A stretch of DNA of 64,000 bases, from positions 1-64,000 of the forward strand of contig NZ_LR656164.1 of assembly GCF_902168435.1 (NCBI RefSeq), in the 5' to 3' direction. This DNA is from Bacillus marasmi. GTDB lineage: Bacteria > Bacillota > Bacilli > Bacillales > Cytobacillaceae. The notes beneath the pieces are model-generated. The model was not told the DNA's origin and did not search any database. It was given only the letters and a program-made list of their open reading frames with translations. Below, one piece after another: positions 1 through 64,000 of the stretch. The position numbers and the translations under genes are program-made. Within the stretch, counting starts at the first letter, position 1. The number at the start of each line of letters is the position of its first letter.

Positions 1-581
1 TGGAATTCCCTAAAGATATGGTCCATATGCATCCGAATCAAATTTTGTGTCTCTGTTCGTTCCTCTACTAATTCACGACGGGCACGTGTTAGCTTTTGTA
101 AAGTAAGAACATTACCAGAAGCTAATTTATTCGATGTCCCCCGCCCATGAATCATAGATTGAACAATCGCCATTAAATCTAAATTATCGGTTTTCGACCA
201 GTTTAATAGAGCTTGTCTTTCCTGGGCAGTTGTCGCTGCATTCAAAGTCCTCACATGATAGCCATCAGAATGGCATCGTCTAACAAGATCCTCGTAATAA
301 TGTCCAGTGGTTTCAATTCCCACCACTACTTCTTTAAGTCCATTTTTCGCCTTTTCGGACCGAATAATCTTATTAAGATATTCGAAACCTGTCATGGACG
401 CATCAAATTCAAATGGTTTTACTAATATGTCTCCATAAAAAGTACAAATCATTGCTTTTTGTGTATACTTTGCGGCATCGATTGCCACTAACATTAGATT
501 CTCCGTCCCTGTCTCTCTTACAAACTCTGCCCATCGACTTCCTTTTTTACCTTGTATGTGGTTAAATATTGAATATGCCAT
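1..581 (-). mobile_element. IS110-family transposase, 3' part beyond the window
   Basis: About 193 codons are visible, reading from 581 off the left edge with no stop. The protein has the RuvC-like DEDD start of IS110/IS1111 recombinases: VAIDAAK near residue 34 (first Asp), VGIETTGHYYEDL near residue 87 (Glu) and KTDNLD near residue 132, followed by a basic helical stretch. The ATG at 581 was chosen over the one at 590 because AAGGAG lies 9 bases before it and directly abuts the other. IS110 enzymes move circular intermediates using a non-coding bridge RNA and lack classical inverted terminal repeats, so I cannot mark element ends. Codons are intact in the visible part, so the copy may be functional. 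Confidence 0.9.
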
Positions 582-698
582 CGTTTTCATCTCCTTGGAA
601 GGGTAGTAATATTGGAAGTTCTGTGATAGGTTCTTCCATTTTACAATGAAAACGGTGGCCTTTTTCTATTTATTTGACCTATTTACTATACTAGGCAC

Positions 699-1178
699 TT
701 ATTTCATTTTTTCGTACAGGTTTTGTACTCCGTATAGTAGGTAGGCCTTATAGTGCAGGTAGATGAAGAATTGCCAATGATTAATCCGATTTAGACTGAT
801 GATTTTCAGTTTTTTTAGAATATCAATGAAAAGAAATGCAAACAGTCCATCTGCAATCACATTTAGAAATACAAACTTTTTGAAGTTTCCGTATGAATAT
901 TTTAGGATCCACATCGATATAGGCATGTAAGGACCCACGCTAAAGGGAAGTTCATCTTTCATAAATGACTTACGCTTATCGTAAAACTTCCACCAATTCC
1001 GCTTATGACCATATAAATGGTTTAGAATCTCAAATATTACAATAAAAACTCCAGAGACAGAATAGCGTTTTACATGTCTTTTTCCGATAAATATCAGTGA
1101 GAGCCAAGGGATTAATATGATTGAAAGGTTAAACCAAAAATGTCTCTTTGTAATCATGTGCTTTTTCACCTCATACAA
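699..1178 (-). CDS. small membrane protein, unknown function
   Basis: A 159-residue protein with about four hydrophobic segments (first near residues 18-35, others around 45-60, 105-120 and 135-150) and a basic N-terminus. The open frame extends upstream, but TTG at 1178 has AGGAGG six bases before it, so I take that start. It lies just upstream of the IS110 gene on the same strand. I recognise no conserved enzyme motif; the many aromatic and basic residues resemble uncharacterised Bacillus integral membrane proteins. A degenerate copy of a palindrome found near 1749 lies about 20 bases before the start and may be an operator. Confidence 0.6.
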   Translation of the reverse strand: MYEVKKHMITKRHFWFNLSIILIPWLSLIFIGKRHVKRYSVSGVFIVIFEILNHLYGHKRNWWKFYDKRKSFMKDELPFSVGPYMPISMWILKYSYGNFKKFVFLNVIADGLFAFLFIDILKKLKIISLNRINHWQFFIYLHYKAYLLYGVQNLYEKMK

Positions 1179-1231
1179 CTTTTTCCTCCTAATAAATGTT
1201 TCCAATTAAATGAAATACCATACCCTCATAT

Positions 1232-1711
1232 TTATATAGATTCCCTCGAAGCATTCGGAGAGTGATAGCCGATTGAGACTGCATGGTATTTTTGAAAGAT
1301 TGAAGCAGTTTTTTGGAATTGCTCTTTATTAATGCATTTTATGATAATCAAAAAATCAATATAGTTTTTATACCTTTCATTTCCTCGTTTTTTTCTCCTA
1401 AATGATTTATCAATGACAAATCCCAAAGATGCACCAAGAAAAAAACCAAATAGACCAGTAGCGATTGGACCGATTATGAGATTAGCACCCCAAATAATTC
1501 CAAAAAGTGCCCCGACAACAGACCAAACAGCCATTCCATCGAGGATGCTAAATCCATCTGAATACATGATGGTATCCAATACCTGTGCATTACGTTCATT
1601 ATTTTTCATTTCGATCGTGACAATTCTCTCTTCATTAATACCAGAATCTTTAATTTCTTGAATTGCCATTTCCAAAAATTTGGAGCTTTGATATCCAGCG
1701 ATAATATGCAT
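1232..1711 (-). CDS. glycine-zipper membrane protein, unknown function
   Basis: A 159-residue protein. Residues 1-50 look like a small soluble alpha/beta domain. Residues about 60-100 form one long hydrophobic Gly-rich hairpin (repeated GxxxG spacing), followed by a basic patch RRKKR and a second soluble part. This soluble-membrane-soluble layout resembles small stress-related Bacillus proteins with glycine zippers, but I cannot name the family. ATG 1711 has AAAGG about eight bases upstream. It diverges from the 1795 gene, and the short space between them holds a perfect 20-bp palindrome, so the two may share regulation. Confidence 0.6.
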   Translation of the reverse strand: MHIIAGYQSSKFLEMAIQEIKDSGINEERIVTIEMKNNERNAQVLDTIMYSDGFSILDGMAVWSVVGALFGIIWGANLIIGPIATGLFGFFLGASLGFVIDKSFRRKKRGNERYKNYIDFLIIIKCINKEQFQKTASIFQKYHAVSIGYHSPNASRESI

Positions 1712-1748
1712 GATTTAGCCTTTCAGAAAGATTATTGGTAAGTACATT

Positions 1749-1768
1749 ATTTCCAATTAATTGGAAAT
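1749..1768. promoter_or_regulatory. perfect 20-bp palindrome, candidate operator
   Basis: TTTCCAATTAATTGGAAA plus one flanking base on each side forms a perfect dyad in the 83-base divergent gap between the 1711 and 1795 starts. The left half recurs at 1198-1210, upstream of the 699-1178 gene, with a degenerate right half. That points to a dimeric regulator acting on this small cluster; which one is unknown. Confidence 0.45.
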
Positions 1769-1794
1769 TATAATACTAAAAAGGAGTAGTATCA

Positions 1795-2574
1795 TTGAAT
1801 AAACCGCTGAAGGTCCAAATAACGAAACCGAGATTTTCAAAAATGTATATGGGTATATGGGGTGTTAATCACTTATACAGAAATAACCCTTTGGTTGCAG
1901 CTTGGTGGTCTGCTGCGTTACCTGGATTTGGACATATGTCGATGGGGATGTATTTAAAAGGGGCCATATTTTTAACCGGAGAAATCCTAATGAATTTTTT
2001 TGGGAAAATTAATCTTGCACTATTTTATACATTTAATTTGCAATGGGACAAAGTTCATGAAGTTATCAACTATGATTATGCTTTAGTATATGCATCGATT
2101 TGGGTATATTCGATTTGGGACAGCTATCGGCTAGCGGTGGAAGTAAACAAACTTGAGTGGCTGGAATCAAAACAAAACGTCCGTCATTTTGAACATGATG
2201 TAATTCGATCCATAGATATGAACTTCCTTGATAAAAGGAATCCGTGGGTGGGCTTAGCTTGGTCATGCGCATTTACAGGTTTGGGGCACGTATATTGCCA
2301 TAAGCTTTTGTTTGGTTTCATCTTAACAAGTTGGGCTTTTATCATTTCACTAAATACGCATTTACCCACAATAATTATCTATACGTTTATTGGTCAGGTT
2401 GAAAATATTCCACAATTAGTTAATTATCAATGGCTATTATTTTTTCCATCTGTCTATTTATTTGGTGTTTATCATGGATACAACTCTGTTATCGTTCATA
2501 ATCAAGTTTTTAAAGAGGAACAAGCATATTTCCTTCGGGTGAACTTTGGAAGTAATAAATTGGATATCATCTAA
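1795..2574 (+). CDS. polytopic membrane protein with duplicated domain
   Basis: A 259-residue protein starting at TTG 1795, eight bases after AAGGAG. It contains two copies of one roughly 90-residue hydrophobic domain. In copy 1 (about residues 34-120) the order is ALPGFGH, KGAIF, Y-x-F-N-x-Q, NY and WDSYRLA. Copy 2 (about 148-240) repeats it as FTGLGH, FIGQVE, NYQW and GYNS. A single-domain relative lies at 35245-35721 in this window (ALPGFSQ, KGLFF, FLGQFD, NYQW, WDAYRLA). There is a resemblance to TM2-like membrane proteins, but no function is known to me. The upstream palindrome suggests local control. Confidence 0.65.
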   Translation: MNKPLKVQITKPRFSKMYMGIWGVNHLYRNNPLVAAWWSAALPGFGHMSMGMYLKGAIFLTGEILMNFFGKINLALFYTFNLQWDKVHEVINYDYALVYASIWVYSIWDSYRLAVEVNKLEWLESKQNVRHFEHDVIRSIDMNFLDKRNPWVGLAWSCAFTGLGHVYCHKLLFGFILTSWAFIISLNTHLPTIIIYTFIGQVENIPQLVNYQWLLFFPSVYLFGVYHGYNSVIVHNQVFKEEQAYFLRVNFGSNKLDII

Positions 2575-2593
2575 AAACGATAAATTATTTCAT

Positions 2594-2628
2594 TAAAAAG
2601 CTGCCCATATCATTTGATTTGGGCAGCT
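2594..2628 (-). terminator. intrinsic terminator for the ZIP transporter gene
   Basis: The stem AGCTGCCCA/TGGGCAGCT (2599-2628) has a 12-base loop. Read on the minus strand it is followed by five T residues. It may also stop the convergent 1795-2574 transcript. Confidence 0.75.
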
Positions 2629-2654
2629 AAGCTTCACCATAAAAATCTCATCAA

Positions 2655-3467
2655 TTAAATGAATAGTAATAAGCTTAAAGCCATGACGGCCATGCCGCCG
2701 ACCAAGCCGTAGATGGAAGTGTGGGCTTCATCGTATTTCTTGGCAGCTGGTAATAACTCATCTAGGGAGATGAACACCATAATCCCTGCAACACCGGCAA
2801 AAATAATACCGAACAAAGTGTCAGTTAAGAATGGCATCAACACCAAATATGCTAGTAAGGCACCAATCGGTTCTGATAAGCCTGACAAGAATGACAACTT
2901 AAATGCTTTTTTCTTACTTTTCGTTGCAAAATAAACCGGAACAGATACGGCAATTCCCTCTGGAATATTGTGGATGGCGATTGCAAACGCAATCGCTATT
3001 CCGAGGCCTGGATCTTGAATTGCTGACGCAAAAGTGGCGATGCCTTCCGGAAAATTGTGAATGCCAATGGCTAGCGCTGTAAAGGTTCCCATTTTCAAAA
3101 GGTCTGGACTACTAGCGTTATTTCCATTTAATGGTGCATTCATTTCCTCTATCTTTTTCACCTCATGCGGATTTCCTTGTTTTGGGATGAATTTATCGAT
3201 TAATGCAATCAGAAGCATTCCCCCAAAAAAGCTAATCACTGTTACCCAATTTCCGGGTACTTCCCCTAAATCGGCTACAAGTGCTACCTTTGCCTTGAAG
3301 AAAATTTCAATCATTGATACGTAAATCATCACTCCAGCAGAAAACCCTAGTGCCAAAGATAGGAATTTTGTATTGGTATGGGATGTGAAAAAAGCTAAAA
3401 CACTTCCAATGCCAGTGGCTAGACCTGCTAAAAGGGTTAACCATAATGCAAATAAGACATTATCCAC
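2655..3467 (-). CDS. zupT: ZIP-family divalent metal transporter (ZupT-like)
   Basis: A 270-residue polytopic membrane protein of the ZIP family, which carries Zn2+, Mn2+ or Fe2+ into the cytoplasm. It has the two signature metal-site helices HNFPEGIA and HNIPEGIA and about eight membrane segments. The frame stays open for 34 more codons, but GTG 3467 has GAGGGG six bases upstream and yields the usual ZupT length, so that start is preferred. The upstream region carries a sequence resembling a Bacillus MntR box, so manganese may be the physiological substrate; that is inference. A second ZIP gene lies at 56892-57623. Confidence 0.88.
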   Translation of the reverse strand: MDNVLFALWLTLLAGLATGIGSVLAFFTSHTNTKFLSLALGFSAGVMIYVSMIEIFFKAKVALVADLGEVPGNWVTVISFFGGMLLIALIDKFIPKQGNPHEVKKIEEMNAPLNGNNASSPDLLKMGTFTALAIGIHNFPEGIATFASAIQDPGLGIAIAFAIAIHNIPEGIAVSVPVYFATKSKKKAFKLSFLSGLSEPIGALLAYLVLMPFLTDTLFGIIFAGVAGIMVFISLDELLPAAKKYDEAHTSIYGLVGGMAVMALSLLLFI

Positions 3468-3605
3468 CTTTTTCCCCTCACATTCATGAATTAATTCTAA
3501 ATGGTATTCCATTTTTTTAAGCCAATTTGGTATTTGTATAACATATGCATGAGCTAACAAATGTTGCACGTGTTCAACATTTTAATTTCGCGCCAACAGT
3601 TTAAA

Positions 3606-3629
3606 TTTAGGTGATAACATGCACCTAAA
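3606..3629. promoter_or_regulatory. inverted repeat, candidate repressor site
   Basis: TTTAGGTG and CACCTAAA are exact inverted arms separated by 8 bases, about 140 bases upstream of the ZIP gene. The arms recall DtxR/MntR-family half sites, but the 8-base centre makes the whole site longer than their usual operators. Confidence 0.4.
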
Positions 3630-3635
3630 TAAAAA

Positions 3636-3653
3636 AGTTTCCTTAGGCAAACT
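3636..3653 (-). promoter_or_regulatory. MntR-box-like sequence upstream of the ZIP gene
   Basis: Read on the minus strand it is AGTTTGCCTAAGGAAACT. From memory this closely resembles the manganese-responsive MntR operators before mntA and mntH in Bacillus subtilis. It suggests Mn-repressed expression of the ZIP transporter. A direct binding test would be decisive. Confidence 0.5.
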
Positions 3654-3820
3654 TTTTGAGATTCATCCAACATTATCATATTTTTAAACAAAAAGGAAGT
3701 AATTAGAATTGATTACTTTAATCTTCCGTGCAAATTTCTCAAATATTTGGAAGTAGAGAATATTAATACCTTTACTGTGAAAAATAAGAAAAATAAAAAA
3801 CTAGGGGGAGTTGAGGAAGG

Positions 3821-4921
3821 ATTAACAATTCCTATCAAATTTCGATTTTCCAAATTATTCTTCTCATCATTACTGCCGTAGGGTTAAAAAATCATGTTTT
3901 TGCGATTCCTCCGTTAATTCAAACTGCCAAAAAGGATTCTTGGTTGAGTGTGATACTGGCACTTTTGATTACGCTAATTTGGATTTTGATTATTTTGGCT
4001 ATCCATAAAAAGACAAATAGGGAAAATATATTTCAGTGGTTATTGAGTCGAAGTAATAAATGGATTGTCTACACTTTGATTGCGATGCTTGTTTTTAGCC
4101 TCATGCTAATGGCGGTGGCAGCATTACGCGAAACAGTTACTTGGGTGAATATTTCCTTACTTCCCGAGACTCCGAGAATTGTAACTGCGTTTTCATTAGG
4201 GCTTGTTTGCTTTCTAATGGCAAACACAAATCTTAAATCTATCTGTATTACGAATCAATTTTTATTGTTCTTCGTTGTTATACTTGGTTTTTTTGTGGCC
4301 ATCGTTAATATGCAATATAAAGATTACTCTTTATTAAAGCCGATGTTTGAACACGGCTATGAACCCATATTTAAAGGGAGTATTTTTCCGTTATCTGGAT
4401 TTTCGGAGCTGTTTTTGCTGCTGTTAATCCAAGATAAGATAAAAGAAAAATTCAGCTATAAGCAATTCGCCATCACAGCAATATTATTAACAAGTTTAAC
4501 AATTGGTCCGTTAATAGGGGCCATTATTGAGTTTAGCCAAGGTGAAGCGGAGAAGCTGCGGTTTCCGGCCTATGAAGAGTGGGAGCTTGTATCGATTGGA
4601 CATTTTATTGAACATATTTTCTTCTTCGTTATTTATCAATGGCTTACTGGGGCATATATTCGGATTAGCTTTGTGTTTTTCTTAATTAGAGAACTATTAT
4701 CCATAAATAACAACAAATACAGTAAATATTATTATTATGCAGTTTTTATCATAGTTGAAGTACTTACCCTCTATCCATTGAGTGACTTTTTGTATTCTAA
4801 GATTCTATTTTACGTGCTATTGCCTTACACAGCTTACTTTTTGCTAGGATTTTCATGTTTATTATTCCTAGTCATCACAATTGCAGCCAGAAAAGATAGG
4901 AGGATAAATCATGAGGCTTAA
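3821..4921 (+). CDS. spore germinant receptor permease subunit (GerAB family)
   Basis: This inner-membrane subunit belongs to the APC-superfamily germinant receptor and binds the germinant in the spore inner membrane. The first ordinary start is TTG 3944, but the frame is open upstream and encodes a convincing first membrane helix of the family (SYQISIFQIILL then KNHVFAIPPLI). Counting from ATT 3821 gives 366 residues, the usual GerAB length of about 365. The real start is therefore either a non-canonical ATT or a TTG at 3811 joined by a one-base frameshift. About ten hydrophobic segments are visible. It overlaps the A subunit by 11 bases, in an unusual B-A-C order. Confidence 0.8.
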   Translation: MNNSYQISIFQIILLIITAVGLKNHVFAIPPLIQTAKKDSWLSVILALLITLIWILIILAIHKKTNRENIFQWLLSRSNKWIVYTLIAMLVFSLMLMAVAALRETVTWVNISLLPETPRIVTAFSLGLVCFLMANTNLKSICITNQFLLFFVVILGFFVAIVNMQYKDYSLLKPMFEHGYEPIFKGSIFPLSGFSELFLLLLIQDKIKEKFSYKQFAITAILLTSLTIGPLIGAIIEFSQGEAEKLRFPAYEEWELVSIGHFIEHIFFFVIYQWLTGAYIRISFVFFLIRELLSINNNKYSKYYYYAVFIIVEVLTLYPLSDFLYSKILFYVLLPYTAYFLLGFSCLLFLVITIAARKDRRINHEA

Positions 4922-6443
4922 AGGTTTGTTTGGGAAAAATAACGAAAAAAACAGTGCACCACCGCAGCCTAAGACTGTTAGTAGTTCAGATGAAGAACCT
5001 TTAAGTGCGAAGCTGCTAAAGAAAGTCTTTGAAAAAAATTCCGATGTTCAACAGTCCCTATTTAAGTTCAATGGACATCAAGTCGTATTAATCTATTGTG
5101 CGGGTTTAGTAAATACAGACTTACTATTTAACACGATTCCTCGATTAATTGAAAAATATTTTACTAATCTAAATGAGGAACCTTCAGAAGAAAGGATTCT
5201 TGAAAATCTTAATTTGCCTTCACTGGCTACGATTGATAATAAAGTAGATGCAATTTCGGATGTTTTTGCAGGGAAATTACTTATCGATTTCGGCCTGCCC
5301 GGAACACTTATTACTGCAGACATTTCGAAACGACCGCAGCGATCGCCAGAAGATACAAAGGCTGAATCAACCATTCTTGGACCTCGCGATGATTTTATCG
5401 AAGATATTAATGTGAATATTTCATTGATTAGAAAGCGCCTTAGAACGACTTCGCTCGTCTTCGATGAATTTTCCATTGGCGAAAGGTCACAGACGAAAGT
5501 TTTACTCCTTTATATGGACGATATTGTTAATCAAGATACATTAACTCAGATTACTAATAAGCTTAATGGTATTTCTGTGGATAGTCTCACTAGTGGAACT
5601 CAATTAGAGGAATTAATAAATGACAATCCTTATGGGATATTTCCAAGGCATAAGTATACTGGAAAACCAGATTTTGCGGTTCAGAATCTTGTCAGTGGAA
5701 GGTTTGTCATATTAATCGATGGAGTGGCGACAGCATATATCACGCCAATAAATTTTCATCTTTTATTTAAAAGTAGTGAAGATCGCGAAATCTCATATAT
5801 TTTTGCCTCGCTTGAACGATTTTTGCGAGTGTCTGGTTTAGTTGTTTCGACCGTTTTGCCAGGAATATGGATTGCGCTAACTACCTTTCATCAAGATCAA
5901 TTGCCTTTAACATTATTAGCGACGATTGTTGAAACAAGGCGGGGTGTTCCTTTCCCTGCACCTTTAGAAGCCTTTGGAATGTTGCTTTTGTTTGATTTAT
6001 TTCGAGAAGCTGGCGTTCGATTACCGATGGCAATTGGGCAAATATTGAGTGTTGTAGGAGGGCTAATTATTGGAGATGCTGCAATTCGGTCTGGATTAAC
6101 GAGTCCTTCCATGTTAGTAATTATTGCCTTGTCAACCGTTTCAACCTTTACTTTAATCGATCAATCTCTAATTGGTACGATTTCTGTTATCCGGTTTATT
6201 ACTATTATAATGGCATCCATCATGGGCTTTTTCGGTGTGTTAATTTCCTTTTACTTACTGTTGAGTTATTTAGGAACCATTCAAGTTTTTGGTGTCTCTT
6301 ATTTAGATGGGCTGAATGAATTTAATAAGGGGACCTTCTTAAAAACCTTTTTCAGATTACCTGGCTCCGAAATGAAGAGCAGACCAGAGGATTTAAATTT
6401 GAAAGATGTGACGAGAAAGGATGGTGCTCATAATAAGAAATAA
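4911..6443 (+). CDS. spore germinant receptor A subunit (GerAA family)
   Basis: A 510-residue protein with the GerA layout. The N-terminal cytoplasmic part (residues 1 to about 290) has the soluble nutrient-receptor domain, including GLVNTDLLF, RTTSLVFDEF and RFVILIDGVATAY. A C-terminal part of about five membrane helices begins near residue 300 and includes ETRRGVPFPAPLEAF and REAGVRLP, both strongly conserved in the family. ATG 4911 follows AGGAGG with good spacing and overlaps the preceding permease gene. With the permease and the lipoprotein it forms the receptor, expressed in the forespore and acting in the spore inner membrane. The germinant cannot be read from the sequence. Confidence 0.93.
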   Translation: MRLKGLFGKNNEKNSAPPQPKTVSSSDEEPLSAKLLKKVFEKNSDVQQSLFKFNGHQVVLIYCAGLVNTDLLFNTIPRLIEKYFTNLNEEPSEERILENLNLPSLATIDNKVDAISDVFAGKLLIDFGLPGTLITADISKRPQRSPEDTKAESTILGPRDDFIEDINVNISLIRKRLRTTSLVFDEFSIGERSQTKVLLLYMDDIVNQDTLTQITNKLNGISVDSLTSGTQLEELINDNPYGIFPRHKYTGKPDFAVQNLVSGRFVILIDGVATAYITPINFHLLFKSSEDREISYIFASLERFLRVSGLVVSTVLPGIWIALTTFHQDQLPLTLLATIVETRRGVPFPAPLEAFGMLLLFDLFREAGVRLPMAIGQILSVVGGLIIGDAAIRSGLTSPSMLVIIALSTVSTFTLIDQSLIGTISVIRFITIIMASIMGFFGVLISFYLLLSYLGTIQVFGVSYLDGLNEFNKGTFLKTFFRLPGSEMKSRPEDLNLKDVTRKDGAHNKK

Positions 6444-7605
6444 AACTAGAAGAAGGATAGCACTTGCCATCATGATTTCACTAGTAGTTCAACTCACTGG
6501 TTGTTGGGATTCTAACGAGCCTGATCGAATGGCGTACGCACAAGGTTTGGGAATTGACTATAAAGATGGAAAGTATATAGTATATCTTCAATTGATGAAT
6601 CTCAGCTTATTGGCCAAATCAGAATCCGGAGCAGGTACCGGCGAACAAATTCATACGCAAATTGGACATGAGGCCGGGTATTCCGTCGAAGATGCAATCT
6701 ACAATTTATATAAATCAACGCAAAGGCGAATTCATTGGGGACATCTCACTTATATATTTTTAACAAAATCAGCAATTCATCATAATGGCCTAAAAGATGC
6801 AACCGATATTATCGATCGTTATTTTGAAACACATTATCAGATGTGGATTTACTGTACAGATGAGCCATTATCAAAAATCATGAATGTCGACCCACCCATC
6901 AATATGTCAACCTACTTGTCACGTTTAAGTGACCCCGATGCAGCTTTTAGTCAGTATTCTTATATTCAAACACCGGACTTGAGGGAGGTCATCATTTCAA
7001 ATTATGAACCACCACATGAAATGGTTATTCCAATGGCGGGGACTAACGATTCTACATGGAAGGGTGATGAAAAAAAACGAAAAATTGGCTATATTAAAGG
7101 GATTGCAGTTATTGATAACAATTCCTATAAAGGTACGATATTGAATGACGATGCCAATGGTTATCGATGGATGCAGAAGAAATTTGAGCGTTCTGGTTTA
7201 AGCTTGAAAATAAAAGACAAGGTGACGATTGGACTGATGGTAAGTAAACGGAAGGTTAAGGTCGAACCAATTATTACTAATGGTCGTGTCCAATTCGATA
7301 TTAAATTAAAATTAAAGGCCTCTTTATCGAAACTGGAAGAAAATATTTCTGTTGGGCAAATCAGTTCCAAGGCTAAAAAGGTGATAAAACAAGAAATCAT
7401 CGATACTTACACAAAAGGACTAGAGAATGGCGTAGATGTTTACCGTCTATCAAATGTGCTCTATAAGGATCATTATTCGGTTTGGAAAGATATAGAGTCA
7501 CATGGGAGGATTCCAATAAACAAAGATTCTATCAGGAAGATAGAAGTAGAACTGTTAATTAGTGATGGTGGTAAACAACGAAAGATTCCTACATTAGGAA
7601 ATTAG
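6421..7605 (+). CDS. spore germinant receptor lipoprotein (GerAC family)
   Basis: A 394-residue lipoprotein. A basic N-terminus (RNKTRRR) and a hydrophobic stretch end in the lipobox LTGC, with Cys28 as the predicted lipidation site, followed by WDSNEPDRMAYAQGLGIDY, typical of GerAC. The family is anchored to the outer face of the spore inner membrane and completes the receptor complex. The gene overlaps the A subunit by 23 bases and ends the operon; a strong hairpin follows at 7622. GTG 6424 is an alternative start and changes the product by one residue. Confidence 0.92.
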   Translation: MVLIIRNKTRRRIALAIMISLVVQLTGCWDSNEPDRMAYAQGLGIDYKDGKYIVYLQLMNLSLLAKSESGAGTGEQIHTQIGHEAGYSVEDAIYNLYKSTQRRIHWGHLTYIFLTKSAIHHNGLKDATDIIDRYFETHYQMWIYCTDEPLSKIMNVDPPINMSTYLSRLSDPDAAFSQYSYIQTPDLREVIISNYEPPHEMVIPMAGTNDSTWKGDEKKRKIGYIKGIAVIDNNSYKGTILNDDANGYRWMQKKFERSGLSLKIKDKVTIGLMVSKRKVKVEPIITNGRVQFDIKLKLKASLSKLEENISVGQISSKAKKVIKQEIIDTYTKGLENGVDVYRLSNVLYKDHYSVWKDIESHGRIPINKDSIRKIEVELLISDGGKQRKIPTLGN

Positions 7606-7621
7606 TTGAGGGATAAGTGAT

Positions 7622-7660
7622 AAAAACAGACTCCTTTAAGTTAAGAAGGAGTCTGTTTTT
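7622..7660. terminator. bidirectional terminator between ger operon and activator gene
   Basis: The stem pairs ACAGACTCCTT with AAGGAGTCTGT. A-rich sequence on the left and five T residues on the right let it serve both converging transcripts. Confidence 0.85.
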
Positions 7661-7675
7661 CATCATGGCTTTCCT

Positions 7676-9418
7676 TCATAGCTTATATTTCTTGATTTTT
7701 GCATAAAGCCAGGGTCTGCTGATTCCGAGGAGGTGGCTGGCCTTTGTCTTGTTTCCGTTAGCTTCTTTTAATGCTGAGATGATCATTTCCTTTTCGTTGG
7801 AATAAAGTCTTTCTTTATAGGATTTTGCAGAAGAATCGGTTGCTTTTAGGGGCAATCCGGTTGTGTTTAGGTCTTTGGTGGCTCCTTTAAAGGTAGGAAT
7901 ATCCTCTTCCTCAATATAGTCACCAGTTTTTAGATTCGCAGCTCTTTCAAGTACATTTTGCAGCTCCCGCACATTACCTGGCCATGAATGTCTCAGCATT
8001 TTTGTCAAAGCGGAATGGGTTACTCCCTTGATGTAAAAACCGCTCTGTTTTAGACGGTCAATGATTGCTTGGATGATCTCTGGCAGGTCCTCTAATCTTT
8101 CGCGTAATGGAGGAATATTTAGGCGAATGATGTTTAATCGATAATACAAATCTTCCCTAAATCTACCGTCTTCTACCATTTTTTCAATATTTTGATTGGT
8201 GGCGGCAATAACTTTTGAGTTTATATGAACAGTCTTTGCGCTTCCTATTGGCTGGAATTCCCGTTCCTGTAGCACGCGTAACAGTTTTGCTTGGAGCGAG
8301 AGCGACATTTCGCCGATTTCATCAAGAAAAATCGTCCCGTTTTGGGCAAGCTCAAATTTCCCTTTCATTCCACCTTTTTTGGCACCGGTAAACGCCCCAT
8401 CACTATAGCCAAAAAACTCTGATTCTAGCAATTCTGCCGGAATAGCGGCGCAATTGACTTGAATAAATGGTCCCATTTGTCCGGATGCAGCATGTATACC
8501 TTGTGCAAATAATTCTTTTCCGGTTCCGCTTTCGCCCGTAATCAACACGGTGGACATGCTTCTCGATGCTAACGTAGCTTCATGCTTTACTTTTTTAATA
8601 GCTGCAGATTCCCCGGCAATATCAAATAATGTGTATTTCGTTCCTTTCATTTCATTAAATTTATTTTGATAATCTGATAACTGTTTTTCGAGTTTTTTCA
8701 CCTTTGTCAACGCCTCATGTAGGTGCGTTAATCCACGATAGGTCACCTTGCAAATTGCGCCAATCGTTTCTTCTTTTTCTTTAATTGGAAAAATAGAAAT
8801 GAGTGATTGCTGCCCGTTAATTAGCTGGGGAGTATTGCGAATGCTCACACCACTTTTAACTACATGTTCGATATCGAGATTTGGAAATAATTTCGTGCAA
8901 GACTGATTCAATACTTCTTCACTGGAAACACCAAAAAGATTAGTAAAACCTTTATTGACCATTGTGATTTCCGATTTGTTGTTTACTAGAATAATCGCAT
9001 CATAGGCAAGTTCAATAACAGAGCGGAGTTCTTGTTTCCAATTAAAAAAAATATTATAGGAGCTCAGTAATTGTTGAGTAGAAATTAAGCCAACTGGCTG
9101 CAATTCGCGATTAACAACCGGCGCATGTCCAATATTATGTTTTAATAGCAGGCGACGCGTTTCTACTATTTCATCATTAGGATGGATATAAATTGGATTA
9201 GGGTGAAAGTATCGTTCTATTGTCGTTTCAAAGGAAGGCATTTCAGCTAGTATCTTAAAAAGTTTATTTTTTGTAATGATACCTATTAATTTATTGGCAC
9301 TATCTACGACTGGAAGGATGTTGGAGGTTGTTTGCGTAAACATGGTGAGTGTTTCTTTGATGGTTTGATTTTTGCTACAGCACATAAACTTTGTTGTCAT
9401 CGCTTCTGATACGAGCAA
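7676..9418 (-). CDS. sigma-54-dependent activator, CBS-CBS-PAS-AAA+-Fis
   Basis: A 580-residue enhancer-binding protein. Two CBS motifs occupy residues 1-120, a PAS domain about 130-230, a short coiled coil about 235-260, the AAA+ domain about 265-495, and a Fis-type helix-turn-helix at the C-terminus (GNKTKASHLLGISRPWLYAKI). Walker A is GESGTGKE, the sigma-54 contact loop GAFTGA is intact, and Walker B is GTIFLDEIGE. CBS and PAS domains suggest sensing of nucleotides or a small metabolite. TTG 9418 is used, with AAAGGAAG upstream. It diverges from an acyl-CoA dehydrogenase that has a perfect -24/-12 promoter, so that cluster is the likely target. Confidence 0.93.
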   Translation of the reverse strand: MLVSEAMTTKFMCCSKNQTIKETLTMFTQTTSNILPVVDSANKLIGIITKNKLFKILAEMPSFETTIERYFHPNPIYIHPNDEIVETRRLLLKHNIGHAPVVNRELQPVGLISTQQLLSSYNIFFNWKQELRSVIELAYDAIILVNNKSEITMVNKGFTNLFGVSSEEVLNQSCTKLFPNLDIEHVVKSGVSIRNTPQLINGQQSLISIFPIKEKEETIGAICKVTYRGLTHLHEALTKVKKLEKQLSDYQNKFNEMKGTKYTLFDIAGESAAIKKVKHEATLASRSMSTVLITGESGTGKELFAQGIHAASGQMGPFIQVNCAAIPAELLESEFFGYSDGAFTGAKKGGMKGKFELAQNGTIFLDEIGEMSLSLQAKLLRVLQEREFQPIGSAKTVHINSKVIAATNQNIEKMVEDGRFREDLYYRLNIIRLNIPPLRERLEDLPEIIQAIIDRLKQSGFYIKGVTHSALTKMLRHSWPGNVRELQNVLERAANLKTGDYIEEEDIPTFKGATKDLNTTGLPLKATDSSAKSYKERLYSNEKEMIISALKEANGNKTKASHLLGISRPWLYAKIKKYKL

Positions 9419-9470
9419 ATTGATCCACTTCCTTTCAAACGCATTGTCGTCAAGAGTTTTTGAGGCGTTA

Positions 9471-9514
9471 ACAACAGTTGTAAATAATTCAGACAGTTTA
9501 CAATATTCTGTAAA
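9471..9514. promoter_or_regulatory. candidate upstream activator sites
   Basis: There are two dyads: ACAAC-A-GTTGT at 9471-9481 and TTTACA-N6-TGTAAA at 9497-9514. Their centres are about 30 bases apart and lie 60-100 bases before the -24 element, a usual position for enhancer sites of sigma-54 activators. Which one the divergent activator binds is inference. Confidence 0.45.
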
Positions 9515-9567
9515 TTAATCTTAACATATTTTCAGCTAAATCGCTTTATTTTCATAGACAAAATAAA

Positions 9568-9583
9568 TGGCACAGTACTTGCA
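9568..9583 (+). promoter_or_regulatory. sigma-54 (-24/-12) promoter
   Basis: TGGCAC-AGTAC-TTGCA is an exact match to the sigma-54 consensus, with GG and GC dinucleotides at correct spacing. The predicted transcript starts near 9594, giving a leader of about 27 bases before TTG 9621. The adjacent divergent activator carries GAFTGA. Confidence 0.92.
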
Positions 9584-9620
9584 TTGTATTAGGGCAATTG
9601 CATAAAAGGGGGAGGAGTCG

Positions 9621-10784
9621 TTGAATTATCATCATTTAGCCATTGAAGAAGAGATTACATTGTTTAAGAAATCGCTAGAAACCTTTGCGAAAAAGGAAAT
9701 TGAACCATTTTACAACCAGTGGGAACAGGATGGGATACTCCCAAAAGTGTTGTGGAAAAAGCTTGGGAGTGCCGGTTTCCTTTGTGTAGATATTCCTGAG
9801 CAATATGGTGGATTAGGAGCAACATTGCCGTTTTCCGCCTGTGTCATAGAAGTGTTTAGCAAGCTTGGCTACAATTCGATCGCAACAAATATTGCTGTGC
9901 ACTCCAATATTGTAGCTCACTACATTCTTAATTCTGGTACAGAGGCTCAAAAAATTCGCTATTTACCGAAAATGGCTTCGGGAGAATCCATAGGGGCTAT
10001 CGCCATGACTGAGCCTGGAGCAGGAAGTGATTTGCAGGGAATCAAAACAACGGCAAAAAAGAATCCTGATACTGGTGACTATATCATCAATGGTTCGAAA
10101 ACCTTTATTACGAATGGTCAGCATTTAGATTTTGCTGTTGTTGCAGCCAAAACAAATATGGCTGTTTCAGCTTCTAAAGGAACGACTCTGTTTATTATTG
10201 AAGCAAATACTGAAGGATTTATGAAAGGGAAAAATTTAAACAAAAGTGGTCTCCATTCTGCCGACACTTCCGAGTTATTTTTCGATAGTGTAGTTGTCCC
10301 CCCTAGCCAAATTCTTGGAGAGGTTGACGGTGGATTTATATCGTTAATGAAGGAATTGCCTCGGGAGCGGATGACTCTTGCGGTTGGAGCATGTGCAGCA
10401 ATGGAAGGGGCATTGGAAATCACAATTAAATATCTCCATGAACGAGAGGCCTTTGGCAAAGCGCTTAGTAAGCTTCAAGTGATTCGCCATAAAATGGCTG
10501 AAATGACAACCGAGGCAAAAATCAATCGTGCCTTCACCAATCAATGTTTAGCGCAGTTAGCGAATAATGAACTGAGTGCTGCCGATGCAAGCATCGCTAA
10601 ATTATCGACAACTGAAGCGCAAGGCCGGGTCGTCGATGGCTGTTTGCAGCTTTTTGGTGGATATGGGTATATGGAGGAGTATCCGATTTCACGTATTTAT
10701 GTGGATGCTAGAGTTCAGCGAATATATGGCGGAACATCAGAAATCATGAAGGAAATTATCAGTAAAGATGTGCTAGGAAAGTAA
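9621..10784 (+). CDS. acyl-CoA dehydrogenase
   Basis: A 387-residue FAD-dependent acyl-CoA dehydrogenase, which oxidises an acyl-CoA to the 2-enoyl-CoA and passes electrons to ETF. Family signatures are AMTEPGAGSDLQGIKTTA (first signature and substrate loop) and the C-terminal QLFGGYGYMEEYPI followed by YGGTSEIMKEII. The catalytic Glu is probably that of the EEYPI region or nearby; the chain-length class is not readable by eye. TTG 9621 follows GGAGGAG with good spacing. It is the first gene behind the sigma-54 promoter. A 52-bp repeat array separates it from the rest of the pathway. Confidence 0.93.
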   Translation: MNYHHLAIEEEITLFKKSLETFAKKEIEPFYNQWEQDGILPKVLWKKLGSAGFLCVDIPEQYGGLGATLPFSACVIEVFSKLGYNSIATNIAVHSNIVAHYILNSGTEAQKIRYLPKMASGESIGAIAMTEPGAGSDLQGIKTTAKKNPDTGDYIINGSKTFITNGQHLDFAVVAAKTNMAVSASKGTTLFIIEANTEGFMKGKNLNKSGLHSADTSELFFDSVVVPPSQILGEVDGGFISLMKELPRERMTLAVGACAAMEGALEITIKYLHEREAFGKALSKLQVIRHKMAEMTTEAKINRAFTNQCLAQLANNELSAADASIAKLSTTEAQGRVVDGCLQLFGGYGYMEEYPISRIYVDARVQRIYGGTSEIMKEIISKDVLGK

Positions 10785-10860
10785 ATTCGTAGTGATAGTT
10801 TAAGAGAGACGCTCATAGAATGATGATTGGCTGGAAAAATGGGTGAGCGTACTTGTCGCC

Positions 10861-11579
10861 ATGAGTTCAAAACATGGTGAGAAATTTGAGGAAGTGAACT
10901 CATGAAGAGTCTATGAGTTTAAATGGTGGTAAGAAATTCAGGGAAATGAACTCATGAAGGGTCTATGAGTTCAAAACAAGGTGAGAAAATCGAGGAAATG
11001 AACTCATGAAGGGTCTATGAGTTCAAAAGGTAGTGAGAAATTCGAGGAAGTGAACTCATGAAGGGTCTATGAGTTCAAAACAAGGTAAGAAACTCGAGGA
11101 AGTGAACTCATGGAGGGTCTATGAGTTCAAATGGTGGTAAGAAATTCAGGGAAGTGAACTCATGAAGGGTCTATGAGTTCAAAAGGTAGTGAGAAAATCG
11201 AGGAAGTGAACTCATGAAGGTGTTATGAGTTCAAAACAAGGCGAGAATTTTGTGGAAGTGAACTCATGGAGGGTCTATGAGTTCAAAACAAGGTGAGAAA
11301 ATCGAGGAAGTGAACTCATGGAGGGTCTATGAGTTCATAACAAGGTGAGAAAATCGAGGAAATGAACTCATGAAGGTGTTATGAGTTCAAAACAAGGCGA
11401 GAAATTTGTGGAAGTGAACTCATGGAGGGTCTATGAGTGCAAAACAAGGTGAGAAAATCGAGGAAGTGAACTCATGAAGGGTCTATGAGATCAAAACAAG
11501 GTGAGAAATTTGAGGAAGTGAACTCATGAAGGGGTTATGAGTTCAAAACATGGTGTGAAATTCGTGGGAATGAACTCAT
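10861..11579. repeat. tandem array of a 52-bp repeat, 13 full copies plus one partial
   Basis: Copies begin every 52 bases from 10861 to 11537, and the last is cut after 43 bases. Each copy starts ATGAGTTCA and carries TGAACTCAT at position 35, so across each junction there is an exact 9-bp stem with a 9-base loop (usually GAAGGGTCT). Central positions vary among a few types. The period is not a multiple of three and no protein is encoded. It fills most of the 931-base gap between acyl-CoA dehydrogenase and thiolase genes. The copies are too alike, with no unique spacers, to be CRISPR. Confidence 0.95.
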
Positions 11580-11715
11580 AAGTCCAAAACTCAGCGCGAA
11601 CCATTCCAAAATGTCCGTATGAAGCATTCATAAGGCCAAAACACAGCACAAACGAGTCAAAAGTGTCTGTATAAAAGTTCTATCCAAAAAAATCAAATGC
11701 CAAGGAGGATGAATC

Positions 11716-12894
11716 ATGCCAAATCATGCAAACGTCATTGGGGTTAACATGGTTAAATTTGAAAAACCAGGTAAAAACGAGCCTTACGAAATCATGGCTG
11801 CAAATGCCATCAATGGAGCCTTAAAAGATGCGGGAATTCCATATACTGCTATTGAACAAGCCTATGCCAGTTATGTTTATGGCGATTCGACCTGTGGACA
11901 AACCGCGCTCTATAAGGTGGGCATGACGGGAATACCAATTATTAATGTTAACAACAACTGTTCGTCGGGCTCTACTGCTTTATTTTTAGCAAGACAAGCA
12001 GTGGAATCAGGGGAAGCGGATTGTGTGCTAGCGTTTGGATTTGAAGAAATGAAGCCAGGGGCGTTAGGCGAGAATTGGGTAGATCGCACCTCGCCATTCC
12101 AGTGGATCAATGACCGCTTTTTGCAATTGGATGGAAAATTACCAGAAGGTCCTATTGCCTTGAAGGTATTTGGGGCTGCGGGATTAGAATATCTAGAAAA
12201 ATCAGGAGCGAATCATGATATTTTCGGCAAGGTCGCAGTAAAGTCTAGAAAACATGCTGTTCATAATCCGTATTCTTTGTTTACAAATGAGATGGATTTG
12301 GCCGATGTCATGAACGCACCAACAGTATATCCTGGGCTGACAAGATTGATGGCTTGCCCACCAACCTGTGGTGCTGCGGCTGTCATTGTTTGCAGTGATC
12401 GTTTTGCCAAAAAGCATAACATCAACAAAACCGTAAAAATTATTGCCCAAGCAATGGCAACGGATCAACCAGATAGCCACGAGGATTACCTCCACTTAGT
12501 TGGTTATGGTATGACGGAGAGAGCTGCAAAACAAGCGTATGACATGGCTGGCTTCGGACCTGAAGAAATTGATGTCATAGAGCTTCATGATTGCTTTACT
12601 CCAAATGAGGTCATCACATATGAAGGATTGGGACTATGTGGTGAAGGGGAAGCCGAGACCTTGATTAATAATCAGGACAACACGTATGGTGGAAAGTATG
12701 TAATCAATCCTTCTGGAGGATTAATGTCCAAAGGTCACCCGCTTGGGGCAACCGGTTTGGCGCAAGCGACTGAGCTCGTCTGGCATTTACGTGGCGATGC
12801 GGGGAGCCGCCAAGTGGAAGGGGCAAGGACGGCCTTGCAACACAACTTAGGTCTGGGTGGAGCATGTGTCGTTACGGTTTATCAAAAGGGCTAA
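11716..12894 (+). CDS. thiolase-family enzyme (SCP-x/lipid-transfer type)
   Basis: A 392-residue condensing enzyme of the thiolase superfamily, closest to the SCP-x/acetyl-CoA acetyltransferase-like group that cleaves 3-ketoacyl-CoAs. The nucleophile Cys lies in NNCSSGSTAL near residue 80. The active-site His is in ELHDCFTPNE, and the C-terminal GGLMSKGHPLGATGLAQ and LGLGGACVV complete the site. ATG 11716 follows CAAGGAGGATGAATC. It lies after the repeat array and begins a five-gene run on the plus strand. In this context it is the thiolytic step of a beta-oxidation-like route. Confidence 0.88.
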   Translation: MPNHANVIGVNMVKFEKPGKNEPYEIMAANAINGALKDAGIPYTAIEQAYASYVYGDSTCGQTALYKVGMTGIPIINVNNNCSSGSTALFLARQAVESGEADCVLAFGFEEMKPGALGENWVDRTSPFQWINDRFLQLDGKLPEGPIALKVFGAAGLEYLEKSGANHDIFGKVAVKSRKHAVHNPYSLFTNEMDLADVMNAPTVYPGLTRLMACPPTCGAAAVIVCSDRFAKKHNINKTVKIIAQAMATDQPDSHEDYLHLVGYGMTERAAKQAYDMAGFGPEEIDVIELHDCFTPNEVITYEGLGLCGEGEAETLINNQDNTYGGKYVINPSGGLMSKGHPLGATGLAQATELVWHLRGDAGSRQVEGARTALQHNLGLGGACVVTVYQKG

Positions 12895-12979
12895 TTACTT
12901 TCCTGAAAAATCAAACTATAGCCTTGCTCCATTGAAGCTAATGGATCACGAACCAAAAAAATCTAAGGAGTGAATAATC

Positions 12980-13423
12980 ATGCTAAACAACCTATCTAGT
13001 AAACTTGGACTCGAATTTGCACCCTATAGCTTTAGCGTTGAGCGGGGGAAAATTAAGGAGTTCGCACAAGCAATTGGTGATGACAATAACATTTATCATA
13101 ACGTCGAGGCGGCAAGAGCAGCTGGATTTAGGGATATACCGATTACCCCAACCTTCGCAACTGTCATTGATATGTGGGCGGGTCCAAATTTTGAGCAATT
13201 GATGGAGACACTTGAAGTCAACCCATTAAAGGTCCTTCATGGAGAAATGCAATACACATATTTAGGTGATATTTGCGCAGGTGATACAATCTCCTGTACT
13301 AGTAAAGTGACAGAAGTGACTGAAAAAAGAAAAATGAATTTCTTTACGATAGAAACAGAATACAAAAATCAGGATGATAAATTAGTGTTGATTTCAAAAT
13401 CCCTCATTATTGAAAGACCTTAA
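12980..13423 (+). CDS. MaoC-like hot-dog protein (FAS1-like dehydratase domain)
   Basis: A 147-residue single hot-dog domain of the N-terminal MaoC/FAS1-like dehydratase type. It has the family pattern GKIKEFAQAIGDDNNIYHN, then FRDIPITPTFATV and HGEMQYTYLGDICAGDT. A catalytic Asp-His pair may be formed by DDNNIYH. In relatives such domains act as heteromers with a second MaoC protein, and such a protein follows immediately (13457-13846). The pair probably forms a 2-enoyl-CoA hydratase. AAGGAG precedes ATG 12980. Confidence 0.85.
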   Translation: MLNNLSSKLGLEFAPYSFSVERGKIKEFAQAIGDDNNIYHNVEAARAAGFRDIPITPTFATVIDMWAGPNFEQLMETLEVNPLKVLHGEMQYTYLGDICAGDTISCTSKVTEVTEKRKMNFFTIETEYKNQDDKLVLISKSLIIERP

Positions 13424-13456
13424 AACTATCAATCTTTTTAAAAAAGGAGCGAAATA

Positions 13457-13846
13457 ATGAAAATATTACAATCGTTAGAAAAACCAGCCATTACCCATAG
13501 TCAATTAGTCCGTTATGCGGGGGCATCAGGTGATTTTAATCCCATTCATACTGTTGTCCCTGTCGCAAAGCAAGCAGGCCTAGGTGACGTAATTTCGCAT
13601 GGGATGCTAGTGATGGGGTTTGCCGGTCAAGCACTGACGCAATGGTTTCCTCGCGCCGATTTAAGAGACTTCAAGGTTCGTTTTGTCAATATGACGCATC
13701 CTGGTGAAAAGCTGACAGTAACTGGTCAAATTACAGATGAAATAGAGCGTGATGGTGAATCTAGATGGTTAGGCGAGCTTACTGTAAAAAGTGCTGACCA
13801 AATAAAGCTATCGGGACAATTTGAAGTTGCTAAGGTTGTCAAATAA
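13457..13846 (+). CDS. MaoC-family (R)-enoyl-CoA hydratase subunit
   Basis: A 129-residue hot-dog hydratase with the catalytic motif of (R)-specific enoyl-CoA hydratases: YAGASGDFNPIHT (Asp and His of the hydratase 2 motif near residues 26-32), then ISHGMLVMGFAGQAL. The small size equals one hot-dog domain, so it works as a dimer or with the preceding FAS1-like partner. AAAGGAGCG precedes ATG 13457. In the cluster it hydrates the enoyl-CoA made by the acyl-CoA dehydrogenase. Confidence 0.9.
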   Translation: MKILQSLEKPAITHSQLVRYAGASGDFNPIHTVVPVAKQAGLGDVISHGMLVMGFAGQALTQWFPRADLRDFKVRFVNMTHPGEKLTVTGQITDEIERDGESRWLGELTVKSADQIKLSGQFEVAKVVK

Positions 13847-13868
13847 CGAAACGAAATGAGGGGATGTT

Positions 13869-14681
13869 GTGAAACTATTAAACAATCAAGTAGCCATCAT
13901 CACTGGATCTGGACGTGGTGTGGGACGGGCACTTGCTGAAATGATGGTTGAGCATGGTGCAAAGGTCGTCATTTCTGATAAAGATCACGATGTAGCTGAG
14001 GAGACCTTGCAAGCCATCAAAGAAAAAGGTGGAGATGCGATTACGGTAGTGGGCGATGTGACCGCAGTTGAATTCCCACAAAAGATCATCAACGAAACTA
14101 TTTCCGCTTTTGGAAAAATTGATATTTTAGTCAATAATGCTGGTTTCACCTGGGATAGCCTCATTCATAAAATGACCGACGAGCAATTTCAAAAAATGCT
14201 TGATATACATTTGATTGCACCATTTCGATTGATCCGTGAAGCCGCTCCATACATTCGTGATGCGGGTAAGGCGGATATTGAGGCTGGTCGAGTCAATTAT
14301 CGCAAAATCGTAAACGTTTCATCTGTTGCTGGAGTGATGGGGAATGTTGGACAAGCGAACTATGCCTCTGCAAAGGCTGGATTAATTGGTTTAACGAAAA
14401 CAGTGGCCAAGGAATGGGCCGGCTTCAATGTCAATTGTAATGCCGTTGCTTTTGGAATGATTGATACACGATTGACTCAATCGAAGGAAAAAGGTGAATC
14501 GGTTGATGGTGTAGCAGTAGGGATTCCCGAAAAGGTGAGGAAAATGTTTGAGCAATCGATTCCACAAAAGCGGGCGGGTACGATTGCCGAGGCAGCAGGA
14601 GGGATTTTTTATCTCGCTTCGCCTTTATCAAATTATGTAAACGGCCAAGTGCTAAATATAAATGGAGGAATGTACACTTAA
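13869..14681 (+). CDS. short-chain dehydrogenase/reductase (FabG-like)
   Basis: A 270-residue Rossmann-fold SDR. The cofactor motif GSGRGVGR is near residue 13, NNAG near residue 90, and the catalytic Ser and Tyr-x-x-x-Lys (SSVAGVMGN... NYASAKAG) near residues 150-175; the C-terminus is NINGGMYT. It is about 20 residues longer than FabG, with insertions near residues 130-145 and 205-225 typical of peroxisomal-MFE-like SDRs that act on 3-hydroxyacyl-CoAs. GTG 13869 follows GAGGGG. It probably oxidises the (R)-3-hydroxyacyl-CoA made by the neighbouring hydratase. Confidence 0.9.
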   Translation: MKLLNNQVAIITGSGRGVGRALAEMMVEHGAKVVISDKDHDVAEETLQAIKEKGGDAITVVGDVTAVEFPQKIINETISAFGKIDILVNNAGFTWDSLIHKMTDEQFQKMLDIHLIAPFRLIREAAPYIRDAGKADIEAGRVNYRKIVNVSSVAGVMGNVGQANYASAKAGLIGLTKTVAKEWAGFNVNCNAVAFGMIDTRLTQSKEKGESVDGVAVGIPEKVRKMFEQSIPQKRAGTIAEAAGGIFYLASPLSNYVNGQVLNINGGMYT

Positions 14682-14726
14682 TTATTTTAAAAGATGGATC
14701 ATTTAAATGAATAAGGGGGAGATTTT

Positions 14727-16313
14727 ATGTTAATTCCAAAGGGGCTTCTTCATGCAGCACGTACTTTTCCGGAAAAAGTAGCAATGATTGATGGAGACAA
14801 AAGCTTTACGTATTCTCAATTTGCTTCAAGAACAGCAAAATTAAAGAACTCGCTTGCTCGTCTTGGTGTGAAAAAGGGGGACCGTGTTGCTGCCCTCTTG
14901 CTAAATGAATATCGTTATTTGGAAATCATGTATGGAACAACGGCTTTAGGTGGAATCATCGTTCCGTTAAATACAAGATTAAGTGCGGATGAAATCTCCT
15001 TTATATTAAATGATGCCGAAGTCGAAGTTTTGTACATTCATCCTGAATTTATAACGCATTTATCTGAGATTAAACAAAAAGTGAAAGGCTTGCGCCATGT
15101 GATTTTAGTGGAGGATGAAGCAAACTGGAGTATGAAGGTTCAAGAAGGCTTTCTTCACTATGAAGAGCTGCTGAACGAGCAGCCTGATCATAAGCTATCA
15201 TTTGGAGAAATTAATGAAGAGGATGTAGCCGGTCTGTATTATACAGGCGGAACAACCGGTCGCTCTAAAGGTGTTATGCTGACTCATAAAAATATTGTGA
15301 ATAACGCTTATCATAGTATGTTATATTATAGCGTTCTTAAGGAAGATGATATTTACCTTCATGCAGCACCGATGTTTCACTTGGCAGATGGGGCAGCAAC
15401 TTTCTCCATCACATTATTAGGTGCAACTCATACCTTCGTACGCTCGTTTACCCCACAAGGAGTATTGGAGGTTATAAAAGCAACAAAGGTGACTTCATCT
15501 CTGCTTGTCCCAACCATGATTAACCTTCTCCTCAATATGCCAGAATTTGATAAACCACATACTAATTCGTTGAGGACCATCATTTATGGGGCATCACCTA
15601 TGTCTGTGAGCGTCCTCCAAAAAGGCTTGGAAAAACTTGAAAATGTTCAATTTTGGCAAGCGTACGGTATGACGGAGGCGGCACCAATTCTAACCCTTCT
15701 GCATGGGAAGGATCATATCCTCGATGGTAGTGAAGTGAAAATTAAGCGACTAGCAGCAGCTGGACGTCCTGTTCCAGGAGTTGAAATGAAGGTGGTCACT
15801 CCTGACGGCACGGAAGCTGCGGTTGGAGAGGTCGGACAATTCGTTGCCAAGGGTCCAAATATTATGAAGGGCTATTGGAATCTGCCAGAGGAAACGGCAA
15901 ATGCCCTCCGCGATGGCTGGTATTACACGGGTGATTTGGGCTATCGGGACAAGGATTACTATTTTTATTGTGTCGATAGGGCAAAGGATATGATTATTAC
16001 TGGTGGTGAAAACGTTTATTCTGTGGAAGTGGAACAAATAATCAGTCAGCTACCTGAAGTATTGGAGTGTGCAGTGGTCGGTATCCCGGATGAAAAATGG
16101 GGTGAGTCGATTAGGGCTGTCGTTGCTTTGAAAAAATCAAACAGTCTCTCTGTAGAAGAAATTATTTCTTTCTGCAGACAAAAGCTTGCAAACTATAAAG
16201 TTCCCAAATCAGTTGAATTTGTAAGTGAGCTTCCAAAAAGCGGTGCCGGAAAAATCCTAAAACGTAATCTCCGCGAAAAATACTGGCAAGAAGAGGGACG
16301 GAGAGTTAACTAA
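14727..16313 (+). CDS. AMP-forming acyl-CoA synthetase
   Basis: A 528-residue ANL-superfamily ligase that activates a carboxylic acid to its CoA ester with ATP. It shows the P-loop-like signature YYTGGTTGRSKGVMLTH near residue 171, the QAYGMTEAAP motif near residue 311, the hinge YYTGDLGYRDKDYYFYCVDRAKDMIITGGENVY, and the C-terminal lysine in PKSGAGKILKR. AAGGGGGAG precedes ATG 14727. It ends the cluster and supplies its acyl-CoA substrate; the acid is unknown. A hairpin follows at 16344. Confidence 0.93.
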   Translation: MLIPKGLLHAARTFPEKVAMIDGDKSFTYSQFASRTAKLKNSLARLGVKKGDRVAALLLNEYRYLEIMYGTTALGGIIVPLNTRLSADEISFILNDAEVEVLYIHPEFITHLSEIKQKVKGLRHVILVEDEANWSMKVQEGFLHYEELLNEQPDHKLSFGEINEEDVAGLYYTGGTTGRSKGVMLTHKNIVNNAYHSMLYYSVLKEDDIYLHAAPMFHLADGAATFSITLLGATHTFVRSFTPQGVLEVIKATKVTSSLLVPTMINLLLNMPEFDKPHTNSLRTIIYGASPMSVSVLQKGLEKLENVQFWQAYGMTEAAPILTLLHGKDHILDGSEVKIKRLAAAGRPVPGVEMKVVTPDGTEAAVGEVGQFVAKGPNIMKGYWNLPEETANALRDGWYYTGDLGYRDKDYYFYCVDRAKDMIITGGENVYSVEVEQIISQLPEVLECAVVGIPDEKWGESIRAVVALKKSNSLSVEEIISFCRQKLANYKVPKSVEFVSELPKSGAGKILKRNLREKYWQEEGRRVN

Positions 16314-16343
16314 GCAATTGAAAATTTGTAAATGAAGTTCCAG

Positions 16344-16381
16344 AAACGGCATCTTCCAATTTTTGTGGAAAGGTGCCGTTT
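16344..16381 (+). terminator. imperfect hairpin after the acyl-CoA ligase
   Basis: AAACGGCATCTTCCA pairs with TGGAAAGGTGCCGTTT apart from one bulge. The T tract is weak and the 52-bp array B begins 20 bases later. Confidence 0.6.
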
Positions 16382-16400
16382 CATATTCTTTAACTATTGT

Positions 16401-16936
16401 CCAGATGGTGTGAATAGGGTCTAATCGTTACTCTATATCGTAAAATCTTCAGCTAGATGGTGTGAATAGGGTCTAATCGTTACTCTATATCGTAAAATCT
16501 TCATCTAGATGGTGTGAATAGTAACTAATCGTTACTCTATATCGTAAAAACTTCAGCTAGATGGTGTGAAAAGCAACTAAACGTTACTCTATATCGTAAA
16601 ATCTTCAGCTAGATGGTGTGAATAGGGTCTAATCATTACTCTATATCGTGAAATTGTCATCTAGATGGTGAGAATAGCATCTAATCATTACTCTATATCG
16701 TAAAATCTTCAGTTAGATGGTGTGAATAGGGTCTAATCATTACTCTAAACCGTAAAATCTTCAGCTAGATGGTGTGAATAGCATCTAATCATTACTCTAT
16801 ATCGTGAAATTGTCATCTAGATGGTGTGAATAGCATCTAATCATTACTCTATATCGTAAAATCTTCAGTTAGATGGTGTGAATAGCAACTAATCATTACT
16901 CTATTTCGTGAAACCTTCAATTAGATGGTCAGAATA
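16401..16936. repeat. second tandem array, 52-bp repeat, 10 full copies plus partial
   Basis: Copies begin every 52 bases from 16401 to 16921, with a final fragment of about 16 bases. The conserved start is (C/T)TAGATGGTGTGAATAG, then a short variable triplet region (GGT, CAT, TAA or CAA), CTAATC(G/A)TTACTC and TATATCGT(A/G)AAA. Junctions carry a short dyad, either CATCTAGATG or ATCT-N6-AGAT. The sequence differs from array A but the period is identical. It fills the space between the converging ligase and cysteine desulfurase genes and has no coding potential. Confidence 0.95.
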
Positions 16937-16964
16937 ACAAAACTCCAATTACTGGGTGCCACCT

Positions 16965-18098
16965 CTATTTTCCCTGACAAAAATCAACCAAAGCTTCCAC
17001 CAACAAATCTACCTCTTGAATACTATTCATATATGAAAAGCTGACCCGCAAAGCGCTATCAGCTAGCTCACGAGTTAAACCAAGTGATTCTAGCATCGAT
17101 GGACCACGCGATCGATTCCCTTTGCAGGCCGCCGCACTTGAAATGAAAATATCCCTCGTGCTAAGGTACTCAACAACTTCTCGATTAGGTATTCCAGGCA
17201 ATGAAAAATTGACAATATGCGGTGCACCAAATTTGCTCGAATTAATGACCACATCCGGAATTCCTGCCAACAAAGCCTTAATGCAATAATCCCGAAGCTT
17301 CAACATATGAAGTTGGTCTTCAAATCGATTTTCGAACGTCAACCGTACTGCCTCGCCAAAACCAGCTATTAAAGGTGTGCTCTCCGTCCCGGAACGCAAA
17401 CCGTTTTCCTGACCACCGCCAAGATTAAGCGAGAACATATTTACACCGTTTCTTACGTAAAGCGCACCAATGCCCTTTGGTCCGTGAATTTTATGTGCAC
17501 TTATGCTGATTAAGTCAGCGCCAATACTTGCAGCTGTGAAATCCATTTTTCCATATCCTTGTACTGCATCACAATGCAGGAGAGCAGGAGAATTTTTTCG
17601 AGCAATGATCTGCTTTATTTTTTCAATTGGAAAAATACATCCTAGCTCATTATTGACGAGCATTGCACTGACTAGCACTGTTCGTTCGTTAATGGCAGCA
17701 TCTAATTCCTCTAGGTCAAGCTCACCACGTGGAGCAGAAACATACTCAACCTCCCAGCCTTGCCGTTTTAAATCGCGAATCGTCTTAATAACTGCCGGGT
17801 GTTCGGCAACAGTAGTGACGATGCGGTTGCCACGCTTCGAATTCGCGAGGCAAGCTCCTTTGATGGCCAGGTTGTCAGATTCAGTTCCGCCTGAGGTGAA
17901 ATATATTTCATCATTTTTAACAGAGAGAGATTTTGCAATCAACTGTCGCGCAAGCTCAATCATGCTTCGGCTCTCTTGACCAAGACGATGGTAGGACGAC
18001 GGGTTTCCATAAACCTCCGTTAGTATTTTTACGATTTTAGTTGTTACTTCCAGATATGGTTTTGTTGTTGCGCTATTATCTAAGTAGATTTCCGCCAT
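16965..18098 (-). CDS. cysteine desulfurase (NifS/IscS type)
   Basis: A 377-residue PLP enzyme that removes sulfur from L-cysteine for Fe-S clusters or thio-cofactors. It begins AEIYLDNSATTKP. The PLP lysine is in SISAHKIHGPKG near residue 200, with the upstream TSGGTESDNLA, AEHPAV and LHCDAVQGYG motifs. The mobile-loop cysteine is in SSAAACKGNRSRG near residue 325, in a loop different from the SSGSACSS of classical IscS. No scaffold or MnmA/ThiI partner lies next to it. ATG 18098 follows a GAAGG-type site. Confidence 0.93.
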   Translation of the reverse strand: MAEIYLDNSATTKPYLEVTTKIVKILTEVYGNPSSYHRLGQESRSMIELARQLIAKSLSVKNDEIYFTSGGTESDNLAIKGACLANSKRGNRIVTTVAEHPAVIKTIRDLKRQGWEVEYVSAPRGELDLEELDAAINERTVLVSAMLVNNELGCIFPIEKIKQIIARKNSPALLHCDAVQGYGKMDFTAASIGADLISISAHKIHGPKGIGALYVRNGVNMFSLNLGGGQENGLRSGTESTPLIAGFGEAVRLTFENRFEDQLHMLKLRDYCIKALLAGIPDVVINSSKFGAPHIVNFSLPGIPNREVVEYLSTRDIFISSAAACKGNRSRGPSMLESLGLTRELADSALRVSFSYMNSIQEVDLLVEALVDFCQGK

Positions 18099-18283
18099 CC
18101 TGTTACCTTCTTCCTTTTCAACATACCATTTCTAAATCTGTTATTATCCATAAATATCTTAGCAATTAAAAGCGGATTTTGTAAAATTAACAGTTAAATT
18201 GGAAATAACTAGTTCGTTTAAATTGACAGAAAATTCAATTATAATTAAAGGGATACATCTTACTTGTAAAAGGAGGAGAAATC

Positions 18284-19252
18284 TTGTCAGATAAAATTCC
18301 ATCAACCATATCAACTCAATTGGAACTTCCGGTTATTAGTGCTCCGATGTTCCTAGTTTCTAGTCCGGAAATGGTCATCGCAGGCTGTAAGGCTGGTATT
18401 ATTGGCTCCTTCCCATTGGCAAACGCCCGAACCGAAGCGGATTTAGAGGCTTGGATGTCTCGAATAACAAGTGCGCTTGATGAAGCAAAGCGTTTAGAGC
18501 CACATCGGAAAATTGCACCATGGGCAGTGAATCTAGTAGTTCATCGAACAAACAAACGATATCAGCAAGATATTAAATTTATTGAAAAGTACCAGCCTCC
18601 CATTGTCATCACATCTCTTGGTGATCCAAGTCAGGTGGTTGAAATCGTACATAGTTATGGCGGACTCGTCTTTTCGGATGTCGTCAATCTAGTTCACGCA
18701 AAGAAGGCTGCTGAAAAAGGTACAGATGGGTTAATTCTTGTATGTACCGGTGCTGGCGGACACGCTGGATCATTAAATCCATTTGCTTTTATTAGCGCGG
18801 TAAAGGAATTTTGGAATGGGATTACAATTCTTTCTGGTGGGATTTCTAATGGACAAGATATTGCGGCAGCTCAGCTGCTTGGGGCAGATTTAGTATATAT
18901 GGGAACGAGATTCATTGCAGTCGAGGAGAGCTTGGCTAGTGATGCTTACCGTCAAATGCTGGTTGAATCTACGATGGAAGATGTGCTTTACACCGATGCT
19001 TTTAGTGGAATTGGGGCAAATTACCTTTTGCCAAGTATTGAGAGAGCTGGTCTAAATCCGCAAAATTTAATCAAAAAGGATTCATTCGACTGGTCAAATT
19101 ATAAAAGCGAAAACGGTCCAAAGCCATGGAAGGATATTTGGTCAGCTGGACAAGGGGTCGGAGCGATAAAAAGAATTGAAACAGTTGCAGAAGTAGTTGA
19201 AAAACTTAAGGAAGATTATGCAATTGCTGCAAGAACTGCAAATAACGCTTAA
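18284..19252 (+). CDS. nitronate monooxygenase
   Basis: A 322-residue FMN-dependent TIM-barrel enzyme of the nitronate monooxygenase (former 2-nitropropane dioxygenase) family, which detoxifies propionate-3-nitronate and related nitronates. Visible motifs are PVISAPMFLVSSPEMV at the N-terminus, CTGAGGHAGSLNPFAF with the catalytic His near residue 155, and the FMN phosphate site LSGGISNGQDIAAAQLLGA with DLVYMGTRF. TTG 18284 lies after AAAGGAGGAG. It stands alone and is followed by a terminator. Confidence 0.9.
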   Translation: MSDKIPSTISTQLELPVISAPMFLVSSPEMVIAGCKAGIIGSFPLANARTEADLEAWMSRITSALDEAKRLEPHRKIAPWAVNLVVHRTNKRYQQDIKFIEKYQPPIVITSLGDPSQVVEIVHSYGGLVFSDVVNLVHAKKAAEKGTDGLILVCTGAGGHAGSLNPFAFISAVKEFWNGITILSGGISNGQDIAAAQLLGADLVYMGTRFIAVEESLASDAYRQMLVESTMEDVLYTDAFSGIGANYLLPSIERAGLNPQNLIKKDSFDWSNYKSENGPKPWKDIWSAGQGVGAIKRIETVAEVVEKLKEDYAIAARTANNA

Positions 19253-19264
19253 TAATCTAAAAAG

Positions 19265-19300
19265 GACAGGTATCTCCACTTGTGTGAGGTACCTGTCTTT
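19265..19300 (+). terminator. terminator after nitronate monooxygenase
   Basis: GACAGGTA-TCTC pairs with GAGG-TACCTGTC across a short loop, followed by TTTATTATTT. Confidence 0.75.
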
Positions 19301-19308
19301 ATTATTTA

Positions 19309-19668
19309 TTAGTATCCAACTTCCACTGAGGCAACGACAATGTACATTAAGTCGTTTTTGTCACCCTTTTCCTCGATGACAATTCCGCTTGTTGTTAGCA
19401 TCCCGCCATCCATTACTTCAACAGTCACTTGACCGTAGGGTAAGGCTGCTTTTACTGTTTCGATATTAAGGTTTTCCTTTTCACAGGGAACCGCAAGCTT
19501 TACATTGACCTTCATATTCTCGAGGCTGTTTCCTGGCAGGACTGAACGGATGCCTGGCATAGAATTAAAATGAATTGCATTTTTGATCGCGCGTACTGCC
19601 GCCTTTGTGATGTTTTGACCATGTACGTCGATGCCCATCCCTGTTTCAATAAACATGATTTTTTCCAT
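19309..19668 (-). CDS. Lin0512-type conserved hypothetical protein
   Basis: A 119-residue protein matching, by overall pattern, the conserved Lin0512/YqgV-like hypothetical family: IETGMGIDVHGQNITKAAVRAIKNAIHFNSMPGI, a central VNVKLAVPC, and GGMLTTSGIVIEEKGDKNDLMYIVVASVEVGY at the end. Family members are small oligomeric proteins of unknown function. It is convergent with nitronate monooxygenase and shares the terminator between them. A link to nitronate chemistry is not supported by anything I can see. Confidence 0.75.
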   Translation of the reverse strand: MEKIMFIETGMGIDVHGQNITKAAVRAIKNAIHFNSMPGIRSVLPGNSLENMKVNVKLAVPCEKENLNIETVKAALPYGQVTVEVMDGGMLTTSGIVIEEKGDKNDLMYIVVASVEVGY

Positions 19669-19798
19669 AAATGCGTCACTATCCTTTCCGAATGCTTATC
19701 CTCTTTATTGTAGCCTGTTTTTGTTGATTTTTGGTAATGTATTAGAATTTTTTTACCTAACATACACTCTTCTTAACAAGAAGAAGAGGAGAGATAAA

Positions 19799-20164
19799 AT
19801 GAATGCGCAAATGCAAAAAGCAAACCTACTTGCTGATAATATACAGGAATTTATTCGGTATGTTCCAAGGCTTGAGAGGCTGCGAAATACCTTGGATATT
19901 AATCGAGATAAGCTATATCAAATCAAGCTCTATATTGAGGAATTTAAGTTTCAAATTTTAGCAGATGAACTCCACCGTATAAATCGCTTTGAATGGGATG
20001 AAAAATATACCTATTATCTAGTTGGTCAGTTTGTAAAGGGCATCGACATTATTGATGAGTATGTACATTACAATGAAAGTGAGCTTTTCTTCATTACCGC
20101 AAGACTCCACACCTTAAAGAACCTCTGTTCATTATTTCAAAATCAAGATGTTGTGAATGATTGA
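19799..20164 (+). CDS. hypothetical cytoplasmic helical protein
   Basis: A 121-residue, largely alpha-helical, charged protein with no signal sequence or membrane segment. The reading frame is open further upstream, but ATG 19799 directly follows AGAGGAGAGATAAA, and the upstream part would overlap the divergent Lin0512-type gene. The C-terminal half contains the pattern YLVGQFVKGIDIIDEYVHY. I do not recognise the family. It is followed within about 90 bases by a HesB-like gene, with which it may be co-transcribed. Confidence 0.65.
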   Translation: MNAQMQKANLLADNIQEFIRYVPRLERLRNTLDINRDKLYQIKLYIEEFKFQILADELHRINRFEWDEKYTYYLVGQFVKGIDIIDEYVHYNESELFFITARLHTLKNLCSLFQNQDVVND

Positions 20165-20256
20165 TGCCGTTTTTGAATGCCACAACAGCTTTTATGGGAA
20201 TATTAAATCGAATCAATAAAACGTATTCATTTTTCCAAATGAAAGAGGTGTTCCGA

Positions 20257-20544
20257 ATGAAAAAGTTGGAAGTGAGTCAAGAAGCTGCCGAGTGGTATAT
20301 CTCTGAGATGAATCTTAAAAAGGGGGATTATGTTCAGTTTGTTGTAAAAATATACGGTGGAATCCCGACGGCTCATCGTGATTATTATTTAGCAATTTCT
20401 CTAGGAAAGGAGGGAAATGTTGCTATTAAAGACGAGGTGGAAGGAATCACTTTTTATTTCAGTGATCAGGATGAATGGTTTTTGGAAAATCATGATTTGC
20501 TCATCATTAAGAAAAAAGATGAGGTCGAATACATCTTTACATAA
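20257..20544 (+). CDS. HesB/YneR-family protein without cysteines
   Basis: A 95-residue protein with the HesB/IscA-like fold pattern of the Bacillus YneR group: an N-terminal helix EAAEWYISEMNLKKGDYVQFVVKIYGG, strands, and SDQDEWFLENHDLLI. No Cys is present, so it cannot hold Fe-S clusters in the way A-type carriers do; this is typical of the YneR branch, whose function is unknown to me. ATG 20257 follows AAAGAGGTG. A longer frame starting at 20161 lacks a plausible ribosome binding site. Confidence 0.75.
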   Translation: MKKLEVSQEAAEWYISEMNLKKGDYVQFVVKIYGGIPTAHRDYYLAISLGKEGNVAIKDEVEGITFYFSDQDEWFLENHDLLIIKKKDEVEYIFT

Positions 20545-20648
20545 AACCTACAATCAGCAATAGGTAATACCTCCTTCTTGCATAAAAAATGGTTGTTAAC
20601 AAATGCTATTCATGATTGTTTTCAATTAAAAAGGAGGAGAAGATTACC

Positions 20649-21713
20649 TTGCATAATCAAAAGCATCTAAGAAAAATTTTCCGCCATACACTAATCGTTC
20701 TGTTTATGATCGGTCTTTCCGTCACTGGAACACATGAGGCTAATGCACAGGTTCAACAGGTACCGACTGCAAAACTTGCGGTTAATGGTAAAGCCGTGAA
20801 TGGTATTAATCCGATTAAAATTGATGGAGTTTATTATTTACCATTAATTCCACTTGCAAAAGCTTTAGGATACAACTATATAAAATTTGAAGAAAAGACA
20901 TTAACCTATCAAATCACTGATGGTTCTACCATTATTAGAACGACGATGGGCGGAACGAAAGCGAAGAAAGGGAATGAGTACGTAAACATAAAACCGCCAC
21001 GTTGGATACATAAGACGGCTTACGTATCTCTGCATGGAGGCGGCGCGCTGTTTAACGCATATATTACTTTTCAGCCAAGCAATGGCTCCATTCAAGTTCA
21101 AAAACCTGCACAAAAGTACATCGCTCATACCGGCGATAGTTTATACAATATTTCTCGACTCCATCACGTCACCATACCTGAGTTAAAAGCTGCCAATAAA
21201 CTAACTTCAGATATTGTGAAGGATGGTCAAGAATTTGTGATTCCACCTCGTGATCAGGCGAAAGAAATGGAGCCTGCGAAGGAGCATAAGCCGGTTAAAA
21301 ATACCAATCATATGACGGTTGCCACTCAGAGACAAAAAGTTTTAAATCAGGCAAAACTTTATATTGGTGCAGCATATAAATTTGGTGCAACTCTAGCAGA
21401 GGCTCCAAAATATTTTGACTGTTCTTCTTATACTCAACTTGTTTTTGGAAAAAACGGCATTACACTTCCTCGCGTTTCTAGAGATCAAGCTAGCCGTGGG
21501 ACTACTGTTTCACAGTTGGAAGCTGGAGACTTAATGTTCTTTACGCAAAAGGATTTATACTCTGATGGACGTGTCGGTCATGTTGGGATCTATATGGGGG
21601 ATGGAAGCATGATACACGCATCTACTTCAAAAGGAGTAACCATCACAAAAAATGTCCTACAAAATCCTTACTGGAAGCAAAATTATCTCTATTCAAAAAG
21701 AGTTATTTTTTAA
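20649..21713 (+). CDS. secreted cell-wall hydrolase: Cu-amine-oxidase-like, LysM, NlpC/P60
   Basis: A 354-residue exported endopeptidase of the NlpC/P60 class, which cuts peptide bonds in peptidoglycan stems. The signal peptide covers about residues 1-34 (LIVLFMIGLSVTGTHEANAQ). A copper-amine-oxidase N-terminal-like domain lies around 40-150, a LysM around 160-205 (YIAHTGDSLYNISRLHH), a charged linker with Glu, Pro and Lys around 210-235, and NlpC/P60 around 240-354. The catalytic Cys is in YFDCSSYTQ, with His in RVGHVGIYMGDG and a further HAST. TTG 20649 has AGGAGGAG upstream, better placed than the frame start at 20616. A hairpin follows. Confidence 0.9.
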   Translation: MHNQKHLRKIFRHTLIVLFMIGLSVTGTHEANAQVQQVPTAKLAVNGKAVNGINPIKIDGVYYLPLIPLAKALGYNYIKFEEKTLTYQITDGSTIIRTTMGGTKAKKGNEYVNIKPPRWIHKTAYVSLHGGGALFNAYITFQPSNGSIQVQKPAQKYIAHTGDSLYNISRLHHVTIPELKAANKLTSDIVKDGQEFVIPPRDQAKEMEPAKEHKPVKNTNHMTVATQRQKVLNQAKLYIGAAYKFGATLAEAPKYFDCSSYTQLVFGKNGITLPRVSRDQASRGTTVSQLEAGDLMFFTQKDLYSDGRVGHVGIYMGDGSMIHASTSKGVTITKNVLQNPYWKQNYLYSKRVIF

Positions 21714-21720
21714 AATATTT

Positions 21721-21745
21721 AAAGCTGTCATAGTCGACAGCTTTT
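21721..21745 (+). terminator. terminator after the NlpC/P60 gene
   Basis: AAAGCTGTC pairs with GACAGCTTT across a six-base loop, followed by TCTTTTTG. Confidence 0.8.
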
Positions 21746-21836
21746 CTTTTTGTAAGAAAATTTGTAAAATGGAAGGTATCCACGACGTACAATGTCAAAA
21801 AATCTGATATGATGGTAAAAAAGGGGGAAAAGGTTT

Positions 21837-22793
21837 ATGGAAAATAAAACAAAAATATTAGACTGTACCATTCGCGATGGTGGTTTAGTTAATAACTGGG
21901 ATTTCAGTATTGAGTTTGTACAAGACTTATACAACGGCTTAAATGAAGCTGGTGTAGAATATATGGAAATTGGTTACAAAAATTCTGCGAAACTCCTTAA
22001 TGCTACTGAGCCCAATCCTTGGAGATTCCTCGATGATGATTTCCTTAAAGAAGTAATTCCGGTAAAAAAGAAAACGAAGCTTTCAGCACTAGTTGATATT
22101 GGTCGTGTAGACCCAGAAGACATTCTTCCAAGAGAGCAAAGTGTACTAGATATGATTCGTGTAGCTTGCTACATTCGTGAAGTGGACAAGGGGTTAGAGC
22201 TCGTGCAAATGTTCCATGATTTAGGCTATGAGACTACCCTTAATATTATGGCGCTTTCCAGTGCACCAGAACGTCAGCTTATTGATGCGTTCGAAATGAT
22301 TAAAGAAAGCCCAGTTGATGTTGTTTACATCGTTGACTCTTTTGGTAGCTTAGATCCTCAGGATATCGCTCATCAAGTAAAGAAATTCCGCGAAATGCTT
22401 CCAAACAAGCGTCTTGGAGTTCATACTCATAACAACATGCAGCTTGCATTTGCTAATACCATTTCTGCAATGAAAAATGGCGTAGAATTCCTTGATGCAT
22501 CTGTTTATGGAATGGGACGTGCTGCTGGGAACTGTAACACCGAGCTTCTTGTAAGCTACATACCAAAAACAAGCTATGAGCTAAAACCAGTACTAGGTGT
22601 TATTGAAAAACATATGCTAGAAATGCGCGAAAAATGGGAGTGGGGCTACATCATTCCTTACATGATTTCTGGTGTATTAAACGAACATCCACGTGTGGCT
22701 ATGGCTTACCGTAACAGCCCTGAGCGTGACGAATTCGTAAACTTTTATGATAAAGTAACATCACCTGAAGTATCTGTAGCACGTGCAAAATAA
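21837..22793 (+). CDS. HMGL-like TIM-barrel aldolase-family protein
   Basis: A 318-residue protein of the DRE-TIM metallolyase superfamily (4-hydroxy-2-oxovalerate aldolase/HMG-CoA lyase-like). The divalent-metal and catalytic motifs are CTIRDGG near residue 10, EIGYKNS near 43, YIVDSFGSLDP near 167, and VHTHNNMQLAFANT near 200, with MGRAAGNC near 228. Length and composition match an uncharacterised Bacillus aldolase-domain family. The substrate is unknown and no acetaldehyde dehydrogenase partner is nearby. ATG 21837 lies after AAAGGGGGAAAAGG. Terminator follows. Confidence 0.85.
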   Translation: MENKTKILDCTIRDGGLVNNWDFSIEFVQDLYNGLNEAGVEYMEIGYKNSAKLLNATEPNPWRFLDDDFLKEVIPVKKKTKLSALVDIGRVDPEDILPREQSVLDMIRVACYIREVDKGLELVQMFHDLGYETTLNIMALSSAPERQLIDAFEMIKESPVDVVYIVDSFGSLDPQDIAHQVKKFREMLPNKRLGVHTHNNMQLAFANTISAMKNGVEFLDASVYGMGRAAGNCNTELLVSYIPKTSYELKPVLGVIEKHMLEMREKWEWGYIIPYMISGVLNEHPRVAMAYRNSPERDEFVNFYDKVTSPEVSVARAK

Positions 22794-22807
22794 AAGGAAC
22801 AATATCC

Positions 22808-22845
22808 AAAGGCATCCTTCCTCAATTGATGAAGGGTGCCTTTTT
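22808..22845 (+). terminator. terminator after the aldolase-family gene
   Basis: AAAGGCATCCTTC pairs with GAAGGGTGCCTTT, followed by TTG. Confidence 0.8.
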
Positions 22846-22925
22846 GTCTACCTTGACAATCTTTCAAATGTTGCAAACCAACAATATGAGATTGTCGACA
22901 CTACAGTAAAGCTGAAATAACGCTA

Positions 22926-22953
22926 AGCCCGGGAATACTATTATGCCCGGGCT
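22926..22953 (-). terminator. GC-rich hairpin downstream of the 22988-23803 gene
   Basis: AGCCCGGG/CCCGGGCT has an 11-12 base loop. It sits just after the minus-strand stop and is probably a terminator, though the T tract is poor. Confidence 0.5.
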
Positions 22954-22987
22954 ATTTTCCATTTATGGAGTTATTTCACCACCACTA

Positions 22988-23803
22988 TTATTTCTTCGGC
23001 TTCACATGGGTTACGAGACCATCATAATTTGTAATATAAAAATCTATCTGTGGCACTTCTTCTAATAAATGCTCCTGCACTAGTAAGTAGCCATTAACGC
23101 GACGCAAATGATCGTAAGGCAGTAGCGGGTATTCTTTTTTCTCACGTACATAGGCATCAACTGCTTTTTGGACCTTATCCATTAATGGAGGGATATGGGC
23201 CTCATGTTCCTCGAAAATCTCATAGGTTTCCTTAGACATAAAAAATTTTTGTGTAGGTTTTCTAGGAAGGTATCTAAGTAATTGGGAAAAATCAATGCTG
23301 TAGTCTTCGTTTACGAGGATTGTGCGGTATGTTCCATCTGGGAGGTTGTCAGAAAATTTACGAACCGCTTTAATAACATCTTCCTTTGTAATATCATCCT
23401 TAAATTTATCGACGTCGTGTTTAGGGCTTTTCTTTTTTGATTTAAAAAATGAAAAAATCGAAGTTTCTTCCTTTGTATCGGAACCGCTTCCAAAAGTATA
23501 TATAGTGCGAGCAACTAACAACAAACAGCTTTTAGCCTGCAGTTCGGTAAAATACAACAAATCAAAGCTTAAGTGGATTTCTTCACGATCGTTGATAATG
23601 ATGGGTTCTACTGCGACCATAGCCTCTGAATATCCCTGTAAGCGGAGCTCCGCCTCGACCACTTTAGCTATTTCTGCTGAATTTCCAACCGGGACGATGA
23701 CTGTTGGAATTTCTCGATTCTCATCGTAGATAAAGCCTTCAGGTAGGTGGTCCTTTAAAAAGTACGTATATTCCCTTTGGAGATTTGCCTCATTTGATAA
23801 CAT
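22988..23803 (-). CDS. hypothetical cytoplasmic protein, unknown function
   Basis: A 271-residue soluble protein, acidic overall, with a basic segment FKSKKKSPKHDVDKFKDD near residues 118-136. It has no membrane segment or signal peptide. Its C-terminal pattern NGYLLVQEHLLEEVPQIDFYITNYDGLVTHVKP suggests a conserved Bacillus hypothetical family I cannot name with confidence. ATG 23803 is preceded on the minus strand by GGAGGCAATCCG. It is monocistronic, with a hairpin downstream and a long upstream gap shared with the response regulator gene. Confidence 0.65.
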   Translation of the reverse strand: MLSNEANLQREYTYFLKDHLPEGFIYDENREIPTVIVPVGNSAEIAKVVEAELRLQGYSEAMVAVEPIIINDREEIHLSFDLLYFTELQAKSCLLLVARTIYTFGSGSDTKEETSIFSFFKSKKKSPKHDVDKFKDDITKEDVIKAVRKFSDNLPDGTYRTILVNEDYSIDFSQLLRYLPRKPTQKFFMSKETYEIFEEHEAHIPPLMDKVQKAVDAYVREKKEYPLLPYDHLRRVNGYLLVQEHLLEEVPQIDFYITNYDGLVTHVKPKK

Positions 23804-24288
23804 CGGATTGCCTCCATTTCTCTAGTAAAATAATAATTTGAGTTAATCTAGGAAAATAGAATGTAATCATGATGTGCCTCTACTTCTATTTTACTCTCAA
23901 ATTCTACAAATGTGGCAATAATTTCTAAACATTCTTTGCCTAGTTTTTCCCATTATGATAAACACTACGAAACACTTATAAACAATGCGTAATAATGAAC
24001 ATTCCGGATAATAAAAAAGAATAATATCAAGAGCTTTTTTGAAAATCACCAAGAAAATAAATTAAATTTTACAAATTTGTTAATATTTGAAAAAACTAGA
24101 AATATATAACAATTAGCAAATAATTAAGTGTATAATGATATTCGGACATAGTTAGTGATGTTTATCACTATTATATCGAATCATTCTATTTTAAAATGAA
24201 CATTTGATGGCGAAATTGGTAACAATTACCTCGGTTGATAAGTAAGCGTTTCCAAAATGCTGTTTATTTCCATGGTAAGGAGGCAATT
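23804..24288. other. divergent intergenic region upstream of the response regulator
   Basis: Strongly AT-rich, 485 bases. The only structured element I can support is the palindrome at 24154-24169. A TATAAT at 24131-24136 sits just before it, without a clear -35. A short open frame before the response regulator (24235-24288) is not needed, since AAGGAGG precedes ATG 24289. Confidence 0.4.
24154..24169. promoter_or_regulatory. FNR/CRP/Rex-type palindrome upstream of response regulator
   Basis: AGTGATGTTTATCACT has exact 6-bp arms (7 with flanking T/A). It fits GTGA-N6-TCAC, the half-site pattern of FNR/CRP and, more loosely, Rex. Two more copies of the same AGTGAT-N4-ATCACT pattern lie at 32445 and 61987. 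Confidence 0.55.
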
Positions 24289-24906
24289 ATGGAAGACCCA
24301 ATTAATGTTGTGATAATTGATAATCATCCCTTTACGACGGAGGCCATTTCACATTTTTTCAAAAATGAAGAGATGGGGATTAAGGTGGTCGGTACGGTTA
24401 CAGATGGGAGGAAAGCGATCGATTTGATTAATGAGACAAGGCCGGATGTCATTGTAATGGAACCATACTTAACGAATATCAATGGAATAGATTTAGCTGA
24501 GGAGATAAGTGATAAGTATAAAGACAAAATAAAAATAGTCATATTTGCTAGCTATGCATGTGAGGAACTTACAAGAATCTTATATAAAATAGGCGTTCAC
24601 GCTGTTGTTCTTAAGGAAGAGCCGTTTAAAATGCTGATTAATGCAGTCAAGCAAAGCTATTTAGGTAATATATTGCTGTCTAATCGGAAAATATTTAAGC
24701 AAAATCATCATCAATTATCGATGACTGAAATAGAAATTCTCCAATTAATTTCTCAAGAGAAAAAGAACCATGAAATTGCCAAGCAATTAAATATGAGTAA
24801 ACGAACGGTTGAATACCATATAACCTCTATTTTTCAAAAGCTAGACGTGGATTCTAGGGTAGGTGCGATTATGAAGGGAGCACAAAAGGGCTTAATTTAC
24901 GTTTAA
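24289..24906 (+). CDS. ComA-like orphan response regulator (Glu at the phosphoacceptor position)
   Basis: A 205-residue REC-LuxR protein. The helix-turn-helix (SKRTVEYHITSIFQKLDVDSR, residues about 167-187) is strikingly similar to Bacillus subtilis ComA. In the receiver domain the expected phosphoacceptor Asp is Glu58 (VIVMEPYL) and the acidic pair is reduced to Asp11-Asn12. The switch Ser and the Lys of VVLKEEP are present. It therefore probably acts without ordinary phosphorylation, Glu perhaps mimicking the active state. ATG 24289 follows AAGGAGG. No histidine kinase or ComX/ComQ gene is nearby. A ComA-box-like site lies 45 bases after its stop, before two small peptide genes. Confidence 0.88.
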   Translation: MEDPINVVIIDNHPFTTEAISHFFKNEEMGIKVVGTVTDGRKAIDLINETRPDVIVMEPYLTNINGIDLAEEISDKYKDKIKIVIFASYACEELTRILYKIGVHAVVLKEEPFKMLINAVKQSYLGNILLSNRKIFKQNHHQLSMTEIEILQLISQEKKNHEIAKQLNMSKRTVEYHITSIFQKLDVDSRVGAIMKGAQKGLIYV

Positions 24907-24941
24907 GTCTGTTTGCAAAGCTAGATACAAAGATTTTTTTT

Positions 24942-24993
24942 TTGCGTTTATTGCGGAATCACGCAAAAAGAATACGAAAATTACCTCTATAAT
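24942..24993 (+). promoter_or_regulatory. ComA-box-like site and -10 element for the peptide genes
   Basis: TTGCGGAATCACGCAA at 24951-24966 matches the ComA dyad TTGCGG-N4-CCGCAA at 11 of 12 arm positions. A further half site, TTGCGT, lies at 24942-24947, giving three recognition elements as known for ComA targets. TATAAT at 24988-24993 follows at activator spacing, and the -35 region (AAAAAG) is poor, as expected for an activated promoter. The predicted transcript would begin near 25000. Confidence 0.65.
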
Positions 24994-25117
24994 TGTCGGA
25001 AAATACGATGTTTTGAAAAAATGATTAGGAATATGATGTATATAACAAATCGAAATGGTTTTAGGAAGAGTAAAATCAACCAGATTCATTTGTAATATGA
25101 GCTCGGAGGTGAAACAA

Positions 25118-25207
25118 ATGTTAGCATTAGGACTATCTTTAGCAGCAGTTCTTGATTTAACTCCAGTTGTAGGTCTTGTGGGTGCACTTTTAGGCGCATT
25201 ACTATAG
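25118..25207 (+). CDS. 29-residue hydrophobic peptide, copy 1
   Basis: Starts at ATG after a strong CGGAGGTGAAACAA. The peptide begins MLALGLSLAA and contains the core DLTPVVGLVGALLG. Its only charged residue is Asp13 (no Lys or Arg), it has one Pro16, and it is otherwise almost purely Leu, Ala, Val and Gly, long enough to span a membrane. It differs from copy 2 only at positions 11 (Val) and 27 (Ala). The high conservation, the duplicated SD sites and the ComA-like promoter indicate a real gene. It could be a secreted signal, toxin, surfactant-like peptide or membrane microprotein; no function is recognised. Confidence 0.75.
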   Translation: MLALGLSLAAVLDLTPVVGLVGALLGALL

Positions 25208-25238
25208 TTCTTTCTAAATAAAGATGGAGGTGAAATGA

Positions 25239-25328
25239 ATGTTAGCATTAGGATTATCTTTAGCAGCACTTCTTGATTTAACTCCAGTTGTAGGTCTTGT
25301 TGGCGCACTTCTAGGCGGATTACTATAA
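25239..25328 (+). CDS. 29-residue hydrophobic peptide, copy 2
   Basis: Tandem duplicate of the preceding gene, offset by 121 bases, with its own strong site ATGGAGGTGAAATGA. It has the same length and the same Asp13/Pro16, with Leu11 and Gly27 instead of Val and Ala. Most nucleotide differences between the copies are synonymous third-position changes (for example CTA/TTA, GTG/GTT, GGT/GGC), which argues for selection on the peptide rather than on RNA. A strong terminator follows at 25354. No processing protease or exporter gene is adjacent. Confidence 0.75.
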   Translation: MLALGLSLAALLDLTPVVGLVGALLGGLL

Positions 25329-25353
25329 TCCATACATAATAAGTTTTTTAATG

Positions 25354-25387
25354 AGTCTTTCAGTCATCATACTGAAAGGCTTTTTTT
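25354..25387 (+). terminator. terminator after the tandem peptide genes
   Basis: AGTCTTTCAGT pairs with ACTGAAAGGCT around a six-base loop, followed by seven T residues. It isolates the peptide operon from the potassium transporter gene. Confidence 0.9.
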
Positions 25388-25477
25388 CATTACTGCACAT
25401 CAAACAAAATGTGGAAACAGATACCTTATTAAAATGAAATTTGGTATACTATGCCTATCATACATGAAGGTCGTGAA

Positions 25478-26833
25478 GTGGTGGCAAAAAAAAGAGTAGA
25501 AAAAAACCGATTAACATCTGTCCAGTTAATCGTTTTATTTTATTTGGCAGCTATAATCATCTCAACCATTTTGCTGAGTCTCCCTATAGCACATCAACCT
25601 GGGGTTAAATTGTCATTTGTTGATGCACTATTTACAGCTGTTAGCGCGATTAGTGTGACGGGCTTAACCGTGGTATCAACAGCGGACACATTTAATTCAA
25701 CAGGTTATTTCATTCTTGTATTCATTCTTCAGCTTGGCGGAATTGGAATCATGACGCTGGGGACATTTGTTTGGATAGTATTTGGGAAGAAGATTGGTTT
25801 GAAGGATAGACAATTAATTATGATTGACCAAAATCAGTCGACATTTGCCGGTTTGGTCCGATTAATGAGGCAGATATTAGGTATTATAATATCCATTGAA
25901 GTTCTAGGGGCAGTCATTTTAGGTGTGCATTTCTTGAAGTATTTTGATTCGTGGCAGCAGGCCTTTATTCAAGGGCTATTTGCCTCAGTCAGTGCCACAA
26001 CTAATGCAGGCTTTGATATAACAGGGACGTCGTTAATACCCTTTGCAAATGATTACTTTGTCCAAGCTATTAACATGATATTGATCATCCTTGGCGCAAT
26101 TGGTTTTCCAGTCTTAGTTGAAATAAAGGATTTTTGTCTCCATAAAGGTCCAATCCCATATCGGTTTACACTTTTTACTAAATTAACCTCGACCACCTTC
26201 TTTTTACTTGTAGGTTTAGGTACTATTCTGATTCTCCTATTTGAGCATAGTCACTTTTTCTCAGATAAATCATGGCATGAATCCTTTTTTTATGCACTCT
26301 TCCAGTCGGTATCTACAAGAAGTGCCGGACTCGCAACGATGGATATGGCAGATTTATCTCGTCCAACGATTCTTTTATTGAGTGGAATGATGTTTATTGG
26401 AGCATCACCAAGCAGCGTTGGTGGAGGGATACGAACAACCACCTTTGCCATCATGGTATTAAGCATCTTCTTTTATGCAAGGGGAAAGGATTCGATAAAA
26501 ATTTTCGGGCGCGAGGTAGATCCAAAAGATATACATAAAGCATTTATTGTTGTATCCACAGCATTGATAATTTGGTGTATTTCGGTTGTAATGATTAGCT
26601 ATTTAGAGCCAACAAATAGTCTTACGGAAATTATTTTTGAGGTCTCTTCCGCATTTGGAACAACTGGTTTTTCTTTAGGGATTACTCCATACTTAGGTGC
26701 TAGTGCAAAGTTTATTCTTGTCGCATTGATGTTTATCGGAAGAATTGGCATATTCTCTTTCCTATTTCTCATCCGCGGTAACACCGTAATTGAGCAATTC
26801 CATTATCCAAAAGAAAAAGTAATTATCGGATAA
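25478..26833 (+). CDS. Trk/Ktr potassium transporter membrane subunit
   Basis: About 451 residues, with the fourfold M1-P-M2 layout of the KtrB/TrkH superfamily. P-loop selectivity segments are recognisable as SVTGLTVV, ATTNAGFD, TRSAGLAT and GTTGFSLG. It moves K+ (with Na+ or H+) across the cytoplasmic membrane and normally needs a cytoplasmic KtrA/KtrC RCK subunit, which is not in the window. The frame starts at ATG 25451, but that codon lies just after a TATACT element, while GTG 25478 has GAAGG seven bases upstream, so I prefer the latter. A strong hairpin follows. Confidence 0.9.
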   Translation: MVAKKRVEKNRLTSVQLIVLFYLAAIIISTILLSLPIAHQPGVKLSFVDALFTAVSAISVTGLTVVSTADTFNSTGYFILVFILQLGGIGIMTLGTFVWIVFGKKIGLKDRQLIMIDQNQSTFAGLVRLMRQILGIIISIEVLGAVILGVHFLKYFDSWQQAFIQGLFASVSATTNAGFDITGTSLIPFANDYFVQAINMILIILGAIGFPVLVEIKDFCLHKGPIPYRFTLFTKLTSTTFFLLVGLGTILILLFEHSHFFSDKSWHESFFYALFQSVSTRSAGLATMDMADLSRPTILLLSGMMFIGASPSSVGGGIRTTTFAIMVLSIFFYARGKDSIKIFGREVDPKDIHKAFIVVSTALIIWCISVVMISYLEPTNSLTEIIFEVSSAFGTTGFSLGITPYLGASAKFILVALMFIGRIGIFSFLFLIRGNTVIEQFHYPKEKVIIG

Positions 26834-26856
26834 TAACTGAATATTAGTTTGGAAAG

Positions 26857-26896
26857 CAGTGACTTGTGGAAAATTCCACTTTGTCACTGTTTTTTT
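26857..26896 (+). terminator. terminator after the potassium transporter gene
   Basis: CAGTGAC-TT-GTGGA pairs with TCCAC-TT-TGTCACTG, followed by seven or more T residues. Confidence 0.9.
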
Positions 26897-27052
26897 GTTA
26901 TGAATAATTAAATGTTTTCGAAATATATAGAAAATAGTTGACTCACCTATTAGTTAAAAGGAAAATGGAAATAGGTTAAAAATTATATTTATATAACGAA
27001 AACTTTGTCGTTACCCAGATTAATATTCTTTTCTAACACTGAAAGGGGGAAG

Positions 27053-27919
27053 ATGATGCTTAAGGCTATCCAACAAGTGTTTTTTATTTTTATCTTAATA
27101 TTATTCTTAGCAGCACTTCCGACTATTGTTGGTATTAATCCAGCTGAAAAAAGTTTACATTGGAATTGGAGTTCACTACCAACTGCATATGGTGATTTTA
27201 TTGAGGAAATAAGTAGTGGAAGCCTTGGTACATATCAGGTTGGATCACAACAAAGGCAAATTGCTGAAGATATTGGTGGTCATTTTACAACAAGCTTGCT
27301 GATTATCCTATCGGGTGTCAATCTAGGCGTCTTTATAAGTCTAGTGCTTGGGATATTTTTAAGCAGGTTTAAACTGATTCGCCTTTTCAATACTCTGTTA
27401 AATGGACTAGCAGCAATACCCGATTTTATTATCATCATATTATCGCTCATATTAGCTGTTAAGGTTTATAAAATTACTGGTATACGAATTATTTCGTTAC
27501 GATCAGACGGGGGAGCATTAAATTTATGGTTCCCGATTGTGCTTGTGGCGATTGCCCCTACATTATATTTATATAAATTAATTGCCGTGAAGTATTATCA
27601 AATCAGTGGTGAGGACTATGTGCGAACAGCAGTGGCGAAGGGAATGCGAATAAATTATATTAATTTTCAACACGTGTACAAAAATATTGAGCCATTTATT
27701 CTAGCTGAGCTGACAAAAGTGATCTCATTAGCGATAGGAAATTTATTTATCATTGAATATTTATTAAATGTTTCAGGAATTACAAAATTTATTTTTCTTA
27801 GTAAAGAGCTTCAGCCTATTGCAATTGGTTTGTTTGCGATGTTGATTATTTCCTTTGTTGTTTACTTATCAGTTAGGATTGGTCTTTATTTGTTTAAACG
27901 AGGGTTTATTTATGAATAA
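27053..27919 (+). CDS. ABC transporter permease, DppB/OppB-like
   Basis: A 288-residue binding-protein-dependent permease with an N-terminal helix, an extracellular region (about residues 30-85) and five further membrane segments. The coupling-helix (EAA-type) loop reads EDYVRTAVAKGMRINYINFQHVYKN near residue 183. ATG 27053 follows GGGGGAAG. It overlaps the next gene by 8 bases, so the two permeases are translationally coupled. There is no ATPase or substrate-binding protein gene beside it, unlike standard dipeptide transport operons. Confidence 0.85.
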   Translation: MMLKAIQQVFFIFILILFLAALPTIVGINPAEKSLHWNWSSLPTAYGDFIEEISSGSLGTYQVGSQQRQIAEDIGGHFTTSLLIILSGVNLGVFISLVLGIFLSRFKLIRLFNTLLNGLAAIPDFIIIILSLILAVKVYKITGIRIISLRSDGGALNLWFPIVLVAIAPTLYLYKLIAVKYYQISGEDYVRTAVAKGMRINYINFQHVYKNIEPFILAELTKVISLAIGNLFIIEYLLNVSGITKFIFLSKELQPIAIGLFAMLIISFVVYLSVRIGLYLFKRGFIYE

Positions 27920-30344
27920 GCTGTGGCGGATAAATTATTCTTTTTATGTTGGAATTATTCTCGTGACCCTACTAGTTGTCCTATCAATACTCGGACCTAC
28001 ACTCGCACCGTATACATTAACTGAAATTCTCGAAACGCATTATTCAGATGGACAGGTTATAGCTCCACCGTTAGAGCCGTTTGAGTCGAAGGAATATCCA
28101 TTTGGGACTGATAAATGGGGTTATGACCTATTGACGATGATTCTTTTTGGTATTCGTCATACTATCTTTATTTCGTTAGTGATTACCATTATTAAAATGT
28201 CGATGGGGACCGTGATAGGGATTTATATTGGTACTTGGAAAAAGACACCTGGATGGCTTGAGTCGATTGAAAACTCATGGAGTTATGTTCCATTATTTTT
28301 GGTGTTGTATTTCTTTTTAAAACCAATAAATTTTGGTAATCAAATTCATCCATCCATTTTGATTGGTTATTTCATCTTAATTACCTCAATGATCAGCATA
28401 CCAAGTATTGTTTCTTCTGTGAGGAAAAAAACGCGTGAAATTGAAAAGTCAGTGTTTATAGAGGCTGCCCGCGTCTTAGGGGCAAATCGACATCGAATCA
28501 TTTGGAAACACATCTTTCCGCAAATGAAAGAATCACTACTAGTAATGTTTGTTTTAGAAATTGTTTATGTCATTACGATTATGGGGCAATTAGCCTTGAT
28601 GAATATCTTCATTGGTGGAACAATCGTCAGATACGACCCACTCATATACTTATCAGTTACGAAAGAAATATCTGGATTGGTCGGACAGGCCCGTGGAAAC
28701 CTCTTTGGTACACCACATATTTTAATTGTTCCGCTGATTGTGCTATTAATCATCACCGTATCGTTTAGCCTTCTCGCTAATGGATTAAAGAATCGCTATC
28801 AGGCTAATTATCAGCGGACCTCATGGATTAAAACAGGCTTTGAGCCAAGATTTGTTCCGGTAAGGGTACAATATAGCAGCAAGAAACGTCTAAGGCTTAC
28901 TGGTGAAAAACTGTTAGTTTCCCTGTTTGTTTTGTCAGTATTGGGTGCAAGTAGTTATCTTTATACCACTTTTGCGGCTGAAGAAGGAATAAGAACTGTC
29001 AGTAAAGCAAAAGGAGTTGAAAATGGAAGTTTTGCGAAATATCAGCTTCAACTGAAAATGTTAAACTCCGGGACGTTTTCGTCAACTGCAAATATTACTG
29101 TGAAAAATAAATCAAATAAAGAGTGGAATGAACTCGTCTTTTATTTCATTCCAAATGCTTTATCGAAGGCGAAGTCGTTTGAGTCAGTAGCAGACTATAC
29201 AGAAATTAAGATGAAGAGCATTACGATTGATGGTGAAGAAGTTAACTATTCACTGGAAAATGATTTGTTAAAAATCATGCTGGAAAAGAAGTTGGATAAG
29301 GGTGTTGATGTTAACGTAAAGATTACGTACACTTTTACGGTCTCTAAGGAAGGTAACGGCTTTTTTACTGCGTCAGGTTCATATTATCTTGGTCAATGGT
29401 ACCCAATGCTTGCTACCTTCCAAGATGGTCGCTGGAATAAAGCAGATTATAAGGAAGGATTTAAAAGCTATCACACTGATTTTTCCGACTTTACCGTTCA
29501 ATACAATCTGCCAAGCGGATATCAGCTTGTTTCTTCAGCAGATAAGGACGCAGAAATAAAAAGCAATGAGGGAACGGTAGAGATTAGCCGTGTTCGTGAA
29601 TTTTATCTCGCTATTTTAAAGCCAAACATGAAAGTGTATAAAACAACCAGTAACGGCGTAGAGATTCGTTTATTTTCAAGACAAGACCATGATGAGAACC
29701 CTGAGAATGCAATAATCATAGCAAAAGAGGCATTAAACTTTTTTCAAGAAAGAATTGGAAAATATCCACATCGACAGCTCGATATTTTATTGGCCGAGGG
29801 CTATTCCCATGAGTATCCCGGTGTTGTAATGGTGGATCCGTATCATGATAGTGACGGGTCATTTAAGAATACGTTAATCCACGAGATTGCCCACCAGTAT
29901 TTTTACGGTGTTGTTGCCAATGATTCTTATCAGGAAGCTTGGCTCGATGAAGGCTTTAGTGAGTTTGCGACTAATCTTTATTATTATATACACGAAGGAC
30001 AAGGAAAGTACCAAGCAATGGGCGTGTCTTATAATCGTATGAGTGCGATTCAAAATGCTGGTTTAGGAAGACAATATTCCAATGTGCCATTACCGGAAAA
30101 CCAGCATCCGGGCTATATTTTAGGACAACCAGCAGTTCAGCTTTTCAATATGATTGAGGAAAAATATCGATATAGAGAGAAGGATTTTTCAATTGTCTTA
30201 ACTGAGTATTTAGCTGATTATTACCAACATTTCCAGTATCAACAAGTGGACACATCGGCATTTATTCGATTTACGAAGGATTATTTTCATGTTCCAACTG
30301 GGTATTTTAATGAATGGCTTGATACGACTAAAATAAAAGAGTAA
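27912..30344 (+). CDS. ABC permease (DppC-like) fused to M1-type metallopeptidase
   Basis: An 810-residue fusion. Residues 1 to about 300 are a DppC/OppC-like permease with an EAA loop (IEAARVLGANRHRIIWKHIFP). A further membrane helix lies at about 333-354 (LLVSLFVLSVLGASSYLYTTF). Residues about 360-810 form a gluzincin domain of the M1 aminopeptidase type with zinc site HEIAHQ at 657-661 and Glu680 in WLDEGFSEF, that is HEXXH-X18-E. The exopeptidase GAMEN motif is replaced by HEYPGVVMV. The topology places the peptidase outside the cell. ATG 27912 lies after GAGGG and overlaps the upstream permease. A terminator follows. Confidence 0.88.
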   Translation: MNKLWRINYSFYVGIILVTLLVVLSILGPTLAPYTLTEILETHYSDGQVIAPPLEPFESKEYPFGTDKWGYDLLTMILFGIRHTIFISLVITIIKMSMGTVIGIYIGTWKKTPGWLESIENSWSYVPLFLVLYFFLKPINFGNQIHPSILIGYFILITSMISIPSIVSSVRKKTREIEKSVFIEAARVLGANRHRIIWKHIFPQMKESLLVMFVLEIVYVITIMGQLALMNIFIGGTIVRYDPLIYLSVTKEISGLVGQARGNLFGTPHILIVPLIVLLIITVSFSLLANGLKNRYQANYQRTSWIKTGFEPRFVPVRVQYSSKKRLRLTGEKLLVSLFVLSVLGASSYLYTTFAAEEGIRTVSKAKGVENGSFAKYQLQLKMLNSGTFSSTANITVKNKSNKEWNELVFYFIPNALSKAKSFESVADYTEIKMKSITIDGEEVNYSLENDLLKIMLEKKLDKGVDVNVKITYTFTVSKEGNGFFTASGSYYLGQWYPMLATFQDGRWNKADYKEGFKSYHTDFSDFTVQYNLPSGYQLVSSADKDAEIKSNEGTVEISRVREFYLAILKPNMKVYKTTSNGVEIRLFSRQDHDENPENAIIIAKEALNFFQERIGKYPHRQLDILLAEGYSHEYPGVVMVDPYHDSDGSFKNTLIHEIAHQYFYGVVANDSYQEAWLDEGFSEFATNLYYYIHEGQGKYQAMGVSYNRMSAIQNAGLGRQYSNVPLPENQHPGYILGQPAVQLFNMIEEKYRYREKDFSIVLTEYLADYYQHFQYQQVDTSAFIRFTKDYFHVPTGYFNEWLDTTKIKE

Positions 30345-30349
30345 GGAAG

Positions 30350-30384
30350 AATGTCTTGTACCAATGGTGCAGGGCATTTTTTTT
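30350..30384 (+). terminator. terminator after the permease-peptidase gene
   Basis: AATGTCTTGTACC pairs with GGTGCAGGGCATT, with two non-pairing positions, followed by eight T residues. Confidence 0.8.
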
Positions 30385-30442
30385 GAATGATTTTATTAAA
30401 AAGGTCAATCCTAATTATAAATAATTGAGAGGTAAAATTCCG

Positions 30443-31507
30443 ATGGATACAATTAAACCTATAAAAATAAATGCTAGAAAAGCAAACAAAATGGTGTTTA
30501 CAGAACCACTTACTGCTGCAGAAGTTGGTAAGCTTTGGGCGACCTACATGGGCAATAGCATGTCAAAATATATCCTGAAGTATTTTCTGAAAAATTGCGA
30601 TGACACTGATATAAGAAAAGTGCTCGAAAACTCGCTGAGTCTGTGTGAAGATTTTATCGTTAGGATTGAAGAATTTCTTAAAAATGATAATCGGCCAATT
30701 CCAGATGGATTCACAGAAAATGATGTAAACTTAGAAGCACCAAGGTTATTTTCCGATGAGCTTTACTTAAATTATTTAAAATACACTGGTAAAGCTGGTC
30801 TAGGGCTATATGTTATTGCGATTCCATTGGTGACCCGCCTTGATGTTCGCGAATTTTACACGAATGTGATTGATTCTACAGTGCGTTTGTTAAATCAAGT
30901 TAATGATTTAATCTTAGATAAGGGATTTCTTTTTAAAATCCCTGTCATACCTATTAACGATAAGGTTGAATATGTTGAAAAAAAGAGTTATTTGAGCGGA
31001 TTTATTGGAAAAGAAAGACCTTTACATGCACTTGAGGTGGCACATCTTTGTGATAATATCGAAAATAACGCAGTAAGTAAGGCACTGTTAATTGGTTTTG
31101 CCCAGATTGCCCGAAGTGATCAGGTGAGAAAATATTTCCAAAATGGTAAAGGGATTACGTCAAAACACATTGATGAATGTGCTCACATCCTTCATAAGGA
31201 AGATATGCCATCACCGCCATTGATAGATGATTTGGTGACAACTTCAACAGAGTTTACCTTTTCAGACAAGTTGTTGATGTTTCATAAAATTGATATGTTC
31301 TCGATGCGAATTCGCTCCTACGGAAATTCCATGTCAGTTAATGGTCGACATGATTTAGGATTGTTATTCACGAGAATGCTCTCGGAAATAGGTTTATACG
31401 TGAATGAGGGTGCTAATATCTTTATCGAGAATGGTTGGATGGAAAAACCGCCACATGCCGCCAATCGTAATGACTTGATAAATAGAACTCATCAAACTGA
31501 CAAATAG
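30443..31507 (+). CDS. DUF3231-family protein
   Basis: A 354-residue protein made of two ferritin-like helical halves typical of DUF3231 proteins of spore formers. Each half repeats the pattern (L/F)TAAEVGKLWATYMGNSMSKYILKYFL... and FSDKLLMFHKIDMFSMRIRSYGNSMSVNGRHDLGLLFTRMLSEIGLYVNEGANIFIENGWMEKPP. Only the second half shows the complete GWMEKPP ending. Some relatives are spore-associated, but the role is unknown. ATG 30443 has AGAGGT upstream; the frame start at 30425 has none. A terminator follows. Confidence 0.8.
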   Translation: MDTIKPIKINARKANKMVFTEPLTAAEVGKLWATYMGNSMSKYILKYFLKNCDDTDIRKVLENSLSLCEDFIVRIEEFLKNDNRPIPDGFTENDVNLEAPRLFSDELYLNYLKYTGKAGLGLYVIAIPLVTRLDVREFYTNVIDSTVRLLNQVNDLILDKGFLFKIPVIPINDKVEYVEKKSYLSGFIGKERPLHALEVAHLCDNIENNAVSKALLIGFAQIARSDQVRKYFQNGKGITSKHIDECAHILHKEDMPSPPLIDDLVTTSTEFTFSDKLLMFHKIDMFSMRIRSYGNSMSVNGRHDLGLLFTRMLSEIGLYVNEGANIFIENGWMEKPPHAANRNDLINRTHQTDK

Positions 31508-31512
31508 ACATG

Positions 31513-31543
31513 ACCCAAATCTTTTCACGGTTTGGGTTTTTTT
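31513..31543 (+). terminator. terminator after the DUF3231 gene
   Basis: ACCCAAA pairs with TTTGGGT over an 11-base loop, followed by a run of T residues. Confidence 0.85.
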
Positions 31544-31660
31544 AATGAAAATATGCCAAGGCTTTGCTTCCCTCATGTATAATGGTAAGCAGAATTAGTA
31601 TGATTATTGAAAAAATACATTGGGTTGTTTTTTTGTATTTTTTACAAAGAGGTTGATAGA

Positions 31661-32425
31661 ATGAGTATTTTAAAAATTAGAGATATTGTTGTTGGGGAAG
31701 GATTACCAAAAATCATCATTCCGCTCGTTAGTGGAGAAGCCAATCATTTGCTAGAGGAAGCAGAGTACGTTAGGCAGCAACTCCCAGATATCGTAGAATG
31801 GCGTGTGGATTTATTCAATCAAGTTGATGAATTAGAATCGGTTATGGAAATGTTAAAACAGCTTAGAGGATTATTGATGGAGATACCATTGCTATTTACA
31901 TTTAGAAGTCATCGTGAGGGTGGCAATAAAGAAATAAGTGATGCTTTTTATGCGGAATTAAATATTGAAGCGATAAAGTCTGGATACATAGATATGGTCG
32001 ATGTGGAGCTGTTTAATTCTGACGAGGTAAGAGACAGTGTGAGTGCAGTGGCAAAACAAAATCAAGTTGTTGTCGTTATGTCCAATCATGATTTTTCCAA
32101 GACTCCTGATAAGGAAGAAATTATTAATCGGCTTCGGAAAATGCAGGTATTAGGGGCTGATATTCCCAAAATAGCTGTTATGCCGAATAATGTTGCTGAT
32201 GTAATAACGCTATTAGATGCAACGAATACGATGAAAACACAATTTGCTGACCGACCTATTATTACAATGTCGATGGCGGGGACAGGCGTGATAAGCCGCT
32301 TAGCTGGCGAATTATTTGGTTCCGCATGTACTTTTGCTGCGGGTAAATCTGCGTCTGCTCCTGGTCAAATACCTGTCAGTGACTTGCGTTCAGTATTGGA
32401 CATTTTTCATAAAAGTATGCGATAA
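31661..32425 (+). CDS. aroD: 3-dehydroquinate dehydratase, type I
   Basis: A 254-residue TIM-barrel enzyme that dehydrates 3-dehydroquinate to 3-dehydroshikimate, the third step of the shikimate pathway. Type I signatures are visible: EWRVDLF near residue 46, the catalytic His in SNHDFSKTP near 143 and the Schiff-base Lys in PKIAVMPN near 170, then SMAGTGVISRLAGELFGSACTFA. The frame is open upstream, but ATG 31661 has AGAGG at good distance and gives the normal length. It stands alone, away from other aro genes. Confidence 0.93.
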   Translation: MSILKIRDIVVGEGLPKIIIPLVSGEANHLLEEAEYVRQQLPDIVEWRVDLFNQVDELESVMEMLKQLRGLLMEIPLLFTFRSHREGGNKEISDAFYAELNIEAIKSGYIDMVDVELFNSDEVRDSVSAVAKQNQVVVVMSNHDFSKTPDKEEIINRLRKMQVLGADIPKIAVMPNNVADVITLLDATNTMKTQFADRPIITMSMAGTGVISRLAGELFGSACTFAAGKSASAPGQIPVSDLRSVLDIFHKSMR

Positions 32426-32444
32426 ATGTTTCTACTGTTTTGAT

Positions 32445-32460
32445 AGTGATAATCATCACT
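32445..32460. promoter_or_regulatory. FNR/CRP/Rex-type palindrome upstream of Fe-S factor
   Basis: AGTGATAATCATCACT has 6-bp arms (7 with flanking T/A), identical base for base to the site at 61987-62002 before the hemerythrin gene. It sits 78 bases before ATG 32538. Confidence 0.6.
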
Positions 32461-32537
32461 ACCTCCATTATACATCCAAGGTAAGATGAATGTAGAAAAA
32501 ATCATTCAACACTTTTAACTGCAGGAGGTATGTGGGA

Positions 32538-32852
32538 ATGTCTGAGAAATTAGTCCAAGAAGTATATGAGGTCCTTGAGGAAGTAATGGATCCTGAGCTT
32601 GGTATAGATATTGTGAATCTTGGTTTAGTATATGAAGTGAAGATCAACGAAGAGAAAGATGTAGAAATCGCAATGACAATGACATCTATGGGCTGCCCAA
32701 TGGCAGGGCAAATCATTAGTGATGCGAAGTTTCATTTAAATGACAAAATTGAAGGATTACGGAGCATCGACATCCAAATTGTTTGGAGTCCGCCATGGTC
32801 CAAGGAAAAGATGTCTCGTTATGCAAAAATCGCACTTGGAATTCGTGATTGA
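32538..32852 (+). CDS. MIP18/PaaD-type Fe-S cluster assembly factor (YitW-like)
   Basis: A 104-residue DUF59/MIP18 protein, involved in maturation or repair of Fe-S proteins. Family motifs are EEVMDPELGIDIVNLGLVY at residues 12-31 and the cysteine loop TMTSMGCPMAGQI near residue 52, with the terminal VWSPPWSKEKMSRYAKIALGI. Bacillus subtilis YitW is the nearest named relative I recall. ATG 32538 was chosen because AGGAGG lies nine bases upstream; GTG 32532 is too close. An FNR-like palindrome lies upstream, shared with the hemerythrin gene at 62062. Confidence 0.9.
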   Translation: MSEKLVQEVYEVLEEVMDPELGIDIVNLGLVYEVKINEEKDVEIAMTMTSMGCPMAGQIISDAKFHLNDKIEGLRSIDIQIVWSPPWSKEKMSRYAKIALGIRD

Positions 32853-33012
32853 GAAAAACAACCTGTTTCCATTCTGGCTATTTTGTACTAAAATAAAGAA
32901 CGTAATAACAAAAACTGTTCAATCGACAATAATATTTAGACGACAAAAAATGTTTTGTGATTTTTTACTATAGTTTTTTGGTCATTAATGTGGATTGAAA
33001 CGGAGGAATAGC

Positions 33013-33318
33013 ATGTTTTGGAACAAAATTGATGGCATTAATCTATGGAAGGTCAACCGAATTTTTAACAAGCTTGCCCTTTCGAGAGCTTACTTCGAAG
33101 AAAAGCTTACTAACGGTAGAGTTGTTATAGAATTGGCACCTAAAAAAAACCGTGAACTTACGAAACAATCGACACAGCGGGAAATAGAAGAAAAAATTAA
33201 GGCTACAGAAGGCTTTGAAGTTTTTCGACTATGCTTATTAGAAGATTGCAAGCCAGTTTATAAGGAAAAAATGACGACTTATGGAGTATCCAGATGGTTG
33301 GAGATTCCATTAAAGTAA
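33013..33318 (+). CDS. small hypothetical protein
   Basis: A 101-residue basic protein beginning MFWNKIDGINLWKVNRIFNKLAL. No membrane segment or known motif is evident; Lys, Arg and Glu are abundant in the middle. ATG 33013 follows CGGAGGAATAGC. It lies between the Fe-S factor and release factor 3, each separated by over 100 bases, and is probably monocistronic. A weak hairpin (ACCTGTCC with GGGCGGGT) follows near 33332-33352. Confidence 0.6.
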   Translation: MFWNKIDGINLWKVNRIFNKLALSRAYFEEKLTNGRVVIELAPKKNRELTKQSTQREIEEKIKATEGFEVFRLCLLEDCKPVYKEKMTTYGVSRWLEIPLK

Positions 33319-33452
33319 AAAAATAACTACCTGTCCTATAATGGGGCGGGTTTTCTTTATGATTAACGAAAAGGAACATTGCAAACATTGAGGATGAAAG
33401 TTAAGATTAAAATTAGGGTTTATTTTGATGGTAGCAAAGAGAGGAATTATCA

Positions 33453-35036
33453 ATGAATAACATATTTAAAGATGAAGTAACATCTCGGCGTACGTTTGCA
33501 ATTATTTCCCACCCTGATGCCGGGAAAACAACTTTAACTGAAAAATTACTATTATTCGGTGGGGCAATTCGTGATGCAGGAACAGTAAAAGCAAAGAAGA
33601 CCGGAAAGTTTGCCACTAGTGACTGGATGGAAATTGAGAAGCAACGTGGAATTTCCGTAACCTCCAGTGTCATGCAATTTGATTATTTAGGATTTCGTGT
33701 AAATATCCTTGATACTCCAGGTCACCAAGATTTCAGTGAGGATACGTACCGGACCTTAATGGCTGTTGACAGCGCAGTTATGATTATTGATTCGGCCAAG
33801 GGGATTGAGGACCAAACAATCAAATTATTCAAGGTTTGTCGGATGCGAGGTATCCCGATTTTTACATTTATTAATAAATTGGACCGCCAGGGGAAAATGC
33901 CGCTAGAATTATTGGCTGAACTTGAAGAAGTTCTTGGAATTGAATCATATCCAATGAACTGGCCAATCGGAATGGGCAAAGAATTCCTTGGTATTTACGA
34001 TCGTTATTATAACCGAATTGAGCAATTCCGTGTGGATGAGGGAGAACGATACATTCCGTTAAATGTTGATGGTGAAATAGATGGAGATCATTCACTAAAA
34101 CAATCGGGTCTTTATGATCAAACACTTGAAGAAATTATGCTCTTAAATGAAGCTGGTAATGATTTCTCTGCAGAGCGAGTTCAAGACGGCACATTAACAC
34201 CGGTCTTTTTCGGTAGTGCATTGACCAATTTTGGTGTGCAAACCTTTTTAGAAACGTACTTAAAGTTTGCACCAGCACCACAGCCACGTCAATCCTCAAT
34301 TGGAGAAATCAGTCCTTTGTCAGAGGATTTTTCAGGCTTTATTTTTAAAATTCAAGCGAACATGAATCCAGCACACCGTGATCGAATTGCGTTTCTCAGA
34401 ATTTGCTCAGGTAAATTTGAACGAGGAATGTCTGTAAATCTTGCCCGTACCGGAAAGCCAATAAAGCTATCGTCATCAACTCAATTTATGGCTGATGATA
34501 GAAGTACGGTTAATGAAGCGGTAAGTGGTGATATTATCGGACTCTACGATACAGGTACGTATCAAATTGGTGATACATTGACAACTGGAAAGCAAAACTT
34601 TGAATATGAGCGTTTGCCGCAATTTACTCCAGAGCTTTATGTAAGAGTCAGTGCGAAAAATGTCATGAAGCAAAAATCCTTTCATAAAGGAATTCAGCAG
34701 CTTGTTCAAGAAGGTGCGATTCAATTATTTAAAACTTTAGCTACTGATGATTATTTACTTGGTGCAGTAGGACAACTGCAGTTTGAGGTATTTGAACACC
34801 GCATGAAAAACGAATATAATGCTGAAGTTATTATGGAACGCTTAGGTTCTAAGGTTGCTCGTTGGATTGAGAATGAAGAAATCGTCAATGATAAACTATC
34901 AAGCTCGCGAAGCTTGCTTTGTTTAGATCGCTTTGAAAATAAAGTGTTCTTATTTGAAAATGAATTTGCGTTAAGATGGTTCCAGGATAAGAATCCAGAT
35001 ATTAAATTATATAATCCCATGGATATTCATCAATAA
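33453..35036 (+). CDS. prfC: peptide chain release factor 3
   Basis: A 527-residue translational GTPase that recycles RF1/RF2 from the ribosome. The G domain starts at residue 14 with G1 [15 protein letters not shown]2 around [16 protein letters not shown]3 [14 protein letters not shown] and G4 NKLDR. Domain II and the RF3 C-terminal domain follow ([18 protein letters not shown]). Length is exactly typical of RF3 and separates it from EF-G. ATG 33453 follows GAGAGGAATTATCA. It stands alone between terminators. Confidence 0.95.
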
Positions 35037-35048
35037 AAAAATGATTAT

Positions 35049-35084
35049 GCCTGCTGCGACTAAAAAAGTTGTGGCAGGCTTTTT
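35049..35084 (+). terminator. terminator after prfC
   Basis: GCCTGCTGCGACT pairs with AGTTGTGGCAGGC, followed by five T residues. Confidence 0.9.
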
Positions 35085-35171
35085 CATTTTTGTAAAACAT
35101 CTGGATATTTCTTTATAAACTTTTGTAAAGTTGTACATTCTAACCATATAAAATGTCGGAGGTAACTAAGA

Positions 35172-35243
35172 ATGATGGAATGGATTAACCGTAGCTGCTT
35201 GTATATTACAAATACTGAATTTGCATTCATACATTTAACATAA
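35172..35243 (+). CDS. candidate 23-codon leader ORF coupled to the next gene
   Basis: ATG 35172 follows a strong CGGAGGTAACTAAGA and encodes 23 residues (starting MMEWINRSCLY), ending in TAA at 35241-35243. The next gene begins at ATG 35245, one base further on, and lacks its own recognisable ribosome binding site. This is the arrangement of translational coupling. Whether the peptide itself has a role is unknown. Confidence 0.5.
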   Translation: MMEWINRSCLYITNTEFAFIHLT

Positions 35244-35244
35244 T

Positions 35245-35721
35245 ATGAGTACAAAAATTAAAGTAGGAAAATTAGAGGCCGTCCTTTGGAATATCGCACT
35301 GCCGGGATTTAGTCAAATTTTAATGGGACACGTAATCAAAGGATTATTTTTTGTCATTTCTGAAATGGTCATCAATATGTATGGCAATTTTAATACAATC
35401 ATCATGTATAGCTTCCTAGGTCAATTTGATAAGGCAATCCACGGTGCTAATTACCAATGGTTAATGTTTTATCCTTGCTTTTATATGTTTTCACTTTGGG
35501 ATGCATATCGGCTTGCGATGCCAGAGACAGAAAAAAGATCATATTTACCATTTGTATTTGGCGCGTTTTTTGTTACCGTTGGTCTAATGATTTCACCAAA
35601 ATTTAAATTATTTGATGTACTTTTGGGTCCTGTATTTTTACCGATGCTGTTTTTAATACCTGGACTCCTAGTTGGTTTTATTCTAAGAATGATTATTTTA
35701 AAGTTTGAAAATCAACAGTGA
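35245..35721 (+). CDS. membrane protein, single-domain relative of 1795-2574
   Basis: A 158-residue protein with about four to five hydrophobic segments. Residues 10-95 repeat the landmarks of the duplicated membrane protein at 1795-2574: ALPGFSQILMGHVIKGLFF, SFLGQFD, NYQWLMFYP and WDAYRLA. The C-terminal part has two more hydrophobic stretches. Function is unknown. The gene has no SD of its own and is probably translated by coupling to the small ORF at 35172. The TTTTCTA/TAGAAAA hairpin near 35740 could be a weak terminator. Confidence 0.7.
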   Translation: MSTKIKVGKLEAVLWNIALPGFSQILMGHVIKGLFFVISEMVINMYGNFNTIIMYSFLGQFDKAIHGANYQWLMFYPCFYMFSLWDAYRLAMPETEKRSYLPFVFGAFFVTVGLMISPKFKLFDVLLGPVFLPMLFLIPGLLVGFILRMIILKFENQQ

Positions 35722-35907
35722 ATAAAGCTCTCTTTTCTAGGTTTAGAAAAAATAATTATGTGAAGCAGATCTACCCCCAGAAACAGGCTTCAAGATGGGA
35801 ATTCTTTATTTGAAAATATAAAATATCAATTATTGCCATCTTTGATCCCCTAAATTCAAATACAAGTGCAATATGTTATAATTGTTGGGGTCAGAGAGGT
35901 GAGATCA

Positions 35908-36660
35908 TTGTTTGGATTAATTTTTTTAAAGAAAAAAAGAAAAAATACTATAGAAGAAACTGTAGCCTTAATTCAACAAGGTGATCGGACCCTACAAAAT
36001 GAGTTAATCGATGCTTATAAACCATTCATCGCCAAAACCATTTCGGCTGTTTGTAAGCGATATATATATGAGACGGATGACGAATTTAGTATCGGTTTAA
36101 TTGCCTTCAATGAAGCAATTGAAAAATTCAGCCCTGAAAAGGGAAAATCTCTGTTAAGTTTTGCAGAAGTAATTATCAAGCGACGAGTGATTGATTATAT
36201 TCGTAAAAATACAAAGGAAAATAGTCTTCGTTTCGATGCTGGTGGAATAGATTCACAGGTGGATGATGATATTATTGGAAAGTCAATTGAGAATGAGCTT
36301 TCTATTGACTATCATCGTCAAAAGCAAGAAGAAGAAAAGCGAAGAGAAGAGATTTTTCTATTTCAGTCACGGCTTCAAGCGTTTGGTCTCTCGTTTCAAG
36401 AGATCATAGAACAAGCACCAAAGCATGCTGATGCACGATTAAATGCAATCATGATTGCTAAACTTATTCATGAAAAGCCTGAATTGACTGACTATCTATA
36501 TGAGAAAAAACGATTACCAATTAAAGAATTGGAAAAATACGCCCAAACGAGTCGCAAAACAATTGAACGAAATCGTAAATATATTATAGCGATGTCGATA
36601 ATTCTCTCTGAAGAATTTTATTATTTACAAGATTATCTAAAAGGGGTGATAAAGGTGTGA
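35908..36660 (+). CDS. sigI: RNA polymerase sigma factor SigI
   Basis: A 250-residue sigma-70-family factor of the SigI group. Characteristic stretches are LIQQGDRTLQNELIDAYKPFIAKTISAVCKRYI, DDEFSIGLIAFNEAIEKFSPEKG (region 2) and VIIKRRVIDYIRK, with a C-terminal helix-turn-helix TSRKTIERNRKYIIAMSIIL. In Bacillus subtilis SigI responds to heat and cell-envelope stress. TTG 35908 was chosen because AGAGGTG lies before it and the resulting N-terminus matches SigI length; the frame extends to 35866 without a site. A TATAAT at 35877 is a candidate promoter. It overlaps rsgI by 4 bases. Confidence 0.93.
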   Translation: MFGLIFLKKKRKNTIEETVALIQQGDRTLQNELIDAYKPFIAKTISAVCKRYIYETDDEFSIGLIAFNEAIEKFSPEKGKSLLSFAEVIIKRRVIDYIRKNTKENSLRFDAGGIDSQVDDDIIGKSIENELSIDYHRQKQEEEKRREEIFLFQSRLQAFGLSFQEIIEQAPKHADARLNAIMIAKLIHEKPELTDYLYEKKRLPIKELEKYAQTSRKTIERNRKYIIAMSIILSEEFYYLQDYLKGVIKV

Positions 36661-37697
36661 AAACGGGTATAATCCTAGAAATTGATGAAAAATATTTAAC
36701 CTTACTAACCCCTGATGGTCAATTTATGCGCTCTAGGAATATGGAACATCCTTATCAAATTGGTCAGGAGATTCAATTTGTACCCATCCAAGAGTCGGCT
36801 CGCAATCCGATAAAATGGTACAGTACAGCTAAAGGTAAAGCGTTAGCGGCAGCTGCATTCGCCATTATGGTCGGCGCTTCGACCTTCATTCCAATTTATC
36901 AAAGTAACCAGGTGTACGCTTATATGACTATTGATGATGGAGCTAGTATTGAATTAGAGGTAAACAAGGAGCTAGAAGTTATTGGAGTCATACCTTACAA
37001 CGATAAAGGAGAGAATGTTGTAAAAGCCATTGACGACTGGGAAGACCAAAACCTTTCAGATGTTTCAGAAAAAATCATTACTGAAATTGAGAAGCAAGAG
37101 GTTGGTGATGGTGAAATTGTTATGAGTTCAACTTTTCTTGATAATACATCAAACAAAAAGGTAGAAAAAAAGCTTGAGCAGGAAATGACTGTGATTCAAT
37201 CAGTTGTCCGAGAGCATAAATCTTCAGTTACACATGTCGAGGGAACCAAATCTGAGCGGAAAAAAGCGAAGGAACAAGGTATAACGATAGGAAAGCTAAA
37301 GGAAAAAGAGATAACTAAAAAATCAAAAGAAAAACAACCAACTAATGATAATACTCAAGGGACAAGAGGGCAAAAAGGGAAACAACTAACGAATGAAAAC
37401 CAACAGCATAAAGAGAAAAAGAATCAGAAGGATAACCAGAGCCCAGCGAATGATGAGGCTAAAAATAATCGTCAAAACAAACAGAAGAATCCACGAAATC
37501 AAGATGCCGAAAGAAACAATACAGATAATCAGCAAAATAGACAAAACAATCATAAACAAATACCAAATCAAGCTCCAAAACAACAACGAAATCAGGAACC
37601 GTCATGGAAAGAGCAGCAACGCCAACAAAATCAAAATGTTAATAATCAAGATATCTATCAAGGAAAGCAAGAAAAAGAAAAGGGAAATCAAAGATAA
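36657..37697 (+). CDS. rsgI: anti-sigma-I factor RsgI
   Basis: A 346-residue membrane anti-sigma factor. Residues 1-50 form the small cytoplasmic RsgI N-terminal domain (GIILEIDEKYLTLLTPDGQFM), residues 62-82 a membrane helix, residues about 87-200 an extracellular domain (YAYMTIDDGASIELEVNKELEVIGVIPYN), and residues about 205-346 a disordered tail extremely rich in Gln, Asn and Lys. It holds SigI inactive until an envelope signal arrives. GTG 36657 overlaps the sigI stop as GTGA. Unlike clostridial relatives there is no carbohydrate-binding module. A terminator follows. Confidence 0.92.
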   Translation: MKTGIILEIDEKYLTLLTPDGQFMRSRNMEHPYQIGQEIQFVPIQESARNPIKWYSTAKGKALAAAAFAIMVGASTFIPIYQSNQVYAYMTIDDGASIELEVNKELEVIGVIPYNDKGENVVKAIDDWEDQNLSDVSEKIITEIEKQEVGDGEIVMSSTFLDNTSNKKVEKKLEQEMTVIQSVVREHKSSVTHVEGTKSERKKAKEQGITIGKLKEKEITKKSKEKQPTNDNTQGTRGQKGKQLTNENQQHKEKKNQKDNQSPANDEAKNNRQNKQKNPRNQDAERNNTDNQQNRQNNHKQIPNQAPKQQRNQEPSWKEQQRQQNQNVNNQDIYQGKQEKEKGNQR

Positions 37698-37726
37698 AAG
37701 TCCGGGTTGTCCACCGGACTTTTTTC
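37696..37726 (+). terminator. terminator after rsgI
   Basis: AAAAGTCCGG pairs with CCGGACTTTT, followed by further T residues. It starts at the rsgI stop codon and can also serve the convergent spore-protein gene. Confidence 0.9.
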
Positions 37727-37738
37727 CATAGCTATATT

Positions 37739-37939
37739 TTATTGATTGTTTCTGCCGGACATTTGCGCTTGAGCCTGTTTAACGAGACGTTTGGTTATTT
37801 CGCCACCAACCGAACCATTTGCTCTTGAAACAGTATCCGAACCTAATGTTACTCCAAACTCTTCAGCAATTTCGTATTTTACCTGATCTAAAAACTGTTC
37901 AACTCCAGGAACTAATAATTTATTACTGTTCCGTGCCAT
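37739..37939 (-). CDS. alpha/beta-type small acid-soluble spore protein
   Basis: A 66-residue SASP of the SspA/SspB/SspC type, which coats and protects DNA in the dormant spore. The conserved blocks are present: [25 protein letters not shown], with the GPR protease cleavage region at the E-(I/F)-A segment, and [29 protein letters not shown] 37939 lies eight bases after AAGGAG; a GTG nine bases upstream abuts the SD. Expression by forespore SigG is expected from the family, but I could not assign a convincing promoter. A dyad ACAGAGA-N5-TCTCTGT lies at 37963-37981. Confidence 0.95.
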
Positions 37940-38084
37940 TTTACTCACTCCTTACACAATGTACAGAGAGAAGATCTCTGTAGGAGTAGTTTGTGGGAGA
38001 ATAGCGAATTGATGTATGGTAATTTTAACAATCTTTTTTAATAATGAACGAGTTTCTACTATATATATGGTTGAAGAAAATAAT

Positions 38085-38117
38085 AAAAAACCTCCAGATT
38101 GGAATTGGAGGTTTTTT
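38085..38117. terminator. bidirectional terminator downstream of glcF
   Basis: CCTCCA pairs with TGGAGG over a nine-base loop, with six A residues before and six T residues after, so it works in both directions. Confidence 0.8.
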
Positions 38118-38127
38118 GTTATTTATA

Positions 38128-39468
38128 TTAGTTCTTGTTTTTTTGAGCATATTCGAATGCTTCTAATAATAAATCGACGATGTGCACGCCACGTGAAGTT
38201 TTACTTAAGCCTTCTCTTTCGATACCAAGCTTCATTTGTAATAAGCAGCCTGGATTAGACGTCGCGATTGTTGTTGCTTGTGTGTCACGAACTCGGTCCA
38301 TCTTATAGTCAAGGAATTTCATCGACATTTCTGATTGAATAATATTATAAATACCAGCTGAACCACAGCATCGATCTGCTTCAACCATTTCGTGATAGTC
38401 AACACCCTTGATTGCTTTTAGCAAGATTCGTGGATATTGAGAAGCTTTCATAACGTTCTTTAAGTGACAGGAATCTTGATAAGTGATTACCTGGTAAGGT
38501 AAGCGTAGATCTCTTTTATGGAAATCAAGGGCAACTAGAATCTCACCAACATCCTTTAACTTATTAACGAAATCTTTTGCGCGATCTTTAAATTCTGGAT
38601 CATCATGTAGTACGTGATCGTATTCGATTAAGAATGCACCGCAACCACCGGCATTCGTAATGATATAATCTACATTCATATCTTCGAATGCTTTAATATT
38701 CTTACGAGCCATTTCCTTTGAATTATCTTTTTCACCGTAGTGACCATGAAGAGCTCCACAGCATGCTTGATCATCAGGAATAACGATTTCACAGCCGGCA
38801 TGCTGCAATAATTCAATCGTTGATTTATTGGTTTCATAGAACATTGTATCCATTAAGCAACCTGTAAAAAACGCCACACGTTTTTTCTTTGTACCGATTG
38901 CTGAAAACTCGTTAGGACGGCTTAACATTTCTTTACGTGTTGCAATTTTCGGTAATACACGTTCCATCGTTGCAATCGTATCAGGGAATAATTTCATCAC
39001 TCCAACAGAGCGCGCAACTGTTTGTAAACCTGAGCGCTGATAAAAACCAATAAGGTTAACCAATGTTCTCATATTGTTTTGCTTAGGGAAAAGATGGTCG
39101 AATACTACTTTACGAACAACTTTCACTGGAGCTGAGTATTTTTTATTTTGCGCGATACAGTCACGAGCTTGTTCAAGTAAATGGCTATAGTTAACACCTG
39201 ATGGACAAACAGACTCACAAGCGCGGCAACCTAGGCAAAGGTTCATAGAATGTTCGAAGTCCTCATCCGGTTCAATTAAACCGTCAACTACTGCTTTCAT
39301 TAAAGCTACACGGCCACGCGGAGAATGGGACTCTTGAAATCCAGATTCAATATATGTTGGACAGGAAGGTAAACAGAATCCACATCTCGCACAGTTATAG
39401 AGGTCATCCTCATTCATCTTATCCTTGAATGATTGTTGGATTATTTCCCGTTCTTTTGCTGTTGTCAT
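38128..39468 (-). CDS. glcF: glycolate oxidase iron-sulfur subunit
   Basis: A 446-residue protein with two 4Fe-4S ferredoxin motifs, CARCGFCLPSCP near residue 26 and CLGCRACESVCP near residue 77, and two CCG-type cysteine-rich domains (CCGALHGHYG and CCGSAGIYN). It carries electrons from the flavin subunit GlcD during oxidation of glycolate or another 2-hydroxyacid. ATG 39468 overlaps the glcD stop by four bases (ATGA), so the two are co-translated. It lies last in the minus-strand group cdaR-glcD-glcF, and the adjacent lactate module extends the hydroxyacid theme. Confidence 0.93.
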   Translation of the reverse strand: MTTAKEREIIQQSFKDKMNEDDLYNCARCGFCLPSCPTYIESGFQESHSPRGRVALMKAVVDGLIEPDEDFEHSMNLCLGCRACESVCPSGVNYSHLLEQARDCIAQNKKYSAPVKVVRKVVFDHLFPKQNNMRTLVNLIGFYQRSGLQTVARSVGVMKLFPDTIATMERVLPKIATRKEMLSRPNEFSAIGTKKKRVAFFTGCLMDTMFYETNKSTIELLQHAGCEIVIPDDQACCGALHGHYGEKDNSKEMARKNIKAFEDMNVDYIITNAGGCGAFLIEYDHVLHDDPEFKDRAKDFVNKLKDVGEILVALDFHKRDLRLPYQVITYQDSCHLKNVMKASQYPRILLKAIKGVDYHEMVEADRCCGSAGIYNIIQSEMSMKFLDYKMDRVRDTQATTIATSNPGCLLQMKLGIEREGLSKTSRGVHIVDLLLEAFEYAQKNKN

Positions 39469-40877
39469 CTTGAGATCACCACACGGTTTCGGTTATTTTC
39501 TAGGAAGACTTTCCCAGGATTAAAGATATTGTTTGGATCTAATGCATCTTTAACTGATTTCATTGCAGCTACGCCTTCTTTTCCTAACTTTAATTCTAGG
39601 TAAGGTGCTTTTTCAGTACCGATTCCATGTTCACCGGAAATCGTACCACCAAGCTTAACTGCAGCTTCAAAAATTTCAGCAAATGCTTGCTCAACACGAT
39701 GCATTTCTTCTTTATTACGAGAATCGGTTGGGCAAGTTGGATGAAGGTTTCCGTCACCTGCATGGCCGAATGTACAAATTTGAACATTGTATTTTTTCGC
39801 AATTTCATTGATTGCTTTAACTAAGTTTGCAACTTCAGATCTTGGAACTGTTGCATCCTCTAGGATGGTTGTTGGTTTTAAGCGAGCAAGAGCAGATAAA
39901 GCGGTACGACGAGCCGTTGCAAGCTGGTCAGCTTCTGCGTTATCCTTTGCAACTTGGATAGAGGTTGCATTTTCGCTCTTACAAATTGCTGCGATTTTTT
40001 CCATATCACGTGCAACGATCTCTGCTGGACCATCTTGCTCGATTAGCAGAACCGCTTCAACATCAGTAGGAAGTCCGATTTTTGTAGCAGCTTCAACAAC
40101 TTCAATTGTTGCTTTGTCCATGAACTCTAAAGTTGTAGGAATGATTTTAGCAGCGATAATTTTTGATACTGTTTTTGCCGCTGATTCAACATCTTGATAT
40201 AGCGCTAAAGCAGTCTTTTTCGTTTCTGGTTTTGGTACTAATTTCAAAATCGCTTCAGTAATAATTCCAAGAGTTCCTTCAGAACCAACCATTAAACGAG
40301 TAAAATCATAACCAGCTACGTCTTTAGCTAACTTACCGCCAGTTTTGATAATATCACCATTTGCTAAAACAACTTCTAAACCAATAACATAATCACGAGT
40401 AACACCATATTTTAAACCACGAAGACCGCCTGCATTTTCTGCGATGTTGCCAACGATAGTCGAAATTTTAACCGTACCTGGATCTGGCGGATAGAATAAG
40501 CCTTCTGCTTCAACGGCTTTAATAATATCCATTGTGATTACGCCAGGCTCAACTGTAATTGTTAAATTTTCTAAATCAAGTTCTTTAATTTTATTCATAT
40601 GTTTAAATAGCATGACAATTCCGCCTTGAGTTGGCGTACAGCCACCACTAAGGTTTGTACCAGTACCGCGAGAATAAATAGGAACAGATAGCTCATTACA
40701 GATTTTTACGATTTCAGAAACTTCTTTTGTATTACGGGGACTAATGATTGCATCTGGCATTGCTTGTTTTACAGGTGTTGAATCATAAGAATAAGAAGCT
40801 CTTCCAACTTGTGAATCGTCATAGTTTTCTTTGCCAACTATAGCAATAAAACGTTGTGCTACATCTTTACCTATCAT
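39465..40877 (-). CDS. glcD: glycolate oxidase FAD subunit
   Basis: A 470-residue FAD-binding type 4 oxidase (VAO family). The FAD domain covers about residues 35-215 with YSRGTGTNLSGGCTPTQGGIV and PPDPGT, NIAENAGGLRGLKYG. The C-terminal FAD-linked oxidase domain follows, with FGHAGDGNLHPT and GTISGEHGIGTEKAPYL near the end. It oxidises glycolate, or possibly D-lactate, to the 2-oxoacid. A cre-like sequence lies 21 bases upstream of ATG 40877, so carbon catabolite control by CcpA is likely. Confidence 0.93.
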   Translation of the reverse strand: MIGKDVAQRFIAIVGKENYDDSQVGRASYSYDSTPVKQAMPDAIISPRNTKEVSEIVKICNELSVPIYSRGTGTNLSGGCTPTQGGIVMLFKHMNKIKELDLENLTITVEPGVITMDIIKAVEAEGLFYPPDPGTVKISTIVGNIAENAGGLRGLKYGVTRDYVIGLEVVLANGDIIKTGGKLAKDVAGYDFTRLMVGSEGTLGIITEAILKLVPKPETKKTALALYQDVESAAKTVSKIIAAKIIPTTLEFMDKATIEVVEAATKIGLPTDVEAVLLIEQDGPAEIVARDMEKIAAICKSENATSIQVAKDNAEADQLATARRTALSALARLKPTTILEDATVPRSEVANLVKAINEIAKKYNVQICTFGHAGDGNLHPTCPTDSRNKEEMHRVEQAFAEIFEAAVKLGGTISGEHGIGTEKAPYLELKLGKEGVAAMKSVKDALDPNNIFNPGKVFLENNRNRVVISR

Positions 40878-40897
40878 GTTGATTCCCCCAAATGATT

Positions 40898-40911
40898 ATT
40901 AAGCGCTTTCA
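40898..40911. promoter_or_regulatory. cre-like CcpA site before glcDF
   Basis: ATTAAGCGCTTTCA matches TGWAANCGNTNWCA at 12 of 14 positions (mismatches at the first two). It is placed just upstream of glcD. Confidence 0.5.
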
Positions 40912-40993
40912 TCAATTCTGACGAAAAATGTCGAATTGACTTATTACTATTCTTAGTATAAAAAAAAGGAATAAGATTTTCTATGGATAATTC

Positions 40994-41018
40994 AACAAAA
41001 AAAAGCCCTTAATAGGCT
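40994..41018 (-). terminator. terminator overlapping the cdaR stop codon
   Basis: On the minus strand, AGCC pairs with GGCT over a seven-base loop, followed by a run of about eight T residues. Confidence 0.65.
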
Positions 41019-42132
41019 AGTTTTTTGTTTTTTCGTCCAATAATTGCAGACTTAAATAGAGGATTAGTAAATCATGAATGTTTGCAGGATCGAGGTTCGT
41101 TAATTCATGCACTTTTTTTAATCGATAATGCAAAGTATTGATATGTACGTGGAGCGCTGAAGCGGTGTTTTTTAAAGAATGATTATTTTGAAATAATATT
41201 TTAAGGGTGTGAATTAATTCTGACTCCTTCTTTATTGGACCAATTGTTCGTTCAATAAATATCAGTTTTGTATCCTTTTTAACATCATCTAAAATCATTT
41301 CAATTGTTAAGTCTTCATCAAAAACAATACTTGAAAGCTTTATGCTGGACCTCAAGGCCCGCTCAGCTTGGTTATATGATTGTTTCATGTCCTTCGCTAC
41401 TACGATCTGTCCGATTCCAATCGACAACTGGGAGTGGAGGTTTTCTTCAAGAAAGTGTTGAAAGGATGTTACAAAGGATAAAATTTGCTCGCGATTTTCC
41501 TGATTATAGATTTCTCTTAACAAAAGAATACGATTATTTCCCCAACGAATCAAAATATCGCCTTTTTTTGCATGATTCCACCTTGAAAAGGTGCTATATA
41601 TGTCGCGGAGGAGTAGGTGCTCGTATTGATGTAATTCAAGCATGATAGCTTGTCTCTTGCTTGAAAGTTCAACATTAAGAAGCTTAGCTTGATTTAAAAA
41701 AACGGAATCCCATTCTCGATTTTGCAGCCAATCAAAAACAAACGCTTCAAGTGAACGAGATTGTAGTTTAAGCTGTTCTGCGTAATAGTTTTCACTAACA
41801 ATCATTTCTGTCATTTTTCGGATGATTTCTCCAAAGGGGGCAACCTTAGCTGGATCCCCTGTAATTCCTATCACACCAATGACATCTCTACGAAAGAAAA
41901 CAGGGAGGTTGATACCAGCTCTAACACCAATCATCTTCTTTGCCTCTGCCTCTAAAATGATTAAAGTATCTTTTTTTTCTATTACCTTTAATGCTCCCTG
42001 ATGGAAATTGCCAATCCTTTCTTCGTCAGTACTGGCAATGATAATACCTTTAGTATTGACGATAATAATGTCTTCGCCAATCAGTTTCTTTACATCTTTT
42101 ACTATTTTTTCTGCAATCTCTGGGAATAGCAT
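41017..42132 (-). CDS. CdaR-family sugar-diacid/hydroxyacid regulator
   Basis: A 371-residue transcription factor. An N-terminal putative sugar-diacid recognition domain occupies about residues 1-130 (IIVNTKGIIIASTDEERIGNFHQGA, GVRAGINLPVFFRRDVIGVIGITGDP). A degenerate middle domain follows, then the PucR/CdaR C-terminal HTH near residue 315 (NHSLKNTASALHVHINTLHYRLKKV). It lies directly upstream of glcD on the same strand and probably activates it in response to glycolate-like acids. ATG 42132 follows CGGGGGGAATTTGTC. It has its own terminator, so the three genes are separate transcripts. Confidence 0.9.
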   Translation of the reverse strand: MLFPEIAEKIVKDVKKLIGEDIIIVNTKGIIIASTDEERIGNFHQGALKVIEKKDTLIILEAEAKKMIGVRAGINLPVFFRRDVIGVIGITGDPAKVAPFGEIIRKMTEMIVSENYYAEQLKLQSRSLEAFVFDWLQNREWDSVFLNQAKLLNVELSSKRQAIMLELHQYEHLLLRDIYSTFSRWNHAKKGDILIRWGNNRILLLREIYNQENREQILSFVTSFQHFLEENLHSQLSIGIGQIVVAKDMKQSYNQAERALRSSIKLSSIVFDEDLTIEMILDDVKKDTKLIFIERTIGPIKKESELIHTLKILFQNNHSLKNTASALHVHINTLHYRLKKVHELTNLDPANIHDLLILYLSLQLLDEKTKN

Positions 42133-42346
42133 GACAAATTCCCCCCGTGTCTATTTTGATGATAATTATAAGGGATATCGTGTACGATGAGCAGAACCTT
42201 CACAAACTTTCCATAATTCGATTGAGAAAAAGTTGAAATAACCCGTAGGAGGCCCCGCGGGTTAATCAATCGTTGTTTTGACGTGAAAGTGAATTGGCAA
42301 GACATGTAGAACTTTCATTCATCTTTGTTTCGGTGCGTTATTTAAT

Positions 42347-42694
42347 TTAGTCCTTTCCGTTACTCACATCTTTTGTTGGATGCATAAAAGGCTGTGCTTG
42401 AGGGACTCTCTTGCTCTCGATTAACTCACGGTTTTCAGTTGTATTCCAGCCAATATCATTTGTTGGATGGATCCATTCGTCACCAGCCATAATTGCTGGA
42501 TCCGTATCTTTATTCCAAGACTCTAAAGGAGACTCTGGAGAAGTATATTTACTGTCACCAATCGTGACTCCAAAGGAATTGACAAACGGAGGCTGCATGT
42601 TTATTCCCGTTCCTTTAAAGCTCGGTGCGCTAATTTGGTGTGGGAGTGTTTCATCAATTGCCATTCGATTTCGTGATTCTTGCTCTTCCTTCAT
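42347..42694 (-). CDS. DUF3905-type hypothetical protein
   Basis: A 115-residue, acidic, probably soluble protein rich in Pro, Trp, Asn and His. It contains a repeated D-x-x-HPTxD(I/V) pattern (DEWIHPTNDIGW and PFMHPTKDV), which I associate with the DUF3905 family of Bacillaceae. ATG 42694 follows GGGGATGATTTAT; a frame start nine bases earlier lacks spacing. A hairpin (AACCCG with CGGGTT, about 42241-42264) lies downstream. Function is unknown; some spore-associated proteins share this composition. Confidence 0.65.
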   Translation of the reverse strand: MKEEQESRNRMAIDETLPHQISAPSFKGTGINMQPPFVNSFGVTIGDSKYTSPESPLESWNKDTDPAIMAGDEWIHPTNDIGWNTTENRELIESKRVPQAQPFMHPTKDVSNGKD

Positions 42695-42850
42695 ATAAAT
42701 CATCCCCTTTTGATCTTATTTTTTGATATTTGCTTGATTTTATAAGCAAGAAAGGACTAACGAATTATGGTAATTGAAGTTGCGAATTATTTTTAATTGG
42801 AGGATAACACTAAATTCGAAACTATTTTTTCTTGATAAGGAGGATTTATT

Positions 42851-43036
42851 ATGGCTAAAAGAAAAGCTGCTTACAATGCAGTTGAAAAATACAGCAAAAC
42901 TCCACATAAAAATAATGAAGAGGTCGAGTTTTCAGCAGAATTTGCAAGAGGTGAAAACCCGATGAAGGGAGCAAACCGAAACTCGAAACAAGGACGAAAG
43001 GGGAAGGGAATGCATAATGAAAGACCACTTGAATAA
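42851..43036 (+). CDS. small basic protein, possibly spore-associated
   Basis: A 61-residue, very hydrophilic protein beginning MAKRKAAYNAVEKYSKTP, with EEVEFSAEFARGENP in the middle and a Gly/Lys/Arg/Asn-rich tail. No Cys or Trp. Composition resembles small spore-core proteins of Bacilli, but I could not assign a named Ssp family. ATG 42851 follows a strong AAGGAGG. It overlaps the next tiny gene (43017) by 20 bases in another frame. Confidence 0.6.
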   Translation: MAKRKAAYNAVEKYSKTPHKNNEEVEFSAEFARGENPMKGANRNSKQGRKGKGMHNERPLE

Positions 43037-43172
43037 TAATAATCGAAATGATACCAATGCAAATGTCGAATTTGGTATTGAGTTTGGTGATATTAATGGA
43101 GCGAAATTACTTGAATATCCTTTTATGAATCAGGATCATGCTAAAAAGAAACAGAAGAAAAAGAAAAAGTAA
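43017..43172 (+). CDS. 51-residue protein with poly-Lys tail
   Basis: Overlaps the previous gene and reads MKDHLNNNNRND..., then VEFGIEFGDINGAKLLEYPF and a C-terminal run of Lys and Gln ending at TAA 43170-43172. GGGAAGGG precedes ATG 43017. The stop lies at the edge of the terminator hairpin, so the two small genes form one short transcript. It shares the acidic V-E-F motif with its neighbour (EEVEFSAEF versus NVEFGIEF). Function is unknown. Confidence 0.6.
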   Translation: MKDHLNNNNRNDTNANVEFGIEFGDINGAKLLEYPFMNQDHAKKKQKKKKK

Positions 43173-43213
43173 AAAGGATCAACTCATCTCAACTGAGATG
43201 AGTGATCCTTTTT
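43171..43213. terminator. strong bidirectional terminator
   Basis: AAAAAGGATC-A-ACTCATCTC pairs with GAGATGAGT-GATCCTTTTT. It ends the small-protein operon and the convergent radical SAM gene. Confidence 0.92.
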
Positions 43214-43214
43214 A

Positions 43215-44957
43215 TTATTGTAAAGTAAATAAATGTGCAGTTGTAGTTTCTGGCTGATAATAGGCGAGTAATTTGAAATTACCTTCCACGATAGAATTAC
43301 TTTGTAAGTACTCATCGAGATTAAAATGGAGCTGTTCCATGACAGTTAATTTGTATAAATCCTTTTCAGACAACTTAAAGGCAGCAAAATCTTTGCCTAC
43401 TAGTTCAGGTGACACTAGGATTTCCTGATAGATTTCAGAACGTTCCTGTTTAGGTAAGCGCTCCTCCCACCAAAGTTTTCTTGGTTTATACTTTTGATTT
43501 CGTAAATAATCATACTTCATCAGGCCTTCAATGATTGAAAAATCAGTAAGGTTCTGCTGGGATAAAAATTGGTGCAATCTAAGGTACAAATCCTCTAATT
43601 GGTGCCCAATTCTTGCCCAACCTTGCTCATCCCAAAAGCTACCGAATTGTTGGAAAAAGTCAAACGGAGATGGAAATACCCGTGATACTAAATATTCAAT
43701 GGTCGTATCCATGCGGTGGTCATTCCAATATTTTTCTAAGACATCCTCTACTTGTTTAATTGAGATAATTTCCTCAAAGGTTAATACATTATTACCTAAT
43801 ATTTCATATGGAGGAAAATCCATATAAATATAGTTGTACTGGCTAGCTTGACGTCGCAAACCTGTCCCGTGCAGCATTTTTAAAAATCCTAACTGGAGCT
43901 CTTCGGGACGAAGTGCAAACACATCATTAAATGTTTTACGGAAGCTTTGGTAGTCTTCTTCAGGTAGACCTGCAATTAAATCGAGATGTTGATCGATTTT
44001 GCCCCCATCTTTAACCATTGTGACCGTCCGTTTGAGCTTTTCAAAGTTTTGCTTGCGTTTGACGAGTTCATTTGTGAAATCATTTGTTGATTGAACACCA
44101 ATTTCAAATCGGAATAATCCAGGTGGTGCGGTTTCATTTAGAAACTGTATGACTTCCGGGCGCATAATATCGGCAGTAATTTCAAATTGAAAAACTGTTC
44201 CGGGAGCGTGTTCATCAATTAGAAATTGAAAAATATCCATTGCATAGCTGCGGCTAATATTAAAGGTCCGATCAAGAAACTTAATCGTTTTCGCGCCATG
44301 CTTCATTAAGTAGCGAATATCTTCTTTAATTTTTTCTCGATCAAAATAGCGTACCCCAACCTCAATTGATGATAAACAGAACTGACAGTTGAATGGACAA
44401 CCCCTGCTTGTTTCGATATAAGCAATTCGTTTTGATAGATGAGGAATGTCCTCTTCAAATCGAAAAGGTGATGGTAAGTCACGAAGATCAATTTTTTGAA
44501 TGAGATGATTTACGACTATTTCCCCAGCTTGATTACGGTACACAATCCCTGGTACTGAAGTAAAATCAAGCGAGTTTTCGATATGTACAAGCAATTGCTT
44601 GAAGCTTGCTTCACCTTCTCCTGTAACAATAACGTTAATCTCTGTGATACGCTTCATTAATTCCTCACCATCATAGGACACTTCAGGTCCTCCGAGTACA
44701 ATGATAATTTCAGGGTTGATTTTTTTAATCATTTGAATGACTCTGATGGTTTCTTCGATATTCCATATGTAGCAACTAAATCCTAATACTTGAGGTCCTT
44801 TTTGAATGAGGTCCGTCACAATTCGCAATGCAGGATCTTTTATGGTGTATTCGGGTATTTCTATTGTATATTCCGGGGCGCTGTATGCTTTTAAATAGCG
44901 AATCGCCAAGTTGGTATGGATGTATTTAGCGTTAAGTGTGGTACAAATGATTTTCAT
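43215..44957 (-). CDS. B12-binding-domain radical SAM protein
   Basis: A 580-residue protein. An N-terminal cobalamin-binding-like Rossmann domain (about 1-140, with LGFSCYIWNIEETIRV and VLGGPEVSYDGEE) precedes a radical SAM core whose cluster motif is SRGCPFNCQFCLSS near residue 185. A C-terminal domain covers about 440-580, as in the DUF4080 group. Such enzymes use S-adenosylmethionine radicals, often with a cobalamin-like cofactor, but the substrate here is unknown. The canonical DxHxxG base-off motif is not apparent. ATG 44957; monocistronic. Confidence 0.88.
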   Translation of the reverse strand: MKIICTTLNAKYIHTNLAIRYLKAYSAPEYTIEIPEYTIKDPALRIVTDLIQKGPQVLGFSCYIWNIEETIRVIQMIKKINPEIIIVLGGPEVSYDGEELMKRITEINVIVTGEGEASFKQLLVHIENSLDFTSVPGIVYRNQAGEIVVNHLIQKIDLRDLPSPFRFEEDIPHLSKRIAYIETSRGCPFNCQFCLSSIEVGVRYFDREKIKEDIRYLMKHGAKTIKFLDRTFNISRSYAMDIFQFLIDEHAPGTVFQFEITADIMRPEVIQFLNETAPPGLFRFEIGVQSTNDFTNELVKRKQNFEKLKRTVTMVKDGGKIDQHLDLIAGLPEEDYQSFRKTFNDVFALRPEELQLGFLKMLHGTGLRRQASQYNYIYMDFPPYEILGNNVLTFEEIISIKQVEDVLEKYWNDHRMDTTIEYLVSRVFPSPFDFFQQFGSFWDEQGWARIGHQLEDLYLRLHQFLSQQNLTDFSIIEGLMKYDYLRNQKYKPRKLWWEERLPKQERSEIYQEILVSPELVGKDFAAFKLSEKDLYKLTVMEQLHFNLDEYLQSNSIVEGNFKLLAYYQPETTTAHLFTLQ

Positions 44958-45041
44958 ATGTAAAACTCCTTAATAAAAAATAGCCATTGTAATTATAGTC
45001 TAGTATGGACGAAATTGATAGGGAGAAACCAAAGCAAAAAG

Positions 45042-45076
45042 AAAAAGCATTCTCCCGATTGGGAAAATGCTTTTTC
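45042..45076 (-). terminator. terminator after lctP
   Basis: GCATTCTCCC pairs with GGGAAAATGC around GATT. Minus-strand T run from 45046 down to 45042. Confidence 0.85.
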
Positions 45077-45091
45077 GAAAGTATTCTCGGC

Positions 45092-46786
45092 TTATGGAAT
45101 CATAAATGAGAATACAGTGTGTTGTAGGTAAGTCATTATACAAACAAGTAATACTAAGAAGAAGCTGTATTTGATAGTGAAACGGAATAAATCTGATTCT
45201 TTACCAGCTAAACCAACGGCTGCGCAAGCAACTGCGATTGACTGAGGTGAAATCATTTTACCAGTTACACCACCAGAAGAGTTAGCCGCAACGGCAAGGA
45301 CTGGGTCCATTCCAACTGACAATGCTGTAATCTTCTGTAAGTTTCCAAATAGTAAGTTTGCAGATGTATCGGAACCTGTGATAAATACTCCCAACCAACC
45401 AAGTAATGGAGAGAAGAATGGGAATAATGCACCAGTTTTTGCTAGTGACATACCAAGAGTTGTACTCATACCTGATGAGTTAGTTACATAAGCGAAACCA
45501 ACAACAGATGCAATTGTAAGGATTGGGAACGCTAATTCTTTTAACGTATCTCCCAATACTTTAACCCAGTCACCCCAAGAGATGCTTGTGATGAATTTAG
45601 TGATTACGCAGGCAATTAGGATTGCGGTACCAGCAGCAGCTAAAATTTCAAGCTTGTAAACAGCTGCAACAGGTGCCCCAGCAGTGTTAATTACTTTATT
45701 GTGTAATCCTGGAACTTCAGGCATATAAGTTAATGCATGACCAAGTGAGTTTACTGCTTTTAAGATTGCGTTTGTGCCTTCGTAGTGACCAGCTAAAGCA
45801 AGCTTAATCGTTGGGATACCCCATAAAGAAATGATACCTGTTAATACTAAGAAAGGTGACCAAGCTTTGAAAACTTGTCCGCCAGTATAGTGCTCTGGAG
45901 CTTTGTCTTGTTTTTTAGCAGTTGCAGTAGTTGCTGCCAACTCTGCCTCAGCACTGAAACGGAAGATCGTTTTTGGTTTCCAGAACTTAGAGAAGATAGC
46001 TAATGCAAATAAAGAAACTAATGCAGATAGAATATCCGGAAGCTCAGGTCCTAAGAAGTTTGAGCTTAAGTATTGAGTAACAGCAAAAGTTAAACCAGAT
46101 ACTAAGATCGCAGGTAAAACTTCCATAGTACGTTTAAAGCCAGCCATGATCCATACTAACATGAAAGGAACGAAAGCTGATAGGAATGGTAATTGACGAC
46201 CTACCATTTTTGAAATTTCCATTGCAGGAATTCCAGTTGGTCCTTCAACAGCGATGATTGGAATACCGATAGCACCGAAAGCAACTGGTGCAGTGTTAGC
46301 GATTAAACATAGACCTGCTGCATAAAGTGGGTTAAATCCTAAACCTACTAAAAGAGCAGCGGAGATTGCAACTGGTGCACCGAAACCTGCAGCACCTTCT
46401 AGGAATGCTCCGAAAGAGAATGCTACTAATAATGCTTGGATACGACGGTCTTCTGTAATTGAAAGTACAGAGTTACGAATGATATCGAATTGACCTGTTT
46501 TTACAGTAATTTTATAAAGGAATACGGAAGTGATGATAATCCATCCGATAGGAAGGATCCCGTAAACTGCACCTTGAGATGCGGACATTACAGCCATACC
46601 AGCAGGCATTTTATAGAAGAACACAGCTACTAAAATTGCAATTAATAGCGTTGTTAAACCAGCGATATAACCTTTCATACGTTTGATAGCTAATGCCCAG
46701 AAAAAGTAAAGAATTGGAATAAGAGCTACTACTGCTGACCAAAGGAGACTATCTCCTACTGCGGTAAAATTCTGTGTGAATGTCAT
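45092..46786 (-). CDS. lctP: L-lactate permease
   Basis: A 564-residue LctP-family transporter with about 13 membrane helices that imports lactate (and often glycolate) with protons. Family landmarks are GFGAPVAISAALLVGLGFNPLYAAGLCLIANTAPVAFGAIG near residue 120, FITGSDTSANLLFGNLQ near 465 and ANSSGGVTGKMISPQSIAVA near 505. It diverges from lutABC across a 581-base regulatory gap, which fits joint uptake and oxidation of lactate. A cre-like site lies 86 bases before ATG 46786. GGGGGAG precedes the start. Confidence 0.94.
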   Translation of the reverse strand: MTFTQNFTAVGDSLLWSAVVALIPILYFFWALAIKRMKGYIAGLTTLLIAILVAVFFYKMPAGMAVMSASQGAVYGILPIGWIIITSVFLYKITVKTGQFDIIRNSVLSITEDRRIQALLVAFSFGAFLEGAAGFGAPVAISAALLVGLGFNPLYAAGLCLIANTAPVAFGAIGIPIIAVEGPTGIPAMEISKMVGRQLPFLSAFVPFMLVWIMAGFKRTMEVLPAILVSGLTFAVTQYLSSNFLGPELPDILSALVSLFALAIFSKFWKPKTIFRFSAEAELAATTATAKKQDKAPEHYTGGQVFKAWSPFLVLTGIISLWGIPTIKLALAGHYEGTNAILKAVNSLGHALTYMPEVPGLHNKVINTAGAPVAAVYKLEILAAAGTAILIACVITKFITSISWGDWVKVLGDTLKELAFPILTIASVVGFAYVTNSSGMSTTLGMSLAKTGALFPFFSPLLGWLGVFITGSDTSANLLFGNLQKITALSVGMDPVLAVAANSSGGVTGKMISPQSIAVACAAVGLAGKESDLFRFTIKYSFFLVLLVCIMTYLQHTVFSFMIP

Positions 46787-46871
46787 AATACTCCCCCAAG
46801 TATATAGATTTGGTTTGTTAACTTACCCCCGAAATTTTTGATAAAAATACTGTCACTCCTTCCAATATTCT

Positions 46872-46885
46872 AGTAAACGCTTTCA
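46872..46885. promoter_or_regulatory. cre-like CcpA site before lctP
   Basis: AGTAAACGCTTTCA matches TGWAANCGNTNWCA at all but the first position. Carbon catabolite repression of lactate uptake is expected in Bacillus. Confidence 0.65.
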
Positions 46886-46922
46886 AAGGAGAAAAATAAA
46901 TTCCTTTGCTAGGCATCTGTTC

Positions 46923-46946
46923 TAACGTGATAACGTGATAACGTGA
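46923..46946. repeat. three tandem TAACGTGA repeats
   Basis: Three exact 8-base copies in a row, upstream of lctP. The 8-bp spacing is less than one helical turn, so three dimers could not bind all copies side by side on one face. It may be a slippage product or a regulator cluster. Confidence 0.6.
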
Positions 46947-47302
46947 TGACTAGTTAAAACGAATTATATGAGAATATTGTCGAAAAAACAATATTATTAT
47001 CGAAATTATTTTGCTAAAAAAACATTATTTTTATGCAAAGTTTTTTATTTTAATGTTATTTGTGTTGTTTTCCATTAGAAATATAAGGTTATTAAAGGTC
47101 TTGATACTTATATAGTATTTAAAGAAAAAATAATTCTTTTCCAGTTAACAAATATTAAAATATCACAATAATATTCGGTGTCTTTAAAGTTTGTCTATTT
47201 TGTGAATATTATTTAAAACACTTCCAAAAACTTATATCTATATAGTAATAATAGTAATGATGGTAATAATAGTAATATCTTTCAATGTTGATTGGTCAAA
47301 AG

Positions 47303-47315
47303 GTCATCAGATGAC
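47303..47315. promoter_or_regulatory. dyad resembling a LutR (GntR-family) operator
   Basis: GTCATC-A-GATGAC is a perfect 13-bp dyad about 50 bases before lutA. From memory the reported Bacillus subtilis LutR motif is TCATC-N-GATGA. No lutR gene is in the window. Confidence 0.5.
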
Positions 47316-47367
47316 TTGTTGACTTGTCTTTGTCGAAATGAATTAAAGTCACGAAGGAGCGAAAAAA

Positions 47368-48084
47368 ATGAAAGTAACCCTTTTTGCAACATGTTTGGTG
47401 GACTTGTTCCGCAGTAATGTTGGGAAAGCCACTGTAGAACTGCTTGAACGTTTAGGGTGTGAAATTGATTTTCCTGAATCACAAATTTGTTGCGGGCAAC
47501 CAGCATATAACAGTGGCTATGTGCAAGAATCTAAAGAAGCCATGAAAAAGATGATTGAGACCTTTGAACATGCCGAGGTTGTTGTTTCACCATCAGGTTC
47601 ATGTGCCTATATGTTTACTGAATATCCGCATGTATTTAAAGGAGATCCGGTATGGGAGCCGAGAGCGAAAAAACTCGCTGCCAAGACATACGAGTTAACT
47701 CAATTTATCGTAGAAGTATTAAAGGTTGAAGATGTTGGAGCAAAATTTGATGCAACTGTTACATATCATACTTCCTGTCATATGACTAGATTACTTGGAA
47801 TTAAAACTCCACCACTTACTCTTTTACAAAATGTGAAAGGGCTAAAATTTACTGAGCTCCCTGGTAAGGAACAATGCTGTGGGTTTGGTGGAACGTTTGC
47901 TGTGAAAATGCAACATATCTCAGAACAAATGGTTGATGAAAAGACACAACATGTTGAAGAAACAGGAGCTGAGTATTTAATCGGTGCTGATGAAGGATGC
48001 TTATTGAATATTCGGGGAAGAATTGACCGTAAAGGAAAGCCGATTAAAGTTTTGCATATAGCTGAAGTTTTAAATATGCGCTAA
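47368..48084 (+). CDS. lutA: lactate utilization protein A
   Basis: A 238-residue member of the LutA/YkgE group with two cysteine-rich CCG domains: [11 protein letters not shown] near residue 42 and [12 protein letters not shown] near 170, plus SGSCAYM and SCHMTR. It works with LutB and LutC as the Fe-S L-lactate oxidase that yields pyruvate, supporting growth on lactate and biofilm formation in Bacillus. ATG 47368 follows GAAGGAGCG. It is separated from lutB by 90 bases. Confidence 0.94.
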
Positions 48085-48174
48085 TTTTATTGGTTATACC
48101 GCTAATATATACAAATAACAGAATTATGTTTTTATCAAATATAGCTAGATTTCAAAGAAAAAGGGGGCAATATT

Positions 48175-49602
48175 ATGCCAATGAAAATCGGCGAAGACAG
48201 CTTAAAAGAACGCCTTGATAAAGGGATTAATGATACCTTTATGCGTGGTGCGGTAACAAAAGCCCAAAACAGTATGGGGGTTCGTCGTGCAAATGCTGCA
48301 GAGGCGTTAGGAAACTGGGAAGAATGGCGTAATCATGGTGAGGAAATTCGAAAGCATGTTCTTGAAAATCTTGATTATTATTTAATGCAGCTAAGCGAAA
48401 ACGTAGCTAAAAGGGGCGGGCATGTCTTTTTCGCACAAACTGCAAAAGAAGCAAATGATTACATCGAAAATGTTGTCAAAAGTAAGAATGCTAAAAAAGT
48501 GGTTAAAGCAAAATCGATGGTTACGGAAGAAATCAATTTGAATAAGACCTTGGAAGATGCCGGTTGTTCAGTAGTGGAGACTGATCTTGGAGAATACATA
48601 CTTCAAGTGGATGATCATGAGCCACCTTCACACATCGTTGTCCCTGCTTTACACAAAAATAAAGAACAAATTCGGGATGTATTTACTGAAAAATTAGGCT
48701 ATACAGGTACATCTGTCCCTGAAGAGCTTGCGGCGCATGCTCGTAAAATGCTTCGTGAAGAGTTTTTGTCGGCAGACGTAGGTATTACTGGGTGTAACTT
48801 TGCGGTGGCGGAAACAGGGTCTATCAGTTTAGTTACCAATGAGGGGAATGCGGATTTAGTTACAACCTTGCCTAAAACTCAAATCACGGTTATGGGTATG
48901 GAACGTCTTGTCCCTACTTTTGAAGAAATGGAAGTATTAGTTGGTTTACTAACACGCAGTGCAGTTGGGCAAAAGCTGACTAGTTATATCACGGTATTAA
49001 CAGGACCGCGTGATGAAGGTGCTGTTGATGGACCTGAAGAATTTCACTTAGTTATTGTCGACAATGGTCGTTCGGATATTCTTGGCGGTGAATTTCAATC
49101 AGTTTTACAGTGCATTCGTTGTGCTGCTTGTATCAATGTTTGCCCAGTATATCGTCATGTTGGCGGTCATTCTTACAACTCTATTTATTCCGGTCCAATA
49201 GGAGCCGTGCTAACTCCATTAATTGGAGGGTATGATGATTTTAAAGATTTACCATATATGTCATCTCTTTGTGGGGCTTGTACGGAAGTTTGTCCAGTGA
49301 AAATCCCGCTTCACGAACTTCTTCATAAACATCGACAAGTCATTGTGGAAAAAGACGGCAGAGCACCTATAGCTGAAAAATTAATTATGAAAGCCTTTGG
49401 GTTTGGTGCATCAACTCCTGCGGTCTATAAATTGGGGACAAAATTTGCACCAGCTGCTATGAATCCATTTGCTGTAGGTGATGTCATTTCCAAGGGGCCT
49501 GGACCATTAAAGGCCTGGACTGAGATGAGAGATTTCCCTGCACCTACTAAAGAGAGATTCCGTGATTGGTGGAAAACACGTGAAAAAGGGGGTAAAGCAT
49601 AA
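48175..49602 (+). CDS. lutB: lactate utilization protein B
   Basis: A 475-residue Fe-S protein of the LutB/YkgF type. The N-terminal LUD domain (residues about 60-290) includes [25 protein letters not shown]. Two 4Fe-4S motifs follow, [14 protein letters not shown] near residue 313 and [18 protein letters not shown] near 363, then a C-terminal segment. It forms the electron-transfer core of the L-lactate oxidation complex. ATG 48175 follows AAAGGGGGCAATATT. It overlaps lutC by one base (TAATG). Confidence 0.94.
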
Positions 49603-50324
49603 TGCAGGGAACTATTCAAAATCGTGATACATTCCTTCAAACAATTGCAACGCGGCTTGGACGCGATAAGCCAAATATCGTTGCGAAAACTCCTAAATAT
49701 ATGTACAATCCGCAAGATTCGGTTATGAAGGGTTATACCCAAGACCAATTAGTAGATGTATTAAAAGAGCAATGTAAAAATATCCATACAACTGTTGTGC
49801 TAACGAATCGGCAGAACCTCCCTTCGGAGCTAAATGGAGTAGTGAAGGGTTTTGGTGGGGGACCAATCTCTGCGTGGGATGATGCTCGCTTCTCAGAATA
49901 TGGTTTAGATAATTTAATGAAAGTAGAGTGGCCGAAAGAGGGGATCGATATTCAAGTTTGGGATCCTTCTAAGGGTGGAAAAGCCAATATTGATTTTGCC
50001 GAAAAGGCCAATATTGGTATTACAATCAGTGACATTACGCTTGCTGAGTCAGGAACTGTTACTTTGTTAAGCGATAAAGGCAAGGGAAGAAACGTAAGCT
50101 TCTTACCTGTTAATTCGATTATGATTATCCCTAAAAGTACAATTGTACCTCGTATCACACAAGCAGCTAGAATTTTACGAGAAAAGGTACAAAAGGGCGA
50201 GCAAGTTTCTTCGTGCATTAACTTTATTTCTGGCCCAAGTAACTCGGCTGACATCGAGTTGAATCTTGTTGTTGGTGTGCACGGACCTGTTAGAGCCACA
50301 TACATTGTCGTTGAAGATATTTAA
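49602..50324 (+). CDS. lutC: lactate utilization protein C
   Basis: A 240-residue LUD-domain protein of the LutC/YkgG type, third component of the L-lactate oxidation system. The conserved C-terminal half reads GITISDITLAESGTVTLLSDKGKGRNVSFLPVNSIMI and FISGPSNSADIELNLVVGVHGP. ATG 49602 shares one base with the lutB stop. A long hairpin terminator follows at 50333. Confidence 0.93.
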   Translation: MQGTIQNRDTFLQTIATRLGRDKPNIVAKTPKYMYNPQDSVMKGYTQDQLVDVLKEQCKNIHTTVVLTNRQNLPSELNGVVKGFGGGPISAWDDARFSEYGLDNLMKVEWPKEGIDIQVWDPSKGGKANIDFAEKANIGITISDITLAESGTVTLLSDKGKGRNVSFLPVNSIMIIPKSTIVPRITQAARILREKVQKGEQVSSCINFISGPSNSADIELNLVVGVHGPVRATYIVVEDI

Positions 50325-50743
50325 GATATTTTAAGCTATTTTAGCAGCGTTCAATCGAATGCTAGCTTGAATAGCTTTTTTTGTAGTTATTTTTTCGTTA
50401 TAAATTCCTTTTCATATTTCTGCAGAACGTTCACATTTTGTTCTATTTTCACAAATTTATCTTGTGAAATTATGAAAATATTCAATAATTAAGCCAAATT
50501 AAAACGAAAAACAAAAACTGTTATATATCAAATTTCATTCTGTTATATAAAAAGAAAACAACATTTTTCCTGTAATAAATAACGTTCTATGGTATTCATA
50601 AAAAAACTGTGTTATAATTTCTCCATAAGGTGTATGACATTTGTCACAGCAAAAAATATAATCATGTATTACAATGCAAATAGAAAAAGTGTCATTTGTG
50701 TTAACAATATTGCAAATGATGGAAAAGTACTGGGAGGGAGAAC
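50325..50743. other. gap between lutC and the ferredoxin oxidoreductase
   Basis: 419 bases. It holds the lutC terminator, then AT-rich sequence, a TATAAT at 50613-50618 and a partial FNR-like dyad TATGA-N6-TCACA at 50633-50648, before GGGAGGGAG and ATG 50744. No open frame I can support. Confidence 0.4.
50333..50383 (+). terminator. terminator after lutABC
   Basis: AAGCTATT pairs with AATAGCTT around an inner second hairpin, followed by seven T residues. Confidence 0.75.
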
Positions 50744-51757
50744 ATGTCAGTCTTACCGAAAAAAAATGACCTTGGTTTTTACGAAATCCGTCTTGAATCT
50801 ATTGGAGGATTAGGAGCCAATTTAGCAGGGAAAATGTTAGCTGAAGCAGGAGTTTTAGGTTTGGGGCTTAATGGTTCGAACTTTTCTTCTTATGGATCAG
50901 AAAAGAAAGGTTCTCCAGTAAAAAGTTTTATTCGCTTCTGCGAGCCAGAAGTTGATATTAGAGATCACAGTCCGATTGAACAGCCGCATGTTGTAGGTGT
51001 TTTTCATGAAGCACTTTACAAAACAATTGATGTTGTAAGCGGTTTAACTTCGGATGGTATCGTCTTGGTTAATACGGAACGTGATTTTGATGATGTGAAA
51101 AAAGATTTAAAGCTTGAATACGGAACTTTGGCAATTGTTGATGCTTTAACGATTGCGGTTGAGGAAAAAACAAAGGTTAATACAGCAATGCTCGGGGCAT
51201 TGTTTAAAATTTGTGATTTCCTTGATCCAGATTCAATGCGTAAGGTTATTCGAAAAACCTTTGAAAAGAAATATCCTCATTTAGTTGAACCAAATATCCG
51301 TACATTTGACCGAGGGTATAACTCAGTTACATTTAAAACATACGAAACTCCAGAGGGCGTGGACGGAAAAGCGTTTAAACGACCACAGCCACAATTAGGA
51401 TATATGACACAAGAATTGGGTGGCGTAATTGTTGCTCAAGCAAATAGTATTTTCAAAGACTTAAGCGGATCACGTCAAGGATTCTTACCTGAATATAAAG
51501 CGGATGATTGTATCCACTGTGCAGCATGTGATACGGTTTGTCCAGATTATTGCTTCGTTTGGGAAGAAGGCGAAGACAAGCGCGGTCGTAAGCAAATGTT
51601 CTTAAAGGGGATCGATTATCAATACTGTAAAGGCTGCTTAAAGTGTGTAGAGGCCTGTCCAACCACTGCATTAGCAGATTTACGTGAAGTAATTGGCTAT
51701 GCAGATGATAATCGTGTGAAACAGAACTTTCCTTATGTTACAGGGGGTATGAGATAA
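50744..51757 (+). CDS. 2-oxoacid:ferredoxin oxidoreductase gamma-delta fusion subunit
   Basis: A 337-residue fusion of the gamma subunit (residues about 10-195; ESIGGLGANLAGKMLAEAG and YGSEKKGSPVKSFIRFC) and a delta ferredoxin domain (residues about 245-320) with two 4Fe-4S motifs, CIHCAACDTVCPDYC and CKGCLKCVEACP. It carries electrons from the thiamine site to ferredoxin. It shares one base with the alpha-beta gene downstream, forming a two-gene operon. GGGAGGGAG precedes ATG 50744. The context after lactate oxidation suggests pyruvate as the substrate. Confidence 0.9.
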   Translation: MSVLPKKNDLGFYEIRLESIGGLGANLAGKMLAEAGVLGLGLNGSNFSSYGSEKKGSPVKSFIRFCEPEVDIRDHSPIEQPHVVGVFHEALYKTIDVVSGLTSDGIVLVNTERDFDDVKKDLKLEYGTLAIVDALTIAVEEKTKVNTAMLGALFKICDFLDPDSMRKVIRKTFEKKYPHLVEPNIRTFDRGYNSVTFKTYETPEGVDGKAFKRPQPQLGYMTQELGGVIVAQANSIFKDLSGSRQGFLPEYKADDCIHCAACDTVCPDYCFVWEEGEDKRGRKQMFLKGIDYQYCKGCLKCVEACPTTALADLREVIGYADDNRVKQNFPYVTGGMR

Positions 51758-54051
51758 TGGCAATTCTTGAAGATAAAGTTTCAACAGGAATTTCTGCAGA
51801 GCAAGTAACAACATTTGAATCAGGAAATGAAATGGCTGCGATGGCTGCAGCCCAAATCAATTATCATATTATGGGTTATTTCCCAATCACTCCATCAACT
51901 GAGGTAGCGCAATACCTTGATATGATGAAAGCACGTGGAGAACACGATATCAAATTAATTCCAGCTGATGGTGAGCATGGTTCAGCCGGAATTTGTTATG
52001 GTGCTGCTGTAACTGGTGCACGTGTGTTTAACGCAACAAGTGCAAACGGCTTCCTCTATATGATTGAACAATTACCAGTTCAAGCTGGAACTCGTTTCCC
52101 TATGGTCATGAACTTAGTAACGCGTTCAGTTAGTGGTCCGCTTGATATCCGTGGTGACCATTCCGATTTATACTATGGCCTAAACACTGGCTGGGTTATT
52201 TTAACAGCAAAAACACCACAAGCTGTTTACGATATGAATATCATGGCTTTAAAAATCGCTGAGCATTCAGAAGTAAGATTACCAGTAATCGTTGCGTATG
52301 ACGGCTTCTTTACTTCACACCAAAAGCGTAAAGTTAATTATTTCAAGGATCGTAAAATTGTTCAGAAGTTTGTTGGTGAAGCTCCAACCGATTACAATTT
52401 TGCTCGTGATCCAAAGAAACCAGTAACAATTGGTGCGCACATGGATGGTCACGACTTAATGAACAACCACTTCCAACAATCCGAAGCGATTTATCGTGCT
52501 GGTGAAGTATACAAGGAAGTAGCGGCTGAATATGCTAAACTTTCTGGCAGAAACTATGATGTATTAGATTTGTATAAAATGGAAGATGCTGAAGTAGCAT
52601 TATTCTTATTAAACTCTGCTGCAGAATCTGCGAAGGATGTTGTTGATAAGTTACGTGCACAAGGAATTAAAGCTGGTGTAATCAGCCCGAATATCATTCG
52701 TCCTTTCCCAGCAAAAGAAATTCGCGAAGCATTGAAAAATGTAAAAGCTTTACTTGTTGGTGAACGTGCTGATTCTTATGGTGCAAATGGTCCAAACTTA
52801 ACTCATGAAGTTAAATCTGCCCTACAAGATGACAAGGAAAATAAAACAATCGTTCTTAGCCGTGTGTTCGGTCTTGGCGGTAAAGACTTCTATGCGGATG
52901 ACGCTGAAGCCTTCTTCAAAATGGCAATCGATGCAATGGAAAAAGGTTATGCTGAAAAGCCATTTGATTACTTTGGTCATGTACCAGGTAATCCAGAAAA
53001 AGTCTTAAAGCCAGTAATTGAACCACAACATGGTGAAGCATATAAGACAGGTCTTATTCAGGTTACAAAGGATGAAGAGACTAACAAATTAAAAGTGAAG
53101 ATTCCACCACTTCGCGCTTTAACAACAAAGCCTAAGCGTATTGCATCAGGACATGGTGCATGCCCAGGCTGTGGTATTTTCGGTGGTCTAGAATTGTTCT
53201 TTAAAGGAATTGAAGGCGATGTTGTCGTATTATTCCAAACAGGCTGTGCCTATGTAACGACAACTGCTTATCCATATTCTTCACATAAGCAAACGATGAT
53301 TCACAACTTATTCCAAAATGGTGCAGCAACATTGTCTGGTACAGTTGAGGCATTCCTTGAATTGAAACGCCGTGGTGAAGTTGAAATTTCTGATGATGCT
53401 ACCTTCGTTATGATAACTGGTGACGGCGGTATGGATATCGGAATGGGATCAGCAATTGGTACGGCACTTCGTGTACACAAGCTGATTATGCTTGAATACG
53501 ATAATGAAGGCTATATGAATACTGGTTCTCAATTGTCATACTCAACACCAATTGGACACATGACAAGCACTTCATCTGTTGGTAAAGTTCAACAAGGTAA
53601 AACTTTCCATCATAAGGATACGCCACAAATTATGGCTGCAACTAACATTCCTTATGTGTTTACTGGAACAGAAGCCTTCCCACAAGATTTAATTAAGAAG
53701 GCGGCAAAAGCTCAATGGTATGCGCAAAACGTTGGTACTGTTTACGGTAAAATTTTGATTGCATGTCCATTAAACTGGAAATCAGAAGACCGCTACGGTA
53801 CAACTATCGTTGAAGCAGCTGTTAACTCAAACTTCTTCCCGCTATATGAGGTTGAAGAAGGTGTAACAACTATCACTTACAACCCTGAGGAAAAGAAGAA
53901 GAAAATTGCTGTTTCCGAATGGTTGAAATATATGGGTAAATCTAAGCATTTACTCAAGGAAGAAAACAAGCCATTACTTGAAGATTTCGAGCGAATCATC
54001 GAGAAAAGATGGCAACAGCTTAAAGCAAAACACGAAAGTCCATTCCTATAA
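51757..54051 (+). CDS. 2-oxoacid:ferredoxin oxidoreductase alpha-beta fusion (pyruvate type)
   Basis: A 764-residue fused alpha-beta chain. The pyrimidine-binding domain (about 20-260) has GYFPITPSTEVAQYL and DIRGDHSDLYYGLNTGW, as in pyruvate:ferredoxin oxidoreductases. Domain II covers about 270-400. The beta part (about 460-740) has GHGACPGCGIFGGLELF and the thiamine-diphosphate motif GDGGMDIGMGSAIGTALR. With the gamma-delta gene it would oxidatively decarboxylate pyruvate to acetyl-CoA and reduce ferredoxin. Oxygen-tolerant Bacillus more often use pyruvate dehydrogenase, so this points to low-oxygen metabolism. 2-Oxoglutarate remains possible. Confidence 0.88.
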   Translation: MAILEDKVSTGISAEQVTTFESGNEMAAMAAAQINYHIMGYFPITPSTEVAQYLDMMKARGEHDIKLIPADGEHGSAGICYGAAVTGARVFNATSANGFLYMIEQLPVQAGTRFPMVMNLVTRSVSGPLDIRGDHSDLYYGLNTGWVILTAKTPQAVYDMNIMALKIAEHSEVRLPVIVAYDGFFTSHQKRKVNYFKDRKIVQKFVGEAPTDYNFARDPKKPVTIGAHMDGHDLMNNHFQQSEAIYRAGEVYKEVAAEYAKLSGRNYDVLDLYKMEDAEVALFLLNSAAESAKDVVDKLRAQGIKAGVISPNIIRPFPAKEIREALKNVKALLVGERADSYGANGPNLTHEVKSALQDDKENKTIVLSRVFGLGGKDFYADDAEAFFKMAIDAMEKGYAEKPFDYFGHVPGNPEKVLKPVIEPQHGEAYKTGLIQVTKDEETNKLKVKIPPLRALTTKPKRIASGHGACPGCGIFGGLELFFKGIEGDVVVLFQTGCAYVTTTAYPYSSHKQTMIHNLFQNGAATLSGTVEAFLELKRRGEVEISDDATFVMITGDGGMDIGMGSAIGTALRVHKLIMLEYDNEGYMNTGSQLSYSTPIGHMTSTSSVGKVQQGKTFHHKDTPQIMAATNIPYVFTGTEAFPQDLIKKAAKAQWYAQNVGTVYGKILIACPLNWKSEDRYGTTIVEAAVNSNFFPLYEVEEGVTTITYNPEEKKKKIAVSEWLKYMGKSKHLLKEENKPLLEDFERIIEKRWQQLKAKHESPFL

Positions 54052-54113
54052 TCCTAGTATTTCATAGCCAATCCATGAAATATTAATCATTTTTTACCCA
54101 TTCCTATATTTTG

Positions 54114-54145
54114 ACCCAGCGCCTTTGGTGTTGGGTTTCTTTTTG
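54114..54145 (+). terminator. terminator after the ferredoxin oxidoreductase operon
   Basis: ACCCAGCGCC pairs with GGTGTTGGGT, allowing G-T and two mismatches, followed by TTCTTTTTG. Confidence 0.75.
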
Positions 54146-54179
54146 TAAGAAAGTATAATAGAAATGAAAGGGTGGTTTG

Positions 54180-54665
54180 ATGCGGTATTATACGAAAATT
54201 GCTAGTATTATTGATGAATTGTTCTTAGTTGCAGAAGATGAAAAGCTTTCGGTTATTCACCTAGGCGAAGCGGATTTTCATAAACATGAGGACACTACCA
54301 TGATTACCTATCAGCCTGAACTTCCCTGCCTTAAGGAGGCAGCACAGCAATTGCAGGAATATTTTGCTGGTAAAAGAAAGACATTTAACCTGCAGCTCTC
54401 AGTTTGCGGGACAAGCTTCCAAAAATCGGTTTGGGAGCAACTGAGCTTAATCCCTTTTGGTGAGACAAGGAGTTATCAAGATATTGCTGTTGCAATCGAT
54501 AATCCTAAAGCCGTTCGTGCTATTGGTCAAGCAAATAAAGCCAATCGTTATCCCATTATCATTCCATGTCATCGAGTCATTGGTAAAAATCACTCACTAA
54601 CAGGCTACGCCGGAACACGAGTGGATATTAAAGAAAAATTACTAGAATTTGAAGGTGCACTATAA
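54180..54665 (+). CDS. ogt: methylated-DNA--protein-cysteine methyltransferase
   Basis: A 161-residue suicide DNA-repair protein that removes methyl groups from O6-methylguanine. The C-terminal domain has the recognition helix FGETRSYQDIAVAIDNPKAVRAIGQANKANRYPIIIPCHRVIGKNHSLTGYA, shown here only as family landmarks: the acceptor Cys lies in PCHRV and the Asn hinge in GQANKAN. ATG 54180 is preferred over the TTG three bases earlier; GAAAGGGTGG lies upstream. It stands alone with a terminator after it. Confidence 0.93.
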   Translation: MRYYTKIASIIDELFLVAEDEKLSVIHLGEADFHKHEDTTMITYQPELPCLKEAAQQLQEYFAGKRKTFNLQLSVCGTSFQKSVWEQLSLIPFGETRSYQDIAVAIDNPKAVRAIGQANKANRYPIIIPCHRVIGKNHSLTGYAGTRVDIKEKLLEFEGAL

Positions 54666-54672
54666 ATACAAG

Positions 54673-54723
54673 AACTGAGATCGTGGATGAGCAGCTTGCT
54701 TTTTACGAGCTCAGTTTTTTTAT
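54673..54723 (+). terminator. terminator after ogt
   Basis: AACTGAG-A-TCGT pairs with ACGA-G-CTCAGTT around a 20-base loop, followed by seven T residues. Confidence 0.8.
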
Positions 54724-54882
54724 CTAGACTTGATTTTGAAAATTCACAATATATCCATGTGATAGAAAGTGGTAATTTTATATGATGAACCTAGAATCGC
54801 AGAGAGGGTGTGAATAATGACTTTTTTTTAAAATCGTATAAGGTCAAAAGAATTAACAAAGTATCAGATTTTAGATGGTAGA

Positions 54883-55707
54883 ATGGATATACCTGCTAAA
54901 ACGAGGCAGGATTACCATTACCTTCAGAAAGGTTATGAAGGTGAAGTTCAATTTGATAAGTTTGCTACTGACGCAGGTCTTGATCAAAAATTTCTTATTT
55001 TAAACGATTTATTCTTAAATTACGACAACAATAAATTCCAAATTGATTCTACAATCATTACTCAAAGAGCAATCCTCCTCAGCGAAATCAAAAATTTTGA
55101 AGGTGATTACTATTACCAAGATAGAAACTTTCATTATAACTCTAACTCTCCAAACAATCTCACCAAAAATCCCTTAGAACAACTTAATCGAAACAAAATA
55201 CTACTCGGTAAACTCCTTTTTAAAAATGGCTTTAATCTTGCTATTGATGGCAATGTTGTCTTCATTAATCCTGAGTTCTTCTTGTATCAAGCCCCGAGGG
55301 ATGAACCCATCGTTTATCGTCCTCAACTAAATAAATTCATTCAAGAAATTAATTCAAAGCCAGCCAATCTCAATGGTTCCCATATAAAACTAGCAGAAAT
55401 GTTGGTGAGTCATCATATTGCGGATGCTTCTTATTTGGTGTTTCCTGCGTATGATTTTAACTCACTGAAAAAAGGAAATAAGTTCAAACAATGCTTCTCA
55501 TTTTCTGTGGTGGTCGACGGGAGAAAGCTTGTTTGTGCCGATTGCGGTCATGTGGAGAAGATCGAAGCTGCTATAGTGCGGAGCGTGGGGGAGTTAAGAT
55601 TGTTATTTCCGGACATGAAGATAACGACAGCGATTGTTTATGAGTGGTGTGGATTGCCAATTACCGTAACTTGGGTTTGGAAAATTCTTAAATCAACTAT
55701 AAATTAG
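54883..55707 (+). CDS. NERD-domain protein, probably N-terminally truncated
   Basis: The frame from ATG 54883 gives 274 residues. The NERD (nuclease-related) domain covers about residues 15-125 with GYEGEVQFDKF, DSTIITQRAILLSEIKNF (the D...E-x-K nuclease-like core) and a later C-terminal block CADCGHVEKIEAAIVRSVGELRLLFPDMKITTAIVYEWC with a Cys pair. The frame stays open upstream to 54832 and encodes family-like sequence (RIRSKELTKYQILDGRM). A good start, ATG 54817 after GAGAGGGTG, is in frame but hits TAA at 54829-54831, inside a T8-A4 run. One base change would restore the full protein, so this may be a recent nonsense mutation with restart at 54883. Function is unknown. Confidence 0.75.
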   Translation: MDIPAKTRQDYHYLQKGYEGEVQFDKFATDAGLDQKFLILNDLFLNYDNNKFQIDSTIITQRAILLSEIKNFEGDYYYQDRNFHYNSNSPNNLTKNPLEQLNRNKILLGKLLFKNGFNLAIDGNVVFINPEFFLYQAPRDEPIVYRPQLNKFIQEINSKPANLNGSHIKLAEMLVSHHIADASYLVFPAYDFNSLKKGNKFKQCFSFSVVVDGRKLVCADCGHVEKIEAAIVRSVGELRLLFPDMKITTAIVYEWCGLPITVTWVWKILKSTIN

Positions 55708-55809
55708 TAGGGTATGGACAATGGTCATATTATGAATAATGGTGATTTTCTATTTAGTTGGTTGGATACTTAATTTTGGTGGTCTATTGAGCATAATTTG
55801 AAAATTGAG

Positions 55810-56192
55810 GGTTATTGAGTACGTGGTTTTAGTGATGTGCAAGAAAATAAGTAGTCAATGCGGGTTATTGAGTACGTGGTTTGAGAGTGGTGCAAGAAAA
55901 TAAGTAGTCAATGCGGGTTATTGAGTACGTGGTTTTAGCGAGGTGCAAGAAAATAAGCAGTCAATGAGGGTTATTGAGTACGTGGTTTAAGAGTGGTGCA
56001 AGAAAATAAGCAGTCAATGCGGGTTATTGATTACGTGGTTTGAGAGTGGTGCAAGAAAATAAGCAGTCAATGCGGGTTATTGAGTACGTGGTTTGAGAGT
56101 GGTGGAAGAAAATAAGCAGTCAATGCGGGTTATTGAGTACGTGGTTTGAGAGTGGTGCAAGAAAATAAATGGTCAATGAGGGTTATTGAGTA
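55810..56192. repeat. third tandem array, 53-bp repeat, 7 copies plus partial
   Basis: Copies start at about 55810, 55863, 55916, 55968, 56021, 56074 and 56127, with a broken eighth at 56180 (one copy may be 52 bases). Each has GGGTTATTGAGTACGTGGTTT, then (A/G)GAGTGGTGCAAGAAAATAAG and CAGTCAATGC in register. Junctions contain TCAAT-N7-ATTGA. The block fills most of the 728-base gap between the NERD and Spo0E-like genes. No unique spacers and no coding frame. Confidence 0.93.
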
Positions 56193-56435
56193 TTAAATTT
56201 TTAAGTGCCTCCCAAAATAAGTAGTTATTAACATATCAACACTACTCTTTTAAAGAGAAAATTCGACAATTACTGTCGATAAAAAATAATATTGAAAAAA
56301 ATGTCTAGTTTTGCGATTCTATTTACTTTTTATTCATTTCTTGTGATAATTCATCAGTAACGTTGATTAATATAGTTATACCAATTGATTAATTGAGATG
56401 AATTGAGATGGGATTGGGTTAGGAGGAAACAGAAG

Positions 56436-56687
56436 TTGTACCAGGAAAAAGAAAGTAAGTCTTTAATGGAAGAAATTAATGAGTTAAAAACAAGACTGGT
56501 TGACACGGTCGAAAAGAAGGGAAAAACTCTTACGGATGAAGAAACGGTCAAACGAAGTCAGGAATTGGACCAGTTGATCTTTCAATATCAAAAAGAGGCT
56601 TTTACGAAACTAAAGCGACAGGAGGGAAGTAAGGCAGTACTTTGGTCAATGATGGCACTAATACCCAATGTGCTTGTCGAAGCTTGA
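56436..56687 (+). CDS. Spo0E-like aspartyl-phosphate phosphatase
   Basis: An 83-residue protein with the Spo0E signature: MEEINELKTRLVDTVEKKGKTLTDEETVKRSQELDQLIFQYQK, in which SQELD is the hallmark motif of the two-helix phosphatases that dephosphorylate Spo0A~P and delay sporulation. TTG 56436 is preferred because AGGAGG lies nine bases upstream; ATG 56466 is an internal alternative that gives a still more typical length. The C-terminal tail is longer than in the shortest family members and hydrophobic (VLWSMMALIPNVLVEA). Confidence 0.88.
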   Translation: MYQEKESKSLMEEINELKTRLVDTVEKKGKTLTDEETVKRSQELDQLIFQYQKEAFTKLKRQEGSKAVLWSMMALIPNVLVEA

Positions 56688-56823
56688 AATTTAGATTTCT
56701 TATTCTGGACGACATTTTGAAAATTTCTCAGTTACGGTTTTTGGTGAAAAAAAACAGTTGTGCGCGGTCGATGTTCCCGTACAGCTTGACTATCCCTATA
56801 AATAGAAGAAATAAGCAAAAAAT

Positions 56824-56870
56824 AAGAGGAGTACTCAAAAGAACGCCAAATGAGTATTCCTCTTTTCTTT
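56824..56870. terminator. terminator between Spo0E-like and ZIP genes
   Basis: AAGAGGAGTACTC pairs with GAGTATTCCTCTT (one mismatch) over a 15-base loop, followed by TTCTTTG. Confidence 0.75.
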
Positions 56871-56891
56871 GTCTTTGTAAAGGGTAATTTA

Positions 56892-57623
56892 TTAAAATAT
56901 TTCAATGATTAATATCATAAACAATAGGCCAAGGATAAATGAATAGGTCGAAGTTCTTTCATTACCATCACCGTGGCTCTCAGGAATTAACTCCTTATAG
57001 ATGATAAACAACATTGCCCCAGCTGCAAAAGCTAGTCCATATGGAACTAAGTTATCAACAAAAGAAGTTAAATAATATCCGAAAAATGAAGTGACAATTT
57101 CAATCGTCCCGGTTAATGTAGCCAAAATAAAAGCTTTGAACTTGCTAATATTTTGATTAACAAGGAAAAGTGCAACTAGCAAGCCCTCAGGAGCATTTTG
57201 AAATCCGATTGCAAAGGCAATAAGGTTTCCCGTTTCTAAGGCGGGATCAGATGCGTAGCTGACTCCAACTGATAACCCTTCAGGGATGTTATGTAACGTT
57301 ATTGCCGCAATAATGAGTAACGCTTTTTCATCGAATTGTATATTTTTACTAGAATGGTGTAAATCCATATGTGGTATATACATTTCTAATAGTGTTAATG
57401 TTACTACTCCAAGAATAATTCCTATTGTTAACTGTAAAAATCCACCGCTATTTAATGCTTCTGGAATCAGTCCCATTGTTGACGCAGACATCATAATTCC
57501 CGCAGTAAAGGCGAGTAGGAGGTCACGAAAGCGGTGTGTTACTGATGTATTCATGAATAAAATGATTAATGCTCCCAGACCTGTCGAAAGGGCAGAGAGT
57601 GTACTACCGATTGCAACCTGCAT
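56892..57623 (-). CDS. ZIP-family divalent metal transporter (second copy)
   Basis: A 243-residue polytopic protein of the ZIP family. Metal-site helices are HNIPEGLSVGV near residue 112 and QNAPEGLLVALF near 143, in which the second His is replaced by Gln, as in the GufA-like branch. The gene starts at ATG 57623 after GGGGGAGATATA. It lies between a Spo0E-like gene and the divergent fix operon. Substrate is not inferable; no MntR-like box was found upstream, unlike the copy at 2655. Confidence 0.88.
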   Translation of the reverse strand: MQVAIGSTLSALSTGLGALIILFMNTSVTHRFRDLLLAFTAGIMMSASTMGLIPEALNSGGFLQLTIGIILGVVTLTLLEMYIPHMDLHHSSKNIQFDEKALLIIAAITLHNIPEGLSVGVSYASDPALETGNLIAFAIGFQNAPEGLLVALFLVNQNISKFKAFILATLTGTIEIVTSFFGYYLTSFVDNLVPYGLAFAAGAMLFIIYKELIPESHGDGNERTSTYSFILGLLFMILIIEIF

Positions 57624-57866
57624 TATATCTCCCCCCTACTAAATACTTATTTTCCTGATTAAACATGATAATATTGTAGCTTTTTATCGCTATTCCATCA
57701 AACTATTTAGCTCTTAAAGAATAATCTTATATGAATCTACTTCATTAATTCAAGAATATATAAAAGATTGTACTAGACCCTTCTTTTTACACATATATCG
57801 TAATAAACACGGTTTTAATGAGCAAGCCGAACCGCAAAACTTTCTAAAAAGGAGGGCATGAATGAT

Positions 57867-58694
57867 ATGCACATTTTAGTCTGTGTGAAGCAAGTGCCTG
57901 ATACAAAAATCATAAAAATAAACCCGAAGACCAATACGCTTGACCGGCGCAGTGCACCGGCAATATTAAACCCTTATGATGGTCATGCTGTGCAAGAGGC
58001 AGTAAGGGTTAAAAGAGAAGTCGGTGGAACAATTTCAGTGTTGTCAATGGGACCTCCACAAGCGACTGCGGTAATAAAGAAAAGTATAGAAATTGGTGCC
58101 GATCGTGGCTATTTAATATCAGATCGAGCTTTTGCCGGAGCTGATACTCTTGCGACGAGCTATGCTCTCTCGAAGGCAATTGAAAGAATTGCAGAGGAAC
58201 ATCCAATTGATTTAATCATTTGTGGTAAGCATGCGATTGATGGTGATACTGGACAAGTTGGACCTGGAATTGCCAGACGAGTAGATATTCCTCCTATCAC
58301 TAATGTAATTGAAATTACAGAAATCAATAAGCAGAAAAATAAAATCATTGTGAAGCGAAAAATTACAGATGGTTATGAGCTTATTGAAACGAAGTTCCCA
58401 TGTCTGTTAACGGTTGAGAAGCAAATAAACGATATTGAATATGCACCAATGCCAAACATGATTAAAGCTGCCCGCTATGAGCCAGTCATTTGGTCAGTCA
58501 ATGATCTTCGCAATGTTGATAGACCGCAGCTCGGTTTAAAAGGATCACCAACAATTGTTGGGAAAATGTTTACACCCCCGCGACCTGAAGGTGGAAAAAG
58601 GCTTGAAGGATCAGCCTCTGAACAGGTTGATCAATTAGTGACACTATTAATGGAGCAAAAACATCTGTTTCAATTTTCATCTAATCAAAAATAA
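57867..58694 (+). CDS. fixA: FixA-type electron transfer flavoprotein beta subunit
   Basis: A 275-residue EtfB/FixA protein starting MHILVCVKQVPDTKIIKI. It has the AMP-site/EtfB signature LIICGKHAIDGDTGQVGPGIARRVDIPPITNV near residue 115. ATG 57867 is preferred over ATG 57858, which lies only two bases after GGAGGG. It forms a heterodimer with the EtfA/FixB product of the next gene. In a four-gene operon with fixB, fixC and fixX it is expected to be the site of NADH oxidation in flavin-based electron bifurcation. Confidence 0.9.
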   Translation: MHILVCVKQVPDTKIIKINPKTNTLDRRSAPAILNPYDGHAVQEAVRVKREVGGTISVLSMGPPQATAVIKKSIEIGADRGYLISDRAFAGADTLATSYALSKAIERIAEEHPIDLIICGKHAIDGDTGQVGPGIARRVDIPPITNVIEITEINKQKNKIIVKRKITDGYELIETKFPCLLTVEKQINDIEYAPMPNMIKAARYEPVIWSVNDLRNVDRPQLGLKGSPTIVGKMFTPPRPEGGKRLEGSASEQVDQLVTLLMEQKHLFQFSSNQK

Positions 58695-58735
58695 TTTTTT
58701 TTGAAATTGTTCTAATTGAAATGGGGAGATGAATT

Positions 58736-59761
58736 ATGAACGAATATCAAGGTGTTTGGGTTTTTATTGAGCAAAGTAGTGGGAATATTGCTGGCGTCTC
58801 CCTGGAATTATTGGGTGCAGGAAGAAGCCTAGCCGATAAGCTTTCGGTACCGCTTAGTGGGGTACTGTTAGGTGATGGTGTGAAACCTTTAGCGGAAACC
58901 GTAATTGCTCATGGTGCAGATCAAGTATATCTAATCGATAACCCTGTTCTTAAAGATTATCGAACAGAATCTTATATGAAGGGTGTCGTCATGCTGGCAG
59001 AAAAGTATAAACCGGAAATCTTTTTATATGGAGCAACATCAAATGGAAAGGATTTGGCCAGTGCAGTCGCAACTGACCTGTCCACCGGTTTAACGGCGGA
59101 TACAACTATGCTTGATGTTGATGTGGAAAAGCGACTATTAGAAGCGAGCCGACCTGCGTTTGGTGGTAATATCATGGCCACGATTCTCTGTAAAAAACAT
59201 CGACCGCAAATGGCCACCGTTCGTCCGAAGGTGATGAAAGCACTTGAGCCGAACCAAAACAGAAAAGGTGAAATCATCGAGGAAAGCATTTCGATTGCAG
59301 AATCTGAAATGAGAACGAAAGTGCTAAAAATTGTGAAAGAGGTCACAAAAAAGGTGAATTTAGCAGAAGCGGATATTATTGTCGCTGGTGGCAAAGGAAT
59401 GGGTGATAGTAAAAATTTTGAACTCATTCACGAATTCGCGTCGTTAATAGGGGCAACTGTAGGTGGTTCACGAGATGTCGTTGAGGCAGGCTGGCTCCCG
59501 CATGAGCACCAAGTTGGGCAAACAGGGGAAACTGTAACACCGAAAATTTACTTTGCGATTGGCATCTCGGGGGCGATTCAGCATGTTGTAGGCATGAAAA
59601 ACTCGGAATTAATTATTGCGATTAATAAAGATGCTAACGCACCCATTTTTGATGTAGCAACTTATGGAATTGTTGGGGACGCCCTCGAAATTCTACCTAA
59701 ATTGATTGACCAATTTAAGAAGCTACGCACCGAAAAAGGCGGTGAAATGAGCTATGTCTGA
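58736..59761 (+). CDS. fixB: FixB-type electron transfer flavoprotein alpha subunit
   Basis: A 341-residue EtfA/FixB protein. The N-terminal domain has GVWVFIEQSSGNIAGVSLELLGAGRSLAD. The C-terminal FAD domain has VGGSRDVVEAGWLPHEHQVGQTGETVTPKIYFAIGISGAIQHVVGM, the classic FAD-binding pattern of ETF alpha. ATG 58736 follows GGGGAGATGAATT. It overlaps fixC by 8 bases, so they are translationally coupled. Confidence 0.93.
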   Translation: MNEYQGVWVFIEQSSGNIAGVSLELLGAGRSLADKLSVPLSGVLLGDGVKPLAETVIAHGADQVYLIDNPVLKDYRTESYMKGVVMLAEKYKPEIFLYGATSNGKDLASAVATDLSTGLTADTTMLDVDVEKRLLEASRPAFGGNIMATILCKKHRPQMATVRPKVMKALEPNQNRKGEIIEESISIAESEMRTKVLKIVKEVTKKVNLAEADIIVAGGKGMGDSKNFELIHEFASLIGATVGGSRDVVEAGWLPHEHQVGQTGETVTPKIYFAIGISGAIQHVVGMKNSELIIAINKDANAPIFDVATYGIVGDALEILPKLIDQFKKLRTEKGGEMSYV

Positions 59762-61049
59762 AAAATTTGATGTCATTGTTGTTGGGGCTGGACCGGCAGG
59801 TACCTCCTGTGCGTATACTTGTGCAAAGCAAGGTTTAAAAGTGCTGCAAATAGAACGAGGCGAATATCCTGGCAGTAAGAATGTAATGGGCGGGGTATTG
59901 TACCGAAAACAGATGGAGGAAATCATTCCTGAATTTTGGAAGGAAGCCCCGCTGGAGCGACCTGTGATAGAGCAACGCTTTTGGATGATGGATAAGGAAT
60001 CAGTCCTTTCATTTGGGTATAAAGGGCTGGAATGGGCACAAGAGCCGTATAATAATTTCACTGTGCTACGGGCAAAGTTTGATCAATGGTTTGCAGAAAA
60101 AGCAGTTGAAGCAGGTTCATTGTTAATTTGCGAGACAGTTGTAACGGAATGTATCGTTGAAAATGGAAAAGTTGTTGGTGTTAAAACAGACCGACCTGAT
60201 GGGGAAATCTATGCCGATGTCGTCGTATTGGCAGACGGGGTCAATTCATTGTTAGGTAAGCAGCTGGGCTTTCATAAGGAATTTCGACCAGATGAGGTTG
60301 CCTTAACGGTCATGGAAGTGATTAACCTTCCTAAGGATAAAATTAATGATCGTTTTAATCTTGAGGACAATCAGGGCTGTACAATTGAAATTTTTGGTGA
60401 TTCAACGAAAGGAAATCTAGGAACTGCCTTCCTCTACACAAATAAAGAAAGCTTAAATATTGGCGTCGGTACGACGTTGTCGAGCATGATCAAAGCGAAG
60501 CTAAAGCCTTATGACTTACTGGATCAATTGAAAAATCATCCAATGGTGAAACCATATTTAGAGGGTGGAGAATCAGCCGAATATTTAGCGCATTTGATAC
60601 CGGAGGGGGGCTTCCATTCAGTTCCGAGAGTGGTCGGCAATGGCGTCCTAGTTGTCGGTGATGCGGCGCAATTTGTTAATGCCATTCATCGAGAGGGTTC
60701 AAACATGGCGATGTCTTCAGGAAAAATGGCTGCTGAAGCCATTGTGAAGGCAAAAGAAATGAATGATTTTAGCGAGACAGGCTTGAATAGTTATAAAGAC
60801 GCTTTAAGTCGCAGCTTTATCATGAAGGACCTGGAAAAATACAAAGATACAGCTCATACATTTGAAAATTATCCGCAATATTTCAAAGAATATATGCCGA
60901 TGATGAACCAGGCAGCGAGCAAATTCTTCACGGTGGATGGCACACCAAAGCGTGATAAGCAAAAAGAAATCATTCGCAGTATGACAAAGGAAAAAGGAAG
61001 AATGAGAGTATTGCAGGATATTTATCGGGCTTGGAGGGCGGTTAAATAA
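59754..61049 (+). CDS. fixC: FixC-type flavoprotein dehydrogenase
   Basis: A 431-residue FAD protein of the ETF-quinone oxidoreductase/FixC family. The N-terminal dinucleotide fold is VIVVGAGPAGTSCAYTCA. Further FAD contacts are VVLADGVNSLLGK near residue 160 and VVGDAAQFVNAIHREGSNMAMSSGKMAAEAI near 300. It should accept electrons from FixAB and pass them partly to quinone and partly, via FixX, to ferredoxin or flavodoxin. Unlike ETF-QO its own C-terminus lacks an Fe-S domain, which is provided by fixX, one base overlapping its end. Confidence 0.92.
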   Translation: MSEKFDVIVVGAGPAGTSCAYTCAKQGLKVLQIERGEYPGSKNVMGGVLYRKQMEEIIPEFWKEAPLERPVIEQRFWMMDKESVLSFGYKGLEWAQEPYNNFTVLRAKFDQWFAEKAVEAGSLLICETVVTECIVENGKVVGVKTDRPDGEIYADVVVLADGVNSLLGKQLGFHKEFRPDEVALTVMEVINLPKDKINDRFNLEDNQGCTIEIFGDSTKGNLGTAFLYTNKESLNIGVGTTLSSMIKAKLKPYDLLDQLKNHPMVKPYLEGGESAEYLAHLIPEGGFHSVPRVVGNGVLVVGDAAQFVNAIHREGSNMAMSSGKMAAEAIVKAKEMNDFSETGLNSYKDALSRSFIMKDLEKYKDTAHTFENYPQYFKEYMPMMNQAASKFFTVDGTPKRDKQKEIIRSMTKEKGRMRVLQDIYRAWRAVK

Positions 61050-61333
61050 TGTCGACAAAAACAATTGAGGAAAAACAATATTTGGTCAGGTTTAAAGCGG
61101 ATACAAAATCGCATTTAACTGTGCTAGACCATGATACTTGTGCGACAAAATGTCCAGAGAAATATTGTACAGTATTTTGTCCGGCGGAGGTTTATAAGTG
61201 GGAAGACATCCGCATGCATGTCGGCTATGAAGGTTGTCATGAATGTGGCAGTTGTCGAATTGGTTGCCCATACCAAAATATTAAGTGGGAATATCCTAAG
61301 GGAGGACATGGAATTATTTTCCGCCTAGCTTAA
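61049..61333 (+). CDS. fixX: FixX-type ferredoxin-like protein
   Basis: A 94-residue ferredoxin-like subunit. The cysteine pattern is CATKCPEKYCTVFCP and CHECGSCRIGCPYQ, with the second cluster motif complete and the first having a longer spacing, as is usual in FixX. ATG 61049 overlaps the fixC stop. It completes the FixABCX set. A terminator hairpin follows. Confidence 0.92.
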   Translation: MSTKTIEEKQYLVRFKADTKSHLTVLDHDTCATKCPEKYCTVFCPAEVYKWEDIRMHVGYEGCHECGSCRIGCPYQNIKWEYPKGGHGIIFRLA

Positions 61334-61355
61334 TTCATACTGAAACAATAATAAG

Positions 61356-61398
61356 CTAACCTTCAGTGCTTAATGATAGTGCTGGGGGTTAGTTTTTT
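61356..61398 (+). terminator. terminator after fixABCX
   Basis: CTAACC-TT-CAG pairs with CTG-GG-GGTTAG around a long loop, followed by six T residues. Confidence 0.75.
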
Positions 61399-61508
61399 GT
61401 TAGTGGTTGATAAATTAAGGGGTATATAGATGAGTTGGTTGTGTTTAATATTTCACATACAAGGAGAAAAAGAAGAAAGAAAAAATGGTTAGGGGACTTA
61501 GACGCAGC

Positions 61509-61838
61509 TTAGTTGGCTTTTTCTATAAAATCAAGCATTGATATCTCTGAATCCTGACAGGCTTTTTCTAAAACTAAGGCAGCCTCATATGCTTCATCAA
61601 AGGTTTTGTATTGAGAAGAGCGATGTAAGGGGGTATTCCAATTAAAGGTTCCTTCACAATCAGCGGGATAAATAGAAACCTTCCAATAATAATATGTTTC
61701 ATAAGCCTCGGGGTAACCTTCTAAGGAAACTAGCCAATGAGTTAACCTAGAGTCAGATTCCTGTATCGAGCTTCTGTCCTTTGTTCCCATCGTAATTAAC
61801 GATTTGGGATAAAATTCACGATAGGTACTAAAATGCAT
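61509..61838 (-). CDS. hypothetical protein, unknown function
   Basis: A 109-residue, probably soluble protein rich in Trp and Tyr, with the patterns HWLVSLEGYPEAYETYYYWKVSIYPADCEGTFNW and FDEAYEAALVLEKACQDSEI. No known domain is evident to me. ATG 61838 is preceded on the minus strand by AAGGAGGG. It lies between fixX and the hemerythrin gene on the opposite strand. Confidence 0.6.
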   Translation of the reverse strand: MHFSTYREFYPKSLITMGTKDRSSIQESDSRLTHWLVSLEGYPEAYETYYYWKVSIYPADCEGTFNWNTPLHRSSQYKTFDEAYEAALVLEKACQDSEISMLDFIEKAN

Positions 61839-61986
61839 GCTTTTCCCTCCTTAGCGAGTTGTCTCTTTAATATATGAATGAAATGGAAAAACCTTGATAT
61901 AAATTTTAATTTTTCTTGTCAGTGAAATAGTTGGCTTTATTTTTAACAAATAAAAAAATGGATTTTTTCAAAGTATAAAACGCAAG

Positions 61987-62002
61987 AGTGATAATCATCA
62001 CT
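61987..62002. promoter_or_regulatory. FNR/CRP/Rex-type palindrome before hemerythrin gene
   Basis: AGTGATAATCATCACT, identical to the site at 32445-32460 before the Fe-S assembly factor. It sits 60 bases before ATG 62062. Confidence 0.6.
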
Positions 62003-62061
62003 ACGATAAATCTGTATTCTTTTTATACTTGGTTCAAAGGAAATGAAAGGGGAAATACTTG

Positions 62062-62592
62062 ATGATGCAAGGTTGCGCAAGTACGATGATGGGGAATGGA
62101 ACAGTAACATTAAGCGAGGGGCTTGCCCAGTTGAAATGTGAACATATTCCGTTATTAGAGAAGCTTCATGGCTTGTTTGATATATGTTCAAAAATAGATA
62201 AAAATGAAGCTGTTAAAGAGAATTTTGCTCAATTAGAGCCAGCAGTAAGTACCTTTATCGCTGAGCTTGAGCCGCATTCTGAGCGGGAGGAAAGAATTCT
62301 GTTTCGAATGATGGAAAGATACTTGGGTGTCGGAATGGGACCGATTGCGGTGATGGAGCATGAGCATACTCAAGCCAAATTATTAATTGGTCGCTTTTTT
62401 GAAAAGACAGCTGAAAAACGTGATCATTTGAGTCTTGATGAGATGAAGGAATGCAGTGATTTTATTAAAAATGCTTATTTCACGTTAACTGATCACTTTT
62501 CTAAGGAAGAAAATGTGTTATTTCCAATGGCGGAAAATATGCTTTCAGATGAAGAAAAAGCAGAGCTAGCTGAGAAAATTAAACAGATATAA
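62062..62592 (+). CDS. hemerythrin-domain protein
   Basis: A 176-residue four-helix protein with the hemerythrin/HHE-type metal ligands: EHIPLLEKLH, ELEPHSEREE, VMEHEHTQAK and LTDHFSKEENVLFPM, giving the usual His/Glu di-iron set. Family members bind O2 or NO or repair Fe-S centres (RIC/YtfE type), and this domain set fits that group. The N-terminal MMQGCASTMMGNG is Met/Cys-rich and may bind metal. AAAGGGGAAA precedes ATG 62062. The upstream palindrome is shared with the Fe-S assembly factor. Confidence 0.88.
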   Translation: MMQGCASTMMGNGTVTLSEGLAQLKCEHIPLLEKLHGLFDICSKIDKNEAVKENFAQLEPAVSTFIAELEPHSEREERILFRMMERYLGVGMGPIAVMEHEHTQAKLLIGRFFEKTAEKRDHLSLDEMKECSDFIKNAYFTLTDHFSKEENVLFPMAENMLSDEEKAELAEKIKQI

Positions 62593-62595
62593 ACG

Positions 62596-62625
62596 AAAAA
62601 GGATGGGAGCTCCCATCCTTTTTTT
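62596..62625. terminator. terminator between hemerythrin and MFS genes
   Basis: The perfect stem GGATGGGA/TCCCATCC is flanked by five A residues and seven T residues. Confidence 0.95.
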
Positions 62626-62629
62626 GACT

Positions 62630-63865
62630 TTAAGAATATAGGTCTTTCAATTTTTTATCAGATGGTAATAGGCTTGTGAAAATTCCTAGTAATGGTAGAA
62701 GTCCGACTATTATCATTGTTTCTGTAAGGCCAATGACGTCGGCCATGTATCCGAGTCCAACCGAGCCAATTGCACCCATCCCAAAGGCTAAACCAACCGT
62801 TAAACCAGCCATTGTACCAATTTTGCCTGGAAAAAGCTCCTGGGCATAAACAACGGTTACGGAAAAACTGGTCATTAAAATAAAGCCAGAAATCGCTAAA
62901 AATACTAAAGCTAACGTACTATTTACAAAAGGCATGAATACGGTTATTGGAGCACAACCTACTAATGAAGCAAAAATAACAGTCTTTTTACCAAAACGGT
63001 CAGCTAGTGGTCCACCAAAAAAGGTACCAACCGCACCTGCTAATAAAAAGACGAAAACATAAGTTTGCGACGCTCTTATTGTAAGTCCATAATGTTCAAT
63101 CGCATAAAAGGCATAGTAGTTTGTCATCCCCGCTACATACCAGGACCTTGCAAAAATTAAAAATAGCACCACGCCTAAACCAAACCAAGCAATCTTCGGA
63201 TAGGGTTGATTCAGCGCTTTAGAATGACCGTTTTTTTGAGTTTGATTTCGTTTCTCTATTAGCAATTTCGCACTGTACCATTTTGAAATATAAATGAGTA
63301 ATCCAACCGCAGCTGCAGCAACTAAGATAAACCAAGCAGCTCCTCGTTGTCCAAGTGGAACTAGCACGGCAGCAGTGATAAGGGGAGCTAATGATTGACC
63401 TGTATTTCCACCAACCTGATATATTGATTGGCCTAAGCCGCGTCGTGGTCCCGATGCCCAAAAGGCAACTTTAGAGCCTTCCGGATGAAACATGGCTGAG
63501 CCAATTCCCATGCAGGCAACAGAAAGCATGATTAGCTCTAGATTTGGAGCAAATGTCAGACCTGTTACCCCGATTAAGGTTAAACTCAAAGCCAGCGGAA
63601 GTGTGTAAGGCTTTGGTTTTTTGTCGGAGTACATTCCGATGATAGGCTGCAAAAGTGAGGCGACGATATTTAACGAAAAGGCAATCATCCCTAATTGTGT
63701 ATATGATAACCCCATCGATTTTTCTAAAATTGGAAACATTGCTGGAACAACTGCTTGAAGTGTGTCATTTAATAAATGGCAAAGACCAAGAATGATTAAT
63801 ATTTTATAGGTTGTGGCTTGTTGTTGATTCCCTGTGGACCCAACGTTTAGCGCAGCTTGACTCAA
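62630..63865 (-). CDS. MFS exporter, fosmidomycin-resistance (Fsr) type
   Basis: A 411-residue 12-helix major facilitator protein of the Fsr group. Its start has the family pattern LIILGLCHLLNDTLQAVVPAMFPILEKSMGLSYTQLGMIAF, with GMYSDKKPKPY as the cytoplasmic 2-3 loop and MFHPEGSKVAFWASGPRRGLGQSIYQVGGN typical of the group. It exports small drugs or other anions; the substrate is not readable. TTG 63865 follows GGAAGAGGCGAAACAC. The divergent space beyond it runs to the window end with no further gene. Confidence 0.88.
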   Translation of the reverse strand: MSQAALNVGSTGNQQQATTYKILIILGLCHLLNDTLQAVVPAMFPILEKSMGLSYTQLGMIAFSLNIVASLLQPIIGMYSDKKPKPYTLPLALSLTLIGVTGLTFAPNLELIMLSVACMGIGSAMFHPEGSKVAFWASGPRRGLGQSIYQVGGNTGQSLAPLITAAVLVPLGQRGAAWFILVAAAAVGLLIYISKWYSAKLLIEKRNQTQKNGHSKALNQPYPKIAWFGLGVVLFLIFARSWYVAGMTNYYAFYAIEHYGLTIRASQTYVFVFLLAGAVGTFFGGPLADRFGKKTVIFASLVGCAPITVFMPFVNSTLALVFLAISGFILMTSFSVTVVYAQELFPGKIGTMAGLTVGLAFGMGAIGSVGLGYMADVIGLTETMIIVGLLPLLGIFTSLLPSDKKLKDLYS

Positions 63866-64000
63866 AGTGTTTCGCCTCTTCCTAAATAAGTATATTTAAT
63901 ATTTGTATCTTACATAATTTTTGGTTTAAATAGAATGATTTTGCTTGAGTCCTTGCATATAACATCAAAGCTTTAACGATATTTGACATATATGTTGCGA

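Follow-up and report, generated by a model that had tools for sequence, protein, structure and literature searches.

A conserved module of an orphan ComA-like regulator, its promoter and short hydrophobic peptides in Bacillus marasmi and two other species

A response regulator gene followed by a ComA-type promoter box and two very short open reading frames raises the question of whether a quorum-sensing circuit is encoded at this locus, or whether a ComA-like protein has been put to another use. The locus lies in a 64,000-nt stretch of Bacillus marasmi (assembly GCF_902168435.1, contig NZ_LR656164.1, positions 1-64,000), hereafter the window, in which a 205-aa regulator, a dyad-bearing intergenic stretch, two 29-residue peptide genes and an intrinsic terminator follow one another (Table 1). 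A first-pass annotation, made from the sequence alone, had proposed a quorum-controlled system here. Its main elements were all found at their positions, including two peptide genes that each carry a GGAGG Shine-Dalgarno (SD) sequence and share a terminator. Its interpretation was partly supported: the ComA-like recognition helix, the box and the conservation of the peptides held, whereas quorum control, the position of the core promoter and the count of silent changes did not. Our analysis indicated a conserved regulator-promoter-peptide module, seen in three species and thus narrower than the earlier reader had hoped, which is ComA-like in its DNA-recognition residues and promoter plan and, by the features tested, is no quorum-sensing system. 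The second species is Bacillus sp. DNRA2 (NZ_JABAIT010000016.1), with a regulator 84% identical to that of the window and two 33-residue peptides; the third, here G364, belongs to another family. A DUF3939 gene precedes the regulator in the window. In both Bacillus genomes, the unit is followed by a TrkH-family gene (at 25451 in the window) and, 1.8 kb downstream, by a pair of permease genes of the oligopeptide type, one of which includes a peptidase M1 part.

Table 1. Coordinates of the regulator, promoter and peptide features in the window
Feature	Position	Strand	Remark
TATAAT, probable -10 of the regulator gene	24131..24136	+	By eye; 16/18 bases of 24128-24145 the same in DNRA2
Palindrome AGTGAT-GTTT-ATCACT, possible input to the regulator gene	24154..24169	.	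26/29 bases of 24150-24178 the same in DNRA2
Orphan ComA-like response regulator, pseudo-receiver, R/Y/T recognition helix	24289..24906	+	Domain matches and alignment
Third half-site TTGCGT, direct repeat with TTGCGG	24942..24947	+	Kept in DNRA2, absent from other-family promoters
Inverted repeat TTGCGGAATCACGCAA (TTGCGG-AATC-ACGCAA), predicted ComA-type canonical site	24951..24966	.	11/12 arm bases
Second element TTGTCGGAAAATACGAT, direct-repeat-like, CG period 9	24993..25009	+	Kept in DNRA2, G364 and G252
Probable -10 hexamer TATGAT	25032..25037	+	24 bases after ATACG in four module promoters
Shine-Dalgarno GGAGG, peptide gene 1	25105..25109	+	Sequence
Peptide gene 1, MLALGLSLAAVLDLTPVVGLVGALLGALL	25118..25207	+	29 residues
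Shine-Dalgarno GGAGG, peptide gene 2	25226..25230	+	Sequence
Peptide gene 2, MLALGLSLAALLDLTPVVGLVGALLGGLL	25239..25328	+	29 residues
Intrinsic terminator, common to both peptide genes	25353..25382	+	Followed by a T-run

The regulator consists of a receiver and a LuxR-type helix-turn-helix domain (Response_reg, 6.1e-17; GerE, 1.8e-17), like ComA of the comQXPA system of Bacillus subtilis; the curated NCBIfam models that match it best are of the NarL type, with scores below their cut-offs. In ComA, Arg183, Tyr187 and Thr190 contact DNA, and Tyr187 is unique among the response regulators of B. subtilis (PMC3246441, in part). When these positions were mapped onto the window regulator, a mapping that is ours and not that of PMC3246441, the recognition helix was found to keep the Arg, Tyr and Thr of ComA, in agreement with the claim of a ComA-like regulator. 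The same three residues occur in the regulators of DNRA2, G286 and G364, and R, Y and S in that of G208. These five regulators formed a clade with support of 98/99 in a midpoint-rooted tree with weak deeper forks and a long-branch warning from the program. In a search with the ComA DNA-binding domain, this regulator was the best match of the window genome, narrowly (38.2 vs 36.1 bits), as was the module regulator in DNRA2 (38.1 vs 37.9 bits), and stronger matches (53.4 and 45.8 bits) were obtained in two genomes of the same genus that lack the module.

The receiver departs from that of ComA, with D-N in the acid pair, Glu in place of the phospho-acceptor Asp and Ala at the Thr position. Glu at the phospho-site was present in 2 of 23 aligned regulators (window and DNRA2) and Asp in the other 21; Asn in the acid pair, where one row (L091) is a gap, was present in the five clade members. 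This alignment excluded the deleted G252 copy, and no regulator was located in 4 of 26 loci (L073, L009, L012 and L013). Glu together with Ala was confined to the two closely related Bacillus genomes, while the other-family regulators keep Asp with Thr or Ser and, judging from these residues, may still be phosphorylated. A receiver counts as a pseudo-receiver when one or more of five conserved residues are missing; Asn, Glu and Ala are common replacements at these three positions, and Glu is phosphomimetic in many response regulators, which has been disproved in some pseudo-receivers (PMC12632262, in part). The window regulator, with N, E and A at three of the five residues, is a pseudo-receiver by this definition and shares its replacements with the known atypical response regulators, among which no ComA-type member appears in the parts of PMC12632262 examined.

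In ComA-activated promoters, the inverted repeat TTGCGG-4nt-CCGCAA precedes the core promoter; after it comes a degenerate direct repeat, its halves 5 nt apart, that mostly lies before the -35 (PMC4797271, in part). The intergenic stretch of the window resembles this plan, with an inverted repeat of TTGCGG half-sites, then a second element and a core promoter that shows no clear -35; both the 16-bp dyad matching at 11 of 12 arm bases and the third half-site reported by the first-pass annotation are there. The order of the second element fits the ComA direct repeat, whereas its CG-to-CG period of 9, against 11 in the TTGCGG-5nt-TTGCGG of ComA, does not. The dyad was the sole match in the window at ≤1 mismatch (0.05 expected; present in 5 of 100 shuffles), and the pattern of three half-sites, written after the sequence had been seen, was also unique (0.08 expected at ≤2 mismatches; 7 of 100 shuffles had one). 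Across the whole 4.6-Mb genome, a reversed control pattern had 4 sites at ≤1 mismatch and the dyad 2, the second of these on another contig, in the space separating two open frames. The motif alone is therefore not beyond chance genome-wide, and it is its place and conservation that count.

Conservation was concentrated in three islands 93-95% identical to DNRA2, namely the dyad region (24936-24972, 35/37 bases), the second-element region (24992-25018, 25/27) and the -10 plus leader region (25030-25072, 40/43), with 38-64% identity in the stretches between (after-stop, 11/29; gap, 11/19; spacer, 7/11; post-leader, 19/30), the borders having been chosen after the alignment was viewed. The coding regions were identical at 490/618 bases for the regulator and at 68/90 and 80/90 for the peptide genes. 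The earlier assignment of a TATAAT without a -35 was correct in that the hexamer exists, at 24988-24993; DNRA2 conserves TATGAT but not this hexamer, which falls in the gap preceding the second element, and from this comparison TATGAT is probably the -10 of the core promoter. The inverted repeat is separated from ATACG by 36, 36, 37 and 37 bases in the window, DNRA2, G364 and G252, respectively, and ATACG from the TATGAT or TATGGT hexamer by 24 bases in all four, so that spacing is constant within one base. The second-element pattern comes from these same promoters and does not test them independently. Three species have such a box between regulator and peptides, as first described for the window.

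As had been noted, each window peptide is devoid of Lys and Arg and has one Asp and one Pro; it also has one Ser, one Thr and no Cys, and does not fit a lantibiotic or other modified peptide, whose Ser/Thr/Cys core would be encoded near a modification enzyme. The two copies do differ by two replacement changes, but the many silent changes ascribed to them were overstated, there being only 4, and protein-level constraint rests mainly on comparison across species and not on the two window copies. In an alignment of the four Bacillus peptides, 21 of the 33 columns are invariant and 29 are free of gaps, and dN/dS was <1, about 0.19 to 0.58, in all six pairs, with 4-11 silent changes per pair, when codons were compared in order from the start and the length difference was taken as terminal. 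Against a model of the other four, the G364 peptide scored 8.2 bits, more than any of 2000 shuffles of its sequence, and its global alignment with each Bacillus peptide was likewise above all 2000 shuffles. It shares with the DNRA2 peptides the initial M, LGL, Asp13 and a GGLLGGLL end, and LGL, Asp13 and a Leu/Gly C-terminus are common to all peptides. A lack of peptide conservation had been set beforehand as a refuting outcome; the peptides are conserved in the window, DNRA2 and G364, and the proposal passed this test. The equal length of the two copies within each genome (29 and 29 in the window, 33 and 33 in DNRA2; the single G364 peptide has 37 residues) suggests concerted evolution or separate duplication.

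AlphaFold returned one helix for a DNRA2 33-mer (residues 2-32; mean pLDDT, 85; pTM, 0.38), an outcome that it gives readily for peptides of this kind. In the five peptides, which are not independent of one another, Gly gathered on one helix side (p from 0.002 to 0.06 relative to shuffles), and clustering of Gly+Ala+Ser and of Leu/Ile/Val/Met was not beyond shuffles in four of the five, the exception being G364. Family searches gave no Pfam match at E ≤10, one NCBIfam match at 0.49 and three PHROGs matches at 0.34-3.9, none significant. The composition points to membrane-inserted or membrane-active helices as the most likely nature of the peptides. Leaderless bacteriocins, short hydrophobic signal peptides and one-helix membrane microproteins are the natural comparisons; the window peptides resemble all three in size, hydrophobicity and predicted helix and differ in the absence of Lys and Arg, of significant matches in these collections and of recognised accessory genes.

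Among the five genomes of the genus set, peptides were found in two and a close regulator in the same two, whereas G001 and G003 have the DUF3939 gene with other neighbours and neither regulator, peptides nor TrkH beside it in open reading frame (ORF) translations inspected by eye. A scan of genome contigs with the exact promoter pattern found one stretch, that of DNRA2; the contig scan with the single regulator gave 76 pattern matches, none of which was confirmed. At the family level, the regulator was matched in 7 of 193 genomes at E ≤1e-24, with only the window and DNRA2 above 40% identity (a 40% match in G025 has two internal stops), and a credible peptide match was obtained in 2 of 193. 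Peptide searches reached 4 of the 193 family genomes with plain proteins at E ≤0.1, and 16 of these and 24 of 397 order genomes with a four-row model at E ≤0.5; beyond the window and DNRA2, the best E values were 0.019 (plain) and 0.031 (model), and these matches, partial and mostly inside long frames, were taken as chance. The model missed the G364 peptide although G364 was among the 397 order genomes, so the peptide searches are insensitive and absence elsewhere is weakly shown. Plasmids gave no match in a blastn search of the locus or a tblastn search of one peptide.

In the order, the regulator was matched in 20 of 397 genomes at E ≤1e-26. The closest of these (48-56%) were G286, G364, G208 and the fragmentary G252, all from one other family, of which the set holds seven genomes, four with the regulator. 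In G364, a regulator 53% identical is followed by the dyad CTGCGTGATTCCGCAA and by the peptide MINLGLALGLSVDVLSGLGNLLGGVVGVVGGLLGGLL of 37 residues, whose gene starts with TTG behind a strong SD. The unit adjoins flavodoxin and ECF-transporter genes, unlike the Bacillus unit, and a general link to TrkH was rejected on this ground. In G252, both the dyad and the second element are retained, but the regulator carries an internal deletion and no peptide could be located. The expectation that the peptides always follow this regulator does not strictly hold, as G208 has an intact clade regulator with no recognisable box or peptide nearby; with G286 excluded from the count, its contig ending 121 bases past the regulator stop, a peptide was present in 3 of 4 judged loci with an intact clade regulator.

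Quorum control, which had been assumed by analogy with ComA, found no support at the window locus, where the receiver has no phosphorylatable Asp and no kinase adjoins. Only the regulator of the four comQXPA components was seen, with no ComP, ComQ or ComX encoded beside it; in contrast to ComA, the output itself adjoins the regulator. No kinase-size ORF was present in the locus neighbourhoods of the window, DNRA2, G364, G286 and G208 regulators. Among 17 aligned relatives at 30-41% identity, a HATPase_c domain was found in the ORF directly upstream in 12 (L019, L093, L096, L098, L100, L102-L105, L094, L095 and a Priestia plasmid); L090, L091, L097 and L099 showed no same-strand kinase ORF by eye, these 16 covering every relative but L101. 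With a kinase beside 12 of 17 relatives and none beside the five intact clade members, the clade appears, from gene order, to have lost its kinase partner.

We favour, with reasonable confidence, a self-contained module in which an orphan ComA-family regulator drives its own output of one or two short hydrophobic helical peptides. The regulator, the promoter islands, their spacing and the peptides are conserved by computation. The module is best read as derived from ComA-type signalling, with control shifted from phosphorylation to expression of the regulator or to its partners. We infer that a regulator dimer would bind the inverted repeat, and probably the direct-repeat-like element too, and would activate a weak promoter with the -10 TATGAT, from which a short transcript ending after 25382 would yield both peptides. 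Since the phospho-site Asp is lost and no kinase is nearby, output is most likely set by the amount of regulator or by partner proteins and not by phosphorylation; the palindrome in the regulator promoter region might contribute to control of that amount. Each peptide is predicted to form a single helix with its Gly gathered on one face and one invariant Asp, and most likely sits in membranes or acts on them.

There is a substantial, though lesser, chance that the peptides are membrane microproteins working inside the producer, for example as Gly-face oligomers or as modulators of a transporter such as the TrkH family. The helix is long enough to span a membrane, its one-sided Gly and fixed Asp would suit such a role, and the TrkH-family gene is the next gene in the window and DNRA2; on the other hand, the broader small-residue and aliphatic clustering is insignificant in four of the five peptides, and no Lys or Arg is available to set topology. 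A specific role with TrkH is unlikely, because G364 has no such neighbour and a terminator separates the peptides from TrkH.

Elsewhere, relatives of the regulator do occur in kinase-regulator pairs. A relative at 40.5-41.5% identity was found in 12 Priestia plasmids, three of which were opened; in these, a 57-residue ORF is followed by genes for an isoprenoid-type enzyme, a kinase and, last, the regulator, beside two or three tandem lantibiotic genes of a single protein accession (gallidermin/nisin family). The 57-residue ORF ends in a Trp-containing tail and matches nothing in Pfam or NCBIfam; its position would make it ComX. None of the words megaterium, plasmid, lantibiotic, downstream and neighbor occurs in the comQXPA census PMC4008528. 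This comXQPA-like locus, exemplified by pBM700 of Priestia megaterium, shares with the window a regulator about 41% identical with a similar helix (R, Y, S), a tandem short-peptide output and, 24 bases before TAAATT, an element resembling the second element, TTGCGGTATATACGG; TAAATT was chosen by us as the presumed -10 and is not a consensus -10. It differs in having a kinase, an isoprenoid-type enzyme, a ComX-like ORF and an intact receiver, and a lantibiotic with a dehydratase, and the canonical dyad is absent from the pBM700 lantibiotic promoter stretch.

That the module peptides are secreted, leaderless antimicrobial or surfactant-like agents, counterparts of this lantibiotic, is a slightly less likely possibility than the microprotein reading, to which the comXQPA-like setting of the 41.5% relative, the shared element and the tandem outputs lend some weight, as do a graspetide-like ORF and a RimK-type ATP-grasp gene following another relative. 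Against it, no modification enzyme or immunity gene was recognised beside the peptides, the permease genes lie 1.8 kb downstream with none within the 1.5 kb read beside the G364 unit, the peptides have no cationic residue and no significant family match, and the Priestia promoter has no canonical inverted repeat. An extracellular or intracellular signal feeding back on the regulator seems improbable: regulator and peptide do adjoin in three genomes, and short peptides serve as signals in other Firmicutes (PMC10518010, in part), but the genes seen beside the peptides included none for a receptor-type domain, a kinase or processing, and the peptides' low-complexity Leu/Gly/Val C-terminal half would be an unlikely specificity code. 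Finally, that the small ORFs are untranslated and the promoter or RNA alone matters is very improbable. In its favour, ORFs so short can occur by chance, the conserved island at 25030-25072 reaches into the leader and silent sites are few; against it, the five ORFs have strong SDs and lengths differing by whole codons, dN/dS is below 1 in 6 of 6 Bacillus pairs, and similarity extends beyond composition in a third species.

Extending the self-contained module further, one may suppose that ComA-type quorum-sensing regulators, having lost both kinase and phospho-site, have become kinase-free two-gene switches for a new family of Gly/Leu-rich, charge-poor, membrane-active peptides, spread as one unit between neighbourhoods and lineages; we put this forward tentatively and regard it as rather unlikely. 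In the parts of the literature covered, judged by titles and abstract openings, nothing was found on an orphan ComA with hydrophobic peptides. A link to defence was rejected, as PADLOC matches were ≤27 bits and mainly on the common helix-turn-helix.

Upstream of the regulator gene, a TATAAT-N-ATA was also seen by eye before the other-family regulators. The palindrome, which we take to be CRP/FNR-like, had been proposed as an oxygen or redox input. In favour of this, it is kept in DNRA2, and two further perfect copies precede the FeS_assembly_P gene that starts at 32538 and the hemerythrin gene at 62059. The window contains 8 matches to the pattern at ≤2 mismatches (3.4 expected; 0 of 100 shuffles reach 8), five of them imperfect, including one inside the regulator gene. 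No match at ≤2 mismatches was found in the 400 bases before the G364, G286, G208 and G252 regulators, so that control of the regulator gene by oxygen or nitric oxide is conceivable in the Bacillus pair alone.

The module may show a quorum-sensing regulator in the course of sensor loss, in a graded series from relatives with a kinase and an intact receiver, through those of G286, G364 and G208, whose acid pair contains Asn while the phospho-site is still Asp, to the pair with Glu and Ala. If this is true, the switching of pseudo-receiver regulators could be tested in environmental Bacillus with a defined target adjoining. As simple Leu/Gly helices that match nothing significantly in Pfam, NCBIfam or PHROGs, the peptides could serve in work on membrane-active microproteins. 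Some members of the graded series share a related promoter.

Three perfect AGTGAT-N4-ATCACT palindromes occur in the 64-kb window, and their positions suggest that the genes for the ComA-like regulator, FeS_assembly_P and hemerythrin may perhaps belong to a single redox or NO regulon. A second conserved stretch in the leader of the regulator gene contains the palindrome GGTAACAATTACC and is identical at 29 of 34 bases to its counterpart in Bacillus sp. DNRA2.

Relatives of the regulator at other loci also have notable neighbours. At L090, the ComA-family regulator precedes an ORF of 67 residues, which contains the EEGG repeat three times, and a RimK-type ATP-grasp gene, in what looks like a putative graspetide cluster. 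A hydrophobic 39-residue ORF, which we take to be similar to the YjcZ type, lies after the kinase-regulator pair at L098. The perfect ComA dyad TTGCGGAACTCCGCAA at L095 is flanked by a kinase-regulator pair on one side and an MMPL-family gene on the other, and the regulator there carries His where ComA has Tyr. On three Priestia megaterium plasmids (L109, L114, and L115), two or three tandem lantibiotic genes, sharing a single protein accession, adjoin a comXQPA-like locus.

Around the window's peptide genes, a 138-codon open frame antisense to both was taken as a chance occurrence. An oligopeptide-type ABC permease, which combines in a single protein the permease and a C-terminal match to peptidase M1, is conserved in DNRA2.

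Coordinates of features in the window and at related loci (rc, reverse-complement coordinates)
Feature	Location	Position or strand
AGTGAT-N4-ATCACT palindrome	window 24154-24169	5' of regulator gene
AGTGAT-N4-ATCACT palindrome	window 32445-32460	5' of FeS_assembly_P gene
AGTGAT-N4-ATCACT palindrome	window 61987-62002	5' of hemerythrin gene
Second conserved leader stretch	window 24199-24232	
Antisense open frame	window 24892-25308	minus
ABC permease	window 27912-30344	
Regulator, 67-residue ORF, ATP-grasp gene	L090 1492-3594 (rc)	
39-residue ORF	L098 2308-2427 (rc)	
ComA dyad	L095 2153-2168
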